From Amycolatopsis orientalis DSM 40040 = KCTC 9412 (lineage in GTDB: Bacteria > Actinomycetota > Actinomycetes > Mycobacteriales > Pseudonocardiaceae), in NCBI RefSeq assembly GCF_000478275.1, contig NZ_ASJB01000064.1, forward strand, positions 62,001 through 126,000: DNA of 64,000 bases, in the 5' to 3' direction. Within the stretch, counting starts at the first letter, position 1. Each line of letters opens with the position of its first letter. Both the position numbers and the translations under genes were made by a program. The notes beneath the pieces were generated by a model, which saw nothing but the letters and a program-made list of their open reading frames with translations, made no database searches and was not told the DNA's origin. Shown piece by piece: positions 1 to 64,000 of this stretch.

Positions 1-361
1 TGATCGCGCCGTCGATCAGATGCGGCCCGAGGGTGGACAGCGCGTCGCGCTCGCGCTCCCGGGTGCCCAGCGTCTGTTCGATCAGGACGTTCCACTCGTG
101 CTCCTGCGCCGCCTGCAGCACCAGGCCCGCCAGCTCGCCGAAGTACGGGATGCTCAGCTCGGGCAGCATGAGCCCGAGGAACCCGGTGCGGCCGCGGCGC
201 AGGTTGCGGGCACCGAGATTGGGCCGGTAGCCGGTCGACGCCAGCGCCTCCTCGACGCGTTTGCGGTTTTCCGGCTTCACGAAGTCGTAGCCGTTGACCA
301 CGTTCGACACGGTCTTGACCGAGACGCCCGCGAGCTTGGCGACGTCCTTGAGCGTGGCCAC
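1..361 (-). CDS. LacI-family transcriptional repressor (partial, N-terminal part)
   Basis: The gene runs off the left edge, so only about the first 120 residues are present. The start is taken as GTG at 361, preceded by a purine-rich GGGGAACGAGG. The N-terminus VATLKDVAKLAGVSVKTVSN is the classic LacI helix-turn-helix, followed by the hinge region (to about residue 55) and the first strands of the periplasmic-binding-like effector domain (FLGLMLPELSIPYF). It diverges from the furanose transport operon that starts at 524, and a long inverted repeat at 423-453 lies between them. It is therefore very likely the sugar-responsive repressor of that operon. The effector is not visible from this fragment. 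Confidence 0.93.
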   Translation of the reverse strand, partial: MATLKDVAKLAGVSVKTVSNVVNGYDFVKPENRKRVEEALASTGYRPNLGARNLRRGRTGFLGLMLPELSIPYFGELAGLVLQAAQEHEWNVLIEQTLGTRERERDALSTLGPHLIDGAI

Positions 362-422
362 CCTCGTTCCCCTCTCCCGAGATCCGGCATGGATCCGGCA
401 CAGCCTAGCCGCGCGAACGGCG

Positions 423-453
423 GATTTACAACGTTGTACCAACGATGTAAATC
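423..453. promoter_or_regulatory. LacI-type operator between regulator and transport operon
   Basis: The stretch is a 31-bp near-perfect inverted repeat: GATTTACAACGTTG, TAC, then CAACGATGTAAATC, with one mismatch per arm. Inside the left arm is a perfect 12-bp palindrome, TACAACGTTGTA (427-438), with the central CG that LacI-family operators usually show. It is AT-rich compared with its surroundings and sits in the only intergenic gap between the divergent LacI gene and the ABC operon. Operator function is inferred from position and symmetry. Confidence 0.8.
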
Positions 454-523
454 TGGCATCGTCCCCTTGAGTGACATGGGTCACCGCCGATCCGTGCGCT
501 CGACCTTCCCCGAGGAGCGATCG

Positions 524-1591
524 ATGTCCCTGCCCATCCGCCGCACCCTGCTCCTGGTGACCGGCCTCGCGCTCGCGCTGACGGCCTGCACCAGCCGTGA
601 GAACCAGCAAACCGCCCCGTCGGGAGCGGGACCGGCCGCCTCGGCGGCGCCGAACCAGGCCGCCGGACCGGGATGCGCCCGCGAGAAGACCGGCTATCCG
701 CAGGTGGACGTGAAGAACGCGGTCATCGGCTTCTCCCAGTCGGAGAAGGAGGCGAACCCGTTCCGGATCGCCGAAACGCAGTCGATCAAGGACGAAGCCG
801 CGAAACTCGGTGTCCCGGCGGACAAGCTGCTGGTCACCAACGCGCAGAGCGATCTCAACAAGCAGGTCGGCGACATCAAGTCGTTGCTGGACCGGGGCGC
901 GCAGCTGCTCATCGTGGCACCGCTGAACTCCGACGGCCTCCAGCCCGCCCTCGACGCAGCGAAGGCCAAGAAGGTCCCGGTCATCACGATCGACCGCAAG
1001 GTGACTTCGCAGCCGTGCACCGACTACCTGACCTTCATCGGCTCGAACTTCGTCGAACAGGGCAAGCGCGCGGCGCGGGAGATGGTGAAGGCGACCGGCG
1101 GCACCGGCAAGGTCGCGATCCTGCTCGGCGCGTCGGGCAACAACGTGACCACCGACCGCACCAAGGGGTTCAAGGACGAGATCGCCGCGACCACGGGGAT
1201 CCAGATCGTCGCCGAGCAGACCGGGGAGTTCGACCGCTCCAAGGGCCAGGCCGTGATGGAGCAGCTCATCCAGAGCAACCCCGAGATCACCGCCGTCTAC
1301 GCGGAGAACGACGAGATGGGCATCGGCGCGGTCACCGCGCTCAAGGCCGCGGGCAAGGTGCCGGGCAAGGACGTCAAGATCGTCTCGATCGACGGCACCC
1401 GCAACGCCGTCCAGCTCCTCGCCGACGGCAGCTACAACGCGGTGATCGAGTCCAACCCGCGCTTCGGCCCGCTGGCCTTCTCGACGCTGCAGGACTTCGC
1501 CGCCGGCAAGGAGATCCCGCCGACCGTGGTGATCTCCGACGACCAGTACGACTCGGCGAACGCGGCCCAGAAGCTCGGGAACGCGTACTGA
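524..1591 (+). CDS. ytfQ: Furanose ABC transporter substrate-binding lipoprotein (YtfQ-like)
   Basis: A 355-residue extracellular sugar-binding protein of the periplasmic-binding type I fold. The start at 524 follows a GAGGAG ribosome site. The N-terminus is a lipoprotein signal ending in the lipobox LTAC (lipidated Cys about residue 22), followed by a Ser/Ala/Pro-rich linker. The body shares the pattern of E. coli YtfQ, the galactofuranose binder: an RSKGQAVMEQLIQ segment, YAENDEMGIGAV, GKDVKIVSIDGT and SNPRFGPLAF. It is the first gene of a five-gene operon (2-nt gap to the ATPase). Family assignment is by remembered motif similarity; substrate (galactofuranose, arabinofuranose or another furanose) is inferred. 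Confidence 0.88.
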   Translation: MSLPIRRTLLLVTGLALALTACTSRENQQTAPSGAGPAASAAPNQAAGPGCAREKTGYPQVDVKNAVIGFSQSEKEANPFRIAETQSIKDEAAKLGVPADKLLVTNAQSDLNKQVGDIKSLLDRGAQLLIVAPLNSDGLQPALDAAKAKKVPVITIDRKVTSQPCTDYLTFIGSNFVEQGKRAAREMVKATGGTGKVAILLGASGNNVTTDRTKGFKDEIAATTGIQIVAEQTGEFDRSKGQAVMEQLIQSNPEITAVYAENDEMGIGAVTALKAAGKVPGKDVKIVSIDGTRNAVQLLADGSYNAVIESNPRFGPLAFSTLQDFAAGKEIPPTVVISDDQYDSANAAQKLGNAY

Positions 1592-1593
1592 CA

Positions 1594-3069
1594 ATGGAAC
1601 CGGTACTCGATGTCGAAGGCGTGACGAAGACGTTCGCCGGGGTGCGCGCGCTCGACGACGTGTCGTTCGCGCTGCGGCCGGGCGAGGTGCACGCGCTGGT
1701 GGGGGAGAACGGCGCCGGGAAGTCGACGCTGATCAAGGTGCTCACCGGCGTGCACAGGCCGGATTCCGGCACGGTCCGGACGCGGGGCGCGATCTCCACG
1801 ATCTATCAGGAGGTCAACCTCATCCCGCTGATGAGCGTGGCGAGCAATGTGTATCTCGGCCGCGAGCCGAGGACGCGGTTCGGATTCGTCGACTGGGCGC
1901 GGATGAACTCCGACGCCGCGGCGCTGCTGGCGGACTACGGCATCGAAACCGACGTCCGCCGTCCACTCGGGACACTCGGCGTCGGTGCGCAGCAGATGGT
2001 GGCGCTGGCCCGCGCGGTGTCGGTCGACGCGGACGTCGTGATCATGGACGAGCCGACGTCCTCTTTGGAGCCCCGTGAGGTCGAGACGCTGTTCGAGGTC
2101 ATCGGCAGGCTGCACGAACGCGGGATCGCGATCGTGTACGTCAGCCACCGGATGGACGAGCTGTACCGGATCTGTGACCGGGTGACGGTGCTGCGGGACG
2201 GCAAGCGGGTCCACACCGGACCGCTCGCCGATCTGCCGCGGCTGGAACTGGTGTCGATGATGCTCGGCCGCAGCGTCGGCGACATCCGCTCGCACGGGGC
2301 GACGGCCTTCGAGGGCGACCACGAGGCGGGCCGGGAACCGGTGCTGCGCGCGGAGAACCTGTCCAGCGGCAACCGGCTCTCGGACGTCTCGGTGTCGATC
2401 AGGCCCGGCGAGATCGTGGGGCTCGCCGGGCTGCTCGGTTCGGGCCGGACCGAGACCGCGCGGGCGATCGTCGGCGACCTGCCGCTCTCGGGCGGCACCG
2501 TCCTCGTAGGCGGAAAGCCGGTGTCGCGCGGGAACGTGGCGGCCGCGATGCGCGCGGGGATCAGCATGCTCGCCGAGGACCGCAAGACCGAGGGGATCAT
2601 CCCGCATCTTTCGGTGCGGGAGAACATCGTGCTCGCCGCGTTGCCGAGGCTGTCCCGCTTCGGCCTGGTCAGCCGTGCCCGGCAGGACCGGATCGTCGAG
2701 ACGTTCATCCAGAGGCTGCGCATCAAGGTGTCCGGCCCGGATCAGAAGGTCGCCGAACTGTCCGGGGGCAACCAGCAGAAGGTGCTGCTCGCGAGGTGGC
2801 TGTGCACCGAACCCACGGTGTTGCTGCTCGACGAGCCGACGCGGGGTATCGACGTCGGCGCGAAGGCGGAGGTGCAGGCGCTCATCGACGAGCTCGCGAA
2901 GGACGGCCTGGCCGTCCTGCTGATCTCGTCGGAGATGGAGGAACTGCTCGACGGCGCCGACCGGCTGATCGTGCTCAAGGACGGCGCGGTGGTCGGGGAA
3001 CTGGCCGGGAACCAGCTGACGCAGGACCACGTGCTGGCGGCGATCGCCTCGGGTGGCGCGGATGACTAG
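1594..3069 (+). CDS. ytfR: Furanose ABC transporter, double ATPase (YtfR/RbsA-like)
   Basis: A 491-residue tandem ATP-binding protein of the CUT2 sugar family. The first half has Walker A GENGAGKST (residues 37-45) and Walker B VVIMDEPTSSL. Its signature is degenerate (LGVGAQQMVALARA). The second half has a degenerate P-loop (GLLGSGRTETAR), an intact LSGGNQQKVLLARWL signature and Walker B VLLLDEPTRGID. This asymmetry is normal for RbsA/YtfR-type ATPases. The ATG at 1594 lies 2 nt after the binding-protein stop, so translation is probably coupled. It powers import with the two permeases downstream. Confidence 0.95.
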   Translation: MEPVLDVEGVTKTFAGVRALDDVSFALRPGEVHALVGENGAGKSTLIKVLTGVHRPDSGTVRTRGAISTIYQEVNLIPLMSVASNVYLGREPRTRFGFVDWARMNSDAAALLADYGIETDVRRPLGTLGVGAQQMVALARAVSVDADVVIMDEPTSSLEPREVETLFEVIGRLHERGIAIVYVSHRMDELYRICDRVTVLRDGKRVHTGPLADLPRLELVSMMLGRSVGDIRSHGATAFEGDHEAGREPVLRAENLSSGNRLSDVSVSIRPGEIVGLAGLLGSGRTETARAIVGDLPLSGGTVLVGGKPVSRGNVAAAMRAGISMLAEDRKTEGIIPHLSVRENIVLAALPRLSRFGLVSRARQDRIVETFIQRLRIKVSGPDQKVAELSGGNQQKVLLARWLCTEPTVLLLDEPTRGIDVGAKAEVQALIDELAKDGLAVLLISSEMEELLDGADRLIVLKDGAVVGELAGNQLTQDHVLAAIASGGADD

Positions 3070-3103
3070 CACCCAGCGGAGAACAGAGGATCCGGGAAGC
3101 ACC

Positions 3104-4060
3104 ATGACGGACACGGCGAAGACGGTGGACCGGACCCGGGTCGCGCGCTGGCTGCAGGAGTACGGCGTGTACGTCGCCGTCGTCGCGCTGGTGCTGTTCA
3201 ACATCGCGTTCACGGCGAACTTCCTGACCGCCGGCAACTTCCGCACGCAGCTCGTCCAGGCCGCGCCGGTACTGGTGGTCGCGCTCGGGATGGCGCTGGT
3301 GATCGGCACCGAGGGCGTCGACCTGTCGGTGGGCGCGGTGATGGCGTTGTCGGCCGCGCTCGTCCCGCTGTACCTCGGCTACGGGACGTTGCCCGCCGTC
3401 GCCATCGCGCTCGCGGCGGGGCTGGCGGCGGGGGCGTTCAACGGCGTTCTCGTGGCCAGGGTCGGGATCCAGCCGATCGTCGCGACACTCGCCTTACTCG
3501 TGGGCGGGCGCGGCCTCGCGCTCGTTCTCGCCGACGGCCGGCTGATCCAGCTGCACGATGAGACCTTCCTGGCGCTCGGCACCGGCGAGGTGCTCGGGAT
3601 CCCGGTCAGCGTGCTCATCGCGGCGGTCCTCGCCGTGCTGGTGGCGGCACTGGTCGGGAAGACGGCGTTCGGCAGGCGGCTGGTCGCGATCGGCGGCAAC
3701 CGGCGGGCCAGCGTGCTCGCCGGATTGCCGGTCAACCGGGTCCTCATCGGCGTCTACGCGATCTGCGGACTGCTCGCGGCGCTGGCCGGGGTCCTCTCCA
3801 CGGCCCGGCTCGGCGCCGGTGATCCCGCGGACGCCGGACTGCTGATGGAACTGTCCGCGATCACGGCCGTCGTCGTCGGCGGCACCCCGCTGACCGGCGG
3901 CCGCGTCCGCATCCTCGGCACGGTGATGGGCGTCCTGCTCATGCAGCTCGTCCGCGCCACGCTCATCAAGCACAACCTGCCGGATTCGACCGCGCAGATG
4001 GTCCAGGCCGCGATCATCGTCGGCGCGGTGTACGTCGCACGGGAACGGAGCAGCCGATGA
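3104..4060 (+). CDS. ytfT: Furanose ABC transporter permease 1 (YtfT-like)
   Basis: A 318-residue integral membrane permease (BPD_transp_2 family) with eight to ten hydrophobic segments. It has the family hallmark GTEGVDLSVGAVMAL and a C-terminal SAITAVVVGGTPLTGGR block, matching the first permease of the YtfQRT-YjfF system. The ATG at 3104 is chosen because it follows GGGAAG at good spacing. An in-frame ATG at 3062 overlaps the ATPase stop and would add 14 residues; it cannot be excluded. The next permease begins at 4057, overlapping this stop by ATGA, which indicates translational coupling. Two different permease genes rather than one duplicated subunit is the signature layout of this transporter type. 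Confidence 0.9.
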   Translation: MTDTAKTVDRTRVARWLQEYGVYVAVVALVLFNIAFTANFLTAGNFRTQLVQAAPVLVVALGMALVIGTEGVDLSVGAVMALSAALVPLYLGYGTLPAVAIALAAGLAAGAFNGVLVARVGIQPIVATLALLVGGRGLALVLADGRLIQLHDETFLALGTGEVLGIPVSVLIAAVLAVLVAALVGKTAFGRRLVAIGGNRRASVLAGLPVNRVLIGVYAICGLLAALAGVLSTARLGAGDPADAGLLMELSAITAVVVGGTPLTGGRVRILGTVMGVLLMQLVRATLIKHNLPDSTAQMVQAAIIVGAVYVARERSSR

Positions 4061-5049
4061 CCGCGGCGCCCACGATGGCCGCCCAGGACTCCACCCGGCG
4101 CGAGCTGATGACCGGGGTCCTGCAGAAACAGGGCGCGGCGATCGCGCTGGTGCTCATGGTCGCCGTCGCGTGGCTGCTGTTCCCGCGCTTCGGCAGCCTG
4201 GACAACCTGCGCGACATCGCCCTGCAGAGCTCGTTCCTCGCGATCGTCGCGCTCGGGATGACGTTCGTGATCATCACCGGCGGGATCGACCTGTCGGTGG
4301 GGTCGGTCTACGCGCTCGGCGGGGTTCTTGCCGCCTATGGCTCGCAGTGGGGTTTTCTCGTCGCGCTGGTGCTACCGCTGGCGGTATGCGGCCTGATCGG
4401 GCTGATCAACGGACTCCTCGTCGCGAAAACCGGGATGGCGCCGTTCATCGTCACGCTGGCGACGCTGCTCTTCGCGCGCGGCCTGCTGCTCGCGATCACC
4501 ACCGAGGGCGCGACGACGTACAAGATCCCGGAGGGTGAGGCGTTCGTCGAACTCGGCCGCGGCACCCTTTTCGGCTTCGGCTATCCGGTGTTCATCGCGG
4601 CCGCGCTGTGCCTGCTCGGTGGGCTCCTGCTGCGGCGGACCCGGTTCGGGCAGTCGGTGTTCGCCACCGGCGGCTCGGAACAGTCGGCGAGGCTGATGGG
4701 ACTCCCGGTGGCGCGCACCAAGGTCACCGTCTACGTGCTGAGCGGTGTCCTTTCCGGCCTCGCGGGCGCGCTCACGGCGGCCTATCTGCAATCCGGTGTC
4801 ACGGTGATCGGGGTCGGCCTCGAACTGGACGCCATCTCCGTCGTCGTCATCGGCGGCACGCTGCTGACCGGCGGGATGGGCACGATTCTCGGAACGGTCA
4901 TCGGGGTGGGCATCCGAACGGTCATCCAGAACGTCATCAACCAGATAGGAACTCTCGACAGCAACTACCAATCGGTGGTCAGCGGTGCGTTCCTGCTGGT
5001 GGTCGTTGTGCTGCAGCGGTCGCTGGCGCGCACGACCGCCCGGAGATAG
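4057..5049 (+). CDS. yjfF: Furanose ABC transporter permease 2 (YjfF-like)
   Basis: A 330-residue membrane permease, the second membrane subunit. It resembles E. coli YjfF particularly well. Shared stretches include ALGMTFVIITGGIDLSVGSV and a C-terminal region of the form GVGLELDAISVVVIGGTLLT, then GGMGTILGT and NQIGTLDSNYQ. The ATG overlaps the stop of the first permease (ATGA). The glycosidase gene follows 9 nt after the stop, so it is in the same transcription unit. The gene symbol is given by family resemblance, not by a search. Confidence 0.9.
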   Translation: MTAAPTMAAQDSTRRELMTGVLQKQGAAIALVLMVAVAWLLFPRFGSLDNLRDIALQSSFLAIVALGMTFVIITGGIDLSVGSVYALGGVLAAYGSQWGFLVALVLPLAVCGLIGLINGLLVAKTGMAPFIVTLATLLFARGLLLAITTEGATTYKIPEGEAFVELGRGTLFGFGYPVFIAAALCLLGGLLLRRTRFGQSVFATGGSEQSARLMGLPVARTKVTVYVLSGVLSGLAGALTAAYLQSGVTVIGVGLELDAISVVVIGGTLLTGGMGTILGTVIGVGIRTVIQNVINQIGTLDSNYQSVVSGAFLLVVVVLQRSLARTTARR

Positions 5050-5058
5050 GGAGATCGC

Positions 5059-7782
5059 ATGCACCGAAGAACCGCGCGCGCCCTGAGCGTCGTGGCCGGT
5101 CTGCTGGCCGCCGCGACGACACTGGTGCCCGTCGCCCAGGCCGCTCCCGTCCCGCTCCCCACCCCGTGGACGGACCAGGTCTCGCCGTCGAACGCGCTGC
5201 CGGAGTACCCGCGTCCGCAGCTGGTCCGTTCGGAATGGCTCAACCTCAACGGAACCTGGGGGTTCACCGGAGCGCCGAACCTGAACTCGCCACCGATCGG
5301 CAGACCGCTGAGCGAGAACGTCCTCGTGCCTTACCCGATCGAGTCGATGCTTTCGGGGATCAAACGGCATGAGGACAACATGTTCTACCGCCGTACCTTC
5401 ACCGTTCCGTCCACATGGGACGGACGACGAGTGAAGCTCAACTTCGGCGCCGTCACCTGGGAGACCAGGGTCTGGGTCAACGGGACGTCGATCGGGAGCC
5501 ACACCGGCGGTTTCGACGCCTTCTCCTTCGACATCACCCCGGCGCTGAAGACGGGGGAGAACGAGATCGTCGTCGGCGTGGCGTCGCCGGTCGACGGCAG
5601 CCGGTACCCGATCGGGAAGCAGCGCAAGACGCCCGACGGCATCTTCTACACGGCGGCGTCCGGGATCTGGCAGACCGTCTGGCTGGAACCGGTCCGGGCC
5701 GAGCACATCACCCGGCTGGACACCACCCCCGACGTCCCCGGCGGCGCGCTCGATCTCGTCGTCCAGGGCACACCCGGGCAGCAGGCGACCGCCGAAGTGC
5801 TTTCGGGCGGCCAGGTGGTCGGCACCGCGAGTGGGACGGTGGGCTCGCATATCCGGGTCCCCGTGCCGAACGCGCGGCTGTGGTCACCGGACGACCCGTT
5901 CCTGTACGACCTGCGCGTACGGCTGCCCGGAGGCGACGTCGTCACCGGGTACTTCGGGATGCGGTCGCTGGGCAAGGCGATGGTCGGCGGCGTGATGCGC
6001 CCGCTGCTCAACGGGAAGTTCGTGTTCCAGCTGGGCACCCTCGACCAGGGCTACTGGCCGGACGGCATCTACACCGCGCCGACCGACGAGGCGCTGCGGT
6101 TCGACCTCGAACGCCAGAAGGCACTGGGCTTCAACATGGTCCGCAAGCACATCAAGGTCGAGCCCGCGCGCTGGTTCTACCACGCCGACCGGCTCGGGCT
6201 GATGGTCTGGCAGGACATGCCCGCGCTCGACGCCGTCGACGAGGTCCCGAACGGGCACGCGAACTACGAATCCGAACTGCGGCGGATGATCGAGCAGCAC
6301 AAGGGCATCACGTCGATCGTGCAGTGGGTCCCGTTCAACGAAGGCTGGGGCGAGTACGAAGCCGGGCGGATCGTCGACCTGGTCCGCTCGATCGACGGCA
6401 CGCGGCTGATCAACCACAACTCCGGCTCGAACTGCTGTGTGTCCGATCCGGATCCGGGCAACGGCGACGTGATCGACGACCACGCGTACCAGGTCTCCGC
6501 CGGGACCAGGCAACCCGACGCGCGACGGGTCGCGGTGCTGGGGGAGTACGGCGGACTCGGCAGGCAGGTGCCCGGGCACGAGTGGGAGCCGGGCAAGGGG
6601 TTCGCGTACGGCGCGCTGTACCCGGACGAGACGTCGCTGACGAACCGGTACGTGGAGATCACGAAGCAGGTCGGGCGGTTCGTGCACGGGCGCGGGCTTT
6701 CCGCGTCGGTCTACACCGAGCCGTACGACGTCGAAAACGAGGTCAACGGCTTCTACACCTACGACCGGCGCGTGCTGAAGATGACCGAGGCGCGGGTGCG
6801 CGAGATCAACCAGAAGGTGCTCGCCATCGCCAAGGGCACCGAGGTGGGCCGGGGTGAACTCGTGTCGCTGCGGGTCACCACGGCCGGGTACACGGATCGC
6901 TATCTGCGGCACCAGGACGGCTTCGTCCGCACTGACGTCCTCGGTGAGGGCAGCGCGGACTTCGGCAAGAAGGACGCGACGTTCTGGGCCCGGCAGGGGC
7001 TCGCGGACGCGTCGTGCCTGTCGTTCGAGTCGCGGAACTATCCCGGCCACTTCCTGCGGCACGCGTCGTCGCGGATCCGCAAGGACGCGAACGACGGTTC
7101 GGCCCTGTTCGCCGCGGACGCGACGTTCTGCGCGAGGGAAGGTGCGGGCGGTACGGCGCTGGAGTCGTTCAACCAGCGGGGCGCTTTCATCCGTCACTAC
7201 GCCGAGACCGTCTATCTCGCGCGTAGCGGCGGGGCGAATCCCTGGGACACGCCGTCGAGCTTCGCGGCGGACACGACGTGGGCGGCCTCGGTCCCGCTGT
7301 GGCGCAGCGGCGCCGATCTGCCGCTCGACCAGGCGCGGTCGTTCAGGGTGACCACCCCGGGCTTCACCGACCGCTACCTGCGGCATCGCGACGGTCTCGC
7401 ACGGACGGACGTCGTGAACGCGTCGAGTGCGGCGCTGTTGAAGGCGGACGCGACGTTCGTCGTCCGGCGCGGGCTCGCGGATCCGTCGTGCTACTCGCTG
7501 GAGGCACGGAACTATCCGGGCCGGTTCCTGCGGCACGCGGACTTCCGGGTGCGGCTCGGCGCCAACGACAACACCGACCTGTTCCGGAAGGACGCGACGT
7601 TCTGCGCCCAGCCGGGGTCCGGCGGGGTCCGGCTGGCGTCGGTCAACGAACTGGGCACGAACATGCGGCACTACGCCGAGGAGGTCTTCGTCGCCATCAG
7701 CGGCGGTGGTCACCCGTTCGACAACCCGGTGTCGTACGACCAGGACGTGACCTGGGCGGTCTCGGCGGCTTGGGCTCCGTAG
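5059..7782 (+). CDS. Secreted GH2 glycoside hydrolase with two AbfB furanose-binding domains
   Basis: A 907-residue exported enzyme. Residues 1-30 are a Sec/Tat-like signal ending near AQAAP. A GH2 sugar-binding jelly roll (about 45-215), an immunoglobulin-like domain and a TIM barrel follow. The likely acid/base is Glu428 in WVPFNEGWGEYE and the likely nucleophile Glu496 in VLGEYGG. After residue 600 there are two copies (about 600-740 and 760-905) of a domain with repeated DRYLRH and NYPGHFLRH / NYPGRFLRH units, characteristic of AbfB (CBM42), which binds arabinofuranose side chains. It is the last gene of the furanose importer operon, so it probably releases the imported sugar outside the cell. 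GH2 contains beta-galactofuranosidases as well as galactosidases and glucuronidases; the exact substrate is inferred. Confidence 0.9.
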   Translation: MHRRTARALSVVAGLLAAATTLVPVAQAAPVPLPTPWTDQVSPSNALPEYPRPQLVRSEWLNLNGTWGFTGAPNLNSPPIGRPLSENVLVPYPIESMLSGIKRHEDNMFYRRTFTVPSTWDGRRVKLNFGAVTWETRVWVNGTSIGSHTGGFDAFSFDITPALKTGENEIVVGVASPVDGSRYPIGKQRKTPDGIFYTAASGIWQTVWLEPVRAEHITRLDTTPDVPGGALDLVVQGTPGQQATAEVLSGGQVVGTASGTVGSHIRVPVPNARLWSPDDPFLYDLRVRLPGGDVVTGYFGMRSLGKAMVGGVMRPLLNGKFVFQLGTLDQGYWPDGIYTAPTDEALRFDLERQKALGFNMVRKHIKVEPARWFYHADRLGLMVWQDMPALDAVDEVPNGHANYESELRRMIEQHKGITSIVQWVPFNEGWGEYEAGRIVDLVRSIDGTRLINHNSGSNCCVSDPDPGNGDVIDDHAYQVSAGTRQPDARRVAVLGEYGGLGRQVPGHEWEPGKGFAYGALYPDETSLTNRYVEITKQVGRFVHGRGLSASVYTEPYDVENEVNGFYTYDRRVLKMTEARVREINQKVLAIAKGTEVGRGELVSLRVTTAGYTDRYLRHQDGFVRTDVLGEGSADFGKKDATFWARQGLADASCLSFESRNYPGHFLRHASSRIRKDANDGSALFAADATFCAREGAGGTALESFNQRGAFIRHYAETVYLARSGGANPWDTPSSFAADTTWAASVPLWRSGADLPLDQARSFRVTTPGFTDRYLRHRDGLARTDVVNASSAALLKADATFVVRRGLADPSCYSLEARNYPGRFLRHADFRVRLGANDNTDLFRKDATFCAQPGSGGVRLASVNELGTNMRHYAEEVFVAISGGGHPFDNPVSYDQDVTWAVSAAWAP

Positions 7783-7786
7783 CAGC

Positions 7787-7832
7787 CTCGTGAGTGGTAA
7801 TGACGGTTCTAACCGTCATTACCACTCACGAG
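7787..7832. repeat. 46-bp perfect palindrome, copy 1 of 8
   Basis: The left arm is CTCGTGAGTGGTAATGACGG then TT, the centre CT, and the right arm the exact reverse complement (22+2+22). It begins 5 nt after the glycosidase stop codon. No T-tract follows it. Position suggests a transcription terminator for the transport operon; it belongs to the repeat family described in the findings. Confidence 0.95.
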
Positions 7833-7863
7833 ACCGAGGGGGACCCCCGGTAACCTTGCGTCC

Positions 7864-8613
7864 ATGACCGGCCCGGACGTACCTCCCTCGTTCAAACTCG
7901 CGTACGTCCCCGGCGTGACGCCCTCGAAGTGGGTCCGGATCTGGAACGAGCGGTCGCCCGGCGTGCCGCTCGACCTCGTCCAGACGACCGCCGCGGAGGC
8001 CGCGGCGCTGGTCCGGGGCCGTGAGGTGGACGCCGTCCTGCTGCGGCTCCCGATCGACCGCACCGGCCTGCACGCGATCCCGCTCTACACCGAGACCACG
8101 GTCGTCGTCGTCCCCAAGGACCACGTGGTCGCCGCCGCCGACGAGGTCACCGTCGACGACATCGCCGACGACGTCGTGCTGCACCCGCTCGACGACACGC
8201 TGGACTGGGAGCGGCCGCCCGGGAAACCGGCGCTGGACCGCCCGGCCACCACAGCGGACGCCATCGAGCTGGTCGCCGCCGGGGTCGGGCTCCTCGTCGT
8301 CCCGCAGTCACTGGCCCGGCTGCATCACCGCCGCGACCTGACCTATCGCCCGATCTCCGGGACGCCCGAGTCCGGCGTCGCGCTGTCCTGGCCGGAGGAC
8401 GAGACCACCGACCTGATGGAACAGTTCATCGGGATCGTCCGTGGCCGGACCGTCAACAGCACCCGGGGACGGCAGCAGACCCCGGAAAAGCAGGCTCAAG
8501 ACAAGCAGAAGCAGGCCCCGGCGAAGAGCAAACGCCCCCAGCCCGGGGCCCGGAAGCCGCCGCCCGGCCGGCGCGGCGCTCCCAAAGGCGGGAAGCGCCG
8601 CCGAAGAGGTTAG
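7864..8613 (+). CDS. LysR-type substrate-binding domain protein without HTH, basic C-terminal tail
   Basis: A 249-residue protein consisting of a LysR effector-binding domain (about residues 8-195). Typical strands are present (FKLAYVPGVTPSKWVRIW, VDAVLLRLPIDRTGLHAIPLY, ETTVVVVPKDHVV, ELVAAGVGLLVVPQSLA). There is no N-terminal winged helix. The last 50 residues are a Lys/Arg/Pro/Gln-rich low-complexity tail ending in GGKRRRRG, which could contact nucleic acid. It is convergent with the DUF5997 gene, their stop codons overlapping by 4 bp (TTAG). The two may form a functional pair, but the role is unknown. Confidence 0.85.
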   Translation: MTGPDVPPSFKLAYVPGVTPSKWVRIWNERSPGVPLDLVQTTAAEAAALVRGREVDAVLLRLPIDRTGLHAIPLYTETTVVVVPKDHVVAAADEVTVDDIADDVVLHPLDDTLDWERPPGKPALDRPATTADAIELVAAGVGLLVVPQSLARLHHRRDLTYRPISGTPESGVALSWPEDETTDLMEQFIGIVRGRTVNSTRGRQQTPEKQAQDKQKQAPAKSKRPQPGARKPPPGRRGAPKGGKRRRRG

Positions 8614-8987
8614 TTCTCGCTCCGCGCGGCCTTGACCCGCGCCTCCTCCTTGCGGACCTCGGCGTGGGTCTCGCGCTCCCGCTTCAGCCAATCCGGGGCG
8701 GCGGTCTTGATCTCTTCGATCTGCTCGGTGGTGAGGGCCTCGGTGATCCCGCCGCGCGCCAGGCCGCTGATGGAGATGCCCAGCTTCGCCGCGATGACCG
8801 GCCGCGGGTGCGGCCCGTTGCGGCGAAGCTCCCGCAGCCACTCGGGCGGTTCGGCCTGCAGCGCGTTCAGCTCGTCGCGGGAGACGACACCCTCCTGGAA
8901 CTCCGCCGGGGTGGCCTCGAGGTACACACCCAGCTTCTTCGCCGCTGTCGCGGGCTTCATCGTTTGAGGGGTCTTGTGCGACGTCAT
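8610..8987 (-). CDS. DUF5997 family protein
   Basis: A 125-residue cytoplasmic protein. Start is the ATG at 8987 (MTSHKTPQTMKPATAAKKLG). The body has a helical, HTH-like segment around RPVIAAKLGISISGLARGGI and a charged C-terminus. It resembles the actinobacterial family I know as DUF5997, of unknown function. The longer frame upstream (to 9026) adds 13 residues without a recognisable ribosome site. It is tail-to-tail with the LysR-effector-domain gene. Confidence 0.8.
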   Translation of the reverse strand: MTSHKTPQTMKPATAAKKLGVYLEATPAEFQEGVVSRDELNALQAEPPEWLRELRRNGPHPRPVIAAKLGISISGLARGGITEALTTEQIEEIKTAAPDWLKRERETHAEVRKEEARVKAARSEN

Positions 8988-9078
8988 TGCCTCAGGGTAA
9001 CGAGCGCCCCGGAGCCTGGAGTTCACGCCCTGTGATCAGGCGCTCGGTCCGTCATGCGCCCTCAGCGCTCGTGGCGGT

Positions 9079-9573
9079 CTAGAGGTAGTCGAAGAACCGG
9101 TCCCACCACGACGGCGGCCGGTCCGGCGGGTAGAGGGCGTCGAATCCGCTGATGCCGGTGTACCTGGTCCACAACGGATGTTCGGAGACGGGCAGGTAGC
9201 CGAGTGCTTCCAGTTCGTCTTCGATCCGTCTTCGTTCCGCCGCCGGGAAGAACTCCCGTTCCTCGTCTTCGTCGTAGCTGCCCGGATATCCCAGGGTCAC
9301 CGCCACCAGGCCGCCGAAATTGCTGACCGTGACGGTCAGGTGGTCGACGGCCGACGTCGCGTCCGCCGGGATCACGATCCTGCCGAAATGGCTGGCGTCC
9401 TGGACGTGCCGGTCGACCTCGCAGGAGCAGCCGAATCGCCGGTCGAGCCGCTCGGCCAGCCGTTCGAAGCGGGCCCGTTCGGCCGGGCCGTCGAAGTCGT
9501 GCGGTACCTCCCAGTGGCCGTGCTCGTCCAGCTCGCGCAGGACCGCCCAGGTCTGCTGTTCGTCGAGGGGCAT
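9079..9573 (-). CDS. Hypothetical acidic protein
   Basis: A 164-residue soluble, strongly acidic protein with no signal peptide. The ATG at 9573 is preceded by GGGAGG. Visible features: an N-terminal helical part, a CSCEVDRH motif, a central strand region (VDHLTVTVSNFGGLVAVTL), an acidic run YDEDEEREFF and a Trp-rich C-terminus (PPSWWDRFFDYL). I do not recognise the family. Codon use and ribosome site support it as a real gene. Confidence 0.7.
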   Translation of the reverse strand: MPLDEQQTWAVLRELDEHGHWEVPHDFDGPAERARFERLAERLDRRFGCSCEVDRHVQDASHFGRIVIPADATSAVDHLTVTVSNFGGLVAVTLGYPGSYDEDEEREFFPAAERRRIEDELEALGYLPVSEHPLWTRYTGISGFDALYPPDRPPSWWDRFFDYL

Positions 9574-9757
9574 CGTCGCCTCCCGGCCTCAGGTGGTCTA
9601 GTCCACTTATCGAATTGACCTTAACCAGCCGGATCCCGTGCGGACAATGGTGGGACGAATTCCGGCAGGAAAAAGTTTCGCGGGGACCGATGAGTTTCCG
9701 CGTGGTCGTGTCTCTGCATGGGGGTAAGGACCGGAACGACCCCTTGGGGAGCGAGAC

Positions 9758-10347
9758 ATGCGCAAGCTCATCGTCACCATCCTGATGTCCCTCGACGGCC
9801 ACTACGAAGGCCCGGGCGGGAACTTCATGGTCATGCCGCTGGACAACGAGTTCGACACCCACAACCGCGCCGAACTGGCCGAAGCCGGAACCCTCCTGCT
9901 GGGTGCCAGGACATTCCAGCTGTTCCAGGGCTTCTGGCCGCGAATGGCGGGCGACCCGGCCGCGACCGAGGTGCACGGGCGATTTCCCGGCGCAACGGCG
10001 AGATCGAGAAGGTGGTCGTCTCCGACACACCCGCCGAAGAACAGGACGGGCCGTACCGCGACACCACCACGTTCGTGCGCCGGGCCGACGCGCACGAGTA
10101 CATCGCCGAACTGAAACGCGGTGAAGGCGCGCCCATCCTGATGTTCGGCAGCCGCGTGCTCTGGAACGACCTCCTCGCCGCCGGGCTCGTCGACGAGTTC
10201 GACATCGTGCTGGGGGCCGGCGTACTCGGCGGCGGCACCCCCGCGTTCGACGGGAAGACGACCGCGCGTCTGCGGTTGCTGGGCAGCGAAACCCATGAGG
10301 GGTCGGAGAACATCGTCCTCCGCTACGCCGTCGAGAAGCAGGGGTAG
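9758..10347 (+). pseudogene. RibD C-terminal / dihydrofolate-reductase-like protein, frameshifted
   Basis: Two overlapping frames together give one RibD_C-type reductase of about 196 residues. The first, from ATG 9758, encodes MRKLIVTILMSLDGHYEGPG up to about TEVHG near 9979. The second frame continues as AISRRNGEIEKVVVSDTPAE and runs to the stop at 10347, including FGSRVLWNDLLAAGLVDEF and VLGAGVLGGGTP. Joining them needs one extra base around 9976-9982 (for example CACCGGGCG instead of CACGGGCG). Either the gene is recently inactivated or the base was lost in sequencing. A ribosome site (GGGGAGCGAG) precedes the start. The family includes poorly characterised NADPH-dependent reductases. Confidence 0.85.
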
Positions 10348-10445
10348 CGCCAGCGCTACCCGGAATCGGGGAGGCCGCCCTCCTGATCTTCGCGTCCGAT
10401 CCGGCCATCGTTGTCCGTGGTGATCCGGTCGACGAAGGAGTACGA

Positions 10446-11600
10446 ATGACGGGCAAGAGCACCACGACGGTACGCAAGGGTGTTGTGGTCCTGACGGTGG
10501 CGGGGCTGATGGCTGCGGTGTGGACCACCGCGGCGGAGGCGGCCCCGCCCGGGGGTCAGGAGCTGCGGAAGAGCCTCGACTCGTTGGTGAGCCAGGAGAA
10601 ATTCCCGGCCGCGCTGGCCTCGGTGACCAACCGGGGACGCACGACGTCGCTGGTCGCGGGGTCCTCGCGGATCGATCGCCGGGTCCCCGTCCCGCGGGAC
10701 GGCTCGGTCCGGGCAGGCAGCAACACGAAGACGTTCACCGCGATCGTCGTCCTGCAACTGGTGGCGGAGGGCAAAGTGGACCTGGACGCGCCGATCGAGA
10801 AGTACCTGCCGGGACTCGTGCGCGGCGAAGGCATCGATGCCACAAAGATCACCATCCGGCAGCTGCTGCAGCACACCAGCGGGCTCCCGAACTATACCGA
10901 GCACATCGGGGTGGGGGAGTTCGAGCGGATCCAGCACAGGTTCTTCCAGCCGCACGATCTGCTCGCCGCGGCGCTGGCCCATCCGGCGAAGTTCGCCCCC
11001 GGCGCCAAATGGGAGTACAGCAACACGGGTTACCTGCTGGCGGGCATGGTGATCGAGAAGGTGACCGGACGCCCGGTGCAGGAGCAGATCACCGAACGCG
11101 TCATCAGGAAGGCGGGCCTGCGGCACACCTATTGGCCGCAGCCCGGCGACCAGACCATCCAGGGGCCGCATCCCCAGGGGTACGCGATCGGCAGCGCAGC
11201 GAGCGGCGAGGTGATCGACGCGACCGAGCTGGATCCGTCCTGGGGCGGGGCCGCGGGCCAGCTGATCTCGACGCCGGGCGACCTCGCGAAGTTCTTCCGC
11301 GTGCTGCTCGACGGGGCGTTGCTGCCGCGCGAGCAGCTGGCCGAGATGCGGAAGACCGTCGACGCCCCGGTGTTCCCGGGTGCCCGCTACGGCCTCGGCC
11401 TGGTGAGCAACCCGCTCAGCTGCGGTGGCGTGTACTGGGGGCACGGCGGCGACATCCACGGGTTCGAGACCCGGGGTGGGGCCACGGAAGACGGCCGCAC
11501 CGTCGGACTCGCGGTCACCGCGATGCCGGGGACCTTCGGCGACGGCGAGCGGGGCAGCGCAGCCGTTATGGCCACAGTGGACACCGCTTTCTGCAAGTGA
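10446..11600 (+). CDS. Secreted class C beta-lactamase / D-Ala-D-Ala carboxypeptidase-like serine hydrolase
   Basis: A 384-residue exported serine hydrolase of the S12 penicillin-binding/AmpC fold. A signal peptide covers residues 1-35 (ending AAEAAPP). The catalytic SxxK is S92-N-T-K95. The second motif is Y191-S-N193 in EYSNTGYLLAG. The third (KTG-like) position is represented by GHGGDIHGF near the C-terminus, as in esterase-type members. The ATG at 10446 is preceded by GAAGGAG. It is probably a peptidase or esterase acting outside the membrane; a true beta-lactamase role cannot be claimed. A 46-bp palindrome follows 4 nt after the stop. Confidence 0.9.
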   Translation: MTGKSTTTVRKGVVVLTVAGLMAAVWTTAAEAAPPGGQELRKSLDSLVSQEKFPAALASVTNRGRTTSLVAGSSRIDRRVPVPRDGSVRAGSNTKTFTAIVVLQLVAEGKVDLDAPIEKYLPGLVRGEGIDATKITIRQLLQHTSGLPNYTEHIGVGEFERIQHRFFQPHDLLAAALAHPAKFAPGAKWEYSNTGYLLAGMVIEKVTGRPVQEQITERVIRKAGLRHTYWPQPGDQTIQGPHPQGYAIGSAASGEVIDATELDPSWGGAAGQLISTPGDLAKFFRVLLDGALLPREQLAEMRKTVDAPVFPGARYGLGLVSNPLSCGGVYWGHGGDIHGFETRGGATEDGRTVGLAVTAMPGTFGDGERGSAAVMATVDTAFCK

Positions 11601-11603
11601 CCC

Positions 11604-11649
11604 CTCGTGAGTGGTAATGACGGTTAGAACCGTCATTACCACTCACGAG
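11604..11649. repeat. 46-bp perfect palindrome, copy 2 (left border of palindrome island)
   Basis: Same arms as the copy at 7787, but with AG rather than CT at the centre, i.e. the opposite orientation. It begins 4 nt after the serine hydrolase stop. Confidence 0.95.
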
Positions 11650-11668
11650 ACCGGCGGTCTCGACCCCG

Positions 11669-11687
11669 GTCCGTGAAGGACTCCTTC
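11669..11687. repeat. 19-bp inverted repeat, left copy
   Basis: GTCCGTGAAGGACTCCTTC occurs here and, exactly reverse-complemented, at 12189-12207. Each copy contains the small palindrome GAAGGA-C-TCCTTC. The pair lies just inside the two flanking 46-bp palindromes. Confidence 0.9.
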
Positions 11688-11758
11688 TACCTTCAGGGCC
11701 AGGGCCTGGCAAAGTCGCAGAGTTGCTGGTCCGCGCCGCTCCTGGGACGGTGGCCAGC

Positions 11759-11815
11759 GTGAGGGGTGTGTGGATTTAGGGACGTTCAACGTCCCTAAAT
11801 CCACACACCCCTCAC
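11759..11815. repeat. 57-bp perfect palindrome with GTTCAAC tip
   Basis: Arms of 28 bp begin GTGAGGGGTGTGTGGATTTA and end GGGACGTT; the centre is one C. The right arm is the exact complement. It is too long and too perfect for an ordinary terminator and has no T-tract. Confidence 0.95.
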
Positions 11816-11952
11816 TAGCGGTAACGCTTGCGCGCCGCCAGCCGCAGGGAGTGCCTTCATGGGCTTCCGGCTGCGGTGAGTGGTGGGGCTGGTGGTTAGT
11901 GCTGCTCGTGGTGGTCCGGGTGTGACGTCGCTGGTGTTTGCGGGGTTCGACT

Positions 11953-11991
11953 GGGGAAGATTCCGGACGTTCAACGTCCGCAATCTTCCCC
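11953..11991. repeat. 39-bp palindrome with GTTCAAC tip
   Basis: The arms are GGGGAAGATTCCGGACGTT and its complement (19+1+19), with a single mismatch at arm position 11. The tip GGACGTTCAACGTCC is shared with the 57-bp palindrome at 11759 while the stem sequence differs. Confidence 0.93.
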
Positions 11992-12068
11992 ACTCGGGGT
12001 GTGCCGGGTGCTCGGGGGTATGTCCCTGATCCTCTGTTGATCAAGCTTCGCAACCGAGTGTGACCCGA

Positions 12069-12115
12069 GTCTATGAAGGAATTGGGACACTCAACGTCCC
12101 AATTCCTTCATAGAC
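12069..12115. repeat. 47-bp palindrome, third of the GTTCAAC-like group
   Basis: 20-bp perfect arms (GTCTATGAAGGAATTGGGAC and complement) enclose the 7-nt loop ACTCAAC. The tip is a near copy of the GTTCAAC tips of the two neighbouring palindromes. Confidence 0.93.
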
Positions 12116-12188
12116 GGCTGCACCACGACGAAGAGGTACCCGACCTGCAAAATGCCGACTTTGCCGGGACCCTGACCTTCAGGGTAGG

Positions 12189-12207
12189 GAAGGAGTCCTT
12201 CACGGAC
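12189..12207. repeat. 19-bp inverted repeat, right copy
   Basis: Exact reverse complement of 11669-11687. It is preceded by a small hairpin, CCCTGA-CC-TTCAGGG. Confidence 0.9.
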
Positions 12208-12247
12208 AGCGCGGGGCCCAAGACACGGTGACGGGCGCAGGTCAAGT

Positions 12248-12293
12248 CTCGTGAGTGGTAATGACGGTTAGAACCGTCATTACCACTCACGAG
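12248..12293. repeat. 46-bp perfect palindrome, copy 3 (right border of palindrome island)
   Basis: Identical to the copy at 11604, including the AG centre. It lies 47 nt past the stop of the minus-strand PEP-mutase-like gene. Confidence 0.95.
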
Positions 12294-12339
12294 GCTCGGT
12301 GCCGACGCCTCACCAGTCGGGCGCTCGTAAGTGCCAGGT

Positions 12340-13083
12340 CTAGAGGTTCGTGAGGGCCGTCTTGAAGCCTTCCAGTGCCGCGCGATAGAAGCGGGGACCG
12401 TAGGACACCCGTGCCACGCCCAGTTCCCGGAGCGCCGCCAGATCCAGTTCCTCGCCGACGTTCCCGTTGACCGGGCACCCGAGTTCGATGACCAGCGCGG
12501 CGAGGTCGTCCCGCCGCCGCACGCCGATCGGGTACACACAGTCGGCACCGGCCTCCCGGTAGAGCCTGCCCCGCCGGACGGCCTCGGCGAGCCTGTCCGG
12601 CTCAGGAATCCCGCGGTCACCCAGGAACGTGTCGACCCGGGCGTTGACGACGATCGGGACGCCCGCTTCGGTCGCCGCGGCGCGGATGTCCGCGAGCCGC
12701 TGGGCGTGCTCGCCGGCGTCGACCAGCCCGCCCGAGGAGTGATCGGTGTCCTCCAGGTTGCAGCCGACGGCACCCGTCTCCAGCAGCCGCTCCACGAATT
12801 CCCGTGGCGCCAGGCCGTAACCCGCTTCCGCGTCCACGGTCACCGGCACGGAGACCGCGCGGGCGACCCGGCCCGCGGCGGCGAACATCTCTTGCCATGG
12901 CGCGCCTTCGCCGTCGGGGTAACCGAGCATGGCCGAGACGGCGGCACTGGCGGTGGCGACCGCGGGGAACCCCGCCTCCGCCACGATCTCTGCGCTCGCC
13001 GCGTCCCAGACGTTCGGCAGGACCAGCATCTCCCCGCTGTGCAGGCGGCGGAGCGTTTCGGCGCGAGCCTTCTGATCGGTCAT
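12340..13083 (-). CDS. Isocitrate lyase / phosphoenolpyruvate mutase family protein
   Basis: A 247-residue TIM-barrel protein of the ICL/PEPM superfamily. It starts at ATG 13083 (MTDQKARAETLRRLHSGEML). Family landmarks are LPNVWDAASAEIVAEAGFPA, the metal and substrate region VTVDAEAGYG (acidic residue positions conserved), CNLEDTDH and VVNARVDTF. The KKCGH motif of true isocitrate lyases is absent, so it belongs to the small, poorly characterised oxaloacetate-decarboxylase/PEPM-like branch. Its start overlaps the stop of the upstream exporter by ATGA, placing it last in a sigma factor-exporter-PEPM unit. Confidence 0.88.
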   Translation of the reverse strand: MTDQKARAETLRRLHSGEMLVLPNVWDAASAEIVAEAGFPAVATASAAVSAMLGYPDGEGAPWQEMFAAAGRVARAVSVPVTVDAEAGYGLAPREFVERLLETGAVGCNLEDTDHSSGGLVDAGEHAQRLADIRAAATEAGVPIVVNARVDTFLGDRGIPEPDRLAEAVRRGRLYREAGADCVYPIGVRRRDDLAALVIELGCPVNGNVGEELDLAALRELGVARVSYGPRFYRAALEGFKTALTNL

Positions 13084-14495
13084 CGGTCTCCTCCTCGATC
13101 GGTACCGGACAGGGCGGGTGCCCGCGGAGCTTCGGCCGGTCGCCTGCCCGGCATACCCAAGGCGACCAGCATGCCGGTGAAGGCGAACGCGACGACGGCG
13201 ACCATCGCGGTCGTGAACCCGCCGCCGAATTCCGACGGCGACAGGTAACTTCCGGCACCGGCGAAGACGGCCACCGTCACCGCGACGCCGAACACCCCGC
13301 CGAAGATCCGCAACATCATGAACGCGCCGGAAGCCTGGCCGATCTCTTGCGGCCGGACGGCTCCGACAACCGAGCGCTGCGCGGCGGGCATGGCCGACGT
13401 GATGCCGACACCGCTGACGATCAACCCGGGCAGCAGAACGGCGTAGCTCGTGCCGGGTTCGGCGACCAGGGCGATCCACCTCATGCCGATGGTCTGGAGC
13501 AGCAGCCCGGCGGCCACGAACGTCCGCGCGCTGTACTTGTCGGCCAGTTTGCCCGCGATGGGCGCGCAGATCATCAGGGTCGCGGTCCACGGCATCATCC
13601 GCAGCCCCGCCTCGAACGGCCCGAAGCCCTGCGCGGTCTGGAAGTACTGCGGCAGGAAGAACAACGTGCCGTACAGCGAGGCGAAAACGCAGAAGTTCGC
13701 CGCGTTGGCCGTGGAGAAGGCCCTCAGCCGGAAGAACCGCATCGGCAGCATCGGCGCTTCGCTGTGCCGTTCCCAGAACGCGAACGCGATCACCAGGGCG
13801 ACGCCGAGTACCAGCGCGCCCAGCACCTCGGCGCTGCCCCAGCCCGCGAGGTTCCCCCGGACCAGTCCCCAGACGATGCCCAGCGCTCCCAAGGTCACCA
13901 GGACGACACCGCCCACGTCGAACCGGTTGTTCGGGCCCGCGCTCTCGTCGACGCGCCGGAGCGTCAGCAGGACGGCGGCCACGCCGACCGGCAGGTTGAG
14001 CCAGAAGATCCACTGCCACGCCAGCCCCTCGGCGATCGCGCCGCCGATGAACGGGCCGCTGAACGTCGCCAGGCCGGTGAGCCCCAGGTAGAGCCCCATC
14101 GCCTTGCCCCGCCGCTCGGGCGGGAAGATCGCGCTGATCAGGGTGAGCGACAACGGCAGCACCAGCGCGGCACCGGCGCCCTGCACCGTCCGCGCGACGA
14201 TCAGCGTGCCGATGTCCGCCGACAGCGCGCAGCCCACCGAGGCGAGGGTGAACACCGCGAGGCCGGTGACGAACATCCGGCGGCGGCCGAACCGGTCACC
14301 GAGCGCTGACCCGGTGAGCAGCAGGACGGCGAAGCTGAGGTTGTAGGCGTTGACGGTCCATTCGAGTTGTTCGATCGAGGCGGTCAGATCCCGGCGGATC
14401 GTGCCCAGCGCCGTCGTCACGACCTGGCTGTCCAGCGCCATCATGAACGACGCCGATGAGGCGAGCGCCAGAACCCACGCCTGTTTGGGTGTCAA
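13080..14495 (-). CDS. MFS drug exporter, DHA2 (EmrB/QacA) type
   Basis: A 471-residue membrane transporter with about 14 hydrophobic helices. Motif A is GDRFGRRRMF after helix 2 and the DHA2 start pattern is LDSQVVTTALGTIRRDL. It likely uses the proton gradient to expel drugs or metabolites. The stop overlaps the PEPM-like start by 4 bp; upstream, 76 bp separate it from the sigma-factor gene. The ORF begins MTPKQAWVL and follows an AAGGAGA-type ribosome site. Confidence 0.93.
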   Translation of the reverse strand: MTPKQAWVLALASSASFMMALDSQVVTTALGTIRRDLTASIEQLEWTVNAYNLSFAVLLLTGSALGDRFGRRRMFVTGLAVFTLASVGCALSADIGTLIVARTVQGAGAALVLPLSLTLISAIFPPERRGKAMGLYLGLTGLATFSGPFIGGAIAEGLAWQWIFWLNLPVGVAAVLLTLRRVDESAGPNNRFDVGGVVLVTLGALGIVWGLVRGNLAGWGSAEVLGALVLGVALVIAFAFWERHSEAPMLPMRFFRLRAFSTANAANFCVFASLYGTLFFLPQYFQTAQGFGPFEAGLRMMPWTATLMICAPIAGKLADKYSARTFVAAGLLLQTIGMRWIALVAEPGTSYAVLLPGLIVSGVGITSAMPAAQRSVVGAVRPQEIGQASGAFMMLRIFGGVFGVAVTVAVFAGAGSYLSPSEFGGGFTTAMVAVVAFAFTGMLVALGMPGRRPAEAPRAPALSGTDRGGDR

Positions 14496-14571
14496 GGTTT
14501 CTCCTTGGTGGGACAGGGTTTTCGGGCAGGACGGAACACACGCCCGGCGGGCGTGTGGGATGCGGGGAGGA

Positions 14572-15591
14572 TCAGCCGCGCAGCGAGCGGGGAAGCCCGA
14601 AGGCCGCGAGCAGTGAGTTGTCGAGGAACCGGGTCACCGCGGTGATCCGGTCGCCCGCGAGGGCCAGCACGAGTACCCCGTGCGCGTGGCAGATCGGCGT
14701 CCTCGGGTCGAGGAGGTAACAGCCGAAGGCGGGCTGGCCGTTCGCCCGGGTCGGGATCAGCGAGTAGCGGTGGCCGTCCCGGAACGCGACCGTCGCCAGG
14801 AAGTTCCCGACGGCGTCCGGACCCTGGTACTCCAAGGGGAGCGGGGGCATCGTCAGCCAGGCGTCGTCGGTCAGCAGCGCCACGATGGTTTCGACGTCGC
14901 CGTTCTCGAAGGCGCGGGCGAACTCGTCGACGATCCGGCGTTCCCGCGGCGAATCCGGCAGGGGAGCGGTCTCCCGGCCGCCGTCCGGCAGCTCCCTGGC
15001 CAGTGCCGTGCGCGCCCGGTTCAGCGCGCTGGTCACCGCGTTCCCGGTGGTGTCGAGGATCTCCGCCACCTCGGCGGCGCGGAACCCGAGGACGTCCCGC
15101 AGCACCAGCACGGCCCGCTGCCGGGGCGGCAGTTGCTGGAGCGCCGCCAGGAACGCGAGCGAGATCGACTCCCTGACCTCGTACCGCGCCTCCGGACCGG
15201 GCACCAGATCGGCGATCTCGTCGAGCAGGACGTCGGGGTAGGGCTCCAGCCAGCTGGGTTCCGGACGGCGGCGCGACGGCTCGGGCAACGGGACCTCCGA
15301 TCGGTAAACCGTGTGGTCCTGCGGACGGCGGCCGCCTGCCCGCAGTGCGTTGAGGCAGCGGTTGGTCGCGATCCGGTACAGCCAGGTCCGCACGGACGCG
15401 CGTTCCTCGTACGCGCCGATCCCGCGCCACGCGGCCAGCAACGTCTCCTGCAGCAGATCCTCGGCGTCCTGCACCGAGCCCAGGATGCGGTAACAGTGCA
15501 CCTGCAGCTCACGGCGGTACGGCGCGACGAGGTCACGGAACGCCTCGCCGTCGCCGGTCTTCGCCAGGGTCAGCAGTTCGTCCGCCCGCAT
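14572..15591 (-). CDS. ECF RNA polymerase sigma factor with C-terminal SnoaL-like domain (SigX5-type)
   Basis: A 339-residue extracytoplasmic-function sigma factor. Region 2 (about 15-85) includes DAEDLLQETLLAAWRGI and WLYRIATNRCLN. Region 4 (about 135-195) includes LPPRQRAVLVLRDVLGFRAAE and NAVTSALNRAR. The C-terminal third (about 215-335) is a SnoaL/NTF2-like domain. Such domains in this sigma class substitute for a separate anti-sigma factor. The length matches the TIGR02960/SigX5 subfamily as I remember it. No anti-sigma gene is adjacent. The exporter and PEPM-like protein downstream may be its targets. Confidence 0.9.
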   Translation of the reverse strand: MRADELLTLAKTGDGEAFRDLVAPYRRELQVHCYRILGSVQDAEDLLQETLLAAWRGIGAYEERASVRTWLYRIATNRCLNALRAGGRRPQDHTVYRSEVPLPEPSRRRPEPSWLEPYPDVLLDEIADLVPGPEARYEVRESISLAFLAALQQLPPRQRAVLVLRDVLGFRAAEVAEILDTTGNAVTSALNRARTALARELPDGGRETAPLPDSPRERRIVDEFARAFENGDVETIVALLTDDAWLTMPPLPLEYQGPDAVGNFLATVAFRDGHRYSLIPTRANGQPAFGCYLLDPRTPICHAHGVLVLALAGDRITAVTRFLDNSLLAAFGLPRSLRG

Positions 15592-15760
15592 GCCCGGCTC
15601 CTTCCTCCTGTGGTGTCTCTCGAAAGGACGGACACCGCCGCCGCCGGAAACTGGTCGGTCCCCGCCCGGTTTCCCCCGGATCCGCGGAAAACCGGTTCCC
15701 GGACCGGCTCTCCCGTGGCTACACTCGCCGCCTATCGCCCCGACGAGGAAGGACAGGACA

Positions 15761-15850
15761 GTGCGTCATCGCCACGCCGCCGTCGTCCCCTCGGCTCGGT
15801 ACGAGGTGATCCTCGTGTCTTCGCGCATCCGGTGCCTGCCGCGCGGCTAG
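15761..15850 (+). CDS. 29-residue leader peptide upstream of EF-G-like gene
   Basis: GTG at 15761 follows AGGAAGGACAGGACA, one of the best ribosome sites in the window. The peptide begins MRHRHAAVVPSARYEV and ends ILVSSRIRCLPRG. A TACACT box at 15720-15725 could be the -10 element. The stop (15848-15850) lies inside a hairpin (15829-15856), and 134 nt separate it from the EF-G-like start. This layout is that of translational attenuation of antibiotic-response genes. I infer a regulatory leader; the peptide alone shows no domain. Confidence 0.7.
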   Translation: MRHRHAAVVPSARYEVILVSSRIRCLPRG

Positions 15851-15856
15851 CACCGG
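15829..15856 (+). promoter_or_regulatory. Hairpin overlapping leader stop codon (putative attenuator)
   Basis: CCGGTGC (15829-15835) pairs with GCACCGG (15850-15856). Between them, after 2-nt symmetric bulges, GCCGC pairs with GCGGC. The leader's last codons and stop are buried in the stem, so a ribosome finishing or stalling on the leader would block its folding. Confidence 0.6.
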
Positions 15857-15984
15857 CTCCTTGACGAACGCCTGACCCGCTCGCGCCCTCTTCCCGTTGT
15901 CCCGCAACGGTGACGGTCGCCTGCCCGCGTTCGCCGGAATCGCGCTGTCGAAGTTTCCGGAGATCATCTCGAAAGGTCCGCGCC

Positions 15985-18036
15985 ATGCGCACCGAACCGC
16001 ACCGTGTCCCCCTGTCCGCCGTCCGGAATCTGGGCATCCTCGCCCATGTGGACGCGGGAAAGACCACCCTCACCGAACGGATCCTGTACGTCACCGGCAC
16101 CACCTACAAACGGGGTGAGGTCCACGACGGCACGACCGTGACCGACTTCGATTCCCAGGAACGGGATCGCGGCATCACGATCTTCGCCGCCGCCGTCAGC
16201 TGTTCGTGGGATGGTCATCGCCTCAACCTGATCGACACCCCCGGCCACGTCGACTTCTCCGACGAGGTCGAACGGTCGCTCCGGGTCCTCGACGGCGCGA
16301 TCGCGGTGTTCGACGGCGTCGCCGGGGTCGAACCGCAGAGTGAATCGGTGTGGCGCCAGGCCGACCGGCACGGCGTGCCGCGGATCGCGTTCGTCAACAA
16401 ACTCGACCGCGCGGGCGCCGACCTGGACGCGGCCGTGGAGTCCATCCGGGACCGGCTGCATCCGTGTCCGCTCGTGGTCCAGCTGCCGATCGGGGCCGAG
16501 GACGGCTTCGTGGGCGTCGTCGACCTGCTGCGGATGCGCTCGCTCGTCTGGGCCGACGGTGCCGGGACGGCCGAGGAAGGCCCGGTTCCGGAGTCCCTTG
16601 TGGACGAAGCGAACCGGCGCCGCCGCCTGCTCGAAGAGACTGTGGCGGAACTCCATCCGGCCGCGCTGGAGGAGTTCTGCGCGTCCTCGTCGGTTTCGAC
16701 GGAGACGCTGGTCGCGGCGCTGCGCGAGCTGACCCGGACAGGGGAGGGCGTCGTGGTGCTGTGCGGCTCGGCCTACCGCGACCGCGGTGTGGAGCCGCTG
16801 CTGGAAGCCGTGGTGGCGTACCTGCCCGCACCGTCGGACGTCCCGCCGGTCCGCGGCGAGTACGAAGGCACGGTCCACGAGCGGCCCGCCGATCCGTCGG
16901 CGCCGTTCGCGGCACTGGTGTTCAAGGTGACCGCGACCGCCACCGGGCGGTTGACGTACCTGCGGGTGTATTCGGGCACGATCCGGACTTCGGAGGCGGT
17001 GGTGGACGTGGGCAGCGGGCGGACCGAACGCGTCGGCCGCATCCTGCGGGTCCAGGCGGACCGGCACACGCGGGTGGACAGCGCCGCCGCGGGCGACATC
17101 GTCGCGGTGGTCGGGCTGAAGGCGGCCCGGGCCGGCGCGACGCTGTGCGCGCCGGCGGATCCGGTCCTGCTCGAACCGCCCGTCGTCGCCGATCCGGTGG
17201 TGTCGGTCGCCGTCGAGGCACGGACGGGCACCGACACGGACCGGTTGATGTCGGCGCTGACGCGGCTGGTCGAGGAGGATCCGTCGCTGGTCATCCGGGC
17301 CGATCGCGAGACCGGCCAGACCCTGTTGTCGGGAATGGGCGAGCTGCATCTGGAGGTGGCGGTGGAGAAGATCCGTCGCGACCACGGACTCGACGTCGGC
17401 GTCGGGCGCCCGAGGGTGGCCTACCGCGAGACGGTCGCGCGTGGCGTGACCGGCTTCGTGCACCGGCATGTCAAACAGGACGGCGGCGCCGGGCAGTTCG
17501 CCCACGTCGTCATCGACACCGAACCACTGGCGGAAGGGGAGTTCGAGTTCCGGTCCACTGTGGTCGGTGGCCGGGTACCGCGGGAATACGTCCGCGCGGT
17601 CGAAGCCGGCTGCCGTGACGCGCTGGCGGAAGGCCCGCTCGGCGGGCATCCGGTGACCGGGGTGGGGGTCACGCTGACCGACGGGGCCACCCACTCGAAG
17701 GACTCGTCGGAGATGGCGTTCCGGACGGCCGGGCGGTTCGCGCTCCGTGAGGCGTTGCGCGCCGGGGCGATGACGCTGCTGGAGCCGGTCGCCGAGGTCA
17801 CGGTCACCGTGCCCGAAAGTGCCGTCGGCGTGGTGCTCGGCGATCTGGCGGCCCGGCGTGGCCGGGTCCTGGGGTCGGCGGTGCGCGCGGGCACGACCGT
17901 GGTCACCGCGATCGTGCCGCTGGCCGAACTGTTCGGCTACGCGACGCGGCTGCGCGGCCGGACCCAGGGCCGGGGCACGTTCACCGCCCGGCCGACCGGG
18001 CATGCCCCGGCGCCGATGGTGCAGCAGGCGCGGTAG
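15985..18036 (+). CDS. Elongation factor G paralogue (translational GTPase)
   Basis: A 683-residue five-domain translational GTPase. G motifs are present: AHVDAGKTT (20-28), [16 protein letters not shown]. Domain III carries [16 protein letters not shown]. Domain IV carries the EF-G style [19 protein letters not shown] and a [13 protein letters not shown] segment, then the domain V fold. These favour an EF-G paralogue over TetM/OtrA, though a ribosome-protection role is possible. The start at 15985 is chosen because the protein then begins just before the G1 strand; an AAAGG site precedes it. It stands alone with a leader ORF upstream and a hairpin terminator downstream, so it is not the housekeeping str-operon fusA. 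Confidence 0.88.
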
Positions 18037-18041
18037 ACCGA

Positions 18042-18077
18042 CGATGGCCCGCCCACGACGTTGTGGGCGGGCCATCG
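18042..18077. terminator. Hairpin terminator after EF-G-like gene
   Basis: CGATGGCCCGCCCAC (15 bp) pairs perfectly with GTGGGCGGGCCATCG around the loop GACGTT, 5 nt after the stop. GC-rich with no T-tract, typical of actinobacterial terminators. It also serves the minus-strand gene ending at 18133. Confidence 0.8.
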
Positions 18078-18132
18078 CCCGAACCGCTGTCACCCGGCGA
18101 TCGGGCGCCGGGCGACAGCCGACTTCAGCCGA

Positions 18133-18900
18133 TCACGCCGAAGGCCATGGCGGACGGCAGTTCTGCCGCGGCAGCGCGTGCGAACCGTTGGTGTACACGC
18201 CGTCCGCGATCGTGTCCTCCATGATCGAGCGGTGATCGGTGGGCCGGGCCCACTGGTAACAAAGGTGCTGGGCGAAGTACCCGCCAGGTGCTTCGAGGGT
18301 GTCGAAGTGGCAGACACCGTCGGTCTCGATGCAGTAGCGGATGAACGGGATGCCACCGAAATCGGTGCGGCCGGGACCGAACGACACGTAGCCGCCGAAC
18401 GGCGACGGCGCGCCCGCACCCGGCGGGAGCACCGCGCTGATCCCGCGTCCCGGCGGGCCGACCGGCTGCATCGGGTCGGCGAAGATCTTCGCGCTGAACC
18501 GCGACTTGTCCACGCCCAGCCTGCCGTCCGCGATGTCGTTCAGCACCAGGTTCGCGACCAGCGCCCCCTGCGAGTAGCCGACGACGGTGAACTCCGCCCC
18601 CGGGTTCTCGTCGAAGGAGCTCTGGACCACCCGCCGGGCTTCCTCGTGCCCGCGTGCGACGCTCTGGTCCATCGGCGTCTGGTCGCAGTTGGGCAGTCCG
18701 GCGGCCCCGGCCGGGTAATGGACGACCTTCCGGATCCCTCCCCGCAACCAGGCGTTGTCGTACACGGTCGCGGCGCCGTCACAGGTGCCGCCGATGAGGA
18801 TGTAATAGTGCGCCTGGTCGGCCTGGGCCACCGGCGCGGTGACGCCGACCATCCCGATGGCCAGCGCGGCCGCCGCCAGGACCCCCCTGAGTTTCTTCAC
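18133..18900 (-). CDS. Secreted PE-PPE domain / cutinase-like serine hydrolase
   Basis: A 255-residue exported alpha/beta hydrolase. Start is GTG at 18900 with AAAGGGAG upstream. A signal peptide covers residues 1-28 (APVAQADQ). The mature N-terminus HYYILIGGTCDGA and the nucleophile elbow VVGYSQGALVANLVL (Ser in GYSQG) match the PE-PPE C-terminal hydrolase family of mycobacteria, related to cutinases. Cysteines in CDGA, NCDQT, YCIE, VCHF, LCYQW and NCRPP suggest disulfides outside the cell. It probably acts on esters or lipids; the substrate is unknown. Confidence 0.88.
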   Translation of the reverse strand: MKKLRGVLAAAALAIGMVGVTAPVAQADQAHYYILIGGTCDGAATVYDNAWLRGGIRKVVHYPAGAAGLPNCDQTPMDQSVARGHEEARRVVQSSFDENPGAEFTVVGYSQGALVANLVLNDIADGRLGVDKSRFSAKIFADPMQPVGPPGRGISAVLPPGAGAPSPFGGYVSFGPGRTDFGGIPFIRYCIETDGVCHFDTLEAPGGYFAQHLCYQWARPTDHRSIMEDTIADGVYTNGSHALPRQNCRPPWPSA

Positions 18901-18977
18901 ATTCGACTCCCTTTCGCTCGACTACGGTGCGTGTTCGAACGCTAGGGATGCGTCATGAAATTCTGATGAAACGGCTT

Positions 18978-19328
18978 TCAGCGGTGGGCGAGGACGTTCA
19001 CCACGTGCCCGTCGGGGTCGCGGACGAAGAACCGCCGCACCCCCCACGGCTCGTCGGTCAGCTCGTGCACGATCTCCGCGCCGGACGCCTTCGCCTCCGC
19101 GTACGCCGCGTCGACGTCGTCGACCTGGATCGACGCGACCGGCACGACCGGCGCCGTCTCGTCATGCGTCATCAGGCTCAGCTGGACCTCGGGACGCGCC
19201 GGATCCGCGAGCGTCACGATCCAGCCGTGATCCATCACCACCTCGAAGCCGAGCACCCGCTGGTAGAAGGCCGTCGCCTGCTCCAGCGACTTGCTCTCCA
19301 GATCCGGAACCACCCTCTTGATCGTCAT
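18978..19328 (-). CDS. VOC (glyoxalase/bleomycin-resistance fold) protein
   Basis: A 116-residue single VOC domain. It has the paired beta-alpha-beta-beta-beta units: MTIKRVVPDLESKSLEQATAFYQRVLGFEVVMDHG, then VASIQVDDVDAAYAEAKASG and RRFFVRDPDGHVVNVLAHR. Metal-ligand type residues (His and Glu/Asp) are present in the second half. The ATG at 19328 has AGGA 10 nt upstream. Its first 167 bp overlap the end of the MFS frame on the same strand. It could be a dioxygenase, lyase or antibiotic-binding protein. Confidence 0.9.
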   Translation of the reverse strand: MTIKRVVPDLESKSLEQATAFYQRVLGFEVVMDHGWIVTLADPARPEVQLSLMTHDETAPVVPVASIQVDDVDAAYAEAKASGAEIVHELTDEPWGVRRFFVRDPDGHVVNVLAHR

Positions 19329-20550
19329 GCGCCGATCCTGGCACAGGGGCCCGACGGTTCCGGGGGAGCAGGAGCGGCGTCGCGAGCATGAGCAGCCCGG
19401 CGATCCCGACCGCGGCCCGCGGGCCGGTGACCGCGGCGAGAAGTCCCCACGACGCGGTCAGGGCCGCCGTGGTGAGCTTCCCGGCGATCGACCAGGCCGA
19501 CAGCGTGCGGGCCGCGCGGTCGAGGGGCACCAGTTCGAGCCTGCTGGTGGCGAGTACCGGAGCGAACACGCCGATACAGGTGATCAGGCAGAACTCCACG
19601 ACGATGACCAGGAGCAGACCCGACACACCGGGATGGAGGAAGACCAGCCCGACCGGCCAGCAGACGCGCAGCCAGCCGGCGACGAAAAGGACGCGTTCGC
19701 GGCCGTACCGGGTGACGAGCCGCCGGGAGAGCCTCGACCCGAGCAGGCCGCCGAGACACGGCACGGCGAAGGCGACCGCGTACTCCCACGGGGCGAAGCC
19801 GAGCTGCCCGAGCATCAGGACGGCGACCAGCGGCGCGGTCGCCATGATCAGGCCGTTGACCAGGATCGTGTTGACGAAGAGGGGACGCAGTACCGGATGG
19901 GTGAGGATGAATCGCCACCCTTCGCGCAGGTCACGGCCGCTCAACCGGGGGCCGTCCCGCCTCGCGGGCGGCGGCTCCGCACCGCCGACGGCGCGGATCC
20001 CGGCCGCGGAGAGCAGATAGCTGACCGCGTCGGCGGCGATCGTGACCACCGGCCCGAACAGACCGACGGCGAAGCCGCCGAGCGGTGGGCCGAGCACGGT
20101 CGCGGTCCAGGTCGTCGATTCGAACCGGGCGTTCGCGACGAGCAGGTCTTCGCGGGGAAGCAGCGTTTTCAGAAAAGCGCCACTGGCCGCGAGGAACGTG
20201 ATGTCGGCCGCGGCGACCACGACCGAAACCACGAGAAGCTGGCCGAAACCGAGCAATCCCAGCGCGTATGCCACCGGGACGGTCAGCAGCGCCCCGCAGC
20301 GGACGAGGTCCATCGCGATCATCACCGGCCGTTTGCGGCGGAACTCGACCCAGGGGCCGAGCGGCAGCGCGACCACCGCGCCTGCCACGAGACCGGCGGC
20401 CGCCAACAGTGAGACCTCGGTGGTGCCCGCGCCCAGCACCACGATGGCGATGATGCTGAACGCGTCGAACGCGAACCTGGTGCCGAAAGCGCTCGCCGCG
20501 TACGCCGCCCAAAGCCATCCGAATCGTCGCCCCAGCGACCGTCCGCCCAT
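19162..20550 (-). CDS. MFS transporter with abnormal C-terminus overlapping VOC gene
   Basis: A 462-residue MFS-type permease (MFS_3/enterobactin-exporter-like) with about 12 hydrophobic helices. I chose ATG at 20550; a TTG at 20562 is possible, and neither has a clear ribosome site. After the last helix and LLLPRNRRAPVPG the frame runs on for about 55 codons through the start of the VOC gene, in a composition (Gly/Arg/Asp-rich) unlike the rest. In the third frame the sequence GCATGA would give a normal ATGA coupling with VOC. A frameshift near the MFS end is therefore likely, and the true protein probably stops near 19325. Confidence 0.85.
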   Translation of the reverse strand: MGGRSLGRRFGWLWAAYAASAFGTRFAFDAFSIIAIVVLGAGTTEVSLLAAAGLVAGAVVALPLGPWVEFRRKRPVMIAMDLVRCGALLTVPVAYALGLLGFGQLLVVSVVVAAADITFLAASGAFLKTLLPREDLLVANARFESTTWTATVLGPPLGGFAVGLFGPVVTIAADAVSYLLSAAGIRAVGGAEPPPARRDGPRLSGRDLREGWRFILTHPVLRPLFVNTILVNGLIMATAPLVAVLMLGQLGFAPWEYAVAFAVPCLGGLLGSRLSRRLVTRYGRERVLFVAGWLRVCWPVGLVFLHPGVSGLLLVIVVEFCLITCIGVFAPVLATSRLELVPLDRAARTLSAWSIAGKLTTAALTASWGLLAAVTGPRAAVGIAGLLMLATPLLLPRNRRAPVPGSAHDDQEGGSGSGEQVAGAGDGLLPAGARLRGGDGSRLDRDARGSGASRGPAEPDDA

Positions 20551-20631
20551 GCGCGAGATCAAAGCAAGCCGCGGCGCCCAAGTCGAACAACGACCCGTGG
20601 ACGGCCCACAACCGGGAGTTGTGGCCGCCGC

Positions 20632-21816
20632 TCAGAGATCCCCGAGCGCGGTGACCGGCGACTCGACGCAGTCGGCGACGAACCGCAGGAACCCGCCCGC
20701 GGTCCCGCCGTCGCACACCCGGTGGTCGAACGCCAGCGTCAGCTCGCAGATCTTCCGCGCCACCAGCGCGCCGTCGACGACCCAGGCACGGTCGAGGATC
20801 CGGCCGATGCCGAGGATCGCCGCCTCCGGGTGGTTGATGATCGCGGCCGATCCGTCCACCCCGAACACGCCGTAGTTGTTCACCGTGAACGTGCCACCCG
20901 CCGGGCTGGGCTTGCCCTCCCGTGCCTGGGTCGTCCGTTCGCGGATCGCCGCCGAAAGCTCCCTTGTGGACAGTGAGCCCGCGTCGCGGACGACCGGCAC
21001 GACGAGACCGCGGTCGGTCTGTGCCGCGAAACCGAGGTTGATGTCGCGCAACTGGACGATCTCCTCGCCTTCGACGCGCGAGTTCAGCTCGGGGTACTTC
21101 CGCAGCCCCGCCACGGCGAACCGGGCGATGAGACCGAGGAGACTCACCGGGCGGTCCGGTGCCGAGGCGTTGAGCGCCTTCCGCGCCGCCACGAGTTCGG
21201 TCGCGTCGACGTCGACCCAGACCGTCGCCTCGGGGATCTGGCGCCGCGAGGTCGTCAGCTTGTCGGCGACCGCCTTGCGGACCCCGGTCAGCGGGATCCG
21301 CGTCTCGCCGTCCCGCTGCTCCGGGACGGTGAGCGCCGCTTCGACGTCGGCGCGCCGGATGATGCCGCCAGGACCGGTTCCGGTCAGCTTCGTCAGGTCG
21401 ATCCGGTTGTCGGCGGCCATCTTCCGGACGAAGGGCGAGATCACGCCGGGTGCTTTCGAGTGCTTCTCGGGAGTGGCGACGACGGTGCGCGTCCGGCGGC
21501 GCCTCGTCGTGGTGGTCGTGCCGTAGCCGATGAGGACGTTGCCGCTCCCTTCGCTCGCGGTCGTCACGCCCGGCTCGGCGAAACCGGGGCCGATGGTGAG
21601 CAGGGGAGCGCCGACCGGCAGCGACTGGCCGGGTTCGCCGTGGAGGCGGGTGACCACGCCGGCGAACGGCGCCGGCACCTCGACGGCGGCCTTGGCGGTC
21701 TCGACCTCGACGACCGGCTGGTCGACGCCGACGGTGTCGCCTTCCGCGACGAGCCAGTTCACGATCGAGGCCTCGGTCAGTCCTTCACCGAGGTCCGGGA
21801 GCAGGAAGTCAGGCAC
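20632..21816 (-). CDS. bkdC: Branched-chain 2-oxo-acid dehydrogenase E2 (dihydrolipoyl acyltransferase)
   Basis: A 394-residue acyltransferase. Start is taken as GTG at 21816 (MPDFLLPDLGEGLTEA), overlapping the E1 beta stop by 8 bp. There is an N-terminal lipoyl domain with lipoyl lysine in VEVETAKAAVEV (about residues 1-80). A peripheral subunit-binding domain follows (about 128-165, ISPFVRKMAADNRIDL). The CoA-dependent catalytic domain ends with the active-site HRVCDGG (His and Asp of HxxxDG). It completes the BCKDH complex with the two E1 subunits upstream; E3 is not in the window. Substrate class is inferred from gene order and family. Confidence 0.92.
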   Translation of the reverse strand: MPDFLLPDLGEGLTEASIVNWLVAEGDTVGVDQPVVEVETAKAAVEVPAPFAGVVTRLHGEPGQSLPVGAPLLTIGPGFAEPGVTTASEGSGNVLIGYGTTTTTRRRRTRTVVATPEKHSKAPGVISPFVRKMAADNRIDLTKLTGTGPGGIIRRADVEAALTVPEQRDGETRIPLTGVRKAVADKLTTSRRQIPEATVWVDVDATELVAARKALNASAPDRPVSLLGLIARFAVAGLRKYPELNSRVEGEEIVQLRDINLGFAAQTDRGLVVPVVRDAGSLSTRELSAAIRERTTQAREGKPSPAGGTFTVNNYGVFGVDGSAAIINHPEAAILGIGRILDRAWVVDGALVARKICELTLAFDHRVCDGGTAGGFLRFVADCVESPVTALGDL

Positions 21817-22810
21817 CGGCCACCGCCGGCTGGTCGTTCCACTGCAGGCGGGCGATGGTGTCCAGGATCCGGTCGACGTCCGGAAGCTGGTGGCGTTCCA
21901 GTTTCGGTGGCGGGTAAGGGATGTCGAGCCCTGTAACCCGCAGGACGGGCGCGTGCAGCTGATGGAAGCACTGTTCGGTGACGCGGGCGACGACCTCGGC
22001 GCCATAACCGCCGAACCCGGCGGCCTCGTGGACGACGACCGCGCGCCCGGTGCGCCGCACCGAGGCGGTGACGGTCTCGTCGTCGAACGGCGTCAGCGAC
22101 CTCAGGTCGACCACCTCGACGTCCCAGCCCTCGGTGGTCGCCGCCTCGGCGGTCTCCAGTGCCGTCGCGACCATCGGGCCGTAGGCGATCAGCGTGACGT
22201 CCTTGCCCTCGCGGCGGACGACCGCGTGGTCCATCGGGGTGCCGCCACGGGTGAAGGAGACCGGTTCCTTCGACCAGTATCGGCATTTGGGTTCGAGGAA
22301 GATCACCGGATCCGGTGAGTCGATCGCGTCGCGCAGGAGGTCGTAGGCGTCCTGCGGGGTGCCGGGCGTGACGACGCGCAGGCCGGGCGTGTGGGTGTAG
22401 TACGCCTCGCTCGAATCGCAGTGGTGCTCGACGCCGCCGATCCCGCCCGCGTAGGGGATCCGGATGACCATCGGCAGCGAAAGCGCGCCGCGGGTGCGGT
22501 TCCGCAGCTTGGCGACGTGCGAGGTGATCTGCTCGAAGGCGGGATAGGCGAAGGCGTCGAACTGCATCTCGACGACCGGCCGGAAACCGCCCATCGCCAT
22601 CCCGACCGCGAAGCCCACGATGCCGGATTCGGCCAGTGGCGTGTCGAAACAGCGTTCCTCGCCGAAATCGGCGGTGATCCCGTCGGTCACCCGGAACACG
22701 CCACCGAGCGGCCCGACGTCCTCGCCGAAGATCAGCACACGGTCGTCGTCCTTGACGGAGTCGCGCAGTGCGGCGTTGAGTGCCTGCGCCATCGAAAGCT
22801 CGTTCATCAT
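21809..22810 (-). CDS. bkdB: Branched-chain 2-oxo-acid dehydrogenase E1 beta
   Basis: A 333-residue transketolase-like E1 beta subunit. Landmarks: VLIFGEDVGPLGGVFRVTDG, CFDTPLAESGIVGFAVGMAM, GGIGGVEHHCDSSEAYYTHT and a C-terminal transketolase domain (LIAYGPMVATALETAE). It starts at ATG 22810, overlapping the E1 alpha stop (ATGA), with a second ATG directly after. It pairs with E1 alpha to bind thiamine diphosphate and decarboxylate branched 2-oxo acids. The middle gene of a tightly coupled three-gene operon. Confidence 0.93.
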   Translation of the reverse strand: MMNELSMAQALNAALRDSVKDDDRVLIFGEDVGPLGGVFRVTDGITADFGEERCFDTPLAESGIVGFAVGMAMGGFRPVVEMQFDAFAYPAFEQITSHVAKLRNRTRGALSLPMVIRIPYAGGIGGVEHHCDSSEAYYTHTPGLRVVTPGTPQDAYDLLRDAIDSPDPVIFLEPKCRYWSKEPVSFTRGGTPMDHAVVRREGKDVTLIAYGPMVATALETAEAATTEGWDVEVVDLRSLTPFDDETVTASVRRTGRAVVVHEAAGFGGYGAEVVARVTEQCFHQLHAPVLRVTGLDIPYPPPKLERHQLPDVDRILDTIARLQWNDQPAVAGA

Positions 22811-23904
22811 GCCTCCACTGCTTCGAGTTCGGCGACGATCTGCGCGCGCTGGGCGATCAGATGCCGGGTCGGCTCGGCGTAAACGTGCTCGAACAGCGAG
22901 AGCGGGTCGGGCTCGACGTCGGCGTTGAGCGTGTCGCGCACGCCGGCCGCGAAGGTCTCGGCTTCGGCACGGAACCGCTCGATGTCCTTTTCGGACAGGA
23001 GGTTCTCGTTCGTCAGGTAGGTCTCCAGACGGCGGACCGGGTCGGCCGCACGCCACTTCTCGACCTCGGCCGGATCGCGGTAGCGGGTGGCGTCGTCGGC
23101 GTTGGTGTGCGCGTCGATCCGGTAGGTGTGCGCCTCGACGAGCACCGGTCCGCGACCGGTCCGGGCGTGCGCGACGGCGTCGTCCAGCACCGAGAGCACC
23201 GCGAGGGCGTCGTTGCCGTCGACCTGTTCGGACCGGACGCCGTAGCCGACGCCCTTGTAGGCGAGCGCGGGCGCGGCGCTCTGCTTCTCGAACGGCACCG
23301 AGATCGCGAAACCGTTGTTCTGCACGAAAAAGACGGCGGGCGCCTGGAACACGGCCGCGAAGTTGAGCGCCTCGTGGAAGTCGCCCTCACTTGTGGCGCC
23401 GTCGCCGATGAGCGCGAACGCGACGGCCTCCTCACCTCGGCGCCGCATCGCGTGCGCGAGCCCGGCCGCGTGCAGGGTCTGGGTGGCCAGCGGCGTGCAC
23501 TGCGGCGCGACCCGCGTCGCGGCGGGGTCGTAGCCGCAATGCGCGTCGCCGCGGAGCAGCGTGAGGACCTCGCCCGGGTCGAGCCCGCGCGCGACCAGCG
23601 CGACGGAGTCGCGGTAGGTGGGGAAGAGCCAGTCGGCGTCGGTGAGGGCGAGCGCGCTCGCGACCTGGCAGGCCTCCTGGCCGGCGCTCGACGGGTAGAC
23701 GGCGAGGCGGCCCTGTTTGGTCAGGGCGGTCGCCTGGACGTCGAACCGGCGGCCGAGCACCATCAGCCGGTAGGCCTCGACGAGCCGGTCGGCGGGCGGT
23801 GCGGAGTAGCCGTCGTGCTCGTCGACGCGCGTGCCGTCCTCGGCGAGGAACCGCACCGGGGTTTCGGACGGCAGCAACGCGGCGGCAGGGGTCTCCCGCG
23901 ACAT
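22807..23904 (-). CDS. bkdA: Branched-chain 2-oxo-acid dehydrogenase E1 alpha
   Basis: A 365-residue E1 alpha subunit. The thiamine diphosphate motif is GDGATSEGDFHEALNF (GDG to N about 30 residues later, at QNNGFAIS). A typical entry PSSAGQEACQVASALAL and TYRIDAHTNADDATRYRD phosphorylation-loop region are also present. The ATG at 23904 has AGGTGGTG upstream. It is first in the operon and divergent from an Lrp-family regulator 78 bp away. The products feed branched-chain fatty acid priming and amino-acid breakdown. Confidence 0.94.
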   Translation of the reverse strand: MSRETPAAALLPSETPVRFLAEDGTRVDEHDGYSAPPADRLVEAYRLMVLGRRFDVQATALTKQGRLAVYPSSAGQEACQVASALALTDADWLFPTYRDSVALVARGLDPGEVLTLLRGDAHCGYDPAATRVAPQCTPLATQTLHAAGLAHAMRRRGEEAVAFALIGDGATSEGDFHEALNFAAVFQAPAVFFVQNNGFAISVPFEKQSAAPALAYKGVGYGVRSEQVDGNDALAVLSVLDDAVAHARTGRGPVLVEAHTYRIDAHTNADDATRYRDPAEVEKWRAADPVRRLETYLTNENLLSEKDIERFRAEAETFAAGVRDTLNADVEPDPLSLFEHVYAEPTRHLIAQRAQIVAELEAVEA

Positions 23905-23982
23905 GGCGCAACACCACCTTTCACAGACATATGATGCTGAGATGGTGGTTTCCGGAGTCCCAGTGTTCAAGAGCCAGGCGAA
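23905..23982. promoter_or_regulatory. Divergent bkd / Lrp regulator control region
   Basis: The 78-bp gap holds a dyad: ACCACC (23913-23918) and GGTGGT (23944-23949) placed almost symmetrically about a central CATATG (23928-23933). The ACCACC arm also encodes the E1 alpha ribosome site on the other strand, so part of the symmetry may be coincidence. Candidate Lrp-type binding site. Confidence 0.4.
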
Positions 23983-24522
23983 ATGAGCGACAAACTGCCC
24001 GAAGGATCGGTTCAGACGAGCCAACCGTCCAGTAGTGGCGTGGCTCACGGGCCGCATCCGGGACGAACGGTCCTTGCCCTCGACGACATCGACCGCGCGA
24101 TCCTCGCCGAGCTGTCGGCCGACGGCAGGCTCGCCGTCCGCGCGCTGGCCGAGCGGCTGCACATTTCGCGCACCAACGCCTACGCGAGGCTGGATCGGCT
24201 GGTGACCGAAGGCGTGATCACCGGCTTCGGCGCGAAGATCGACCCGCGGCGGGCGGGCCTCGGAACGAGCGCGTACATCCTGATCACCGTCGAGCAGACG
24301 TCGTGGCGGACGATGTCGGCCGAGTTGCGGGAGATCCCGTACGTCGAGCACGTGTCGCTGGTCGGCGGCGACTTCGACATCCTGCTGCTGGTGCGGACGC
24401 CGGACAACGCTTCACTGCGCGACGTCGTCCTGGAACGTCTGCAGGCCCTGGACGGCGTCCGGTCCACCCGGACCTGGCTGATCTTCGAGGAGCAGCCAGG
24501 CGTCGCGCCTCGTGAGTGGTAA
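23983..24522 (+). CDS. bkdR: Lrp/AsnC-family regulator (BkdR-like)
   Basis: A 179-residue feast/famine regulator. An N-terminal extension of about 30 residues precedes the AsnC helix-turn-helix (LDDIDRAILAELSADGRLAV, ISRTNAYARLDRL). A RAM/ligand-binding domain follows (AYILITVEQTSW, YVEHVSLVGGDFDILLLVRT). It is divergent from the branched-chain dehydrogenase operon and is presumably its repressor or activator, responding to branched-chain amino or keto acids. The last codons (CGT GAG TGG TAA) are part of a 46-bp palindrome: the repeat itself supplies the stop codon and the C-terminal REW, so the original end of the gene may have been replaced. Confidence 0.9.
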   Translation: MSDKLPEGSVQTSQPSSSGVAHGPHPGRTVLALDDIDRAILAELSADGRLAVRALAERLHISRTNAYARLDRLVTEGVITGFGAKIDPRRAGLGTSAYILITVEQTSWRTMSAELREIPYVEHVSLVGGDFDILLLVRTPDNASLRDVVLERLQALDGVRSTRTWLIFEEQPGVAPREW

Positions 24523-24554
24523 TGACGGTTCTAACCGTCATTACCACTCACGAG
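24509..24554. repeat. 46-bp perfect palindrome, copy 4, containing a gene's stop codon
   Basis: Same arms as the copy at 7787 with CT at the centre. The TAA at 24520-24522 inside the left arm terminates the Lrp gene, unlike other copies that lie wholly past a stop. Confidence 0.95.
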
Positions 24555-24586
24555 GTCGTGGGGCGCGGGCACGGCCGCGGCCGTAA

Positions 24587-24883
24587 CGTCGGGCGCGCTT
24601 TCGCCGAATACAGGCGGTCTCGCCGACCAAATCGACCACGACCAAGCCACCCACGACGACCAAGACCAAGCGGGCTTCGGCCGACCAGCGGCGGGCGGCC
24701 TGCCGCAAGGACGAGAACCAGTGCTACGAGCCGGGGACGAACATCAAGTGCCAGACAGGCGGCTGCGTCGACAGGGCGCGCGGATTGACACAGCGAGACG
24801 TCGAGACGGAGCGCGACAAGTGGCTGCGAGAGCACCCGGGCTGGTGTCCCGCGGGCGAGACCGGTGCGGTGGCTCCCTGTTGA
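24587..24883 (+). pseudogene. 5'-truncated gene for a secreted cysteine-rich protein
   Basis: A 98-codon open frame with no ATG, GTG or TTG near its beginning. It has protein-like content: a TSTTTKPPTTTKTK-type Thr/Lys/Pro linker, then a compact domain with six cysteines (ACRKDENQCYEP, IKCQTGGCVDRA, GWCPAGETG, APC at the end) and a helix RDVETERDKWLREH. Linker plus Cys-rich domain is typical of exported actinobacterial proteins whose signal peptide should precede it. Upstream, after an in-frame TAA at 24584, there is only the palindrome. The 5' part seems to have been lost, possibly when the repeat arrived. An alternative is a frameshift upstream. Confidence 0.5.
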
Positions 24884-25010
24884 TCGACCCGGCGTCACCG
24901 AAATCGGACCGGCGGGCCCATTCGGGTGATAACGGTTCGGCATTCGATGTATCTGACCGCCACCCCATTGACACCTCCCTACGATCGCGGCGACTGGGTG
25001 GAGGAGTGCG

Positions 25011-25472
25011 GTGACGGTGGAAGGCGTGGGTCAGGATTACCTGACGCGGCAGGTCGGGGCGTTGCTCGAAGCGATTCGCGAGGAGGGGCCGGTCGGCGAG
25101 GGCAGACGGAGTTTCCGGCTCGCGGGGCATCTCGCCGCGGAGGGCGGGTTCCATCTCGGCGACATCCTCGCCGCGACGGCGCAGTTGCTGGCGGCCCACG
25201 CCTGGAACAACGGTTACCTCGCCGCGGCGGAACTGCTGACGCGCCGGATGCGGGACTTCGGCGCCGAGTCGGCGGAGCTGGTGCAGCATCTCGTGCGACT
25301 GGAGACCGGGTGCGAGCAGGGGTGGCTCCTGCGAGAGGACCGCGAAGCCCTCATCGACTACGCGCGGCGGGCCCGGCGTCCCGACATCGAGCAGCGGGCA
25401 CAGGCGATCGAGCCGCTGTTGCCCGGGGTTACCGGCCCCGAGCGTCCTGATCGGATGGCCAGTGAGTCGTGA
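25011..25472 (+). CDS. Hypothetical helical protein
   Basis: A 153-residue soluble, mostly helical protein with no signal peptide and no family I recognise. Start GTG at 25011 is preceded by GGAGGAG. Repeated Ala/Leu/Glu-rich helices (QLLAAHAWNNGYLAAAELLT, HLVRLETGCEQGWLLRED) suggest a small helical bundle. Its 3' end overlaps the convergent ROK regulator by 44 bp, which constrains both C-termini. Confidence 0.65.
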   Translation: MTVEGVGQDYLTRQVGALLEAIREEGPVGEGRRSFRLAGHLAAEGGFHLGDILAATAQLLAAHAWNNGYLAAAELLTRRMRDFGAESAELVQHLVRLETGCEQGWLLREDREALIDYARRARRPDIEQRAQAIEPLLPGVTGPERPDRMASES

Positions 25473-26610
25473 GATAGTGCTCGGGATCCGCGAGGACGGC
25501 GCGGATCACCGCGCCGGCCGCGCCGCGTACGGCGGCTCTCGTGCCGAGCGACGAGCGGACGAGCCGCACCGGCGACCACGCCGTACTGGGCACACGGCGC
25601 TCCAGTTCGGCGAGGAGTGGCTCACGAAGCCAAGGCTCGAGCCGCGCGTAAGTTCCGCCTAGCACCACCGCCGGGACGTCCATCAGATTGACCACAGTGG
25701 ACAGTCCGACGCCGAGATGGCCCGCGGCGGTGGCGACGGCGACGACGGCCGCCTCGCTTCCCGATTCGAGCGCGGAGATCAGGTCGTCCACCGTCTCCGC
25801 GCCCGCGAGCCGCAGGATCTCCTCCTGTCCGGCCATCCGTTCCAGGCAGCCGTTGGCGCCGCAGGAACACGGTGGACCATCGGGGGCCACCGGCAGGTGC
25901 CCGATCTCGCCGCCCGCGCCGCGCACGCCCTCGAACAGGGCGCGGTCCAGCACGATTCCCGCGCCGATCCCGATCTCGCCGGACACATGGACGAAATCGG
26001 GCAGTGCCGAGCCGTGCCAGAGTTCGGCGAGTGCGGCGAAGTTGGCTTCGTTGGCGACGGTGAAGGTCTCCCCGAGCCGGTCCGCGAGGTCGACGTCGCG
26101 CCAGCCCAGGTTGGGGGCGAGGCGGACGAGCCCGCTGGAGGATTCGACCACACCCGGCACCGCGACGCCGACGCCGGCGACGGGCACCCCCAGCGCCTCC
26201 GCCTGCTTCCGTGCCTTGCGCAGGAACGCCGACACACGCTGGAAAACACGCGGAGTCCGGTTGTCCGCGTACCGGACCTCCTCGGCCCGGACGGTGCCGG
26301 TCAGATCGACCAGGCAGGACGCCAGGTAGTCGACACCGATCTCGATGCCGAGTCCGTGCGGGCCGGTGGGGGACAGGGAGACGACGGTGCCGCGCCGCCC
26401 GGGGCCGACGCGTCGCTCCGGTTCGCCTTCGGCCACGAGATCCGCGCCGAGCAGGCGGTCGACCACGCTCGACACGGTGGCTTTGGTGAGTCCGGTGGCG
26501 GCGGAAAGGCCCGCGCGTGAGGTTCCCGGGCCGTCCGCGATCGCGCCCAGAACGAGGGCGGCGTTGTGCTGCCGCACGGTGTGCTGTCCCGCCGGGCGCG
26601 TGCCGATCAT
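25429..26610 (-). CDS. xylR: ROK-family transcriptional repressor (XylR-like)
   Basis: A 393-residue ROK repressor. The N-terminal winged HTH (about 12-75) includes [20 protein letters not shown]. The ROK sugar-kinase-like domain follows, with [18 protein letters not shown] and the zinc site [10 protein letters not shown]. Kinase activity is unlikely in such regulators. It is divergent from xylose isomerase (97 bp apart) with a dyad between them, so the xylose-responsive repressor role is a solid inference. The ATG at 26610 gives the usual length. Confidence 0.9.
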
Positions 26611-26622
26611 CGCGCGATTGTA

Positions 26623-26643
26623 TTCGTTCGACGCCTGAACGAA
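26623..26643. promoter_or_regulatory. Candidate XylR operator
   Basis: TTCGTTC (26623-26629), a 7-nt spacer and GAACGAA (26637-26643): a perfect 7-bp inverted repeat in the gap between the ROK repressor and xylA. Confidence 0.6.
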
Positions 26644-26706
26644 AGCCTTGACCCGCCCGGGTGCCCGTGGATAAGTTCAGGCATCAAACTAATTCGTGGA
26701 GGCATG

Positions 26707-27876
26707 ATGGCTCAGGCACCGACGCGTGAGGACAAGTTCAGCTTCGGGCTGTGGACCGTGGGCTGGCAGGCGAACGACATGTTCGGCCCGGCCAGTCGCG
26801 GCCCGCTCGATCCGGTCGACGCGGTGCACCGCCTTTCCGACCTCGGTGCCTGGGGCATCACCTTCCACGATGACGACCTGGTCCCCTTCGGCTCGTCCGA
26901 CGCGGAGCGCGCGCGGCATTTGAAGCGTTTCCAGGCCGCGCTCGCCGAGACCGGGCTCGTCGTCCCGATGGTGACCACGGACCTGTTCCGCCACCCCGTC
27001 TTCAAGGACGGTGGCCTGACCAGCAACGACCGCGACGTCCGCCGGTTCGCGCTGCGGAAGGTGCTGCGGAACCTCGACCTCGCCGCCGAATTCGGCGCGT
27101 CGACGTTCGTGCTCTGGGGCGGCCGCGAAGGCAGCGAGACCGATGCCGCGAAGGACGTCCGCGCGGCGATGGACCGCTACCGCGAGGGCATCGACTTCCT
27201 GGCCCAGTACGTCATCGACCAGGGCTACGGGCTTCGGCTCGCGCTGGAGCCGAAGCCGAACGAGCCGCGCGGCGACATCCTGCTGCCGACCGTCGGCCAC
27301 GCGCTCGCGTTCATCTCCACGCTGCAGAACCACGAGATCGTCGGCGTGAACCCCGAGGTCGGGCACGAGCAGATGGCCGGACTCAACATCGTCCACGGCA
27401 TCGGGCAGGCGCTGTGGCAGGGCAAGCTGTTCCACATCGACCTCAACGGTCAGCGTGGCCCGCGGTTCGACCAGGACCTCGTGTTCGGCCACGGCGACGT
27501 CCTGTCGTCGTTCTTCCTCGTCGATCTGCTGGAGAACGGAGGCTACGACGGGCCCCGCCACTTCGACTACAAGCCGCTGCGCACGGAGAACATGGACGGC
27601 GTCTGGGCCAGCGCCGAGGCGAACATGGCCAGCTATCTGCTGTTCGCCGAACGTTCGCGGGCCTTCCGGGCCGACCCCGAGGTGCAGGCGGCGCTGGAGA
27701 CGGCCCTTGTCCCGGAACTGGCGACACCGACGCTCAACGACGGCGAAACGGCCGCGGACCTGCTGGCCGACCGTTCGGCGTTCGAGGACTTCGACGCGGA
27801 CAAGGTGGCGGAGCGCGGCTATGGCTTCGTCCGCCTGTCGCAGCTGGCGCTCGAACACCTCACCGGGGCCCGCTAG
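26707..27876 (+). CDS. xylA: Xylose isomerase
   Basis: A 389-residue metal-dependent aldose-ketose isomerase (class I, actinobacterial length). It converts D-xylose to D-xylulose in the cytoplasm. Signatures: the catalytic His region [34 protein letters not shown] (metal ligand Glu), [21 protein letters not shown] and RHFDYKP. There are tandem ATGs at 26704 and 26707; the second sits at better distance from GGAGG. No xylulokinase is adjacent. Confidence 0.96.
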
Positions 27877-28196
27877 CCGCCGGGCGAGAAGGGACGGCCG
27901 CGGGTCGGTGCGCGCCGCGTGCTCAACGGCGATGCCATGCTGGCCCCCTCTCCCTCAAATGTTATGAACGGGACTTTCATTGCAGATTTTGCAATGAAAG
28001 TCCCGTTCATAACGTTCTGGGGTCGGCCGCCTGTGCGACCTCGCTCACCGATGGAACTCGTGCCCCACAACCCGTCCGAAGGTGGTCGGAGATCCGCGCC
28101 ATCCTCGCCTCGGCCACCACACTCGCCAGTGGCTGGCTCGTCGAAATCGAGGTCGTCGCCGCGGGCTGACGCCCGCACACTCGGTTCACGGGACAG
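27877..28196. other. Intergenic region after xylA with a long hairpin
   Basis: The 320-bp gap between convergent genes holds the hairpin at 27961-28013. A short coding-like tail follows it (frame ending at 28169, with RRWSEIRAILASATTLASGW). That frame has no start or ribosome site of its own, so it is at best a gene remnant. Nothing else was recognised. Confidence 0.5.
27961..28013. terminator. 53-bp perfect hairpin after xylA
   Basis: 24-bp perfect arms (GTTATGAACGGGACTTTCAT then TGCA) enclose the loop GATTT. It lies 85 nt past the xylA stop and 183 nt from the convergent gene's stop. AT-richer than its surroundings, it is sequence-unrelated to the 46-bp family but has the same architecture. 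Confidence 0.75.
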
Positions 28197-29216
28197 CTAG
28201 AACCGGTCGACGTCGATGACGGCTTTCGCGAACTCCTCCGGGGCCTCCTGTGGCACGTTGTGGCCGATCCCGTTCAGCACCCGGTGTTCGTACTTGCCGG
28301 AGAACTTCGACCGGTACGCCTTGCCGTCGGCGTTCGGCCCGTCGAAGTCGCTGCCGATCGTGATCGTGGGCACCGCGACCGCCGGTCCCTGCGCGAGTTT
28401 CTGTTCCAAGGCATCGAGTTTCGGATCCCCGTCGGCGAGGTTGAGCCGCCAGCGATAGTTGTGGATCACGATGGCCACGTGGTCCGGGTTCTCGAAGCAG
28501 GCCGCCGAGCGGTCGTAGGTCGCGTCGTCGAAGGTCCATTTCGGCGACGCGATCTTCCAGATCAGCTTGTTGAAGTCGTGGCGATTCTTCGTGTAGCCGA
28601 GGATGCCGCGCTCGGTGGCGAAATAGAATTGGTACCACCAGCCGAGTTCGGCGGCGGGGGAGAGCGGTTGCTTGTTCGTCTCCCGGTTGGTGACGAGATA
28701 GCCGCTCACCGAGACGAGCGCATTACAGCGTTCGGGCCACAGCGCGGCGATGATCACGGCCGTCCTGGCACCCCAGTCGAAACCGCCGAAGACGGCTTTC
28801 TGGATCTTGAGGGCGTCCAGCAGCGCGATGATGTCGGCGGCGATCGCGGACTGCTGCCCGTTGCGGAAGGTGTCCTTCGAGAGGAACCGTGTCGGCCCGT
28901 AGCCCCGGAGGAACGGCACGATCACCCGGTAGCCGGCCGCGACCAGGTGCGGGGCGACGTCGACGTAGCTGTGGATGTCGTAGGGCCAGCCGTGCAGGAG
29001 GACGACCACCGGGCCGTCGGCCGGCCCCGCTTCGGCGTACCCGATGCTCAGCTCACCGGCGTCGATCCGCTTGAGCGGGCCGAACGAGTTCGTCCCGCCT
29101 GCCGGGTTCGGCCCGGCCGCCGCCGGTGCCGCCGCGGGCTGGGCCGAACAACCGGCCACCGTGGCCCCCGCCGTCGCGGCGATGACGGCCTGCGCGAACC
29201 TTCTCCTGCTGAGCAT
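28197..29216 (-). CDS. Exported lipoprotein alpha/beta hydrolase, epoxide-hydrolase-like
   Basis: A 339-residue hydrolase. The N-terminus LSRRRFAQAV is a Tat motif and the signal ends in a lipobox (VAGC, Cys23), so it is probably anchored outside the membrane. The fold shows the oxyanion motif LLHGWPYD and the nucleophile elbow GGFDWGART with Asp147. Asp rather than Ser is the mark of epoxide hydrolases and haloalkane dehalogenases. The catalytic His lies in NGIGHNVPQE. Cap-domain residues WWYQFYF follow the elbow. Substrate unknown. Confidence 0.88.
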   Translation of the reverse strand: MLSRRRFAQAVIAATAGATVAGCSAQPAAAPAAAGPNPAGGTNSFGPLKRIDAGELSIGYAEAGPADGPVVVLLHGWPYDIHSYVDVAPHLVAAGYRVIVPFLRGYGPTRFLSKDTFRNGQQSAIAADIIALLDALKIQKAVFGGFDWGARTAVIIAALWPERCNALVSVSGYLVTNRETNKQPLSPAAELGWWYQFYFATERGILGYTKNRHDFNKLIWKIASPKWTFDDATYDRSAACFENPDHVAIVIHNYRWRLNLADGDPKLDALEQKLAQGPAVAVPTITIGSDFDGPNADGKAYRSKFSGKYEHRVLNGIGHNVPQEAPEEFAKAVIDVDRF

Positions 29217-29316
29217 CCTGATCCCTCCCGCGAAACGCCTGGTACGGGATCAAATTAGGGATGCGGCGCGGGCCGCGGCGACCGTCGGACGACGTCACCG
29301 GTGTAAGTCACGCGGG

Positions 29317-30072
29317 TCAGGCGACTTCGGGTTCGACGTCGAGGAAGGCCGCTTCCAACCGGTGGATCCGCGCCCAGAACTCGGTCTCGCGGCCGGATTC
29401 GAGGACGCCGAGGTGCCCGCCGGGGACGACGCGGCCCACGAACGGACCGGACGTCCACACCCGCCATCCGCCCGTGGCGTCGTCGCCCGAGGCGAAGGCG
29501 AGATCGTCGGCGCCGCGGATCGCCGCGATCGGGCACGAAAGCCGGGTCCTCGCGGGCCCACGGTAGGCGTTCAGCAGCTGGAGGTCGCCGAGCAGCAGGT
29601 CCAGCGCGTACTCCCAGCTTTCGGGTGCGTCGCGGTAGCCGGCGACCGGGGTGAGCCCGGTGCGGCCGAACACCCGCCCCATGGCCGAAGCCGCCGTCTT
29701 GGCGTTCTTGTCCGGCGAGCGGCGCTGCGGGGCGCACGCGTCCACCACGATCAACGACGCAGGCGCGACGCCGAGGCGCTGAGCCGTTTCGAGCGCGACG
29801 AAGGCGCCCATCCCGAAACCGATCACCACGGCGCGGGAGAACCAGTCCCTCGTCAGCTCGTCGGCCAACCCCGCGGCAAGGTCTTCGACGGATGCCGCGG
29901 GAGTCTCCGCGAGCCGGTCCCCGTGCCCGGGATACTCGGCGCCCCAGACGTTCGCGCGGACGGCTCCGGCGAGCGGCCCGAATGTGCGGACCGTGCCGCC
30001 CGCGGGCGGAAGCAACAGGTAGTCGTGGCCGCGATCGTCCGATGTGGACAGTGGAGTGAGTGCGGCCCTCAT
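29317..30072 (-). CDS. Type II thioesterase-like alpha/beta hydrolase lacking the nucleophile serine
   Basis: A 251-residue protein with the thioesterase fold: LLLPPAGGTVRTFGPLAG, YPGHGDRLAE, RGADDLAFASGDDATG and the late His in PGGHLGVLESG (His220). The nucleophile elbow should read GxSxG but here is GFGMG: residue 87 is Gly (codon GGG at 29812-29814). Without the serine it should not work as a conventional thioesterase. It could be a degenerate enzyme, a binding protein or rarely an enzyme using another residue. No NRPS or PKS genes are in the window. Confidence 0.85.
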   Translation of the reverse strand: MRAALTPLSTSDDRGHDYLLLPPAGGTVRTFGPLAGAVRANVWGAEYPGHGDRLAETPAASVEDLAAGLADELTRDWFSRAVVIGFGMGAFVALETAQRLGVAPASLIVVDACAPQRRSPDKNAKTAASAMGRVFGRTGLTPVAGYRDAPESWEYALDLLLGDLQLLNAYRGPARTRLSCPIAAIRGADDLAFASGDDATGGWRVWTSGPFVGRVVPGGHLGVLESGRETEFWARIHRLEAAFLDVEPEVA

Positions 30073-30244
30073 GATCCGAAAGATACGCGTCGTTAACCCG
30101 AATGGGGTAACGGTTCGGCTTCGACCAAGATCGAATCACCCGGCAGGGGGAGACCTGGCCGCGGTCTTCGAAGAAGCTCGCCCGCCCGTGTCGTATCTGG
30201 GGGCCGCAGCTCGACGTCTTGATAAGAGCCGGAAGGAGAAAGCT

Positions 30245-30634
30245 ATGAACACCACGACACAGGCCTCGGCCAGGCGGCTGACCCCGGTGAGCCGCACCCT
30301 GCCGGTTCTGCTGGCGATGGAGGACGACGCGGAAGATGTCGGCCGCCTGTCCCCGGATGACCGCCTGACCTGCCACGTGCACGGCCGCTGGATCCACCAG
30401 TGCGTCGCGTCACCGCTGCACGTCAACCCGGTCACCCGGCATCGGTGGTGCCGTACCTGCGCGACCGCGCTGACCGTTTCCGTCGACGAGCTGTCCGGTG
30501 CCGTGACGATGTCCTGTCCCCGGTGCGGCCACGGCGGAAGTGCCGCGTCGGCCCGGTTGACCGCCGCCTGCCGGGCCAGCCTGGCGGCGGCGCGCGGCCG
30601 TTCGACGGGTGCTCCACGTCAGCGCGCGGCCTGA
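30245..30634 (+). CDS. Small Cys/His-rich putative zinc-binding protein (paralogue of 55739-56218)
   Basis: A 129-residue protein starting at ATG 30245 (AAGGAGAAAGCT upstream). The core has many potential metal ligands: C43-H-V-H46, W-I-H51-Q-C53, P-L-H59-V, H66-R-W-C69-x-x-C72 and C91-P-R-C94-G. Flanks are Ala/Arg-rich. The same core recurs in the gene at 55739. I know no named family; the pattern suggests a double zinc knuckle. It sits between the thioesterase-like gene and a DUF998 membrane protein, neither obviously related. Confidence 0.8.
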   Translation: MNTTTQASARRLTPVSRTLPVLLAMEDDAEDVGRLSPDDRLTCHVHGRWIHQCVASPLHVNPVTRHRWCRTCATALTVSVDELSGAVTMSCPRCGHGGSAASARLTAACRASLAAARGRSTGAPRQRAA

Positions 30635-30745
30635 GCGGCCGGTTCGGCACTTGGCGACGAAAGCGGGACGAAAGGTCCCGACGCCGGGACGTCCGGCCCT
30701 GACTCGAGGGTTCACCGCGAAAAGACCATGGGGCGGGAGGTCGAA

Positions 30746-31411
30746 ATGAAGAAGACCCTGCTCCTGGCCGCGGTCGCGGCTGTCGCGGTGTACGTCGCCG
30801 GGGACGTGGCGGCGTCCTCGGCCTACGACGGTTACAGCTATCTGGACCAGGCGATCAGCGAGCTGAGCGCCTTCGGGTCGCCTGTGCGGCCCTTGATGAT
30901 GACCGTCATCCTCGTCCACAACGTGCTCCTGCTCGCCTTCGGGATCGGCCTTCTCCTGGTGGCCAAGCGCAAGAGCGTGTGGTGGATCGGAGCTCTTCAG
31001 ATCGCGCAGTTCGTACTCGTGGGCATCGCGACGCACACTTTCTGGGCGATGAGTTCGCGCGACCGCGCGACGGGGTTCAACGACACCATGCACATCGTCT
31101 TGTCGGGCGTGTTCAGCCTGCTCGTGGTGGCGATGATGGCGCTCTCTGCCGTCGCCTATCCAGGATGGTTCCGCCGCTACTCGCTCGTGACGATCGTCGT
31201 GGTCGTGGCCTTCGGGATCGCGTCTTCGGTCGCGATGCGCGGCATCGAGCAGAACGACACCCCGTGGGCAGGAGGCTTCGAGCGAATCAACGCCTACGCC
31301 TACTTCGCATGGCTAGTAGCCCTCGCGGTCATGGTCATCCGCCACGAACTCGGCACTGTCCAGGGCCGGGCGCCGAACCTGAAACCCACTTCGTCAGCCG
31401 GTCGACGATGA
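30746..31411 (+). CDS. DUF998 family integral membrane protein
   Basis: A 221-residue membrane protein with about six hydrophobic helices. Start ATG at 30746 follows GGGAGG; the upstream in-frame ATG at 30728 lacks a site. Family traits: YLDQAISELSAFGSP after the first helix and periplasmic loops with MSSRDRATGFNDTMHI. Function of DUF998 is unknown. The last 77 bp overlap the convergent hydrolase gene. Confidence 0.85.
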   Translation: MKKTLLLAAVAAVAVYVAGDVAASSAYDGYSYLDQAISELSAFGSPVRPLMMTVILVHNVLLLAFGIGLLLVAKRKSVWWIGALQIAQFVLVGIATHTFWAMSSRDRATGFNDTMHIVLSGVFSLLVVAMMALSAVAYPGWFRRYSLVTIVVVVAFGIASSVAMRGIEQNDTPWAGGFERINAYAYFAWLVALAVMVIRHELGTVQGRAPNLKPTSSAGRR

Positions 31412-32240
31412 GGTCGCGCTCCTCCGGCCGCCGATAAAGGTAGTGCCCGGCATCCGGCAGGACTTCGACGTCGGCCTGGGGAAGCAGGTCCCTGAGGCGT
31501 TCCGCCGCCGCGACCGGATCGTGGACGACGCTCCGCGCGCCGAACAGCGCGAGCACCGGCACCGTGATGGCCGCGACCGCGTTCTCGTCCGGACAGCTCT
31601 GGAAGGGCACTCTGGCCCGATAGGACCTGATCCCGGCGAGCACCAGCTGGGCAGCGGGCTGGTCGAGGATGTCCTCTCCCGCCGACCAGGTCAGGAAGCC
31701 TCGCCAGAGCCGGTCGTTGTCGAGGACGGCCGCGAGGGCGCCGTACCAGAACACCTTCCGGGTGAACGGGGCCGAAACCGTGGTCGCGTCGAGCAGCCCG
31801 AGGGACGCGAGCCGTCCAGGGGCGTGGATGGCCTGGTTCACCGCGTGCCAGCCGCCGGTCGAACCGCCGACGAGGTGTACCGCGGTCAGGTCCAGACTCT
31901 CGAAGACGTCGTCGAGAGCCCTCGCACGGTCATGGACGCCTTCGAACGGTGCGGTCTGCACGCTCCGGCCCGCCTCCCCGAGCGTGTCGATCGCGTAGAC
32001 CCGATGCCCCTCGGCCAGCCCTGGGATCAACGCGGCGTAGCACGCCGACGTCGCCATGAGCCCGGGCAACAAGGCGATCGGCGGGCCGTCATCGCCGTAG
32101 CGGTAGACCCGCGTGGTGCCGTGGCGCGTCTCGACGTCGGACACGGCATCCGGTTCCGGGCACTCGGCGATCGCCCGGTCGTAGGCGGCGAAATAGCGCT
32201 TCCGGGCCGCCGGATTCCTGAATCCCCCGATTTTCTTCAT
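31335..32240 (-). CDS. Alpha/beta hydrolase
   Basis: A 301-residue cytoplasmic hydrolase with GDDGPPIALLPGLMATSACY, the nucleophile elbow LVGGSTGGWHAVN (Ser), an acid in LLDATTVSAPF or later and a terminal His in PDAGHYLYRRPEE. Start ATG at 32240 (MKKIGGFRNPAAR) has no ribosome site, consistent with a leaderless mRNA. It is divergent from an AraC regulator 57 bp away, which probably controls it. It ends inside the convergent DUF998 gene (77 bp overlap). Confidence 0.87.
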   Translation of the reverse strand: MKKIGGFRNPAARKRYFAAYDRAIAECPEPDAVSDVETRHGTTRVYRYGDDGPPIALLPGLMATSACYAALIPGLAEGHRVYAIDTLGEAGRSVQTAPFEGVHDRARALDDVFESLDLTAVHLVGGSTGGWHAVNQAIHAPGRLASLGLLDATTVSAPFTRKVFWYGALAAVLDNDRLWRGFLTWSAGEDILDQPAAQLVLAGIRSYRARVPFQSCPDENAVAAITVPVLALFGARSVVHDPVAAAERLRDLLPQADVEVLPDAGHYLYRRPEERDLIVDRLTKWVSGSAPGPGQCRVRGG

Positions 32241-32285
32241 GGGAGGAACGCTAGGCAGAGCCGCATTCGGGGTCTTGAACGAAAG

Positions 32286-32291
32286 TAAGAT
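32286..32291 (+). promoter_or_regulatory. -10 box of leaderless AraC-type gene
   Basis: TAAGAT lies 6 nt before the ATG at 32298, and there is no ribosome site. Spacing fits transcription starting at the start codon. Confidence 0.55.
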
Positions 32292-32297
32292 GACGGT

Positions 32298-33137
32298 ATG
32301 GGCGGGTGGGGTCTCGTGGTGCCGCGTCGCGACGTCGCCCAGGCACCCGGCGAGCGGGTGCTCAGGCTGCCCGATCCGCGCTTGGCGGCCCACGTGTCGA
32401 GCTACGTCGCGCACGATCTTCCCGACACCGGGCCGAGTTCCTGGCGGATCACCCCGCTGTCCGTGCTGATCTGGGTGATCGACTTCGAGGCCCCGGTCCG
32501 CGGCCCTGCGGGTGACGGCGAGATTCCGGATTCGCCCGTACTGGGCCTGCGGGACCGGCCGCTGCTCGCGGAGCAGGCCGGGGCGTCGCGAGGCATCGCC
32601 GTCGCCCTGAGCCCGCTCGGCTCGTACGCGTTGTTCGGGATCCCGTTGCGGGAGATGACGAACGCGGCGATCGCGGCGTCCGATCTGCTGCGGTCCGGGT
32701 CGCTGATCGAACGGCTCGCGGAGGCGGCGGACTGGCCGCAGCGGTTCCGGCTCCTGGACGAGTACCTGCTGTCGAAAATCGCCGGCGGTCCGGAATTGTC
32801 CGCGCCCGTCCGCTACGCCTGGGAGCGCCTGATGGCCGGACCGGTCCGCATCGACGCGCTCGCCGACGAGATCGGCTGGAGCCGCCAGCACCTCAGCGCC
32901 CGGTTCCGCGAACAGATCGGGCTGAACCCCAGGACGGCCGGGCGGATCGCCCGGCTCAACCGCGTGGTGGCGCTGGTGAGCCGGGCGCCGTCCCTCTCGT
33001 GGGCGGAGGTCGCGTATCGCGGCGGCTACAGCGATCAGGCGCATCTCGTCCGCGAGTTCCGGGCCTTGACCGGAAGCAGCCCGACCGAGGTCGGTAAACC
33101 TGCCGGCCTATTTGTTTCGCCAGGTCACGGCACGTGA
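32298..33137 (+). CDS. AraC-family transcriptional regulator
   Basis: A 279-residue regulator. The N-terminal part (about 1-160) is an effector domain of the DUF6597/AraC-like type. The C-terminal domain (about 170-270) has two HTHs: IDALADEIGWSRQHLSARFR and the LSWAEVAYRGGYSDQAHLVR plus FRALTGSSPTE signature. It is divergent from the alpha/beta hydrolase gene; the shared 57-bp gap should carry the binding site. Its 3' end overlaps the convergent lipoprotein gene by 30 bp. Confidence 0.9.
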   Translation: MGGWGLVVPRRDVAQAPGERVLRLPDPRLAAHVSSYVAHDLPDTGPSSWRITPLSVLIWVIDFEAPVRGPAGDGEIPDSPVLGLRDRPLLAEQAGASRGIAVALSPLGSYALFGIPLREMTNAAIAASDLLRSGSLIERLAEAADWPQRFRLLDEYLLSKIAGGPELSAPVRYAWERLMAGPVRIDALADEIGWSRQHLSARFREQIGLNPRTAGRIARLNRVVALVSRAPSLSWAEVAYRGGYSDQAHLVREFRALTGSSPTEVGKPAGLFVSPGHGT

Positions 33138-33797
33138 ATCGGCGCTTTCGTAGGGCTGGGACGTGTACGACAGCGACGTGATCGGATCCGATGCCACCCC
33201 GAAGTGCAGACGGCAGGACTCGAAGACCGCGCCCTTGACCGAGAAGTCCTTGGGCGCGAAATTCTGGTCCTCGCATCCGGTGACGTCCGCTTTCCCCATC
33301 CCCAGAAGGGAACCCGGCCAACCGCCGCTCTTGGTCCTGGCGGTCAGGATCGGCGAGGTCACCTCGGCGAGGTTCGTGCCGTCGACGTTCGTCAGCTTCT
33401 CGCGCACGAAGAAGAAGTTCTTGCCGCGCAGCTTGGCTTTGTCCTCCTCCTTGAGCGGCAGGCCGTCGATGTCGGCGTCGGGCGCCTTGACCGATTCGAC
33501 GGTGACCGTCAGCCCGACGACGCCCTTCGCGTAGCGGCTGTAGAACGGGATGATCGCCTGCTCGCCGAACTTCAGTTTCGTCCCCGGCTTGACCGCGTCG
33601 CCGGTGACCTCCAGCGTGGGCGTGGTGGTCAGGTACGGCATCTCCGTCGTCGTCGGCGCGCTGGAGGTGGCCTCCCCAGAGGTCGTGGCGGCGGCGGTCC
33701 TGGCCTGGCCGGTGTTCGACGGCGGTGTGCAGCCGATCAGCGCGGCGCCGAGTACCACGGAGATGACGGCATGGCGAACTCTCGGACGTGTGGGCAC
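33108..33797 (-). CDS. Hypothetical lipoprotein
   Basis: A 229-residue exported lipoprotein: signal with lipobox LIGC (Cys23), a Thr/Ser/Ala-rich linker to about residue 50, then a beta-rich domain (LKFGEQAIIPFYSRYAKG, GLTVTVESVKAP, GKNFFFVREKLTNVDG). Two cysteines (GCEDQ, SCRLHF) could form a disulfide. Start GTG at 33797. The domain resembles DUF4352-like extracellular beta sandwiches but I am not sure. No partner is evident. Confidence 0.8.
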   Translation of the reverse strand: MPTRPRVRHAVISVVLGAALIGCTPPSNTGQARTAAATTSGEATSSAPTTTEMPYLTTTPTLEVTGDAVKPGTKLKFGEQAIIPFYSRYAKGVVGLTVTVESVKAPDADIDGLPLKEEDKAKLRGKNFFFVREKLTNVDGTNLAEVTSPILTARTKSGGWPGSLLGMGKADVTGCEDQNFAPKDFSVKGAVFESCRLHFGVASDPITSLSYTSQPYESADSRAVTWRNK

Positions 33798-33881
33798 GAC
33801 CGATCTCCCCTCGAAAGTGAAAGCACGTGGATTTCCCCCGTGATCACTCTAGACAACGAGCGTTCACTCGATCGGCGGAGG

Positions 33882-33887
33882 TAGGTT
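33882..33887 (+). promoter_or_regulatory. -10 box of leaderless kinase gene
   Basis: TAGGTT followed by 6 nt and ATG 33894. A GGAGG at 33877-33881 lies just upstream but overlaps the box and is too far for a good ribosome site. Confidence 0.45.
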
Positions 33888-33893
33888 GCGGAC

Positions 33894-34751
33894 ATGACCC
33901 AGGTTTCCACGCCTGCCGAGGCGGCCACGAGGATCACCGGACGAGCCGTCGCGGGGCAGCGGGGACTGGCGGGCGCGGTGACGGAAGTGGTGCTGGACAG
34001 CGGTGACACCGTCGTCGTCAAACGTGGCCATGACCGCAAAGCGGTGGCCGCGGAGGCGGCGGGACTGCGGTGGCTGGGCGAGGCCGACGCGGTCCGGGTG
34101 CCCGAAGTGCGCGGCCACGAACACGAATGGCTCGTGACCGAACTGGTCGGCGGCGGGCGCCCGACACATCACGCGGCGGAACGGCTCGGACGGGGGCTGG
34201 CGGCGTTGCACGCGGCAGGCGCCCCCGGGTTCGGGGCGCCGCCACCCGGCGGGCCGGTCGACGCGTGGATCGGCCTGGCCCCGATGGTGAACGAGCCGGG
34301 GGAGGACTGGCCGCGCTGGTACGCCGAGTACCGGGTCCTGCCGTATGTCCGGCGCGCGGTCGACGAGGGCACCTTGGACGGTGACGAAGCCGCGGTGATC
34401 GAGCGGGCCTGCGCGCGACTGCCGGAGGTGGCCGGACCGGCGGAGCCGCCCGCCCGCCTGCACGGCGATCTGTGGAACGGGAACGTGCTGTGGGGTGCGG
34501 TCGAGGCTTCGCTCATCGACCCCGCCGCGCACGGCGGCCATCGCGAGACCGATCTGGCCATGCTCCAGTTGTTCGGCTGTCCGCTGCTCGACCGGGTGCT
34601 GGCCGCCTATCAGGAGGTCGCACCGCTCGCCGACGGCTGGGCCGAGCGGGTCGGGGCGCACCAGCTGTTCCCGTTGCTCGTGCACACCGTCCTTTTCGGA
34701 CGGTCCTATGCCGGGCAGGCGGTCGCGGCGGCGAGGGTGGTCGGCCGGTAG
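33894..34751 (+). CDS. Fructosamine / ketosamine-3-kinase family protein
   Basis: A 285-residue protein-kinase-like small-molecule kinase. Motifs: the ATP-binding Lys in TVVVKRGHD, a Brenner-type catalytic loop LHGDLWNGNVLW (Asp and Asn) and the metal-binding IDPAAHGGHRETDLAML. In the fructosamine-3-kinase family such enzymes phosphorylate glycated amines for deglycation. Aminoglycoside phosphotransferases share the fold but differ in the DPxxHGG motif. It ends 1 nt before the convergent TetR gene stop. Confidence 0.9.
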   Translation: MTQVSTPAEAATRITGRAVAGQRGLAGAVTEVVLDSGDTVVVKRGHDRKAVAAEAAGLRWLGEADAVRVPEVRGHEHEWLVTELVGGGRPTHHAAERLGRGLAALHAAGAPGFGAPPPGGPVDAWIGLAPMVNEPGEDWPRWYAEYRVLPYVRRAVDEGTLDGDEAAVIERACARLPEVAGPAEPPARLHGDLWNGNVLWGAVEASLIDPAAHGGHRETDLAMLQLFGCPLLDRVLAAYQEVAPLADGWAERVGAHQLFPLLVHTVLFGRSYAGQAVAAARVVGR

Positions 34752-34752
34752 C

Positions 34753-35427
34753 TCACCGCGCGAGGCGGTCGAGCCATTCGGCGAGCATCGCGTGCTCAGC
34801 CGGGGTCAGCGCGTCCCCGGGCTCCTTCTCCAGCGCGGCTTTGAGCGCGATCGCACGGCTGGGGATGTCCGAAGCGCTGTCAGCGCTTTCGGTGGTGATG
34901 CCGGCGATGACGTGTTCGCGTGCGGCGATGATCAGATCCGGATCGCGTTCTCCCGGCGGGCTCGCGATGAGCGAGAGGATCACCCCCATCCCGGTCGCGT
35001 GCACCAGCTGAGCGGCTTGTTCGACCGGTACGCGGAGCCGTCCGGCCTCGGCGATGCGTTCGACGATCCGGCGGAGGATCGCGTCCGCCTCTTTACGCGC
35101 TTCACGGACGCGAGGCTCGCCGTACATGAGCATGTAGAAGGCAGGCTGGGACAGGCCGAACTCGACGTGCAGGTCCCAGCCGCGCCGGAGGTCGCGCACC
35201 GGGTCGTCGGTCTCGCCGAGCGCGTGCTTCCCCGCCAAGTAGCTCTGGAAGCCGTAAGTGGCGACCGCGTCGAGAAGACCGTCCTTGTCGCCGAAGGTCC
35301 GATAGAGCGTCGGCGCCTGCACGCCCGCGGCGGCGCTGACCGCACGCGTGGACAACGCGTCGCGCCCGCCCTCCAGCAGCAGCTCCGCCGCCGCCCGGAC
35401 CAGCCGGTCTTTCGTCGTCACCGTCAT
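34753..35427 (-). CDS. TetR-family repressor
   Basis: A 224-residue TetR regulator. The N-terminal HTH (about 6-50) reads RLVRAAAELLLEGG, LSTRAVSAAAGVQAPTLYRT, FGDKDGLLDAV; a helical ligand domain follows. ATG at 35427 lacks a ribosome site; on the minus strand a TATCGT box lies 6 nt upstream (35434-35439), pointing to a leaderless mRNA. It is divergent from an SDR gene with palindromes in the 89-bp gap, so it likely represses both. Confidence 0.9.
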   Translation of the reverse strand: MTVTTKDRLVRAAAELLLEGGRDALSTRAVSAAAGVQAPTLYRTFGDKDGLLDAVATYGFQSYLAGKHALGETDDPVRDLRRGWDLHVEFGLSQPAFYMLMYGEPRVREARKEADAILRRIVERIAEAGRLRVPVEQAAQLVHATGMGVILSLIASPPGERDPDLIIAAREHVIAGITTESADSASDIPSRAIALKAALEKEPGDALTPAEHAMLAEWLDRLAR

Positions 35428-35464
35428 GAATCAACGATAACACTCAAGTGGTAGCACTGGTTCG

Positions 35465-35477
35465 GTATCAGTGATAC
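35465..35477. promoter_or_regulatory. Candidate TetR operator
   Basis: GTATCA-G-TGATAC is a perfect 13-bp dyad centred in the TetR/SDR gap. The flanks carry CAACGATA twice (35432 and 35490) as an additional repeated element. Confidence 0.55.
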
Positions 35478-35516
35478 GGTGAGTTTGTTAGCAACGATAT
35501 CCGATGGGAGCACAGC

Positions 35517-36242
35517 ATGACACGCGTAGCGATCGTCACCGGCGGGTCTCGGGGCATCGGCCGGGCGGCCGCCGAGCGGCTGGCGTCCGACGGTTTCGCG
35601 GTCGTCGTCGTTTACGGCGGCAACAAGGAGGAGGCGCAGGCCGCGGTCGACGCCATCACCGCCGGGGGCGGCCAGGCGATCGCGGCCCAGGCCGACGTCG
35701 CCGACGAGCACGCCGTCGAGGCCGTGTTCGACACGGCGGAGAGGACCTTCGGCGGAATCGACGTCGTGGTCCACGCCGCCGGGATCATCTATCTCGCACC
35801 GGTGGCCGAGATGGACCTCGACCAGCTGGACCGGGTGCACCGCACCAACATTCGCGGCACTTTCGTGGTCGACCAGCAGGCCGCCCGCCGCGTCCGCGAC
35901 GGCGGGGCGATCGTCAACTTCTCCACCTCGGTGCTCGCCCTCGGCCTGCCGGGTTACGCCGCCTACGCCGCCAGCAAGGGGGCGGTCGAGGGGATCACGC
36001 TGATCCTCGCCCGCGAACTGCGCGGCCGCGACATCACCGTGAACGCGGTCGCCCCCGGCCCGACCGCCACGGCACTGTTCCTCGACGGCAAGGACGAGGA
36101 GACCATCGCGCGTATGGCCGCGCAGCCGCCGCTCGAACGGCTCGGCACCCCGGCCGACATCGCCGAGGTCGTCTCGTTCCTCGCCGGCCCGGCCCGCTGG
36201 GTCAACGGTCAGGTCCTCCGTGCGAACGGCGGCATCGTCTGA
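35517..36242 (+). CDS. Short-chain dehydrogenase/reductase
   Basis: A 241-residue classical SDR, probably NADP(H)-dependent. The cofactor motif is TGGSRGIG (residues 8-15), NAG-like HAAG follows, and the catalytic set includes Ser in NFSTSV and YAAYAASKG (YxxxK). The C-terminus ends with RWVNGQVLRANGGIV. Start ATG at 35517 follows GGGAG. It is controlled in all likelihood by the divergent TetR regulator. Substrate unknown. Confidence 0.93.
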   Translation: MTRVAIVTGGSRGIGRAAAERLASDGFAVVVVYGGNKEEAQAAVDAITAGGGQAIAAQADVADEHAVEAVFDTAERTFGGIDVVVHAAGIIYLAPVAEMDLDQLDRVHRTNIRGTFVVDQQAARRVRDGGAIVNFSTSVLALGLPGYAAYAASKGAVEGITLILARELRGRDITVNAVAPGPTATALFLDGKDEETIARMAAQPPLERLGTPADIAEVVSFLAGPARWVNGQVLRANGGIV

Positions 36243-36253
36243 GCTTTCGGCGA

Positions 36254-37090
36254 TCACCCGCCCCGGTTCTGCTCGTTGTCGCGCCGTATCGCCTGGCGCC
36301 CCCGCTCGCGAACCTGCTGGAAGGTCGCTTGGGCCTGCTGGGCGAACTGCTGGACCTGCGGAGCCTCCCAGGCCTGCCGGGCGAACGTCACGCCGCCGTC
36401 CAGCGCTCGCTGCTGGAACTCGCGCGCCTGCCGTAGTTGCTCCGTCCAGGTCTTGGAGACCACGACCGAGCCGACCCGCCGGTCGTGCCAGCTGGTCTTG
36501 CCGTCCTCCGACATCCGCAGGAGCCCGCATTCCACGGCCGAGAACACCAGGAGTGCGATCCCGGCGAGCCCGAGCAGCACGCTCAGTTGCAGCAGCGCCG
36601 CGATGAGCAGCACCCAGCCGAGGCCGGGAACGAGCACGGTGATCGCCGTGCGGGCGCAGATCTGGCCGAAGTTCAGCCGTCCACCGTCGGTGCGGCGCAC
36701 CGACAGCGTGAAGGCGGCTTTGCCCAGGGTGCGCCCCCACGAACGCAGGAGGAGCACTTCGTAGGCCATGATCAGCAGGACCTGCACCATCAGCGTCGCG
36801 GCGATCAGCAGGACGACCTCACCCCAAAGGTCGGCGACCTCGTCGCCGGCGGCGTCTCCGAGCGCGCCCCATTCGCCGAACGCGGCCTTGAAGATCCCCT
36901 TGCCCGCCAAGGTGAAGCCGTGCTCGCCCGCTTCGGACTGGATCCACTCGGCGGTCAGGAACCAGAGCGGCGAGGTGACCAGCCACGGCACCAGCCAGTC
37001 GATCCAGCGCGCACCCCAGCGGCGGGCCGACGTCGACGACGGCCGAGGGTGCGGAGGCGGCATGAGGTTCCCGGGCTGCTGGATCACCAT
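36254..37090 (-). CDS. RDD family membrane protein
   Basis: A 278-residue membrane protein with three or four hydrophobic segments: WIDWLVPWLVTSPLWF, EVVLLIAATLMVQVLLIMAY and VLVPGLGWVLLIAALLQL. RDD hallmarks are the Arg near the first helix (RRWGARWIDW) and RSWGRTLGKAAFTLSV. The C-terminal 60 residues are a soluble Gln/Arg-rich helix. Start ATG at 37090 overlaps the stop of the upstream membrane gene by 7 bp. Function of RDD proteins is mostly unknown; some act in ion exchange. Confidence 0.85.
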   Translation of the reverse strand: MVIQQPGNLMPPPHPRPSSTSARRWGARWIDWLVPWLVTSPLWFLTAEWIQSEAGEHGFTLAGKGIFKAAFGEWGALGDAAGDEVADLWGEVVLLIAATLMVQVLLIMAYEVLLLRSWGRTLGKAAFTLSVRRTDGGRLNFGQICARTAITVLVPGLGWVLLIAALLQLSVLLGLAGIALLVFSAVECGLLRMSEDGKTSWHDRRVGSVVVSKTWTEQLRQAREFQQRALDGGVTFARQAWEAPQVQQFAQQAQATFQQVRERGRQAIRRDNEQNRGG

Positions 37091-37836
37091 CCCCCCTCCA
37101 GCTCGGCTCGCCTGTCCCACAACGGGTTCTTGACCGCGTCCCACCACTGTGCCGCCGCGAGGAGACCGGCTCCGATCGCCACGGGATCGAAGGTGACGAC
37201 CAGGCTGAGCCCGTTGATTTCGACGACTGTTTCGAGCAGGCACGCCAGCCCGGCGAGTACCGCGGACCAGTGAGTGCGGAGAAGGAGGGCGGCCACGCAG
37301 AGCGCCGCGACGATCGAAGCGTCGGCGACGAGCATCGCGAGGGTCGCCATGGTGAGTTTGACCAGGAGTACGCGGAGCATCGCGAGTTCGTGCCGCTCCT
37401 CGGGCTCGAGCTTCCGTGGCCGGAGTTCCTCGGGATACAGCGAAAGGTGGAAGCGCTCGTCGAGCTTGTCGAGCACCGCCGGGTAGGCGGCTCCCCAGAC
37501 CAGGAAGACTAGGAAGCCGACGAGGATCAACCCGGTGTGGCCGTCCTCGGCGGCCTTGTATTTGCCCAAGAAGAACGTGGGTACCAGGGCCGCCAGCCCG
37601 GAGATCACGAGCATCGTGCGGGGCACCGACGCCAGGCCCCAGAGCCGGGTCGTCAGGAGCAGCAGTAGCGGAGCGCCGATCACGAAGGCTCCGTAGACGA
37701 CTCCGGTGCTGAGGAACCAGAAGGCGAGGATCGCCGTGGCCACCCAGAAGACGGCGTAGAGGAGGCGTCTGCCCAGGCGGTTCTCGACCACCTCCGGGAT
37801 GCCTTCCTCGATCGTTTTGTCCAGCCATTCGGCCAT
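37084..37836 (-). CDS. Hypothetical polytopic membrane protein
   Basis: A 250-residue protein with about six hydrophobic helices (YAVFWVATAILAFWFLSTGVV, LVISGLAALVPTFFLG, LILVGFLVFLVWGAA, then two or three after residue 165). A charged cytoplasmic loop (DERFHLSLYPEELRPRKLEPEE) separates two halves. ATG at 37836. I do not recognise the family. It is coupled to the RDD gene and divergent from an XRE regulator across a symmetric operator region. Confidence 0.8.
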   Translation of the reverse strand: MAEWLDKTIEEGIPEVVENRLGRRLLYAVFWVATAILAFWFLSTGVVYGAFVIGAPLLLLLTTRLWGLASVPRTMLVISGLAALVPTFFLGKYKAAEDGHTGLILVGFLVFLVWGAAYPAVLDKLDERFHLSLYPEELRPRKLEPEERHELAMLRVLLVKLTMATLAMLVADASIVAALCVAALLLRTHWSAVLAGLACLLETVVEINGLSLVVTFDPVAIGAGLLAAAQWWDAVKNPLWDRRAELEGGW

Positions 37837-37850
37837 GACGTGTCCCCTCG

Positions 37851-37910
37851 TGCAAGGATTGCAGTACGCAAGCAAGGTAGTGACTCGCGTCACGTAGTGC
37901 AAGAGTTGCA
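37851..37910. promoter_or_regulatory. Symmetric double operator in the membrane pair / XRE divergent promoter
   Basis: Two palindromes of the form TGCAA-N3-TTGCA lie at 37851-37863 (spacer GGA) and 37898-37910 (spacer GAG), 47 bp apart. Between them lies GTGAC-TCGC-GTCAC (37880-37893). The region separates a minus-strand membrane operon from a plus-strand XRE regulator. Confidence 0.7.
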
Positions 37911-37941
37911 GTGTGTAGTTTTTGCTTCGATAGGAGTGCCG

Positions 37942-38784
37942 GTGGCAGGAACGTCCGACACGGTGGAAGACCGTCGCCGGTTCGGGGGTGAACTCCGGCA
38001 TCTCCGTGAGCAGGCGGGCAGGACCCTCGACGAGGCCGCCGCCCGCCTGGAGTGCTCGGCGGCGAAGGTCAGCCGGATCGAGACCGGCCAGGTCGCGGTC
38101 CGCCCACTCGACCTGCGCGAACTGCTCGACTTCTACGAGGTGACCGGCGCCCGCCGCGCGGCTCTGCTCACCGTGTCGCGGCAGCGCGGCAAGCGGCCGG
38201 AGTTCGAAGGCGTCATCTACGACGGCTACAACCTCTACCTCGGCTACGAGGACGAGGCCGCCGAAATCGGCGAGTACCAGCCGCAGTGGATACCCGGCCT
38301 GCTGCAGACCCGCGAGTACGCGCACGCGTTGTCCGTCGCCGCCGGTTCCACGCCCGAGATCGCCGAACGCCGGGTCGGTCTGCGGATGGATCGCCAAAAA
38401 CGCCTCCGCGGGGAGAACCCGCCGCGCTTGTCGGTCGTCGTCGACGAGTCCGTGCTTCGCCGTCCGGTGGCCGAGCCCGGCCTGATGACCGCGCAGCTGC
38501 GGCACCTGGCCGCGGCGGCGGAGGACCCGCACGTCACCGTGCGGATCCTCCCGTCGTCCGCCGGGATGCACCCGGCACAGGCGGGCGGGTTCATCATCCT
38601 CGGTTTCCCGCGCCCCGAAGATCCGAAAGTCGTCTACACCGACGACCTGACCGAGGGACGGCTGACCCAGGAGCCCGACCGGGTGGCGCAGTACGTGTCG
38701 GCGTTCGACCGGGTCCAGTCGCTGGCGCTGACGCCCTCGGAATCGGTGAAATTGATTCACGAGGTGGCCGGGTCGCATTCCTGA
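37942..38784 (+). CDS. XRE-family regulator with DUF5753 domain
   Basis: A 280-residue regulator typical of actinomycetes. The N-terminal HTH (about 15-70) reads LRHLREQAGRTLDEAAARLE, CSAAKVSRIETGQ. The DUF5753 sensor domain follows (YLGYEDEAAEIGEYQPQWIP, GLLQTREYAHAL, LSVVVDESVL, VTVRILPSSAGMHP). Start GTG at 37942 follows AGGAG. Homologues usually act with a DUF397 protein; one is encoded tail-to-tail here, overlapping by 28 bp. Confidence 0.92.
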   Translation: MAGTSDTVEDRRRFGGELRHLREQAGRTLDEAAARLECSAAKVSRIETGQVAVRPLDLRELLDFYEVTGARRAALLTVSRQRGKRPEFEGVIYDGYNLYLGYEDEAAEIGEYQPQWIPGLLQTREYAHALSVAAGSTPEIAERRVGLRMDRQKRLRGENPPRLSVVVDESVLRRPVAEPGLMTAQLRHLAAAAEDPHVTVRILPSSAGMHPAQAGGFIILGFPRPEDPKVVYTDDLTEGRLTQEPDRVAQYVSAFDRVQSLALTPSESVKLIHEVAGSHS

Positions 38785-38975
38785 CCGGCCCGGGTCTCCG
38801 AACAATGGCGGACGAAAGCCGACCAGTTCCCGGGGGCGACGACGAATGCGGGGCCGGGATCCTTGGCGTCGCGGACGCCGACCCCGGTTTCCAGGAAGGC
38901 GACCTCCACACAGGTCGGGCCGCCTCCGCAGCGACTGCTCTTGAACCACGCCGCGCCGGTGAGATCGTGTGTCAC
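38757..38975 (-). CDS. DUF397 protein
   Basis: A 72-residue DUF397 protein: the family opening AAWFKSSRCGGGPTCVEVAF and RDAKDPG, APGNWSAFVRHC. GTG at 38975 is chosen because it follows AGGAAGGAACTCCT; the upstream ATG at 38999 has no site. DUF397 partners of XRE/DUF5753 regulators behave like small antagonist proteins in BldB/AbaA-type pairs. Here it is convergent with, and overlapping, its presumed partner. Confidence 0.88.
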   Translation of the reverse strand: MTHDLTGAAWFKSSRCGGGPTCVEVAFLETGVGVRDAKDPGPAFVVAPGNWSAFVRHCSETRAGQECDPATS

Positions 38976-39170
38976 AGGAGTTCCTTCCTCATTTGTCATG
39001 CCGGATGAGGAAAGAGCGTGGGATGTGGCGCCGTCGCGACGTCGGGGAAGTTTGTCGCGACAGCGCACAAGGTGTCGAACTGCGAAAACGCGGCCGGGAG
39101 CGACGGTCTCCCCGGGTGTCGCTAACCTAAGTCTGCACGGTCGCACAGCGCTGAGGGACAGGGGAGCGCT

Positions 39171-39947
39171 ATGGAAACCCGGAGCGGCGAGTCCGGTGAC
39201 ATCGCCGGTGTCGAAGAGCTCGGCGCACTGATCAAACGGCTCCGGGACAAACGGGGCTTCACCCAGGACAACGTCGCGGGCCGCGCGGCGAAACACGGGC
39301 TCCGGATCAGGCGTGAACGAATTTCGGAAATCGAGAACGGCAGACGTGAACCGCCGACTCAAGGCGAGCTGCGCGCCATTCTTCTCGGCCTCGGGCAAAC
39401 CGAAGAAATGGTGAAGGGGCTGCAGGGCGTCCTCGCCAGGACGACGGCCCCGCCGCCGGGCGCCGTCGTGGAAGTCGCTTTCGGCGATCCCGTCCAGCAG
39501 CCGGCCGCCGTCTCGCGCCGTGCGAGGTTCGGTCAGCGGGTCCTGCTCGTGTTGGCGGGCGCGGTCGCGGGGGTGCTGATCGCGACCGGCGTCGCGGGCG
39601 TGTGGCCGTGGACGCTCCTCACCTACGAACCCGATCTGCAGGTCAACGTCGGGCGGCCGAATCCCGCCGACGCGCTCACTCCCTGTCCGCAGCGCACCAC
39701 CGACGTGCGCGACCACCGCGACGACACCGCCGGGTCGATCTGGTATCGCGAATGTGCGGACTACCTGGAGATCTGGGTGACCGACCATATGAAGGACGGC
39801 CGGTGCGTGTGGGCGATCGTGCACTGGAGCAACGGCGTCGTCGACGCGTCCAAACGAGCCTGCCCCGCGGGCAAGATGGAGTTCTCGAAGGTCGCCAAGT
39901 ACGCGCCCGACTTCTGGATGGAACTCGTCGCGAAGGCGACCGACTGA
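39171..39947 (+). CDS. Membrane-anchored XRE-type HTH protein with extracytoplasmic domain
   Basis: A 258-residue protein combining a cytoplasmic XRE HTH (about 16-75: LGALIKRLRDKRGFTQDNVA, IRRERISEIENGRREP), a single transmembrane helix (123-143: VLLVLAGAVAGVLIATGVAG) and an outside domain of about 110 residues. That domain has four cysteines (TPCPQR, RECADY, DGRCVW, RACPAG), likely two disulfides. Start ATG at 39171 follows GGGGAG; a TAACCT box lies at 39123. This is a one-protein design for sensing outside and binding DNA inside. A 46-bp palindrome follows 21 nt after the stop. Confidence 0.82.
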   Translation: METRSGESGDIAGVEELGALIKRLRDKRGFTQDNVAGRAAKHGLRIRRERISEIENGRREPPTQGELRAILLGLGQTEEMVKGLQGVLARTTAPPPGAVVEVAFGDPVQQPAAVSRRARFGQRVLLVLAGAVAGVLIATGVAGVWPWTLLTYEPDLQVNVGRPNPADALTPCPQRTTDVRDHRDDTAGSIWYRECADYLEIWVTDHMKDGRCVWAIVHWSNGVVDASKRACPAGKMEFSKVAKYAPDFWMELVAKATD

Positions 39948-39967
39948 CCACCCGCCTAGCCACCCGC

Positions 39968-40013
39968 CTCGTGAGTGGTAATGACGGTTCTAACCGTCAT
40001 TACCACTCACGAG
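39968..40013. repeat. 46-bp perfect palindrome, copy 5
   Basis: Same arms as at 7787, CT centre; the pairing extends to 50 bp (39966-40015) through flanking GC/GC. It is 21 nt after the stop of the membrane XRE gene. Confidence 0.95.
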
Positions 40014-40090
40014 GCCGAAGCGGCTCGATGCCAGTTACTCGGCAAGGTGAGGGTCGGGTTTCTTCGGTTGTGCCGCGTGGAGGAGGACCT

Positions 40091-40138
40091 GGTCGTGAGT
40101 GGTAAGTGTCGTTCTAACGACACTTACCACTCACGACC
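40091..40138. repeat. 48-bp palindrome, covariant variant of the 46-bp family
   Basis: The outer arm is GGTCGTGAGTGGTAA like the main family, but the inner arm is GTGTCGTT instead of TGACGGTT. The opposite arm carries the matching changes, so all 23 bp still pair around CT. It lies 78 bp after the copy at 39968 and 90 nt past the minus-strand amphi-Trp stop. Confidence 0.93.
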
Positions 40139-40227
40139 CCTTCATCGCACCGCCCCAGTCTGAGGGGTCCAGCGCGTTCGGCCGGATTTCGGGGCCGGGC
40201 TCTGGAGGGCGGAAGGCGTCTCGAAGG

Positions 40228-40494
40228 TCAGACGACGGTTTCGTCCGCGTCCTCGGTGTCGTCGTCGGCTTCCTCGATCTTCCACTTCAGCTGGAACTCG
40301 ACCTCTTCCTCGCCGTCGCCCCGCTCGTGTTCGATCGAGAACTGCGCGCGGGCGGGGACGCGGAACCGTTCCCCGGCGATCTGGATGCGGAACGAGGTCT
40401 CGGACTCCAACGCGTCGGCGAGACGGCGCAGTTTCGCGACGACATCGGCGGTGGAGTAGACGCGTTCGACGTCTCGGGGAGCGGTTCCGGTCAC
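40228..40494 (-). CDS. Amphi-Trp domain protein
   Basis: An 88-residue acidic protein. Start GTG at 40494 is preceded by GGAGG at 6 nt. The sequence VYSTADVVAKLRRLADALE, ETSFRIQIAGERFRVPARA, QFSIEHERGDGEEEVEFQLK and a WK pair fits the small amphi-Trp domain family (TIGR04354) of unknown function. It ends in a highly acidic tail. The SUMF1-like gene ends 81 bp upstream on the same strand. Confidence 0.8.
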   Translation of the reverse strand: MTGTAPRDVERVYSTADVVAKLRRLADALESETSFRIQIAGERFRVPARAQFSIEHERGDGEEEVEFQLKWKIEEADDDTEDADETVV

Positions 40495-40575
40495 GGTGTG
40501 CCTCCAGTGTCCGACACCCGGCCGGGTGTCCGTGGCGTCATTCAATCGTGTGAACGTGATGCGTTGCCTGCCGGG

Positions 40576-41187
40576 TCACAGTGCCCGGGCGAGACGGAAA
40601 CCGACGTCGTCGACGCGGAAGGTCGGGTGGCTGCGGCGCCGCACCGAGGCCCGGCAACTCCACTGTTCGTCGAACCAGCCACCACCCCGCAGAACCCGGT
40701 ACTCGCCGTAGACCTCGGCGTCGTAGACGTCCCAGCACCATTCCCAGACGTTGCCCAGCATGTCGTACAGGCCCCACGCGTTGGGCGCCTTCCCGCCGAC
40801 GTCGTGCCGTGACTCCGCCGAATTTTCGCGGTACCAGGCGATTTCGTCGAGCGGCCCGTGGCGGGGCCCGGTCGTGCCCGCTCGGCAGGCGTACTCCCAT
40901 TCGGCCTCCGACGGCAGCCGGTAGCCGTCCGCGGAGGTGTCCCACGACAAGGAATCCAGGTCGTACGCCGGGGTCAGACCCTCGCGTTCGGACAGGGCGT
41001 TGCAGAAGCGGATGGCGTCCGGCCAGGAGACGTCGACGGCGGGGAGCCTGCCGGGGCCGGACCCGTACAACTCCTGGGTGACCGGAACCGGCGCGAGCCG
41101 GAAGGACACGACGGCGACAGTCCAGCTTCGTTGTGTCCGGCGGTCCGAAAGAGTCACTTCGCCCGCCGGGATGGTGATCATCTCCAT
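40576..41187 (-). CDS. SUMF1 / formylglycine-generating-enzyme fold protein without the catalytic Cys pair
   Basis: A 203-residue compact member of the FGE-sulfatase domain family. Landmarks: PVTQELYGSG, AVDVSWPDAIRFCNALSERE, GYRLPSEAEWEYACRAGT, PNAWGLYDMLGNVWEWCWD, YRVLRGGGWFDE and DDVGFRLARAL. In true formylglycine-generating enzymes a CxxxxC pair lies just after the RGGSW region; here only one Cys (WSCRASVRRRS) is present. Sulfatase activation is therefore unlikely and no sulfatase is adjacent. Similar domains occur as binding or ergothioneine-type oxygenase modules. Its start overlaps the MFS stop by 10 bp. Confidence 0.85.
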   Translation of the reverse strand: MEMITIPAGEVTLSDRRTQRSWTVAVVSFRLAPVPVTQELYGSGPGRLPAVDVSWPDAIRFCNALSEREGLTPAYDLDSLSWDTSADGYRLPSEAEWEYACRAGTTGPRHGPLDEIAWYRENSAESRHDVGGKAPNAWGLYDMLGNVWEWCWDVYDAEVYGEYRVLRGGGWFDEQWSCRASVRRRSHPTFRVDDVGFRLARAL

Positions 41188-42338
41188 GGTCCGGCCGATG
41201 CTACCCAGCGCCGGTGGCGCCGAAGCAGCGCCAGCGGGACCACGGCGATCGCCGCGCTGATCCAGATCGCGTGGCGATGGTCGTCCGTCGTCTCCGTGAC
41301 GAAACCGGCGAGCACCGGACCCAGGAACGCGCCGACGTTGAGCGCGACCGTGGCGAACGAGCCGCCGAGGGTCGGCGCGCCGGGCGCGACCCGCATGACC
41401 CTGGCGATGAGTGCCGACCCGCAGCCGAACGACAGTCCACCTTGGACGGTCGTCATCGCGAACAGGGCGACCGGATGCGCGCTGGTCGCCGCCAGCACCG
41501 CCCAGCCGACGGGCAACGACCACAACGCCAGGACCAGACCACGGCCGAGCCCGCCGTCGCCCCTGCGGCCCGCGATGGTGACGCCGGCGAACGCGCCGAC
41601 ACCGAATGCCGCCAGCAGACCGGAAACCGCCCCGGCGGGCAGGTGGGCGACGTCGGTCGCGATGACCGCGAGGAAGGCGAACGTCGCGAAGGTCGCGCCG
41701 TTGACCAAGGCCGCGAGGAGCATCGCCTGCCGCACCGGAGGTGCTTTCAGTTCCCGTGTCTCACGCCTGATCGAGATCTCGTGCCGGTCCGCCGCGTCGG
41801 CGGGCGCCGAGCGGAACACCAGCACCAGGGCGGGCAGGCACAATGCGGCCACGGCCCAGAACGCCGACCGCCAGCCCGCGAGGTCGCCCAGCACGGATCC
41901 GGCCGGTACTCCGGCGACACAGGACAGCGTCACGCCCGCCAGCAGGACCGCGGTCGCCCGCGCTTGCTTTCCCTCTGGTGCCAAAGCGGCCGCGACGGGC
42001 ATGGCGACGGCGAGGAATCCGGCGTTGACGATGGCCGCGACGATCCGCGTGCCGAACAGCACCGGGAAACTCGTCGTGAGCGCGCCGACGACGTGCACCA
42101 CGACGAAGGCGGTCAAGAATCCGGCCAGCGCCCGGCGGCGGGGCCAGCGCGCGCTGAGCACGGCCATGGCGGGCGCGCCGGCGATCATTCCGACGGCGTA
42201 GGCCGACGTCAGCGCGGCGGCCGCGCCCACCGGGACCGACAGGTCACCGGCGATCCCCGGTACGAGACCGGAGGCCATGAATTCGGAGGTGCCTTGCGCG
42301 AAGACGGCAAGGCCGAGGACATAGACGAACAGGGGCAA
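41178..42338 (-). CDS. MFS transporter (arabinose-efflux / AraJ-like DHA1)
   Basis: A 386-residue 12-helix permease. Opening pattern FVYVLGLAVFAQGTSEFMAS (GTxEF is typical of this DHA1 branch) with SARWPRRRAL as motif A. Start is taken as TTG at 42338 after a CGGGAGTGG site; the frame is open to a start at 42410, but those 24 residues are hydrophilic and Pro-rich. The stop overlaps the SUMF1-like gene by 10 bp. Confidence 0.9.
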   Translation of the reverse strand: MPLFVYVLGLAVFAQGTSEFMASGLVPGIAGDLSVPVGAAAALTSAYAVGMIAGAPAMAVLSARWPRRRALAGFLTAFVVVHVVGALTTSFPVLFGTRIVAAIVNAGFLAVAMPVAAALAPEGKQARATAVLLAGVTLSCVAGVPAGSVLGDLAGWRSAFWAVAALCLPALVLVFRSAPADAADRHEISIRRETRELKAPPVRQAMLLAALVNGATFATFAFLAVIATDVAHLPAGAVSGLLAAFGVGAFAGVTIAGRRGDGGLGRGLVLALWSLPVGWAVLAATSAHPVALFAMTTVQGGLSFGCGSALIARVMRVAPGAPTLGGSFATVALNVGAFLGPVLAGFVTETTDDHRHAIWISAAIAVVPLALLRRHRRWVASAGPWR

Positions 42339-42755
42339 CGGACCACTCCCGGAAAGAAGGTGAGCAGGAGAAGCCGTACGCCGGACAGGAAGAAACCCGG
42401 CCGGGCGCACGGAACAGCGCTCCGGTCACCGGGAAGCGAGAAGGCCGATGCCTAACGGCCGGACACGACGACTCGCCGCCGGATGACCGGCGGCGTGGTT
42501 CTGTCCGACTCGGGGCTCGTCACGAGAAGGCACAGTACACACCGCCGTCGGCGGCCCTCAACCCGGATCCGGTCACGGCGGGCGCGCGAATGGCCCAACG
42601 GTATTGCCGATCACGGGGGAAAACGATGCCCGTTCCGCGTGCCGGAACGCTTTCGTTGCCCCCGGGAATGAAGCCGAGTAATGCACTCTGACCTGCGGTT
42701 TTCGTGATTGTTTCGATACTGGGAACCGTTCTGGAATTCGGTTAACCTCGACCTC
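42339..42755. other. Divergent intergenic region
   Basis: The 417-bp gap has no convincing gene. It contains a hairpin CGTTCCG-CGTGC-CGGAACG (42631-42649), unusually AT-rich DNA after 42650, and the leaderless promoter box at 42743 for the gene at 42756. Confidence 0.5.
42743..42748 (+). promoter_or_regulatory. -10 box of leaderless DapB-like gene
   Basis: TAACCT is followed by 7 nt and ATG 42756, with no ribosome site; the transcript should begin at or next to the start codon. Confidence 0.6.
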
Positions 42756-43835
42756 ATGATTCCCACGGTTGTCTGGGGTACAGGCAACATCGGCCGCGCC
42801 TCCATCCGGGCCGTCGACGCGCATCCGGCGCTGGAACTCGCGGGGGTGCTCGTGCACGATCCCGCGAAGGTCGGCCGTGACGCGGCCGCCCTCGCCGGGC
42901 TCGACGGTGAACTGGGTGTGGCGGCGACCGATGACGTCGAAGCGATGTTGGCGGCGGGACCGCGAGCGGTGGTGTACGCGGCGTCCGGTGACATCCGGCC
43001 GGCCGAAGCGCTCGCGGACATCGTCCGCGCGATCCAGGCGGGCGCGGTGGTGGTGACACCCGCGCTGTACGCGTTGTACGACCAGCGCAACGCGCCCGAA
43101 GAACTGCGTGAACCCGTACTCGCGGCGATCGCGGACGGCGGTGGCTCGTTGTTCGTCTCCGGTGTCGATCCCGGCTGGGGCAACGACATCCTGCCGTTGC
43201 TGATCAGCGGGCTCGGCACCACCGTGGACGCGGTCCGCTGCCAGGAGATCTTCGACTACTCCACCTACGACCAGCCGGATTCGGTCCGCTACCTGGTCGG
43301 TATGGGGCAGCCGATGGACTATCAGCCGCCGATGCTGGCGCCGTCGGTCCCGACGATGGTGTGGGGCGGGCAGATCCGGCTGATCGCCCGCGGGCTCGGC
43401 GTCGACCTCGACGAGATCCGCGAGACGCTGGACCGCCGCCCGCTCGAGAAGACCGTGTCCACGCGGGCGATGGGTGAATTCGAGGCGGGCACCCAGGGCG
43501 CGGTGCGGTTCGAGGTCCAGGGCATCGTGGACGGCGAACCCCGCATCGTCATCGAACACGTCACCCGCATCCACGCCTCGTGCGCGCCGGACTGGCCGAT
43601 GCCGCCCAGCGGCGACGGCGCGCATCGCGTGATCATCGAAGGCCGCCCGAGGATCGAGGTCTCGGTCGAGGCCACCGACGAGGGTGAGAACCGGTCCGCC
43701 GGCGGCAACGCGACCGCGGTCGGCAGGCTGGTGGGCGCCATCGACTGGCTCGTGGACGCCAAGCCGGGGCTTTACGACGCCCTTGACGTCCCGTTGCGAC
43801 CGGCCACCGGCAAGCTCGGAAGGAGCGCGCGATGA
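42756..43835 (+). CDS. Dihydrodipicolinate-reductase-like NAD(P)-dependent oxidoreductase
   Basis: A 359-residue oxidoreductase with an N-terminal Rossmann fold (VVWGTGNIGRASIRAVD; GxGxxG at residues 8-13) and DapB-like organisation (VVYAASGDIRPAEALADIV, FVSGVDPGWGNDILPLLIS). Its length and second half match the DapB-related group containing 2,4-diaminopentanoate dehydrogenase rather than lysine-pathway DapB (about 250 residues). Translation is coupled by ATGA to a carboxymuconolactone-decarboxylase-like gene, suggesting a shared pathway of unknown substrate. Confidence 0.85.
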   Translation: MIPTVVWGTGNIGRASIRAVDAHPALELAGVLVHDPAKVGRDAAALAGLDGELGVAATDDVEAMLAAGPRAVVYAASGDIRPAEALADIVRAIQAGAVVVTPALYALYDQRNAPEELREPVLAAIADGGGSLFVSGVDPGWGNDILPLLISGLGTTVDAVRCQEIFDYSTYDQPDSVRYLVGMGQPMDYQPPMLAPSVPTMVWGGQIRLIARGLGVDLDEIRETLDRRPLEKTVSTRAMGEFEAGTQGAVRFEVQGIVDGEPRIVIEHVTRIHASCAPDWPMPPSGDGAHRVIIEGRPRIEVSVEATDEGENRSAGGNATAVGRLVGAIDWLVDAKPGLYDALDVPLRPATGKLGRSAR

Positions 43836-44311
43836 ACATCGACATTCCCGAGGGCAAGGACCCGATCGGCTACGTATGGGGCGAGATGGTGCCCGGTATC
43901 GGTGTCGCGGCCTCGAACTTCTCGCTCGCGGTCTACTCGCACACCACGCTCGGGCTCCGGGAGTTCGAGGCGGCACGGCTGCGGATCGCGCAGATCAACG
44001 GCTGTGTCTTCTGCCTGGACTGGCGGACCGAACGCGACGGGGTGAAGGTCGAGGAGGAGTTCGCCGACGCGGTGACCGAGTGGCGCACCACCGACGCGTT
44101 CGACGAGCGGACCCGGCTGGCCGCCGAGTACGCCGAACGCTACGCGCTCGACCACCACGGCCTCGACGACGAATTCTGGAAGCGGATGGGCGAGTGCTAC
44201 AGCCAGCGGGAAATCGTGGAACTGAGCATGAGCATCGGTTCCTGGCTCGCCTTCGGGCGGCTCAACCACGTTTTGGGTATCGACACCGTCTGCGTACTGC
44301 CGAAGATATGA
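43832..44311 (+). CDS. Carboxymuconolactone decarboxylase / AhpD-like protein
   Basis: A 159-residue CMD-family protein. The redox motif is C-V-F-C in RIAQINGCVFCLDWRTERDG, the usual AhpD-type CxxC followed by the helix. VELSMSIGSWLAFGRLNHVLG closes the domain. The start overlaps the DapB-like stop (ATGA). CMD proteins with CxxC can act as peroxidase-like reductases; the partner oxidoreductase upstream could supply reducing power. A hairpin terminator follows. Confidence 0.9.
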   Translation: MNIDIPEGKDPIGYVWGEMVPGIGVAASNFSLAVYSHTTLGLREFEAARLRIAQINGCVFCLDWRTERDGVKVEEEFADAVTEWRTTDAFDERTRLAAEYAERYALDHHGLDDEFWKRMGECYSQREIVELSMSIGSWLAFGRLNHVLGIDTVCVLPKI

Positions 44312-44327
44312 CGGTTTCGGCCTGAAG

Positions 44328-44357
44328 AATAGGCCGGGGTGGCGGCCCCGGCCTATT
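44328..44357. terminator. Bidirectional hairpin terminator
   Basis: AATAGGCCGGGG pairs with CCCCGGCCTATT around TGGCGG, followed by TTT on the plus strand and preceded by its complement for the minus strand. It sits between two convergent stops. Confidence 0.88.
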
Positions 44358-44368
44358 TTCGACCGTCG

Positions 44369-46060
<1,692 letters not shown>

Positions 46061-46154
46061 TCAGGCGGGTGGCAATAAAGGAGAAGGTTCTTTTCCGCGC
46101 ACTCGGGCCAGGTAGGCGGGCGTCGCGGTGGTGGATGGGCCACTATGTACGGCT

Positions 46155-46520
46155 GTGGAGTCCACTCGAGTTGATCGATGGCTGTGGGCCGTCCGGCTGA
46201 CGAAAACGCGCCCGGACGCCGCCGCGGCCTGTCGTGGCGGCCATGTCCGCGTGAACGGCAAACCGGCCAAACCCGCGACCACGGTCGTGGCGGGCGACGA
46301 GGTGCGCGCCCGGGTCAACGACACCACGCGGATCTTGGAAGTGACGCGGGTGATCCAGAAACGCGTCGGTGCCGTCGACGCGGCGACCTGCTTCATCGAC
46401 CGGACGCCCCCGCCGCCGCCCGAATCGGCCATCCCGGTCGCGCGGCGGGAGCGGGGCGCCGGACGCCCGACCAAGCGGGAGCGCCGGGTCCTGGACCGGT
46501 TCCGGACCGGTGAGGGCTGA
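46155..46520 (+). CDS. S4-domain RNA-binding protein (Hsp15-like)
   Basis: A 121-residue protein with an S4 domain at residues 5-65 (RVDRWLWAVRLTKTRPDAAA, CRGGHVRVNGKPAKP, VVAGDEVRAR). A basic tail follows (RRERGAGRPTKRERRVLDR). It matches heat-shock protein 15-type proteins, which bind stalled 50S-tRNA complexes. Start GTG at 46155 is chosen for domain position; a TATGTA sequence 5 nt upstream hints at a leaderless mRNA. A 46-bp palindrome begins 16 nt after the stop. Confidence 0.87.
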   Translation: MESTRVDRWLWAVRLTKTRPDAAAACRGGHVRVNGKPAKPATTVVAGDEVRARVNDTTRILEVTRVIQKRVGAVDAATCFIDRTPPPPPESAIPVARRERGAGRPTKRERRVLDRFRTGEG

Positions 46521-46535
46521 CGCTTCGCCCCCGGC

Positions 46536-46581
46536 CTCGTGAGTGGTAATGACGGTTAGAACCGTCATTACCACTCACGAG
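46536..46581. repeat. 46-bp perfect palindrome, copy 6
   Basis: Same arms as at 7787 with AG centre. It lies between the S4-protein stop and the promoter of the beta-helix operon, where it would insulate the two. Confidence 0.95.
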
Positions 46582-46632
46582 CCCACCTGGGACGTCACCT
46601 TCATTCACATACGTGACCCCTGTTCACATCCG

Positions 46633-46662
46633 TTGACGGGTGACAGAGGCGTGAACTATAAA
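46633..46662 (+). promoter_or_regulatory. Consensus-like sigma-70 promoter of the CBM2 beta-helix operon
   Basis: TTGACG (46633-46638), an 18-nt spacer and TATAAA (46657-46662). This is the closest match to the housekeeping consensus seen in the window. A start near 46670 would give about a 50-nt leader before GTG 46722. Upstream TTCACAT repeats (46602 and 46623) might bind a regulator. Confidence 0.75.
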
Positions 46663-46721
46663 GACTGGGTCCGGGTGTACACGCCGCAACACCTTCCGTC
46701 AGTCCGTCACGGAGGTTTCGG

Positions 46722-49058
46722 GTGTCCCGAAAAAGTCCTCTTCGTCGTGCCGTCCTTCCGGCGGCCGCCGCCGTGGTCGCCACCGCCGCGCTCCTGCAGC
46801 TACCGCCGGGTGCGGCGGACGCCGCGCCGGGTCCGGGAGCGCTGACCGGCCTCGACACCGGCGCGGCCAACCGCCGCGCGCCGGTCGCGGGGCTCTACGA
46901 CTGGTCCAAGGCCGGCTACCTGGGCGGCGCCGCGCTGCCCGGTGCCGCCGAAGTGAATCCGAACGCCACCTGTCAGGTCACCGCCGCGGAACTGGCGGGC
47001 CAGTACAACGTCAAGCCCGACGACGGCGCCGACGACACGAACGGGATCCAGGCGGCGATCGACGGGATCAAGAGCGCTTGCTCGCCATCCGGGAGCTACA
47101 CGAAACTGAGCACGATCACCTTCCCGGCGGGGCGGTTCGACGTCACGCGCGAGATCCACGTCGACGCCGACTACCTGATCCTGCGCGGCGCGGGCAAGGA
47201 CGCGACGAAGTTCGTCTACCGGCCCGACGCGAACACGCTCTACGACACGCTCACCCCGGACGGTTCCGACTGGGACGAAGACGGGATGACCTCGGGCGCG
47301 GGAAAGGGCGGCTGGTTGTGGCCCGGCCGCGGTCTGTTCCGTGTCCAGTCCAGGGGAGTGCACACCTCCTACGCGAGCGACTACGCCGCGGCGGCCGCGA
47401 ACCGCAAGGACATCTTCGAGGGCACGGTCAACGTCCACTGGAAGGCTGGGGTGAAGCTGCGCGGCAAGGCGGGCGACACCGCGTTCGCCGCGCGGACGGG
47501 GGACCGGGTCGTGCACCTGGCGAGCAGCGGCGCCCTGACCTCGCTCACCCCCGGGAACCTGGTCAACATCCGGGCGGCCAACTCGCAGAAGTTCTACGAA
47601 CAACAGCAGGCGACACCGACCACGTTCCCGTTGCTGAACATGCACATGCGCCAGCAGATCTTCACGATCACCGCGCTCGACACGGCCGCGCGCACGATCA
47701 CCCTCGACAAACCACTCGAGTACGACGTCCCGGTGACGTCCACTTCGGACGGTTCGGCCCCGATCGACGGCGCCACGTACGACTCGAAGGCGGCCCCGCT
47801 GGTCGACCCGGTACTCGGCGTCGGGTTCGAGAATCTCGGCTTCACGCAGGACATGCCGGGCCTGAACCCCGCGGAGGCGAACAACAACTACGGGAACATG
47901 GCCCCCGCCGCGGAGATGCACGGCATCGTGTTCAAGTGGGCCGCGAACTCGTGGATCCGCGGCGTCCGCGCGGAGATGACCGGGTCGCATCCGATCGTCA
48001 CGGAGGAGGCCAAGAACCTCCAGATCGTCGACAACGAACTCAACGGCTCCTGGAACAAGGGCAAGGGCGGGAACGGATACTTCCGCGGCTCGCGGGTGTG
48101 GGACTCGCTCTACGCGGGGAACACCTCGACCCTGTTGCGGCACTTCACCTTCCAGTGGTCCGCTGCGGGCAACGTGGTGATCGGCAACTCGTTCGACTCC
48201 GACCTGAACCTCCACGGCGGCTGGGAACGCAACAACCTCTTCGAACTCAACACCGTCAAGGTCCCCTACGCGCACCGTTCCGGGAACTGCCGGGCCAACT
48301 GCGGTGAAGAGGGCGGCGGCGGTCCCGACGACTCGAACTGGTTCCCGATCTGGTGGGGCGCCGGCAAGAAGGCGGTCAAGTGGTCGGGCGGTTCCGGCTA
48401 TCGCAACGTGTTCTTCAACAACGCCATGACCAAACAGCTCACGGACGGCGGGCCGTATAACGACTTCTACGCCGACCGGCATCGCGTGCACGTTTTCGGC
48501 TGGAACGGCACCGCCTACCAGCATCTGGATGTCGGAGGTACTCCGATCGCGGACTGGGCGAAGAACGAGCAGCGGGACTACACGGGCGGCCACGGGGTCG
48601 ACGCGACCAAGACCGACGCCGCGTCGTCGCTGTTCCTGAAGTCCGTCGACGGGACACCGCCGTCGTCGTCGACAGGCCAGACCTCGACACCCTCGACACC
48701 GACGTCCACCACGACCACCACCACGACGACCCAGGGCCCGGGCGCGTGCCTGACCGCGGCGTTCGTCCGGAAATCGGTATGGGACAGCGGGTACGGCGGT
48801 GGCTTCACCATCACCAACGGATGCCCGGCAACGGTCGGATCATGGGCCGTCGAGTTCGACCTGCCCGCCGGGACGACGGTCAGCAGCTCGTGGAGTTCGG
48901 TGCTGACCAGGACCGGCCAGCACTACCGGTTCGGGAACGCCGACTTCAACGGAAGCGTCAAAGCGGGCGGTACGGCGACGTTCGGGTTCAACGCCGCCGG
49001 ACAGGGGCTCCCGATCGCCTGCACGATCGCCGGAACGAAATGCGGAGGCACCGAATGA
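46722..49058 (+). CDS. Secreted parallel beta-helix protein with C-terminal CBM2
   Basis: A 778-residue exported protein. The signal (1-34) has twin Arg (SPLRRAVLP). The main domain (about 35-650) is a pectate-lyase-like right-handed beta-helix: YNVKPDDGADDTNGIQAAID, FPAGRFDVTREI, repeated turn motifs such as NVVIGNSFDSDLNLHGG. A Ser/Thr linker follows (about 650-680), then a CBM2 cellulose- or chitin-binding module (about 685-778, SVWDSGYGGGFTITNGCPAT). GTG at 46722 follows GGAGG. It is the first gene of a two-gene operon (ATGA overlap). It probably cleaves a plant or fungal polysaccharide; the family and substrate are not certain. Confidence 0.87.
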   Translation: MSRKSPLRRAVLPAAAAVVATAALLQLPPGAADAAPGPGALTGLDTGAANRRAPVAGLYDWSKAGYLGGAALPGAAEVNPNATCQVTAAELAGQYNVKPDDGADDTNGIQAAIDGIKSACSPSGSYTKLSTITFPAGRFDVTREIHVDADYLILRGAGKDATKFVYRPDANTLYDTLTPDGSDWDEDGMTSGAGKGGWLWPGRGLFRVQSRGVHTSYASDYAAAAANRKDIFEGTVNVHWKAGVKLRGKAGDTAFAARTGDRVVHLASSGALTSLTPGNLVNIRAANSQKFYEQQQATPTTFPLLNMHMRQQIFTITALDTAARTITLDKPLEYDVPVTSTSDGSAPIDGATYDSKAAPLVDPVLGVGFENLGFTQDMPGLNPAEANNNYGNMAPAAEMHGIVFKWAANSWIRGVRAEMTGSHPIVTEEAKNLQIVDNELNGSWNKGKGGNGYFRGSRVWDSLYAGNTSTLLRHFTFQWSAAGNVVIGNSFDSDLNLHGGWERNNLFELNTVKVPYAHRSGNCRANCGEEGGGGPDDSNWFPIWWGAGKKAVKWSGGSGYRNVFFNNAMTKQLTDGGPYNDFYADRHRVHVFGWNGTAYQHLDVGGTPIADWAKNEQRDYTGGHGVDATKTDAASSLFLKSVDGTPPSSSTGQTSTPSTPTSTTTTTTTTQGPGACLTAAFVRKSVWDSGYGGGFTITNGCPATVGSWAVEFDLPAGTTVSSSWSSVLTRTGQHYRFGNADFNGSVKAGGTATFGFNAAGQGLPIACTIAGTKCGGTE

Positions 49059-50500
49059 CGAGGAAACAACTGCTCGCCGCGCTCGCGGCCACCGTGTCGG
49101 CGGCGGTGCTGTCCGGCGCCGTCGTCACCGCGGAGGCGGCCGCGCCCAGCCTGTCCGCCACGTTCGCCCAGGGCTCGGTCTGGGACAGCGGCTACGGCGG
49201 GAAGTACACGCTGACCAACACCGGTGACGCGAACAGTACACAGTGGATGGTCGAGTTCGACCTGCCCGCCGGGACGGTCGTCAGCAGCTCGTGGAGTTCG
49301 GTACTGACCAGGAGCGGCCAGCACTACAAGGTCACCAACGCCGACTTCAACGCCACGATCAAACCGGGCGGCACGGCGAACTTCGGCTTCAACACCAGCG
49401 GTCTCGGCCTGCCGACCGGCTGCACGGTCAACGGCGTCCCGTGCGAGGGAGGCGTCCCCACTTCGACGCCGGGGACGACCACGACGACGAGCGAGCCGCC
49501 GGTCACGACCACGAGCGTCCCGCCCGGTGACGTGGTCGACGTCGGCACCGCGGCGGAACTCCAGACCGCGCTGGCGGCCGCGAGCCCGGGGCGGACCATC
49601 CGGCTGGCCGCCGGGACGTACCGCGGTTCCTTCGTGGCCACGAAACCGGGGACGGCGGCGGCGCCCATCACGGTGACGGGGCCTGCCACGGCGGTCCTGA
49701 TCAACGACGGCCCGTCGGGGGAGGCGCCCTCGTGTCCGGCGCCGACGGCGGGCTGGGACCCCGGGTACGGACTCTGGCTGTACGGCGCGCCCTATTGGCA
49801 GCTCAAGGGTTTCACCGTGCAGGAGGCCAAGAAGGGGATCGTCGTGGACAACTCGCACCACACGGTGATCGAAGGGGTCCGCGTGCACCGGATCGACGAG
49901 GAAGCCGTCCACTTCCGCCGCTCTTCGGCCGACAGTGTCATCCGTGACTCGACGATCAGTCACACCGGCCTCGTGCAGGCGGGTTACGGCGAGGGTGTCT
50001 ACCTCGGCTCGGCGAACTCCAACTGGGGATGCCACGGGAACTCCGGAGGAGTCGACCGAAGCGACCGGATCCAGGTGCTCGATAACCACATCGGACCGTA
50101 TGTCGCCGCGGAGGGCATCGACGTCAAGGAGGGCACCGCGGACGGCGTGATCCGGGGCAACACCTTCGACGGCCAAGGGGTTTCCGGGCAGAACTCGGCC
50201 GATTCCTGGGTCGACGTCAAGGGAATCGGGTACGTGATCGAGGGCAACACCGGCACCTTCGCCTCGCCGGGGACGTTCGCGAACGGCTACGAGACCCACA
50301 ATCCCGACACCAGCCCGTCGTTCCCGAACGGCTGCGGGAACGTCTGGCGGGACAACAGGTCCGATCTCGGCGGCGTCGGCCAGTACGCCATCAAGATAAC
50401 GTCGACGTCGAAGTGCCCGGAACGGCCCAACGTCGTCTACGCGTCCAACACCGTGTCGAGGGCGGTGAACGGGCTGACCAACATCCCCGTCACGCCATGA
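49055..50500 (+). CDS. Secreted N-terminal CBM2 plus right-handed beta-helix protein
   Basis: A 481-residue exported protein. Signal 1-29; CBM2 at about 30-130 (ATFAQGSVWDSGYGGKYTLT); a Thr/Pro-rich linker (STPGTTTTTSEPPVTTTSVP); then a parallel beta-helix (about 158-481) with VDVGTAAELQTALAAASPG, GFTVQEAKKGIVVDNSHHTV and GYGEGVYLGSANSNWGCHG, typical of pectate lyase/chondroitinase-like folds. Start ATG at 49055 overlaps the upstream stop. The two CBM2 modules of the pair are near-identical over a long DNA stretch, pointing to duplication or gene conversion. Confidence 0.87.
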   Translation: MTRKQLLAALAATVSAAVLSGAVVTAEAAAPSLSATFAQGSVWDSGYGGKYTLTNTGDANSTQWMVEFDLPAGTVVSSSWSSVLTRSGQHYKVTNADFNATIKPGGTANFGFNTSGLGLPTGCTVNGVPCEGGVPTSTPGTTTTTSEPPVTTTSVPPGDVVDVGTAAELQTALAAASPGRTIRLAAGTYRGSFVATKPGTAAAPITVTGPATAVLINDGPSGEAPSCPAPTAGWDPGYGLWLYGAPYWQLKGFTVQEAKKGIVVDNSHHTVIEGVRVHRIDEEAVHFRRSSADSVIRDSTISHTGLVQAGYGEGVYLGSANSNWGCHGNSGGVDRSDRIQVLDNHIGPYVAAEGIDVKEGTADGVIRGNTFDGQGVSGQNSADSWVDVKGIGYVIEGNTGTFASPGTFANGYETHNPDTSPSFPNGCGNVWRDNRSDLGGVGQYAIKITSTSKCPERPNVVYASNTVSRAVNGLTNIPVTP

Positions 50501-50544
50501 CGGACGCCGGTGGCGGGAGCGGCGCGGCTCCCGCCACCGGCGGG

Positions 50545-51348
50545 TCAGACCCGGACCGCGGTGATCGCGACGGTGGCGTACCGCGCGGTGAACCGGCCGC
50601 CCATGGCGTCGATCGCCGCGCCGACCTCGGCCAGGATCTCCTGCCGCACAGCGGCTTCGACCCAGGTGAGCGAACCGAACGTCGGGAGCTGGTCCAGCCA
50701 TTCGTCACGGGTGTAGACCCGCTCCCAGTCGTGACGGCTTCGTTCCGGCTCGGCGAAACCGCCAGCCTCACGAAGGCCGTCGGCGACCTTCACGATCAGC
50801 GGTCCGTACGGATCCGCTGACTGCTTCGGGACATTCTTGAGGTCGATCGGGGCGTCCGGCACGAGACGGCGGTACGCGTCCGCCAAGGCGCCCGCGACCT
50901 CGTCCGGCGGCTCCGGCACATGCCAGAACGCGGCGAAAACCCCGCCGGGCCGCAGTACTTCGGCGGCCTTGGCGGCGCCGGCGAGCGGATCGACCCAGTG
51001 CCAGGCCTGTCCGGAGACGAGCAGGTCGAACCGGCGACCTTGGGGCTCCCAATCCTCGAACTTCGCGACCTCGACGTCGATCCCGCTCCGGCGGGCGAAG
51101 CCGGCCATCCGCGGATCCGGTTCGACGCCCAGCACGTGACAGCCGGCCGCCTGGAACTGGCGGGCTTCGATCCCGGTTCCGGTGCCGACGTCGAGGATCT
51201 CGCGGCCGGGAGCGGCGGCGATGAGGTGGTCGATGAGTTCCGGGGGATAGGCGGGCCTGGTCCGGTCGTAGCGGTCGACGTCCACGCCGAAGGATTCCGC
51301 GGCCTGTCGATAGCGATGAGGCTCTTGCCCCGAGGGTAGAGTGGGCAT
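50545..51348 (-). CDS. SAM-dependent methyltransferase (class I)
   Basis: A 267-residue Rossmann methyltransferase. Motif I is ILDVGTGTGIEARQFQAAGC, with the acidic residue VEPDPRMAGFA, the post-motif region LLVSGQAWHWVDP and the strand VLRPGGVFAAFW. It resembles Methyltransf_11 proteins (UbiE-like) of unknown substrate. The start ATG at 51348 lies inside an operator palindrome shared with the divergent TetR gene, so expression is probably under its control. Confidence 0.9.
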   Translation of the reverse strand: MPTLPSGQEPHRYRQAAESFGVDVDRYDRTRPAYPPELIDHLIAAAPGREILDVGTGTGIEARQFQAAGCHVLGVEPDPRMAGFARRSGIDVEVAKFEDWEPQGRRFDLLVSGQAWHWVDPLAGAAKAAEVLRPGGVFAAFWHVPEPPDEVAGALADAYRRLVPDAPIDLKNVPKQSADPYGPLIVKVADGLREAGGFAEPERSRHDWERVYTRDEWLDQLPTFGSLTWVEAAVRQEILAEVGAAIDAMGGRFTARYATVAITAVRV

Positions 51349-51377
51349 GCGCCCACCTTAAGTGGGCACTTGCCCAC
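51341..51377. promoter_or_regulatory. Double TetR operator overlapping the methyltransferase start codon
   Basis: Two 16-bp dyads of the form GTGGGC-N4-GCCCAC: 51341-51356 (centre ATGC) and 51362-51377 (centre ACTT), centre to centre 21 bp, i.e. two helical turns. The first overlaps the methyltransferase start codon and ribosome site. Confidence 0.82.
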
Positions 51378-51398
51378 TCGTCAACGCAAAGGAGCCGT

Positions 51399-51971
51399 AT
51401 GCCGACCGGGGTAGCCCTGCGCGCCGTCCGCGCGCAGTTGTTCGACGCCGCCGAACGGGTCCTGCTCCGGGACGGGCCGAGCGGCCTCACCAGCCGGGCG
51501 GTGACGACGGAGGCGGACTGTGCGAAAGGCGTGCTCCACCGGCATTTCGACGACTTCGACGGGTTCCTCGCCGAGTTCGTGCTGGACCGGATCGAGAAAC
51601 TCGACGAGAAGGGGCTCCGGGAGGCGGTCGGTACCGGAACGGTCGTGGACAACCTCACCTCGGCGCTCGCCGCGGTGTTCGCTTCGGTCGCGGTCGCGAT
51701 CGTCCCGCTCGTGATCTTCCGTGACGAGCTTCGCGCCCGGTTGCGCCGTGAGTGGCCTGCCGGGGTTCCGGTGCTGACCCAGGCCGCGGTCATGATCGCC
51801 GCCTACCTGGAGGCGGAGCGCGAGCGGGGCAGGGTCGCCGGGGACGCCGACGTCGAGACCCTGGCGGCCATGCTGATCGGTGCCACACACCTGCTCTACG
51901 CGGACCGGACGGCACCCGCGCCGGAGACGGCGCAGGTGCGGAAGGTCGTGGAAACGGTCATCGGGACGTGA
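51399..51971 (+). CDS. TetR-family regulator
   Basis: A 190-residue TetR regulator with HTH at about 10-55 (AQLFDAAERVLLRDGPSGLT, SRAVTTEADCAKGVLHRHF, DDFDGFLAEFVLD). Its ATG at 51399 follows AAAGGAG. It is divergent from the methyltransferase with a double operator between, so it likely represses both genes. Confidence 0.92.
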   Translation: MPTGVALRAVRAQLFDAAERVLLRDGPSGLTSRAVTTEADCAKGVLHRHFDDFDGFLAEFVLDRIEKLDEKGLREAVGTGTVVDNLTSALAAVFASVAVAIVPLVIFRDELRARLRREWPAGVPVLTQAAVMIAAYLEAERERGRVAGDADVETLAAMLIGATHLLYADRTAPAPETAQVRKVVETVIGT

Positions 51972-51974
51972 GAA

Positions 51975-52005
51975 AGGCGGCGAGTCCTCAATGGACTCGC
52001 CGCCT
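51975..52005. terminator. Bidirectional hairpin terminator
   Basis: AGGCGGCGAGTCC pairs with GGACTCGCCGCCT around TCAAT; GAGA/TCTC extends the stem after one mismatch. It lies between the convergent TetR and folD stops. Confidence 0.85.
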
Positions 52006-52016
52006 CTCTCAGCGGA

Positions 52017-52850
52017 TCAGGACTGCGCGGCGGTGACGGTGTGCCGCAGCAGCAACGAGGTCGTGACCGGGCCGACGCCACCGGGGACCGGTGTGATCGA
52101 CCCCGCGATCTCCTCGACCGCGGCCTGGTCGACGTCACCTACGAGCCCGCCCTCGGGAGTCGGGTTCGTGCCGACGTCGATCACCACGGCGCCGGGCTTG
52201 ACGTGGTCCGCGCCGATGAAGTGCGCGCGGCCGACCGCCACGACCAGGACGTCCGCGGTCTTGGTGACCGCCGCGAGGTCCTTGGTGCGCGAGTGGCAGA
52301 CGGTCACCGTCGCGTTCTCGCCGAGCAGCAGGAGCGCGGCGGGCTTGCCGACCACGGTCGAGCGGCCCACGACGGCGACCTGGGCGCCGGACAGGGCGAC
52401 CTGCTCGCGCTTCAGGATCTCCAGCACCGCGGCGGCGGTGGCGGGGGCGTAGGTCGGCAGGCCGGCGGTGAGGCGGCCGAGGCTGACCGGGTTGGCGCCG
52501 TCGACGTCCTTGCGCGGGTCGATATGCGCGCCGACGTCGTCGAGCGTCACGCCTTCGGGCAGCGGGGTCTGGCAGATGATGCCGTGCACCGACGGGTCCG
52601 CGGACAGCTTGTCGAGCTCGCGGGTGACGTCCTCGCCGGTCGGCTTCTCCAGCTGGACCACGCGGCAGTCGACGCCGACCTTCTTCGCGGCACGCTCGAT
52701 CGAGCGCACGTACCAGGCGGTGGCGTCGTCGTCGGTCGGCACGAGCACGGCCAGCGTCGGCGCGGTGCCCGACTCGCGCAGTTTGGCGGCGATCTCGGTG
52801 ACTTCGGCGGTGATGGCGGCGGCGATCGCGCGCCCGTCGATCAAGGTCAT
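52017..52850 (-). CDS. folD: FolD: methylene-THF dehydrogenase / methenyl-THF cyclohydrolase
   Basis: A 277-residue bifunctional C1-folate enzyme, cytoplasmic. The YVRS-K pattern (Tyr in WYVRSIERAAKK), the Q and DVDG site (ICQTPLPEGV, DPRKDVDGANPVSLG) and the Rossmann GRSTVVGKPAALLLL are intact. Also PGGVGPVTTSLLL near the end. ATG at 52850 overlaps the stop of the upstream cyclodeaminase-like gene by 4 bp. Confidence 0.96.
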   Translation of the reverse strand: MTLIDGRAIAAAITAEVTEIAAKLRESGTAPTLAVLVPTDDDATAWYVRSIERAAKKVGVDCRVVQLEKPTGEDVTRELDKLSADPSVHGIICQTPLPEGVTLDDVGAHIDPRKDVDGANPVSLGRLTAGLPTYAPATAAAVLEILKREQVALSGAQVAVVGRSTVVGKPAALLLLGENATVTVCHSRTKDLAAVTKTADVLVVAVGRAHFIGADHVKPGAVVIDVGTNPTPEGGLVGDVDQAAVEEIAGSITPVPGGVGPVTTSLLLRHTVTAAQS

Positions 52851-53470
52851 CGGGCGATCCTCTCGCGGACCTGGGCGACGAGCGCGTCGGCACGGCCGGC
52901 GGCCGGCGTGTACTCGGCGAGGCGGGCCTCGGTCTCCTTGCGCAGCTGCTCGTCGGACATCGACGCGAGGTTGACCTCGACGTTGACCACACCCGATTCG
53001 AGCGCGGACTTGGCGGAGGAGGCCGCGACCGCGATGTCGGAGATGACGTTGGTGTTGGCGCCTTCGAGGATCGAGGCGGCGACGTCGATGACCTCGGCGG
53101 CGAGGGCGGCCGTCCGCAGGGGGACGTCGGCGGCACCGACCAGGGCGGCCTGGATCGCGGCGCTGCGGGCCTGCTTCTCCTCGTCGGTGGCCTTCGGGAG
53201 CTTGTACGCGGAGACCACCGCGTCGAACGCGGCGGCGTCGTCGGCGGCGAGGCCGAGCGCGCGCGTCCGGAGGTCTTCGGCCTTGCCGAGCGCCTCGGTC
53301 ATGGTGGCTTCGTGCTCGGCGTACTTCGGCTTGCCGATGGTCAGGTTGCACACCATGGAGACGAGGGCGGCGCCCACCGCGGCGTTCATCGCGGCCGCCG
53401 CGCCACCGCCGGGTGTCGAGGCCTTCGAAGCCAGTTCGTCGAGCCACTGACCGACCGGTTGAGCCTCCAC
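52847..53470 (-). CDS. fchA: Formiminotransferase-cyclodeaminase-like / methenyl-THF cyclohydrolase (FchA)
   Basis: A 207-residue helical protein of the cyclodeaminase/FchA family. Characteristic STPGGGAAAAMNAAVGAALV near residue 20 and MVCNLTIGKPKY are present. GTG at 53470 is chosen because GGGAAGGG precedes it and the protein then begins at the family start. Family members deaminate formimino-THF or hydrolyse methenyl-THF. Its coupling to folD argues for a C1-folate role; no formiminotransferase domain is present. Confidence 0.9.
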   Translation of the reverse strand: MEAQPVGQWLDELASKASTPGGGAAAAMNAAVGAALVSMVCNLTIGKPKYAEHEATMTEALGKAEDLRTRALGLAADDAAAFDAVVSAYKLPKATDEEKQARSAAIQAALVGAADVPLRTAALAAEVIDVAASILEGANTNVISDIAVAASSAKSALESGVVNVEVNLASMSDEQLRKETEARLAEYTPAAGRADALVAQVRERIAR

Positions 53471-53572
53471 GCGATGTTCCCTTCCCACTGGTTTCGCCGT
53501 CGTGCCGAAGCCTACCTGGGGGTTCCTGGACGGCCCGAAGGCCACCTTGGGCCGATCAGCCGCCGGTCAAGC

Positions 53573-53618
53573 CTCGTGAGTGGTAATGACGGTTCTAACC
53601 GTCATTACCACTCACGAG
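53573..53618. repeat. 46-bp perfect palindrome, copy 7
   Basis: Same arms as at 7787, CT centre; pairing extends to 54 bp (53569-53622) through AAGC/GCTT. It lies 34 nt past the stop of the minus-strand M15 gene and upstream of fchA. Confidence 0.95.
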
Positions 53619-53651
53619 GCTTTGGGGCCGGTCACCGCGGAGAGTGGGTGG

Positions 53652-54482
53652 TTACGAGCGCTGGTACTCCTCCCACGTGAGCTTCGGCGTGACGACGGGG
53701 CCGTCGTCGGCGCCCCGCCCGGCGAGGCCGTTGTAGCCGAGGTAGTAGTCACCGGCCTGGTGCTGCGCGGCGGACGACAGGTCCGGATCGGACAGCGCGA
53801 TGGCGTGGATGTGGTAGGCGAAGCCCTGGTCCGGAGTCCGGACCCAGGCCGCGAAGCCCACCTGACGCAGCTTCCGCGCGACGTCGGTCCGTGTCGTCGA
53901 GGACATCCCCTCGACGCCGATGTCGAGCGCGCCGCCGCCGTCGTGCGTGCCCGCCGAAGCGCCGACGCCGCCGGGGTTGTACGAGCCCTGCGTGACGGTG
54001 AGCTGCCTGCCGAGCAGGCCCTCGGCCTTCACCAGCATCGCCTTGGTCCGCGTGTTCATCGTCTCGCCGTGGTAGGTCAGGCGGCTACCCGCCGAAACCA
54101 CCGCGGTGACGGTGTACCGGCCCTCGCCCAGCTTCTCGAGCGAGGTCTTGCCCGGCAGGCCGGAGGCGTCGAGCCCGGTGTACCCCAGGGACTTCTGGTA
54201 GCCGGAGTACGCGGTGATCGTCGAGGTGCCGAAGTGGCCGTCGACGTACTGCTGGTCGAGCAGTCCCTTGGCCGCGAGCGCCTGCTCGACGAGCAGCACG
54301 CTGTCCTTGGCGCCCGGCGTCAGGGCGCTGTCGGCCCGGCGTGGATCGATCTGCGCGGCCTTGAGCACCGCTTCCATGTTGGCCGTTGGCAACACCGCCG
54401 CGGTCATTTCGGCACTGGCCGGTGCGGCCACGCCGAAGGAGAGCGCGGTCGCTGTCGCGAGCACGGCTACCTTGGTCAACAA
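53652..54482 (-). CDS. Secreted peptidoglycan-binding / M15-type D,D-carboxypeptidase-like protein
   Basis: A 276-residue exported protein. TTG at 54482 is chosen (AGGAGG 6 nt upstream; a second TTG follows). Signal ends near PASAEM. A peptidoglycan-binding-like repeat region (about 60-125: DQQYVDGHFGTSTITAYSGY) precedes an M15 zinc-peptidase-like domain. Zinc ligands fit H-x6-D in GTHDGGGALDIG and H-x-H in YHIHAIAL. It likely trims peptide stems of the cell wall. Confidence 0.82.
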   Translation of the reverse strand: MLTKVAVLATATALSFGVAAPASAEMTAAVLPTANMEAVLKAAQIDPRRADSALTPGAKDSVLLVEQALAAKGLLDQQYVDGHFGTSTITAYSGYQKSLGYTGLDASGLPGKTSLEKLGEGRYTVTAVVSAGSRLTYHGETMNTRTKAMLVKAEGLLGRQLTVTQGSYNPGGVGASAGTHDGGGALDIGVEGMSSTTRTDVARKLRQVGFAAWVRTPDQGFAYHIHAIALSDPDLSSAAQHQAGDYYLGYNGLAGRGADDGPVVTPKLTWEEYQRS

Positions 54483-54562
54483 TTCCTGCCTCCTGAACGC
54501 ACCGAAGTTGGTCCGGGCAGCATGAGCAGCGGGAATACAAGGGCCGTACAAACGAATCGTCT

Positions 54563-55543
54563 TCAGGTCCGGGTCCGGCCGGTGACGAACGAGGCCACCG
54601 CTTCCGACAAGGTCCGGCAATCGGGATCATCGGGATGTTTGGCCGCCTCCTGCACGAGGGGACGCAGCCGGTCTTTCGTGCGCACCGATTCGAGCGTCTC
54701 GGCGCCCTCGATCGCTTGGACGCCGACAGCGAGCGCCTGGTCGCCATCCCCGTCGAGCACGTGGTCCGTGGCCAGCATGGCCAGGCACAGTGAACGACTT
54801 CGCGCCATTTCCGGACCGTAGCCGCGGACGGCGTCGGCGAGTGCGGAGATGGCGAGGCCGATATGACGGCCTCCCTTGTGCAAGGCCAGATCGGTGTGCA
54901 CCGAGCCCGCCATCGCGGAAACATCGATCTCGGTGAAGAACCTCGCCCAATCGGGTGGTTCTCCTTCATCCTTTTCGGCGAATTCCTCGCCCGCTCGATC
55001 CATCAGTCCGACGGCCAAGTTCACGTCGCCTTTTTTGGCGTAGGCCCAGCCCTGGTTCGCGCTCAGGATGCTCGCGGCGAGTTTCGAACCGGCGCGCCTC
55101 GCGGCGAGCCTGCCCAGTTCGAACTGGGTGAGGGCTTCGTCGGTGGCTCCGTAATGCAGATGGATCCGGCCGCGCCGGTAATGGATGTTCGCGGTCAGAT
55201 CGGCGTCTTCGGCGGCGGTGGCGAGTTCCAGCGCGACGTCGAGATGATGCTGCGCCGCACCGGCGTGACCGCTGTCGAAACAGGTCCACGCGGCGAGGTT
55301 GTGCAGATCGGCCAAGGCGGAGAACAGCCTGGCCCGCACCGGTTCGGAGATCGACATCGCGAGCATCCGGTGGCCGCGATGGATCCGCACCACGACGGCG
55401 TCGCGGCACATCCCGCCCCCGCACTGGTAGTCGACGGCACGGAGGGCCTTCGTCTGCGTTTTCAGTGCTTCGACGTCACGGTTTCCTACCCGTTCCTGGG
55501 CGGGATGGCGGCGAGTGGTGGCTTCAGGATCTGTCATGGTCAT
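54563..55543 (-). CDS. TPR-containing regulator-like protein lacking the XRE HTH
   Basis: A 326-residue all-helical protein. It has the sequence style of the C-terminal TPR sensor half of actinomycete XRE regulators (LKTQTKALRAVDYQCGGGMC, LHNLAAWTCFDSGHAGAAQ, HYRRGRIHLHYGATDEALTQ). There is no helix-turn-helix, and the upstream 195-bp gap encodes none. It may act as a protein-protein partner. ATG at 55543 is followed by a second in-frame ATG. Confidence 0.8.
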   Translation of the reverse strand: MTMTDPEATTRRHPAQERVGNRDVEALKTQTKALRAVDYQCGGGMCRDAVVVRIHRGHRMLAMSISEPVRARLFSALADLHNLAAWTCFDSGHAGAAQHHLDVALELATAAEDADLTANIHYRRGRIHLHYGATDEALTQFELGRLAARRAGSKLAASILSANQGWAYAKKGDVNLAVGLMDRAGEEFAEKDEGEPPDWARFFTEIDVSAMAGSVHTDLALHKGGRHIGLAISALADAVRGYGPEMARSRSLCLAMLATDHVLDGDGDQALAVGVQAIEGAETLESVRTKDRLRPLVQEAAKHPDDPDCRTLSEAVASFVTGRTRT

Positions 55544-55738
55544 TAATCCCTGACGTAACCCCAGCGCGATTTTCCTGGTCTCAAAGCGTAACCCGGCCCA
55601 CGTGCCGCCGCGACCGTTTCACCCCGAACGTCAACGCGCACTCAGGTATGAAGACAGGTAGTTGTACGGGTGTCGTCCGCGCGGGAACAGGCGCAACCTG
55701 ATAGGACTTCCAGTGGATGCCGAAAGGTCGAGACCCAC

Positions 55739-56218
55739 ATGGTGCTACGTACTTCACCGCCTTCGCGAGCCCGTCTCCGGCTGGTCTCTTCGGAGGAAGT
55801 GCGTACGAGGCCCAGGGCGGGTGGCCGGCTGGATCGGTACGGCGAGATCGCCGACCGGCGGCTGGCAGCGATCCTCGCCGCCGAGGACGTCGCGGAGGAA
55901 CACGGGCTGAGCGCGCATGTGCGCACCACCTGTTACGTGCACCGTTGCTGGGTGCACCAGTGCATCTCCGATCCGTTGCACGTCCTGGTCGTCACCGGGC
56001 ACCGCTGGTGCCGCCGGTGCGACCGCACGGTCGACGTCGAGATCGACGAGACCTTCCCGGGATCGGTCGAACTCTATTGCGACGGCTGCGGTGTCCCGCC
56101 GGACACGGTCGCGAACCGCGAGGTGCTCTTCGCCTGCCGGACCAGTCTCATGGCCATGCACGGAGGCGAGGCATCGACGCTGTACGTGGTGCCGGACAGG
56201 CAAAGCCCGGACAGTTGA
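55739..56218 (+). CDS. Cys/His-rich putative zinc-binding protein (paralogue of 30245-30634)
   Basis: A 159-residue protein from ATG 55739. The core repeats the pattern of the 30245 gene: C65-Y-V-H68, W-V-H73-Q-C75, P-L-H81-V, G-H88-R-W-C91-x-x-C94 and C114-D-G-C117-G. The N-terminal 60 residues are Arg-rich and differ. The invariant W-[IV]-HQC-x3-PLHV and HRWC blocks suggest a shared metal site and function. It is 78 bp upstream of the ATPase-LuxR regulator and divergent from the TPR protein. Function unknown. Confidence 0.8.
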   Translation: MVLRTSPPSRARLRLVSSEEVRTRPRAGGRLDRYGEIADRRLAAILAAEDVAEEHGLSAHVRTTCYVHRCWVHQCISDPLHVLVVTGHRWCRRCDRTVDVEIDETFPGSVELYCDGCGVPPDTVANREVLFACRTSLMAMHGGEASTLYVVPDRQSPDS

Positions 56219-56260
56219 AGGCCGGACTGGGCTGACCGAGCGAACGCGTCCCCCGCGTCG

Positions 56261-56290
56261 TTGACCGCCGCTCACGGGCCTCCGTACGGT
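56261..56290 (+). promoter_or_regulatory. Leaderless promoter of ATPase-LuxR regulator
   Basis: TTGACC (56261-56266), an 18-nt spacer, TACGGT (56285-56290), then 6 nt to GTG 56297. The geometry places the transcription start on the start codon. Confidence 0.75.
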
Positions 56291-56296
56291 TCAGGG

Positions 56297-58660
56297 GTGG
56301 GTACCGCGGCCGTAGCAGGCCGGCCGGGCAATCTCCCCGCCGGGACCACGAGTTTCGTGGGGCGCAAGAAGGATGTCGCCGAAGTCAAAAGACTGCTGTC
56401 CAAAGCAAGGCTGGTGACCCTGACCGGGGTCGGCGGCGTCGGCAAGACACGGCTGGCGCTGCATACCGCCGCCGAACTGCGCCGGGCCTTCCCCGACGGC
56501 GCCTGGCTCGTCGAACTCGCGGACCTGTCCGACGCCGCCCTGCTGGCGCATACGGTGCTGGAGGCGCTGGGCATCCGCGACGACACGGGCCGCGACCAAG
56601 CGGACGTGCTCGCGGATCACCTGCGGGAGCGCCGGATCCTGGTGATCCTGGACAACTGCGAGCATCTGATCGACGCCTGCGCGGCGACGGTGGACAGGCT
56701 GCTGAAGGCGTCGCCCGGACTCCGCTTCCTCACCACCAGCCGGGAAAGGCTCGGGATCCAGGGAGAGCATCTGTGGCAGGTCGCGCCCTTGCCACTGCCC
56801 GAACCGCTGCAGGCGTTGCCGCCGGACGCTTGGCGCGGCTATCCCGCGATGACGTTGTTCGCCGAACGCGCGGCCGCCATCGAGCCGGGATTCGTCGTGA
56901 CCGCCGGGAACCAGGACCTGATCGCGAGGGTGTGCCGGACACTCGCGGGGATCCCGCTGGCGATCGAGCTGGCCGCCGTCCGCGTCAGGGCACTGCCGCT
57001 CGACGAGCTGGCGACCCGGCTCGAGGACAGTTTTCACCTGCTGGCCAGGGGAGAACGCGGTGACCTGCCCCGGCACCAGACCCTGCTGGCCGCGGTGGAA
57101 TGGAGTCACGACCTGTGCGGAGCCGCCGAGCGGATCCTCTGGGCGCGGGCGTCGGTGTTCGGCGGCGGATTCGGCTTGGACGCGGCCGAATCCGTCTGCG
57201 CGGGGGACGGGCTGCCCACGCGGTCGGTGCTCGGGCAGCTGGCCGGGCTGGTGGACAAGTCGGTCTTGCTCTGCGAGCGGGACGGTGACCGGACGAGGTA
57301 TCGGCTGCTGGAGCCGCTCCGGCAGTTCGGCAGGATGAAACTCCACGAGATGGGGGACGAGGACGCGGTTCTGCGCCGTCATCGGGACTACTACCTCGCG
57401 CTGGCCGAGCGAAGCGAGCGGGAGTGGTTCGGGCCGAAGCAGGCGGAGATCTTCGTGCGGACCAAACTCGAGCACGCGAACCTGCGTGCCGCGCTCGACT
57501 ATTGCCTCGCCACGCCGTCCGAAGGCAGGGCCGGGCTGAAACTCGCGGCCACGTTGTGGTTCTACTGGGCGGGCTGCGGTGTGCTGGGGGAGGGGCGGCA
57601 CTGGCTCGACCACGCGCTCGAAACGGTCCCCGATGGCGGTGAAGATCGCTTGAAAGCGTTGTGGGTCAACGGATACGTCTCGACGCTGCAGGGTGACGTC
57701 CCGCGGGCGATGGCCTTGCTGGGGGAATGCCGTACGGAATCGGGCAGGGTGGGCGACGAGGCGGCGCTCGCCTACGCGATCCACCGGCTGGGCTGCAACG
57801 CGCTGGTCGGTGACGACGTCGGCTACGCGAAGGACCTGTTCGAGGACGCCAGGATCCGCTATCGGCGGCTGGGCGAGATGAACGGCAACGTGATGCTGGC
57901 GGGGATCGAGATGGCGATCGCGGCGATCTTCCTCGGCGAGCTGGAAGAGGCCGCCGCGTTGTGTGAAGAGGCACGCGCGGTCGGTGCCGCCCACGGCGAG
58001 GAATGGGCCTACGCCTACGCGATCTATGTTCTGGCGCTGGTGGCGCTGAATCGCGGCGAACTCGACCTGGCGACGAGCTACGCGCGCAACTGCCTGCGGA
58101 TCAAGCGTACGTTCAACGACCTGCTGGGCATGGTGCTCTCGATCGAGGTGCTGGCGTGGATCGAGTCGTCGCTCCGGCACTGGGAGCGGGCGGCGACGCT
58201 GCTCGGCTGCGCGCGGCGGATCTGGCACTCGGTCGGCTATCCGATGTTCGGCTCGAAGTACTTCGGCGCCCCGCACGGTGACTGCGAGGCGCGGACCCGC
58301 GAGGCGCTCGGTGACAGCAGGTACGCGGAGTTGTCGAGGTACGGGAGCGAGCTGACCTTGGAGGAGGCCGTCGCCTTCGCACTCGACGAGTCCGAGGGCG
58401 CGGACAGCGGTCCCGCCGAAGAGGTCGAGACCGTGCTCACCGACCGGGAACGCGAGGTCGCGGTCCTGATCACCGACGGGCTGTCCAACCGGGAGATCGC
58501 CGATCGGCTGGTGATCTCCCGCCGCACCGCCGAGGGGCACGTCCAGCGCATCCTGCGGAAGCTGAACTTCGATTCCCGTGCCCAGATCGCGGCCTGGGTG
58601 ACCCAGACGGCGGTGCGGACCGGGCGCAACGGCGGTATCCGGCGGGACCGTCCGGAGTAG
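56297..58660 (+). CDS. Large ATPase regulator: NB-ARC/AAA, TPR and C-terminal LuxR HTH
   Basis: A 787-residue regulator. The P-loop TLTGVGGVGKTRLALHTAAE (about residues 40-60), Walker B ILVILDNCEHL and TTSRERLGIQGEHLW make a STAND-type NTPase. A winged-helix/arm region follows, then helical TPR-like repeats (about 400-690) and a LuxR HTH at the end (LTDREREVAVLITDGLSNRE, SRRTAEGHVQRILRKLNF). GTG at 56297 is chosen because the TTG at 56261 coincides with the -35 box. The target is unknown; neighbours are the Cys/His protein upstream and a secreted glucanase-like protein downstream. Confidence 0.9.
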   Translation: MGTAAVAGRPGNLPAGTTSFVGRKKDVAEVKRLLSKARLVTLTGVGGVGKTRLALHTAAELRRAFPDGAWLVELADLSDAALLAHTVLEALGIRDDTGRDQADVLADHLRERRILVILDNCEHLIDACAATVDRLLKASPGLRFLTTSRERLGIQGEHLWQVAPLPLPEPLQALPPDAWRGYPAMTLFAERAAAIEPGFVVTAGNQDLIARVCRTLAGIPLAIELAAVRVRALPLDELATRLEDSFHLLARGERGDLPRHQTLLAAVEWSHDLCGAAERILWARASVFGGGFGLDAAESVCAGDGLPTRSVLGQLAGLVDKSVLLCERDGDRTRYRLLEPLRQFGRMKLHEMGDEDAVLRRHRDYYLALAERSEREWFGPKQAEIFVRTKLEHANLRAALDYCLATPSEGRAGLKLAATLWFYWAGCGVLGEGRHWLDHALETVPDGGEDRLKALWVNGYVSTLQGDVPRAMALLGECRTESGRVGDEAALAYAIHRLGCNALVGDDVGYAKDLFEDARIRYRRLGEMNGNVMLAGIEMAIAAIFLGELEEAAALCEEARAVGAAHGEEWAYAYAIYVLALVALNRGELDLATSYARNCLRIKRTFNDLLGMVLSIEVLAWIESSLRHWERAATLLGCARRIWHSVGYPMFGSKYFGAPHGDCEARTREALGDSRYAELSRYGSELTLEEAVAFALDESEGADSGPAEEVETVLTDREREVAVLITDGLSNREIADRLVISRRTAEGHVQRILRKLNFDSRAQIAAWVTQTAVRTGRNGGIRRDRPE

Positions 58661-58784
58661 TCAGTGGTTTGGACCACCACTGTTACCGAAGCGTGATCTG
58701 GACATATCGCACCGCCGGTTACTTTGTTGTGGCGCGCAACGAATTGCTTCGCCCGTGGATTTCCAACGCCGGAGGTGTCACGAC

Positions 58785-61118
58785 GTGAACCGGATCTTTG
58801 TGCAGCCCAGACGGCGGAAAGGGGTCCGGGGCGCGCTCGCCCTCGGCCTCTCCGCACTCCTCATCGCCGCCGGCCTCGGTGGTGCCCCGGCCTCCGCGGC
58901 GGAGGACTACAGCCAGAGCGCGGTGTCGGTGAACGCGACGCAGGCCCAGTTCTCCTTCACCCCGGCGACGCCCGCGCGCTACGTCGACATCCACTACACC
59001 GGTGTGCCCGGGGTGGGGCAGCAGAACGTCCGGATGACCGAGAGCGGCGGCACCTGGCGGCATACCGTCGGCTCGCTCAGCACCGGCACGGTGCTCGACT
59101 ACTGGTTCACCTACGAGAAGAACGGGCCGCAGTACGACACCCCGCACTTCGGCTACACCCACGGTGGCGGCACCACCGTCGCCTCGCCGACGTTCGACCC
59201 GCCGGCGGGCAGCTATCCGAGCGCCCGCTCGGTGACGTTGTCGACCGCGACCGCCGGCGCGACCATCCGGTACACAGTGGACGGTTCGACACCGACCGCG
59301 TCGTCCCCTCTGTACACCGGGCCGATCACGGTCTCTTCGTCCTCCACGGTTTCCGCGATCGCGCTGAAATCGGGTTCGGCGAACTCGCCGGTGGTGTCGG
59401 CGAGCTACACGATCGGATCGACGCAGGCGACCTGCCCGGTGCAGGCCGACGTGCCGAACTTCGGGCCGAACGTGCGCATCTTCGACCCCGGCATGTCCGC
59501 GTCGTCGATCCAGACCCGGCTCGACGCGGACTTCGCCGCGCAGAAGGACACCTTGACCGCGCAGTTCACCGAACGCCGGTACGCGCACCTGTTCAAACCC
59601 GGCGTGTACAGCGGGATCCACGACGACGTCGGCTACTACACCTCTGTCGCGGGCCTCGGGCAGAACCCGGGCGACGTCGTGATCAACGGTGACGTCACGG
59701 TCGACGCGTTCAACGAGTCGGACCAGGGCCACGCGCTGCAGAACTTCTGGCGTTCGGCGGAGAACCTCGCGATCGTCCCGAGCAGCGGCTCGAACCGCTG
59801 GGCCGTCGCGCAGGCCGCGCCGTTCCGCCGGATGGACATCCGCGGCGGGCTGCAGCTCTACCCGGCCAGCTATGGGTTCGCCAGCGGTGGCTACACCGCC
59901 GACACCAAGGTCTCCGGTCAGGCCGCGTCGGTCTCGCAGCAACAGTGGTACACCCGTGACAGCAGCTACGGCAGCTGGAACGGCGGGGTGTGGAACATGG
60001 TCTTCTCCGGGACGAACGGCGCTCCGGCGAACACCTTCCCGAACCCGCCGGAGACGACATTGTCCACCACGCCCGTGTCGCGCGACGTCCCGTATCTGTA
60101 CCTCGACGGCTCCGGCAAGTACCGCGTGTTCCTGCCTTCGTTGCGCACCAACGCTTCCGGGCCGAGCTGGGCAGGCGGCAGCACTCCGGGCAGCTCGCTG
60201 CCGATGAGCCAGTTCTACGTCGTGAAGGCGGGGGACACGGCGTCGTCGATCAACACGGCGCTTTCCCAGGGCTGCAACCTGTTCTTCACCCCGGGCGTCT
60301 ACCACCTCGACCAGACGCTGAACGTGAGCAGGGCCAACACGGTCGTGCTCGGCGTCGGTTACCCGACGCTGGTGCCGGACAACGGCGTCGACGCGATGCG
60401 GGTCGCCGACGTGGACGGCGTCCGGCTCAAGGGTCTGCTGTTCGACGCGGGCACGACCAGATCGCAGACGCTGCTGACGGTGGGCCAGGCGGGCTCGACG
60501 GCCGGTCACTCGGCCAACCCGACGACGCTGCAGGACGTGTTCTTCCGGATCGGCGGTCAGATCGCGGGGAAGGCGGTGAACAGCCTGATCGTCAACAGCC
60601 GGGACACGATCATCGACCACATCTGGGCGTGGCGGGCCGACCACGGCAACGCGGGCACCTACGGGTGGACGGTGAACACCGGCGACACCGGCGTGGTCGT
60701 CAACGGCGACAACGTGCTGGCGACCGGTCTGTTCGTCGAGCACTACCAGAAGTACCAGGTGATCTGGAACGGCCAGAACGGCCGGACGATCTTCTTCCAG
60801 AACGAGATCCCCTACGACGTCCCGGATCAGGCCGGGTGGAGGAGTCCCAACGGGCTCAACGGGTACGCCGCCTACAAGGTGGCGGACACCGTGACCACGC
60901 ATGAGGCGTGGGGCCTGGGGAGCTACTGCTTCTTCAACGACAACCCGTCGGTGAACCTGTATCACGCGTTCGAGGTGCCGAACCGCTCCGGCGTCCGGTT
61001 CCACAACCTGGTGACGGTTTCGCTGAACTACAAGGGGACCATCACCCACGTGATCAACGACGCGGGGGCGGTGACCCCGCCGGGGACGACACCGAGCAAC
61101 CTGGTCGATTACCCGTAA
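58785..61118 (+). CDS. Secreted multidomain beta-helix protein, glucanase-like
   Basis: A 777-residue exported protein. Start GTG at 58785 follows GGAGGTG. Signal to about residue 38 (GGAPASAAED). A beta-sandwich module (about 40-125, resembling CBM56) and a chitobiase-type C-terminal repeat module (about 130-210: ATIRYTVDGSTPTASSPLYT) follow. A long beta-helix comes last (about 215-777: QGCNLFFTPGVYHLDQTLNV, SRANTVVLGVGYPTLVPDNG). Such proteins are often labelled adenylyl cyclase in databases, with no support here. A beta-1,3-glucanase or related role is my inference. A 46-bp palindrome lies 11 nt past the stop. Confidence 0.82.
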   Translation: MNRIFVQPRRRKGVRGALALGLSALLIAAGLGGAPASAAEDYSQSAVSVNATQAQFSFTPATPARYVDIHYTGVPGVGQQNVRMTESGGTWRHTVGSLSTGTVLDYWFTYEKNGPQYDTPHFGYTHGGGTTVASPTFDPPAGSYPSARSVTLSTATAGATIRYTVDGSTPTASSPLYTGPITVSSSSTVSAIALKSGSANSPVVSASYTIGSTQATCPVQADVPNFGPNVRIFDPGMSASSIQTRLDADFAAQKDTLTAQFTERRYAHLFKPGVYSGIHDDVGYYTSVAGLGQNPGDVVINGDVTVDAFNESDQGHALQNFWRSAENLAIVPSSGSNRWAVAQAAPFRRMDIRGGLQLYPASYGFASGGYTADTKVSGQAASVSQQQWYTRDSSYGSWNGGVWNMVFSGTNGAPANTFPNPPETTLSTTPVSRDVPYLYLDGSGKYRVFLPSLRTNASGPSWAGGSTPGSSLPMSQFYVVKAGDTASSINTALSQGCNLFFTPGVYHLDQTLNVSRANTVVLGVGYPTLVPDNGVDAMRVADVDGVRLKGLLFDAGTTRSQTLLTVGQAGSTAGHSANPTTLQDVFFRIGGQIAGKAVNSLIVNSRDTIIDHIWAWRADHGNAGTYGWTVNTGDTGVVVNGDNVLATGLFVEHYQKYQVIWNGQNGRTIFFQNEIPYDVPDQAGWRSPNGLNGYAAYKVADTVTTHEAWGLGSYCFFNDNPSVNLYHAFEVPNRSGVRFHNLVTVSLNYKGTITHVINDAGAVTPPGTTPSNLVDYP

Positions 61119-61128
61119 CCCCTGCGGC

Positions 61129-61174
61129 CTCGTGAGTGGTAATGACGGTTCTAACCGTCATTACCACTCACGAG
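61129..61174. repeat. 46-bp perfect palindrome, copy 8
   Basis: Same arms as at 7787, CT centre, 11 nt after the glucanase-like stop. Confidence 0.95.
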
Positions 61175-61274
61175 GGGCCGAGCCGCTGGGCTGATCCGGT
61201 GGTCCTCGTGTGACCGGCCGTGGCCGGGGTACCCGCAGCGGGTTCAGCTCCCTACGGGTATCGGAGGCAACGAC

Positions 61275-61715
61275 ATGACGGCATCACCGACCAAGGTCAC
61301 GCGTTCGCCGCGTCAGCTCTTCGCGGCGGTAGTCGGCTTGGTGTTCCTGCTCGTCGGCGTGCTCGGCTTCATCCCCGGTGTCACCACGAACTACGACCAG
61401 CTGGGCGGCGCGGGCCACGAATCGGGCGCCCTGCTGCTCGGCGTGTTCCAGGTTTCGATCCTGCACAACCTCGTCCACATCGCGTTCGGGCTCGCGGGCC
61501 TGGCGATGGCACGGACGGCGGGTTCGGCCAAGGGCTTCCTCATCGGCGGCGGGGTGATCTACCTGGTCCTGTGGCTGTACGGCCTGCTGATCGACCACGG
61601 GTCGACGGCGAACTTCGTCCCGGTCAACGGCGCCGACAACTGGCTGCACCTCGTTCTCGGACTCGGCATGGTCGCCTTGGGCGTCATCCCCGTCTCGAGT
61701 GCTCGCAGCGCATAG
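61275..61715 (+). CDS. DUF4383 membrane protein
   Basis: A 146-residue protein with four hydrophobic helices (LFAAVVGLVFLLVGVLGFIPG, SILHNLVHIAFGLAGLAMAR, FLIGGGVIYLVLWLYGLLI, WLHLVLGLGMVALGVIPV). The HNLVHI and NWLHL motifs mark the DUF4383 family, common and uncharacterised in actinobacteria. ATG at 61275 follows GGAGG. It is convergent with the YihY gene (7 bp between stops). Confidence 0.9.
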   Translation: MTASPTKVTRSPRQLFAAVVGLVFLLVGVLGFIPGVTTNYDQLGGAGHESGALLLGVFQVSILHNLVHIAFGLAGLAMARTAGSAKGFLIGGGVIYLVLWLYGLLIDHGSTANFVPVNGADNWLHLVLGLGMVALGVIPVSSARSA

Positions 61716-61722
61716 AGGTCGC

Positions 61723-62706
61723 TCACTCACCCCGGCGCGCCTGGGCTTCGGCGGTTTCCTCCTCGTCCATCGCCCGGGTGTCCCGGGGTGGGAGGAAAGG
61801 CTCGTCCGCGGCGGGGTGGCCCGCGGCCTGTTCCTTGCCGCGGGCCAGCTCGGCGTCGAGTTCGGCGCCGAGGAGGACGGCGATGTTCGAGATCCACAGC
61901 CAGATCAGGAAGACGATCACCCCGGCCAGCGAGCCGTAGATCTTGTTGTACGAACCGAAGTTGCTCACGTAGACGGCGAACCCGGCGGTCGCCGCCGCCC
62001 AGAGCAGCACCGCGACCAGCCCGCCCGGCGTCATCCAGCGGAACCGCGGCTGCCGGACGTTGGGGCCCGCCCAGTAGAGCACCGCGAACGCCAGCGCGGC
62101 CAGCAGGGCGATCACGGGCCATTTCGCGATGTCCCAGACGAGGACGCCGGTCGAGCCCAGTCCCACCAGGTCACCGAGGTACCGGGCGACCCCGCCGGTC
62201 GCGACGACCCCGACGGCGCAGAGCGCGAGGATGACCAGCAGCGCGATGGTCAGGCCGAGCCGCAGGGGCCAGGTCTTCCAGATCGGACGGCCCTCCGGCA
62301 TCGAGTAGATGACGTTGGAGGCGCGCATGAACGCGCCGATGTAGCCCGACGCCGACCACAGCGCGCCCAGCACGCCGAAGACGGCGGCCGGACCGGCCAG
62401 CCCGCCCGATCCGGACAGTTCCCGGATCGCGCCGAGCAGGATCTCCCTGCCCTGGCCGGGGGCGATCTGCCCGGCGCTGTCGAGCAAGGTCTGCGTGGCC
62501 GACGGTCCCATCAAGCCCAGGATCGCGGTGAGCACGAGCAGGCCGGGGAAGAGCGAAAGGACGCCGTAGTAGGTCAGCGCGGCCGCCCAGTCCAGCTGGT
62601 CGTCGCGGTTGAACTGGACGACGGTGCGCTTGAGCACGGCCCACCACGATCGCCGTGGCAGGTCTGTCGGGCCTTCGGGCTCGGTGGAGTGCTTCGAAGC
62701 AGCCAA
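61723..62706 (-). CDS. YihY/BrkB family membrane protein
   Basis: A 327-residue protein with six helices. Family motifs: DDQLDWAAALTYYGVLSLFPGLL, ASGYIGAFMRASNVIY, FRWMTPGGLVAVLLW and GSYNKIYGSLAGVIVFLIWLW. TTG at 62706 is chosen because GGAGG precedes it by 5 nt; ATG 62736 is an alternative. Function unknown (once misnamed RNase BN). The C-terminus is acidic and cytoplasmic. Confidence 0.9.
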   Translation of the reverse strand: MAASKHSTEPEGPTDLPRRSWWAVLKRTVVQFNRDDQLDWAAALTYYGVLSLFPGLLVLTAILGLMGPSATQTLLDSAGQIAPGQGREILLGAIRELSGSGGLAGPAAVFGVLGALWSASGYIGAFMRASNVIYSMPEGRPIWKTWPLRLGLTIALLVILALCAVGVVATGGVARYLGDLVGLGSTGVLVWDIAKWPVIALLAALAFAVLYWAGPNVRQPRFRWMTPGGLVAVLLWAAATAGFAVYVSNFGSYNKIYGSLAGVIVFLIWLWISNIAVLLGAELDAELARGKEQAAGHPAADEPFLPPRDTRAMDEEETAEAQARRGE

Positions 62707-62764
62707 GGTGACCTCCAGGAGGGGATCCCTCGGCATACCCCGGACAGCGGCCGCGAAACGGCGT

Positions 62765-62974
62765 TCAGGCCGGGCGGGGCCGCGTCGGCGGTGGCGGGAC
62801 GGTCTTCGCCAGGACGATGTCCGCCAGCCGGATCGTCGCGAGACCGCGTTTGGTCTCCACGGTGCATTCCGCGTCGTCACGCGACCGCAGGTAACCGAGC
62901 GCGTCGGTGAAGCCGCCTTCGATCCGGTACCGCACGACGACCCTCGTGCCGACCGGGACGTCCGGGAGGGTCAT
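62765..62974 (-). CDS. Small SH3-like domain protein (N-terminal domain of Rv0428c-type acetyltransferases, alone)
   Basis: A 69-residue beta-rich protein: LPDVPVGTRVVVRYRIEGGF, TDALGYLRSRDDAECTVET, GLATIRLADIVLAKTVPPPP. This resembles the short domain that precedes GNAT acetyltransferases of the mycobacterial Rv0428c type, here ending without the acetyltransferase. Its start overlaps the stop of the glutaredoxin-like gene by 4 bp, so the two are co-translated. Confidence 0.7.
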   Translation of the reverse strand: MTLPDVPVGTRVVVRYRIEGGFTDALGYLRSRDDAECTVETKRGLATIRLADIVLAKTVPPPPTRPRPA

Positions 62975-63210
62975 CGGTTCAGATGCGCGGTGAGCTCGTC
63001 GTCGCTCGGTTCGACCAGATGGGTGCCGTCCGGCCAGACGATGGTCGGGATCCGCCGCTCACCGTTCTGCAAGGCCCGCACGGTCTCCTCGGCGCCGGAG
63101 TCCGCTTCGACGTCGATGTAGTCGTACTCGACACCCTTGGCGTCCAGCAGGGCGCGGCTGCGTTTCACGTCGGGGCACCAGCCGGCGCCGTACACGGTGA
63201 GGTCACTCAT
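62971..63210 (-). CDS. Glutaredoxin/mycoredoxin-like protein with single active-site Cys
   Basis: A 79-residue thioredoxin-fold protein: LTVYGAGWCPDVKRSRALLD, VEYDYIDVEADSGAEE, RIPTIVWPDGTHLVEPSDDE. The active-site motif is C-P-D-V, so the second cysteine of CxxC is absent and the protein should work as a monothiol, as mycothiol-linked redoxins can. The cis-Pro (IPT) is intact. ATG at 63210. Confidence 0.88.
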   Translation of the reverse strand: MSDLTVYGAGWCPDVKRSRALLDAKGVEYDYIDVEADSGAEETVRALQNGERRIPTIVWPDGTHLVEPSDDELTAHLNR

Positions 63211-63213
63211 GGC

Positions 63214-64000
63214 TCACAGCATGCCAGGTCGTGGTGCGGCGGCGTGTTCGGCGAGGGCGGAACGGTCGGCGAGGCCGGTCTTGGTGAGCAGGCTCGCGAC
63301 ATGTTTCTCGACCGTCCTGGGGGAGATGTGCAGCCGGGCGCCGATGTCCTTGTTGCCCATCCGCTCGGCGAGCAGCACCAGCACCTCGTACTCGCGCACG
63401 GTGACACCGGCCGCGCGCAGGTCGCCGGGCACCCGGTCGACCCCGGCGCGACGCTGCCGCACCGGCGCGCCGAGCTTGCGGAGCAGGCTCCGGCAGGCGC
63501 CCGCGACGGCCTGGATGTCCCTGCCGTGGAAGTACTCCTCGGCCTCCTTGAGCCAGCCCGCCGGATCGCCCCAGCCGTCGGCGGCGGCGGGTTCGGCGAT
63601 CAGGCGGAGCCCGAGGTGCCGCGCCAGCGGATAGGGCGCAGACGTCTCCAGCGCGGCGGCCACGGCCCGCCCGGCTTCCGCCGCTTCGCCCCGCCTGCCG
63701 TGCTCGACGGCGCGCGCGAGTTCCACGAACTGCCGGTTCCACCGCATCCCGCTCACCGCGGATCCCGCCTCGGGGCAGGCGGCGCCGCCCAGGGTGTCGA
63801 GGAGCGTCCTGAGCCCGTGCTGGCCGGCCAGGTGGAACCGGCTCGGCCGCCGCTCCTCCAGTTCGGTCACCTGCCCGAGCTCCCGGCGTGCCCGGTCGAA
63901 GTCCTCCTCCAGCAGCGAGCAGAACACCCGGGCCAGCCCGATGCTCAGCACCATCTCCTGAGCGTTCTCGCCGCCGCACTCCCGGAAGTCCTCGAGCGCC
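63214..64000 (-). CDS. LuxR-family regulator (partial, C-terminal part)
   Basis: The gene enters from the right edge; 262 C-terminal residues are visible. They comprise helical repeats (ARVFCSLLEEDFDRARRELG, FVELARAVEHGRRGEAAEAG, WLKEAEEYFHGRDIQAVAGA) and a final LuxR HTH (VTVREYEVLVLLAERMGNKD, SPRTVEKHVASLLTKTGL). The full protein is probably a large ATPase-type LuxR regulator like the one at 56297. It ends 3 nt before the redoxin start. Confidence 0.9.
   Translation of the reverse strand, partial: ALEDFRECGGENAQEMVLSIGLARVFCSLLEEDFDRARRELGQVTELEERRPSRFHLAGQHGLRTLLDTLGGAACPEAGSAVSGMRWNRQFVELARAVEHGRRGEAAEAGRAVAAALETSAPYPLARHLGLRLIAEPAAADGWGDPAGWLKEAEEYFHGRDIQAVAGACRSLLRKLGAPVRQRRAGVDRVPGDLRAAGVTVREYEVLVLLAERMGNKDIGARLHISPRTVEKHVASLLTKTGLADRSALAEHAAAPRPGML

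Follow-up and report, generated by a model that had tools for sequence, protein, structure and literature searches.

The best descriptions of REP-type repeats come from Proteobacteria, and many such repeats depend on RAYT transposases. According to the available portions of the published texts, the CGTC REPs lack a dedicated transposase (PMC3733652), and RepRanger predicted REPs in three Actinomycetota genomes (PMC12306157). A second group of related structures is formed by hairpins at transcript ends. In S. clavuligerus, 353 of 535 structured 3′ ends have no U-tract, and read-through at them is higher than at U-rich ends (available text of PMC8269248). Mycobacterial terminators are described as mostly U-less and located within 50 bp of stop codons, yet Rho-dependent termination dominates; the same review cites a paper whose title says that the U-tract is required (available text of PMC12288462).

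A sequence-only reading of a 64-kb window of Amycolatopsis orientalis DSM 40040 (the whole stretch of DNA under analysis) had described eight identical 46-bp palindromes, each just past a gene. It took them to suggest active spread or gene conversion plus selection, and named transcription termination, mRNA 3′ protection or a REP/MITE-like element moved in trans as possible roles. The arm sequence words were absent from the open PMC papers searched, and a non-exhaustive search of the open PMC literature on Amycolatopsis, Pseudonocardiaceae and actinobacterial palindromes, REPs and RAYTs found no description of such a family. Here we describe it as a stop-docked, REP-like family that populates the genomes of actinomycetes known for antibiotic production, no RAYT having been found in them.

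Results

Elements in the window

Both 20-bp arms were exact in 8/8 copies, giving 16 arm matches compared with a maximum of 0 in 100 shuffles, and the eight palindromes were indeed located where they had been read (Table 1). As described, the centre was CT in five copies and AG in three, and no T-tract followed any of the eight. The reported pattern of stop distances also held, with values 1 nt lower owing to a different way of counting; we measured distances to the nearest stop of genes called by our own codon-usage gene finder, and the copies were 3 to 46 nt behind a stop codon, except for the 24509 copy. That copy had been placed inside a gene, but it overlaps the stop codon and supplies it. 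The copies at 11604 and 12248 form the opposite ends of a single convergent gap. In addition to the eight, we found a ninth element, which shares the boxes and the fold of the other copies and has a different middle. The density of elements in the window (9 in 64 kb) is approximately three times that of the genome (387 in 9.06 Mb). The neighboring genes appear to be unrelated, since Pfam matches of different kinds were obtained in 7/9 scanned reading frames. An Rfam scan of the window at the gathering score gave 0 matches.

Table 1. Elements of the palindrome family in the 64-kb window.
Feature	Position	Relation to genes
Element, centre CT	7787–7832	4 nt behind the stop of + strand gene ending at 7782; tandem gap
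Element, centre AG	11604–11649	3 nt behind the stop of + strand gene ending at 11600; convergent gap
Element, centre AG	12248–12293	46 nt behind the stop of − strand gene with 3′ end at 12340; convergent gap of the 11604 copy
Element, centre CT	24509–24554	14-nt overlap with the end of + strand gene 24040–24522; supplies its TAA
Element, centre CT	39968–40013	20 nt behind the stop of + strand gene ending at 39947
Ninth element, middle GTAAGTGTC, compensated arms, same boxes	40092–40137	Shares the gap with the 39968 copy
Element, centre AG	46536–46581	15 nt behind the stop of + strand gene ending at 46520
Element, centre CT	53573–53618	33 nt behind the stop of − strand gene with 3′ end at 53652
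Element, centre CT	61129–61174	10 nt behind the stop of + strand gene ending at 61118

Anatomy and predicted fold

The family follows the box pattern TCGTGAGTG-N9-GTTNNAAC-N9-CACTCACGA, in which the 46-bp hairpin consists of outer boxes (CTCGTGAGTG), a core (GTT-CT/AG-AAC) and a 9-bp middle. The middle varies by species, whereas the boxes are kept across genera. Among 114 elements of named genomes, found with the outer boxes and GTT..AAC fixed and the centre pair free, 111 had CT or AG at the centre and the remaining three had CC, CC and AT. The RNA of either strand was predicted to fold into a 21-bp stem (−38 kcal/mol, z about −12). Pairing between the two middles of a copy was 0.883, compared with a mean of 0.802 when arms were shuffled within species (maximum 0.823 of 500). 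The middles of K. persicum and Q. albus paired no better than shuffles, indicating that a perfect stem is not always kept. At K. persicum loci (e.g., L051, L082, L120 and L125), inner stem mismatches recurred in many copies and followed the orientation of the centre, so that the elements there appear to have inherited an asymmetric form. The element ends, CTCG and CGAG, are paired; the pooled flanks were enriched only for C at +2 (hence G at −2), which was present on 75% of 142 sides. Arm swapping between subfamilies is not claimed: for 32 strongly mismatched elements, both arms were seen elsewhere in the species sample in 6, one arm in 12 and neither in 14.

Copy number and distribution

The 9.06-Mb genome contains 160 exact 46-bp copies, 275 copies within 3 mismatches and 387 matches to the box pattern, which confirms the family and makes it larger than had been reported. 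The absence of drift noted for the arms is true of the eight window copies and does not extend to the genome, where 160 of the 387 matches to the box pattern are exact. When up to 3 mismatches were allowed, the element was present in 16/60 genomes of the genus, this one included; when only the outer boxes were fixed, it was present in 45/60, and copy numbers per genome ranged from 0 to 246. In an order-wide sample, 8/249 genomes were positive, all of them Amycolatopsis (8/8 of the genus), whereas 0/34 other members of the family and 0/207 other genomes were. Among the matches listed, the named genomes were those of Amycolatopsis, Kibdelosporangium, Qaidamihabitans, Prauserella and Rhodococcus rhodnii, together with Actinophytocola and Pseudonocardiales MAGs. 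As a whole, the REP-like family is found mainly in Amycolatopsis. Rhodococcus rhodnii, which is not a member of the Pseudonocardiaceae, has the same boxes and core at six loci (L057, L066, L068, L080, L095 and L137). Plasmids, phages and viral contigs gave no match to the element at the sensitivities used.

Location behind stop codons

Location was analyzed in 788 kb, comprising the window and 40 further stretches of the genome, most but not all of which were chosen for holding arms. The 71 elements in this sample were located in 36 tandem, 31 convergent and 4 divergent gaps, compared with 51, 13 and 36% for random placement. The earlier statement that no copy lies in a divergent gap is correct for the eight window copies, and does not extend to the rest of the genome. 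An element overlapped a stop codon or was no more than 25 nt behind one in 59/71 cases, versus 12.6% for random intergenic placement and 32.5/71 expected when elements were moved at random within their own gaps. This agrees with the proposed association with gene 3′ ends and differs from a scatter without relation to stops. In 33 of the 36 tandem elements, the upstream stop was nearer than the next start. The element's own TGA (in CTCGTGA) served as the gene stop in 12 of the 71 elements, and its next TAA did so in 3. These data show that the elements are located directly behind stop codons and often supply the stop. With a gene model trained on this genome only, similar values were obtained for relatives (44/51 within 25 nt of a stop, with 3/54 omitted because the gap touched the end of the stretch) and for named genomes of several genera (105/118, with 7/125 omitted for the same reason); A. 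decaplanina is both a relative (G018) and a named genome, and some elements are perhaps in both sets.

The sequence downstream of the elements did not show the U-tract of a canonical intrinsic terminator, T making up no more than 0.27 of the bases at each of 12 positions (n = 62). The orientation of the centre was not biased relative to gene direction in tandem gaps (20 AG, 16 CT). On the transcribed strand of 100 tandem elements, stem mismatches comprised 26 G·U and 24 A·C; since G·U was not preferred, selection at the RNA level lacks support.

Other hairpins at gene ends

A total of 84 strong hairpins were detected in 464 kb, compared with 0 in a letter shuffle of 164 kb. Thirty-three belonged to the element family, all in tandem or convergent gaps. 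The 51 others, one of which is a family element with a single extra base, were distributed among convergent gaps (25), tandem gaps (17), divergent gaps (2), gene interiors (6) and a stretch edge (1), and several looked by eye like further repeat families. Where the element is missing from an orthologous gene end, relatives often carry other hairpins, or remnants of the arms around other palindromes. We infer that a hairpin is needed behind the stop and that any of several families may supply it.

Long palindromes of different sequence also occupy convergent gaps of the window (11759–11815, 11948–11996, 12069–12115, 27958–28016, 50505–50542 and 51969–52011), and some of these six look like members of further repeat families. 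Elements split at the centre were found at five places genome-wide, with inserts of about 330 and 250 bp containing other palindromes at L169:6519–6889 and from L243:7024; in the L169 element, GGTTAGAACC flanks the insert at either end, resembling a target duplication. General insertion of elements into the centres of other hairpins was rejected, because a flanking stem of at least 7 bp was found in 1/71 cases versus 1.27 in shuffles. Flank pairing at the exact register was slightly raised (4.70 versus 4.32 of 14, p 0.02), and the element at L164:17653, exactly centred in another palindrome with 13-bp arms, was the sole such case in 71.

Comparison of orthologous sites

In four relatives, the stop at the site of the 7787 copy is likewise followed by an element, at a distance of 5 or 6 nt; its two arms both contain GTAAGGACG or GCAAGGACG, compared with GTAATGACG in this genome. 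The G019 sequence of this site (L042, L190) has N inside a partly doubled element, possibly a fault in assembling the palindrome. The 24509 element is common to this genome and G052, G018 and G014, and the 61129 element to this genome and G018, while no element was present in the gap orthologous to 53573 in five relatives. When 29 elements of this genome were compared, an element was found in the orthologous gap in 6/22 cases for G052, 5/14 for G018, 7/26 for G014, 1/7 for G019 and 0/2 for G020. Per 44 bases, paralogues within this genome differed by 2.44, and its elements differed from their orthologues by 4.17 (G052), 3.8 (G018) and 6.0 (G014), compared with 4.52, 4.66 and 5.48, respectively, for random cross-species pairs; the single G019 pair differed by 4.0, versus 8.69 for random pairs. 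Because orthologues are approximately as different as random cross-species pairs and paralogues are closer, the copies appear to evolve in concert. The relatives keep some orthology signal among themselves (e.g., 1.83 and 2.5 versus 3.22 for G052–G018), indicating that homogenization between them is incomplete.

At arm position 15, this genome has T:A in both arms at 15 loci for which a relative has an element in the orthologous gap, whereas T was present in 0/26 of the relatives' copies compared. These loci represent 14 gaps, because the window copies at 11604 and 12248 correspond to a single copy in G014; L165:16571, where a partly overlapping G052 element was uncounted, was left out and has T in one arm only. 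The centre differed in 12 of the 26 comparisons (11 were flips, including a pair against one G014 copy, and the other was CC), and changed pair positions were altered in both arms in 44 cases and in one arm in 30. Copies at ancestral places thus carry the current version of their species in both arms, as expected of concerted evolution. Compensated arms could arise by template switching within a palindrome. Judging from these comparisons, independent mutation is a poor explanation of the shared arm changes. They fit a transfer of sequence from other elements, or the loss of an element followed by a new insertion at its former site; selection via one trans-acting factor might also explain the shared versions. 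The distances between paralogues and orthologues and the T:A pairs at the 15 loci support the spread and homogenization of copies, which the sequence-only reading had put as active spread or gene conversion plus selection.

Transposase search and turnover

The sequence-only reading had suggested a RAYT-like transposase acting in trans. Our search, which covered the Y1_Tnp family (PF01797; E 0.001), did not support this suggestion: no match was found in this genome or in any of the 80 genus genomes that include it, compared with 5/14 control genomes with a match. The elements are therefore not spread by a Y1 transposase visible to the Pfam model. L172:9612 and G014 differ cleanly by the presence or absence of about 48 bp, with no clear target duplication. 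This indel, which is not polarized as gain or loss, indicates turnover, and the case for a MITE-like insertion is this one difference. With regard to BIME-like arrays of alternating orientation, the elements listed for the window and the 788 kb were mostly single, and a few gaps had two.

Discussion

We consider it probable that the elements constitute a REP-like, genome-wide family of gene-end hairpins, in which the RNA hairpin would set or protect mRNA 3′ ends and uniformity would be maintained by a non-Y1 activity. Transcription from either side would produce the 21-bp RNA hairpin, and the most likely role of an element would be that of a two-way mRNA 3′-end hairpin. Copy-over or replacement between copies would keep them uniform, the homogenizing activity being something other than a Y1 (RAYT) transposase. 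Counting against this explanation are the lack of G·U preference, the lack of a T-tract, the 4/71 divergent locations, middles that pair no better than shuffles in two species, the incomplete homogenization between relatives, the T in a single arm at L165:16571 and the fact that the Y1_Tnp search yielded no copying agent. An effect on translation is possible too, because E. coli REPs located no more than 15 nt from a stop reportedly stall ribosomes (available text of PMC12306157).

If the elements were ordinary U-less (I-shaped) intrinsic terminators, the hairpin alone would matter and sequence identity would be a by-product. The location of the elements behind stops and in convergent gaps speaks for this, 42 of the 51 other strong hairpins in the 464 kb are likewise in tandem or convergent gaps, and the 353/535 S. 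clavuligerus ends provide a precedent (PMC8269248, available text). However, hairpin stability alone explains neither 160 exact 46-bp copies nor boxes that are kept across genera while the middle varies, and G·U was not preferred on the transcribed strand; we regard this explanation as unlikely.

Conserved boxes at fixed spacing, a middle whose pairing is dispensable in two species, and a separate version in each relative are also what sites for a sequence-specific DNA- or RNA-binding protein might look like, the copies changing together with the specificity of the protein. This is quite unlikely, considering that both arms changed at each of the 15 loci, that the centre differed in 12/26 comparisons as if its orientation were random, and that near-identity extends across 46 bp at more than 100 sites, whereas the footprint of a protein usually requires less.

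Alternatively, the family could consist of non-autonomous mobile elements that are moved by a transposase of another family, landing behind stops and taking the place of older copies through excision and re-insertion. This would account for the patchy copy numbers within one genus (0 to 246), the presence/absence difference at L172:9612 and the differing centre orientations (12/26). We find this improbable, since no Y1_Tnp was found in 80 genus genomes, no target duplication was clear, no long autonomous form was seen and the indel is not polarized. Repeats resembling DNA uptake sequences, kept uniform by biased uptake, are disfavored to the point of being very improbable: the versions are species-specific and inverted pairs are located behind genes, but single boxes outside elements were not in excess (9 nine-mers versus 5 expected in 788 kb, 5/9 being pieces of split or altered elements).

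Returning to gene-end hairpins homogenized by a non-Y1 activity, we tentatively raise a stronger version, which is possible rather than probable. A dedicated non-Y1 enzyme system might recognize the outer box and the GTT(CT/AG)AAC core and overwrite gene-end hairpins in place, in either orientation; a new version could then sweep hundreds of dispersed gene ends, together with their mRNA 3′-end control, within the life of a species. As copies appear to have been rewritten together at ancestral places, the question of how RAYT-less REPs spread and stay uniform becomes testable, as does the question of whether transcripts in high-GC bacteria end at hairpins that lack a U-tract. For strain engineering, the elements offer candidate two-way 3′-end parts.

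The comparison with known systems supports the earlier suggestion of a REP-like family. Like the REPs of the GTAG and CGTC superfamilies in the available text of PMC3733652, the elements are short, high-copy palindromes (160 exact, 387 with boxes), mostly located in tandem or convergent gaps behind genes (67/71) and sometimes supplying the stop. They differ in length (46 bp versus 20–40 bp) and in the evidence for homogenization in place, and they carry paired CTCG/CGAG ends and boxes without a GTAG or CGTC tag; no actinobacterium is named in that text, from which the term is absent. Copy numbers above 100 per genome and species-specific versions are shared with the RAYT-associated REPs and BIMEs of PMC2817692 (a related source is PMC3116915; both in their available text), from which the elements differ in that no Y1_Tnp gene was found in this genome or in the 80 genus genomes. 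Because the tag is absent and no RAYT was found, we do not file the element in the GTAG/CGTC or RAYT families. Similar to the RepRanger predictions, the palindromes are close to stop codons, while neither genomes of the Amycolatopsis group nor the element sequence are named in the available text of PMC12306157. The U-less 3′ ends of S. clavuligerus and the mycobacterial I-shaped terminators (available text of PMC8269248 and PMC12288462) also combine a strong hairpin behind stops with the lack of a U-tract in high-GC actinomycetes, but those are defined by RNA ends or structure class, whereas the element is one repeated sequence. Both RAYT-less REPs (CGTC) and REPs predicted for three Actinomycetota genomes have been published before, so what is new is this particular family, boxed and docked on stops, and the rewriting of its copies at ancestral places.
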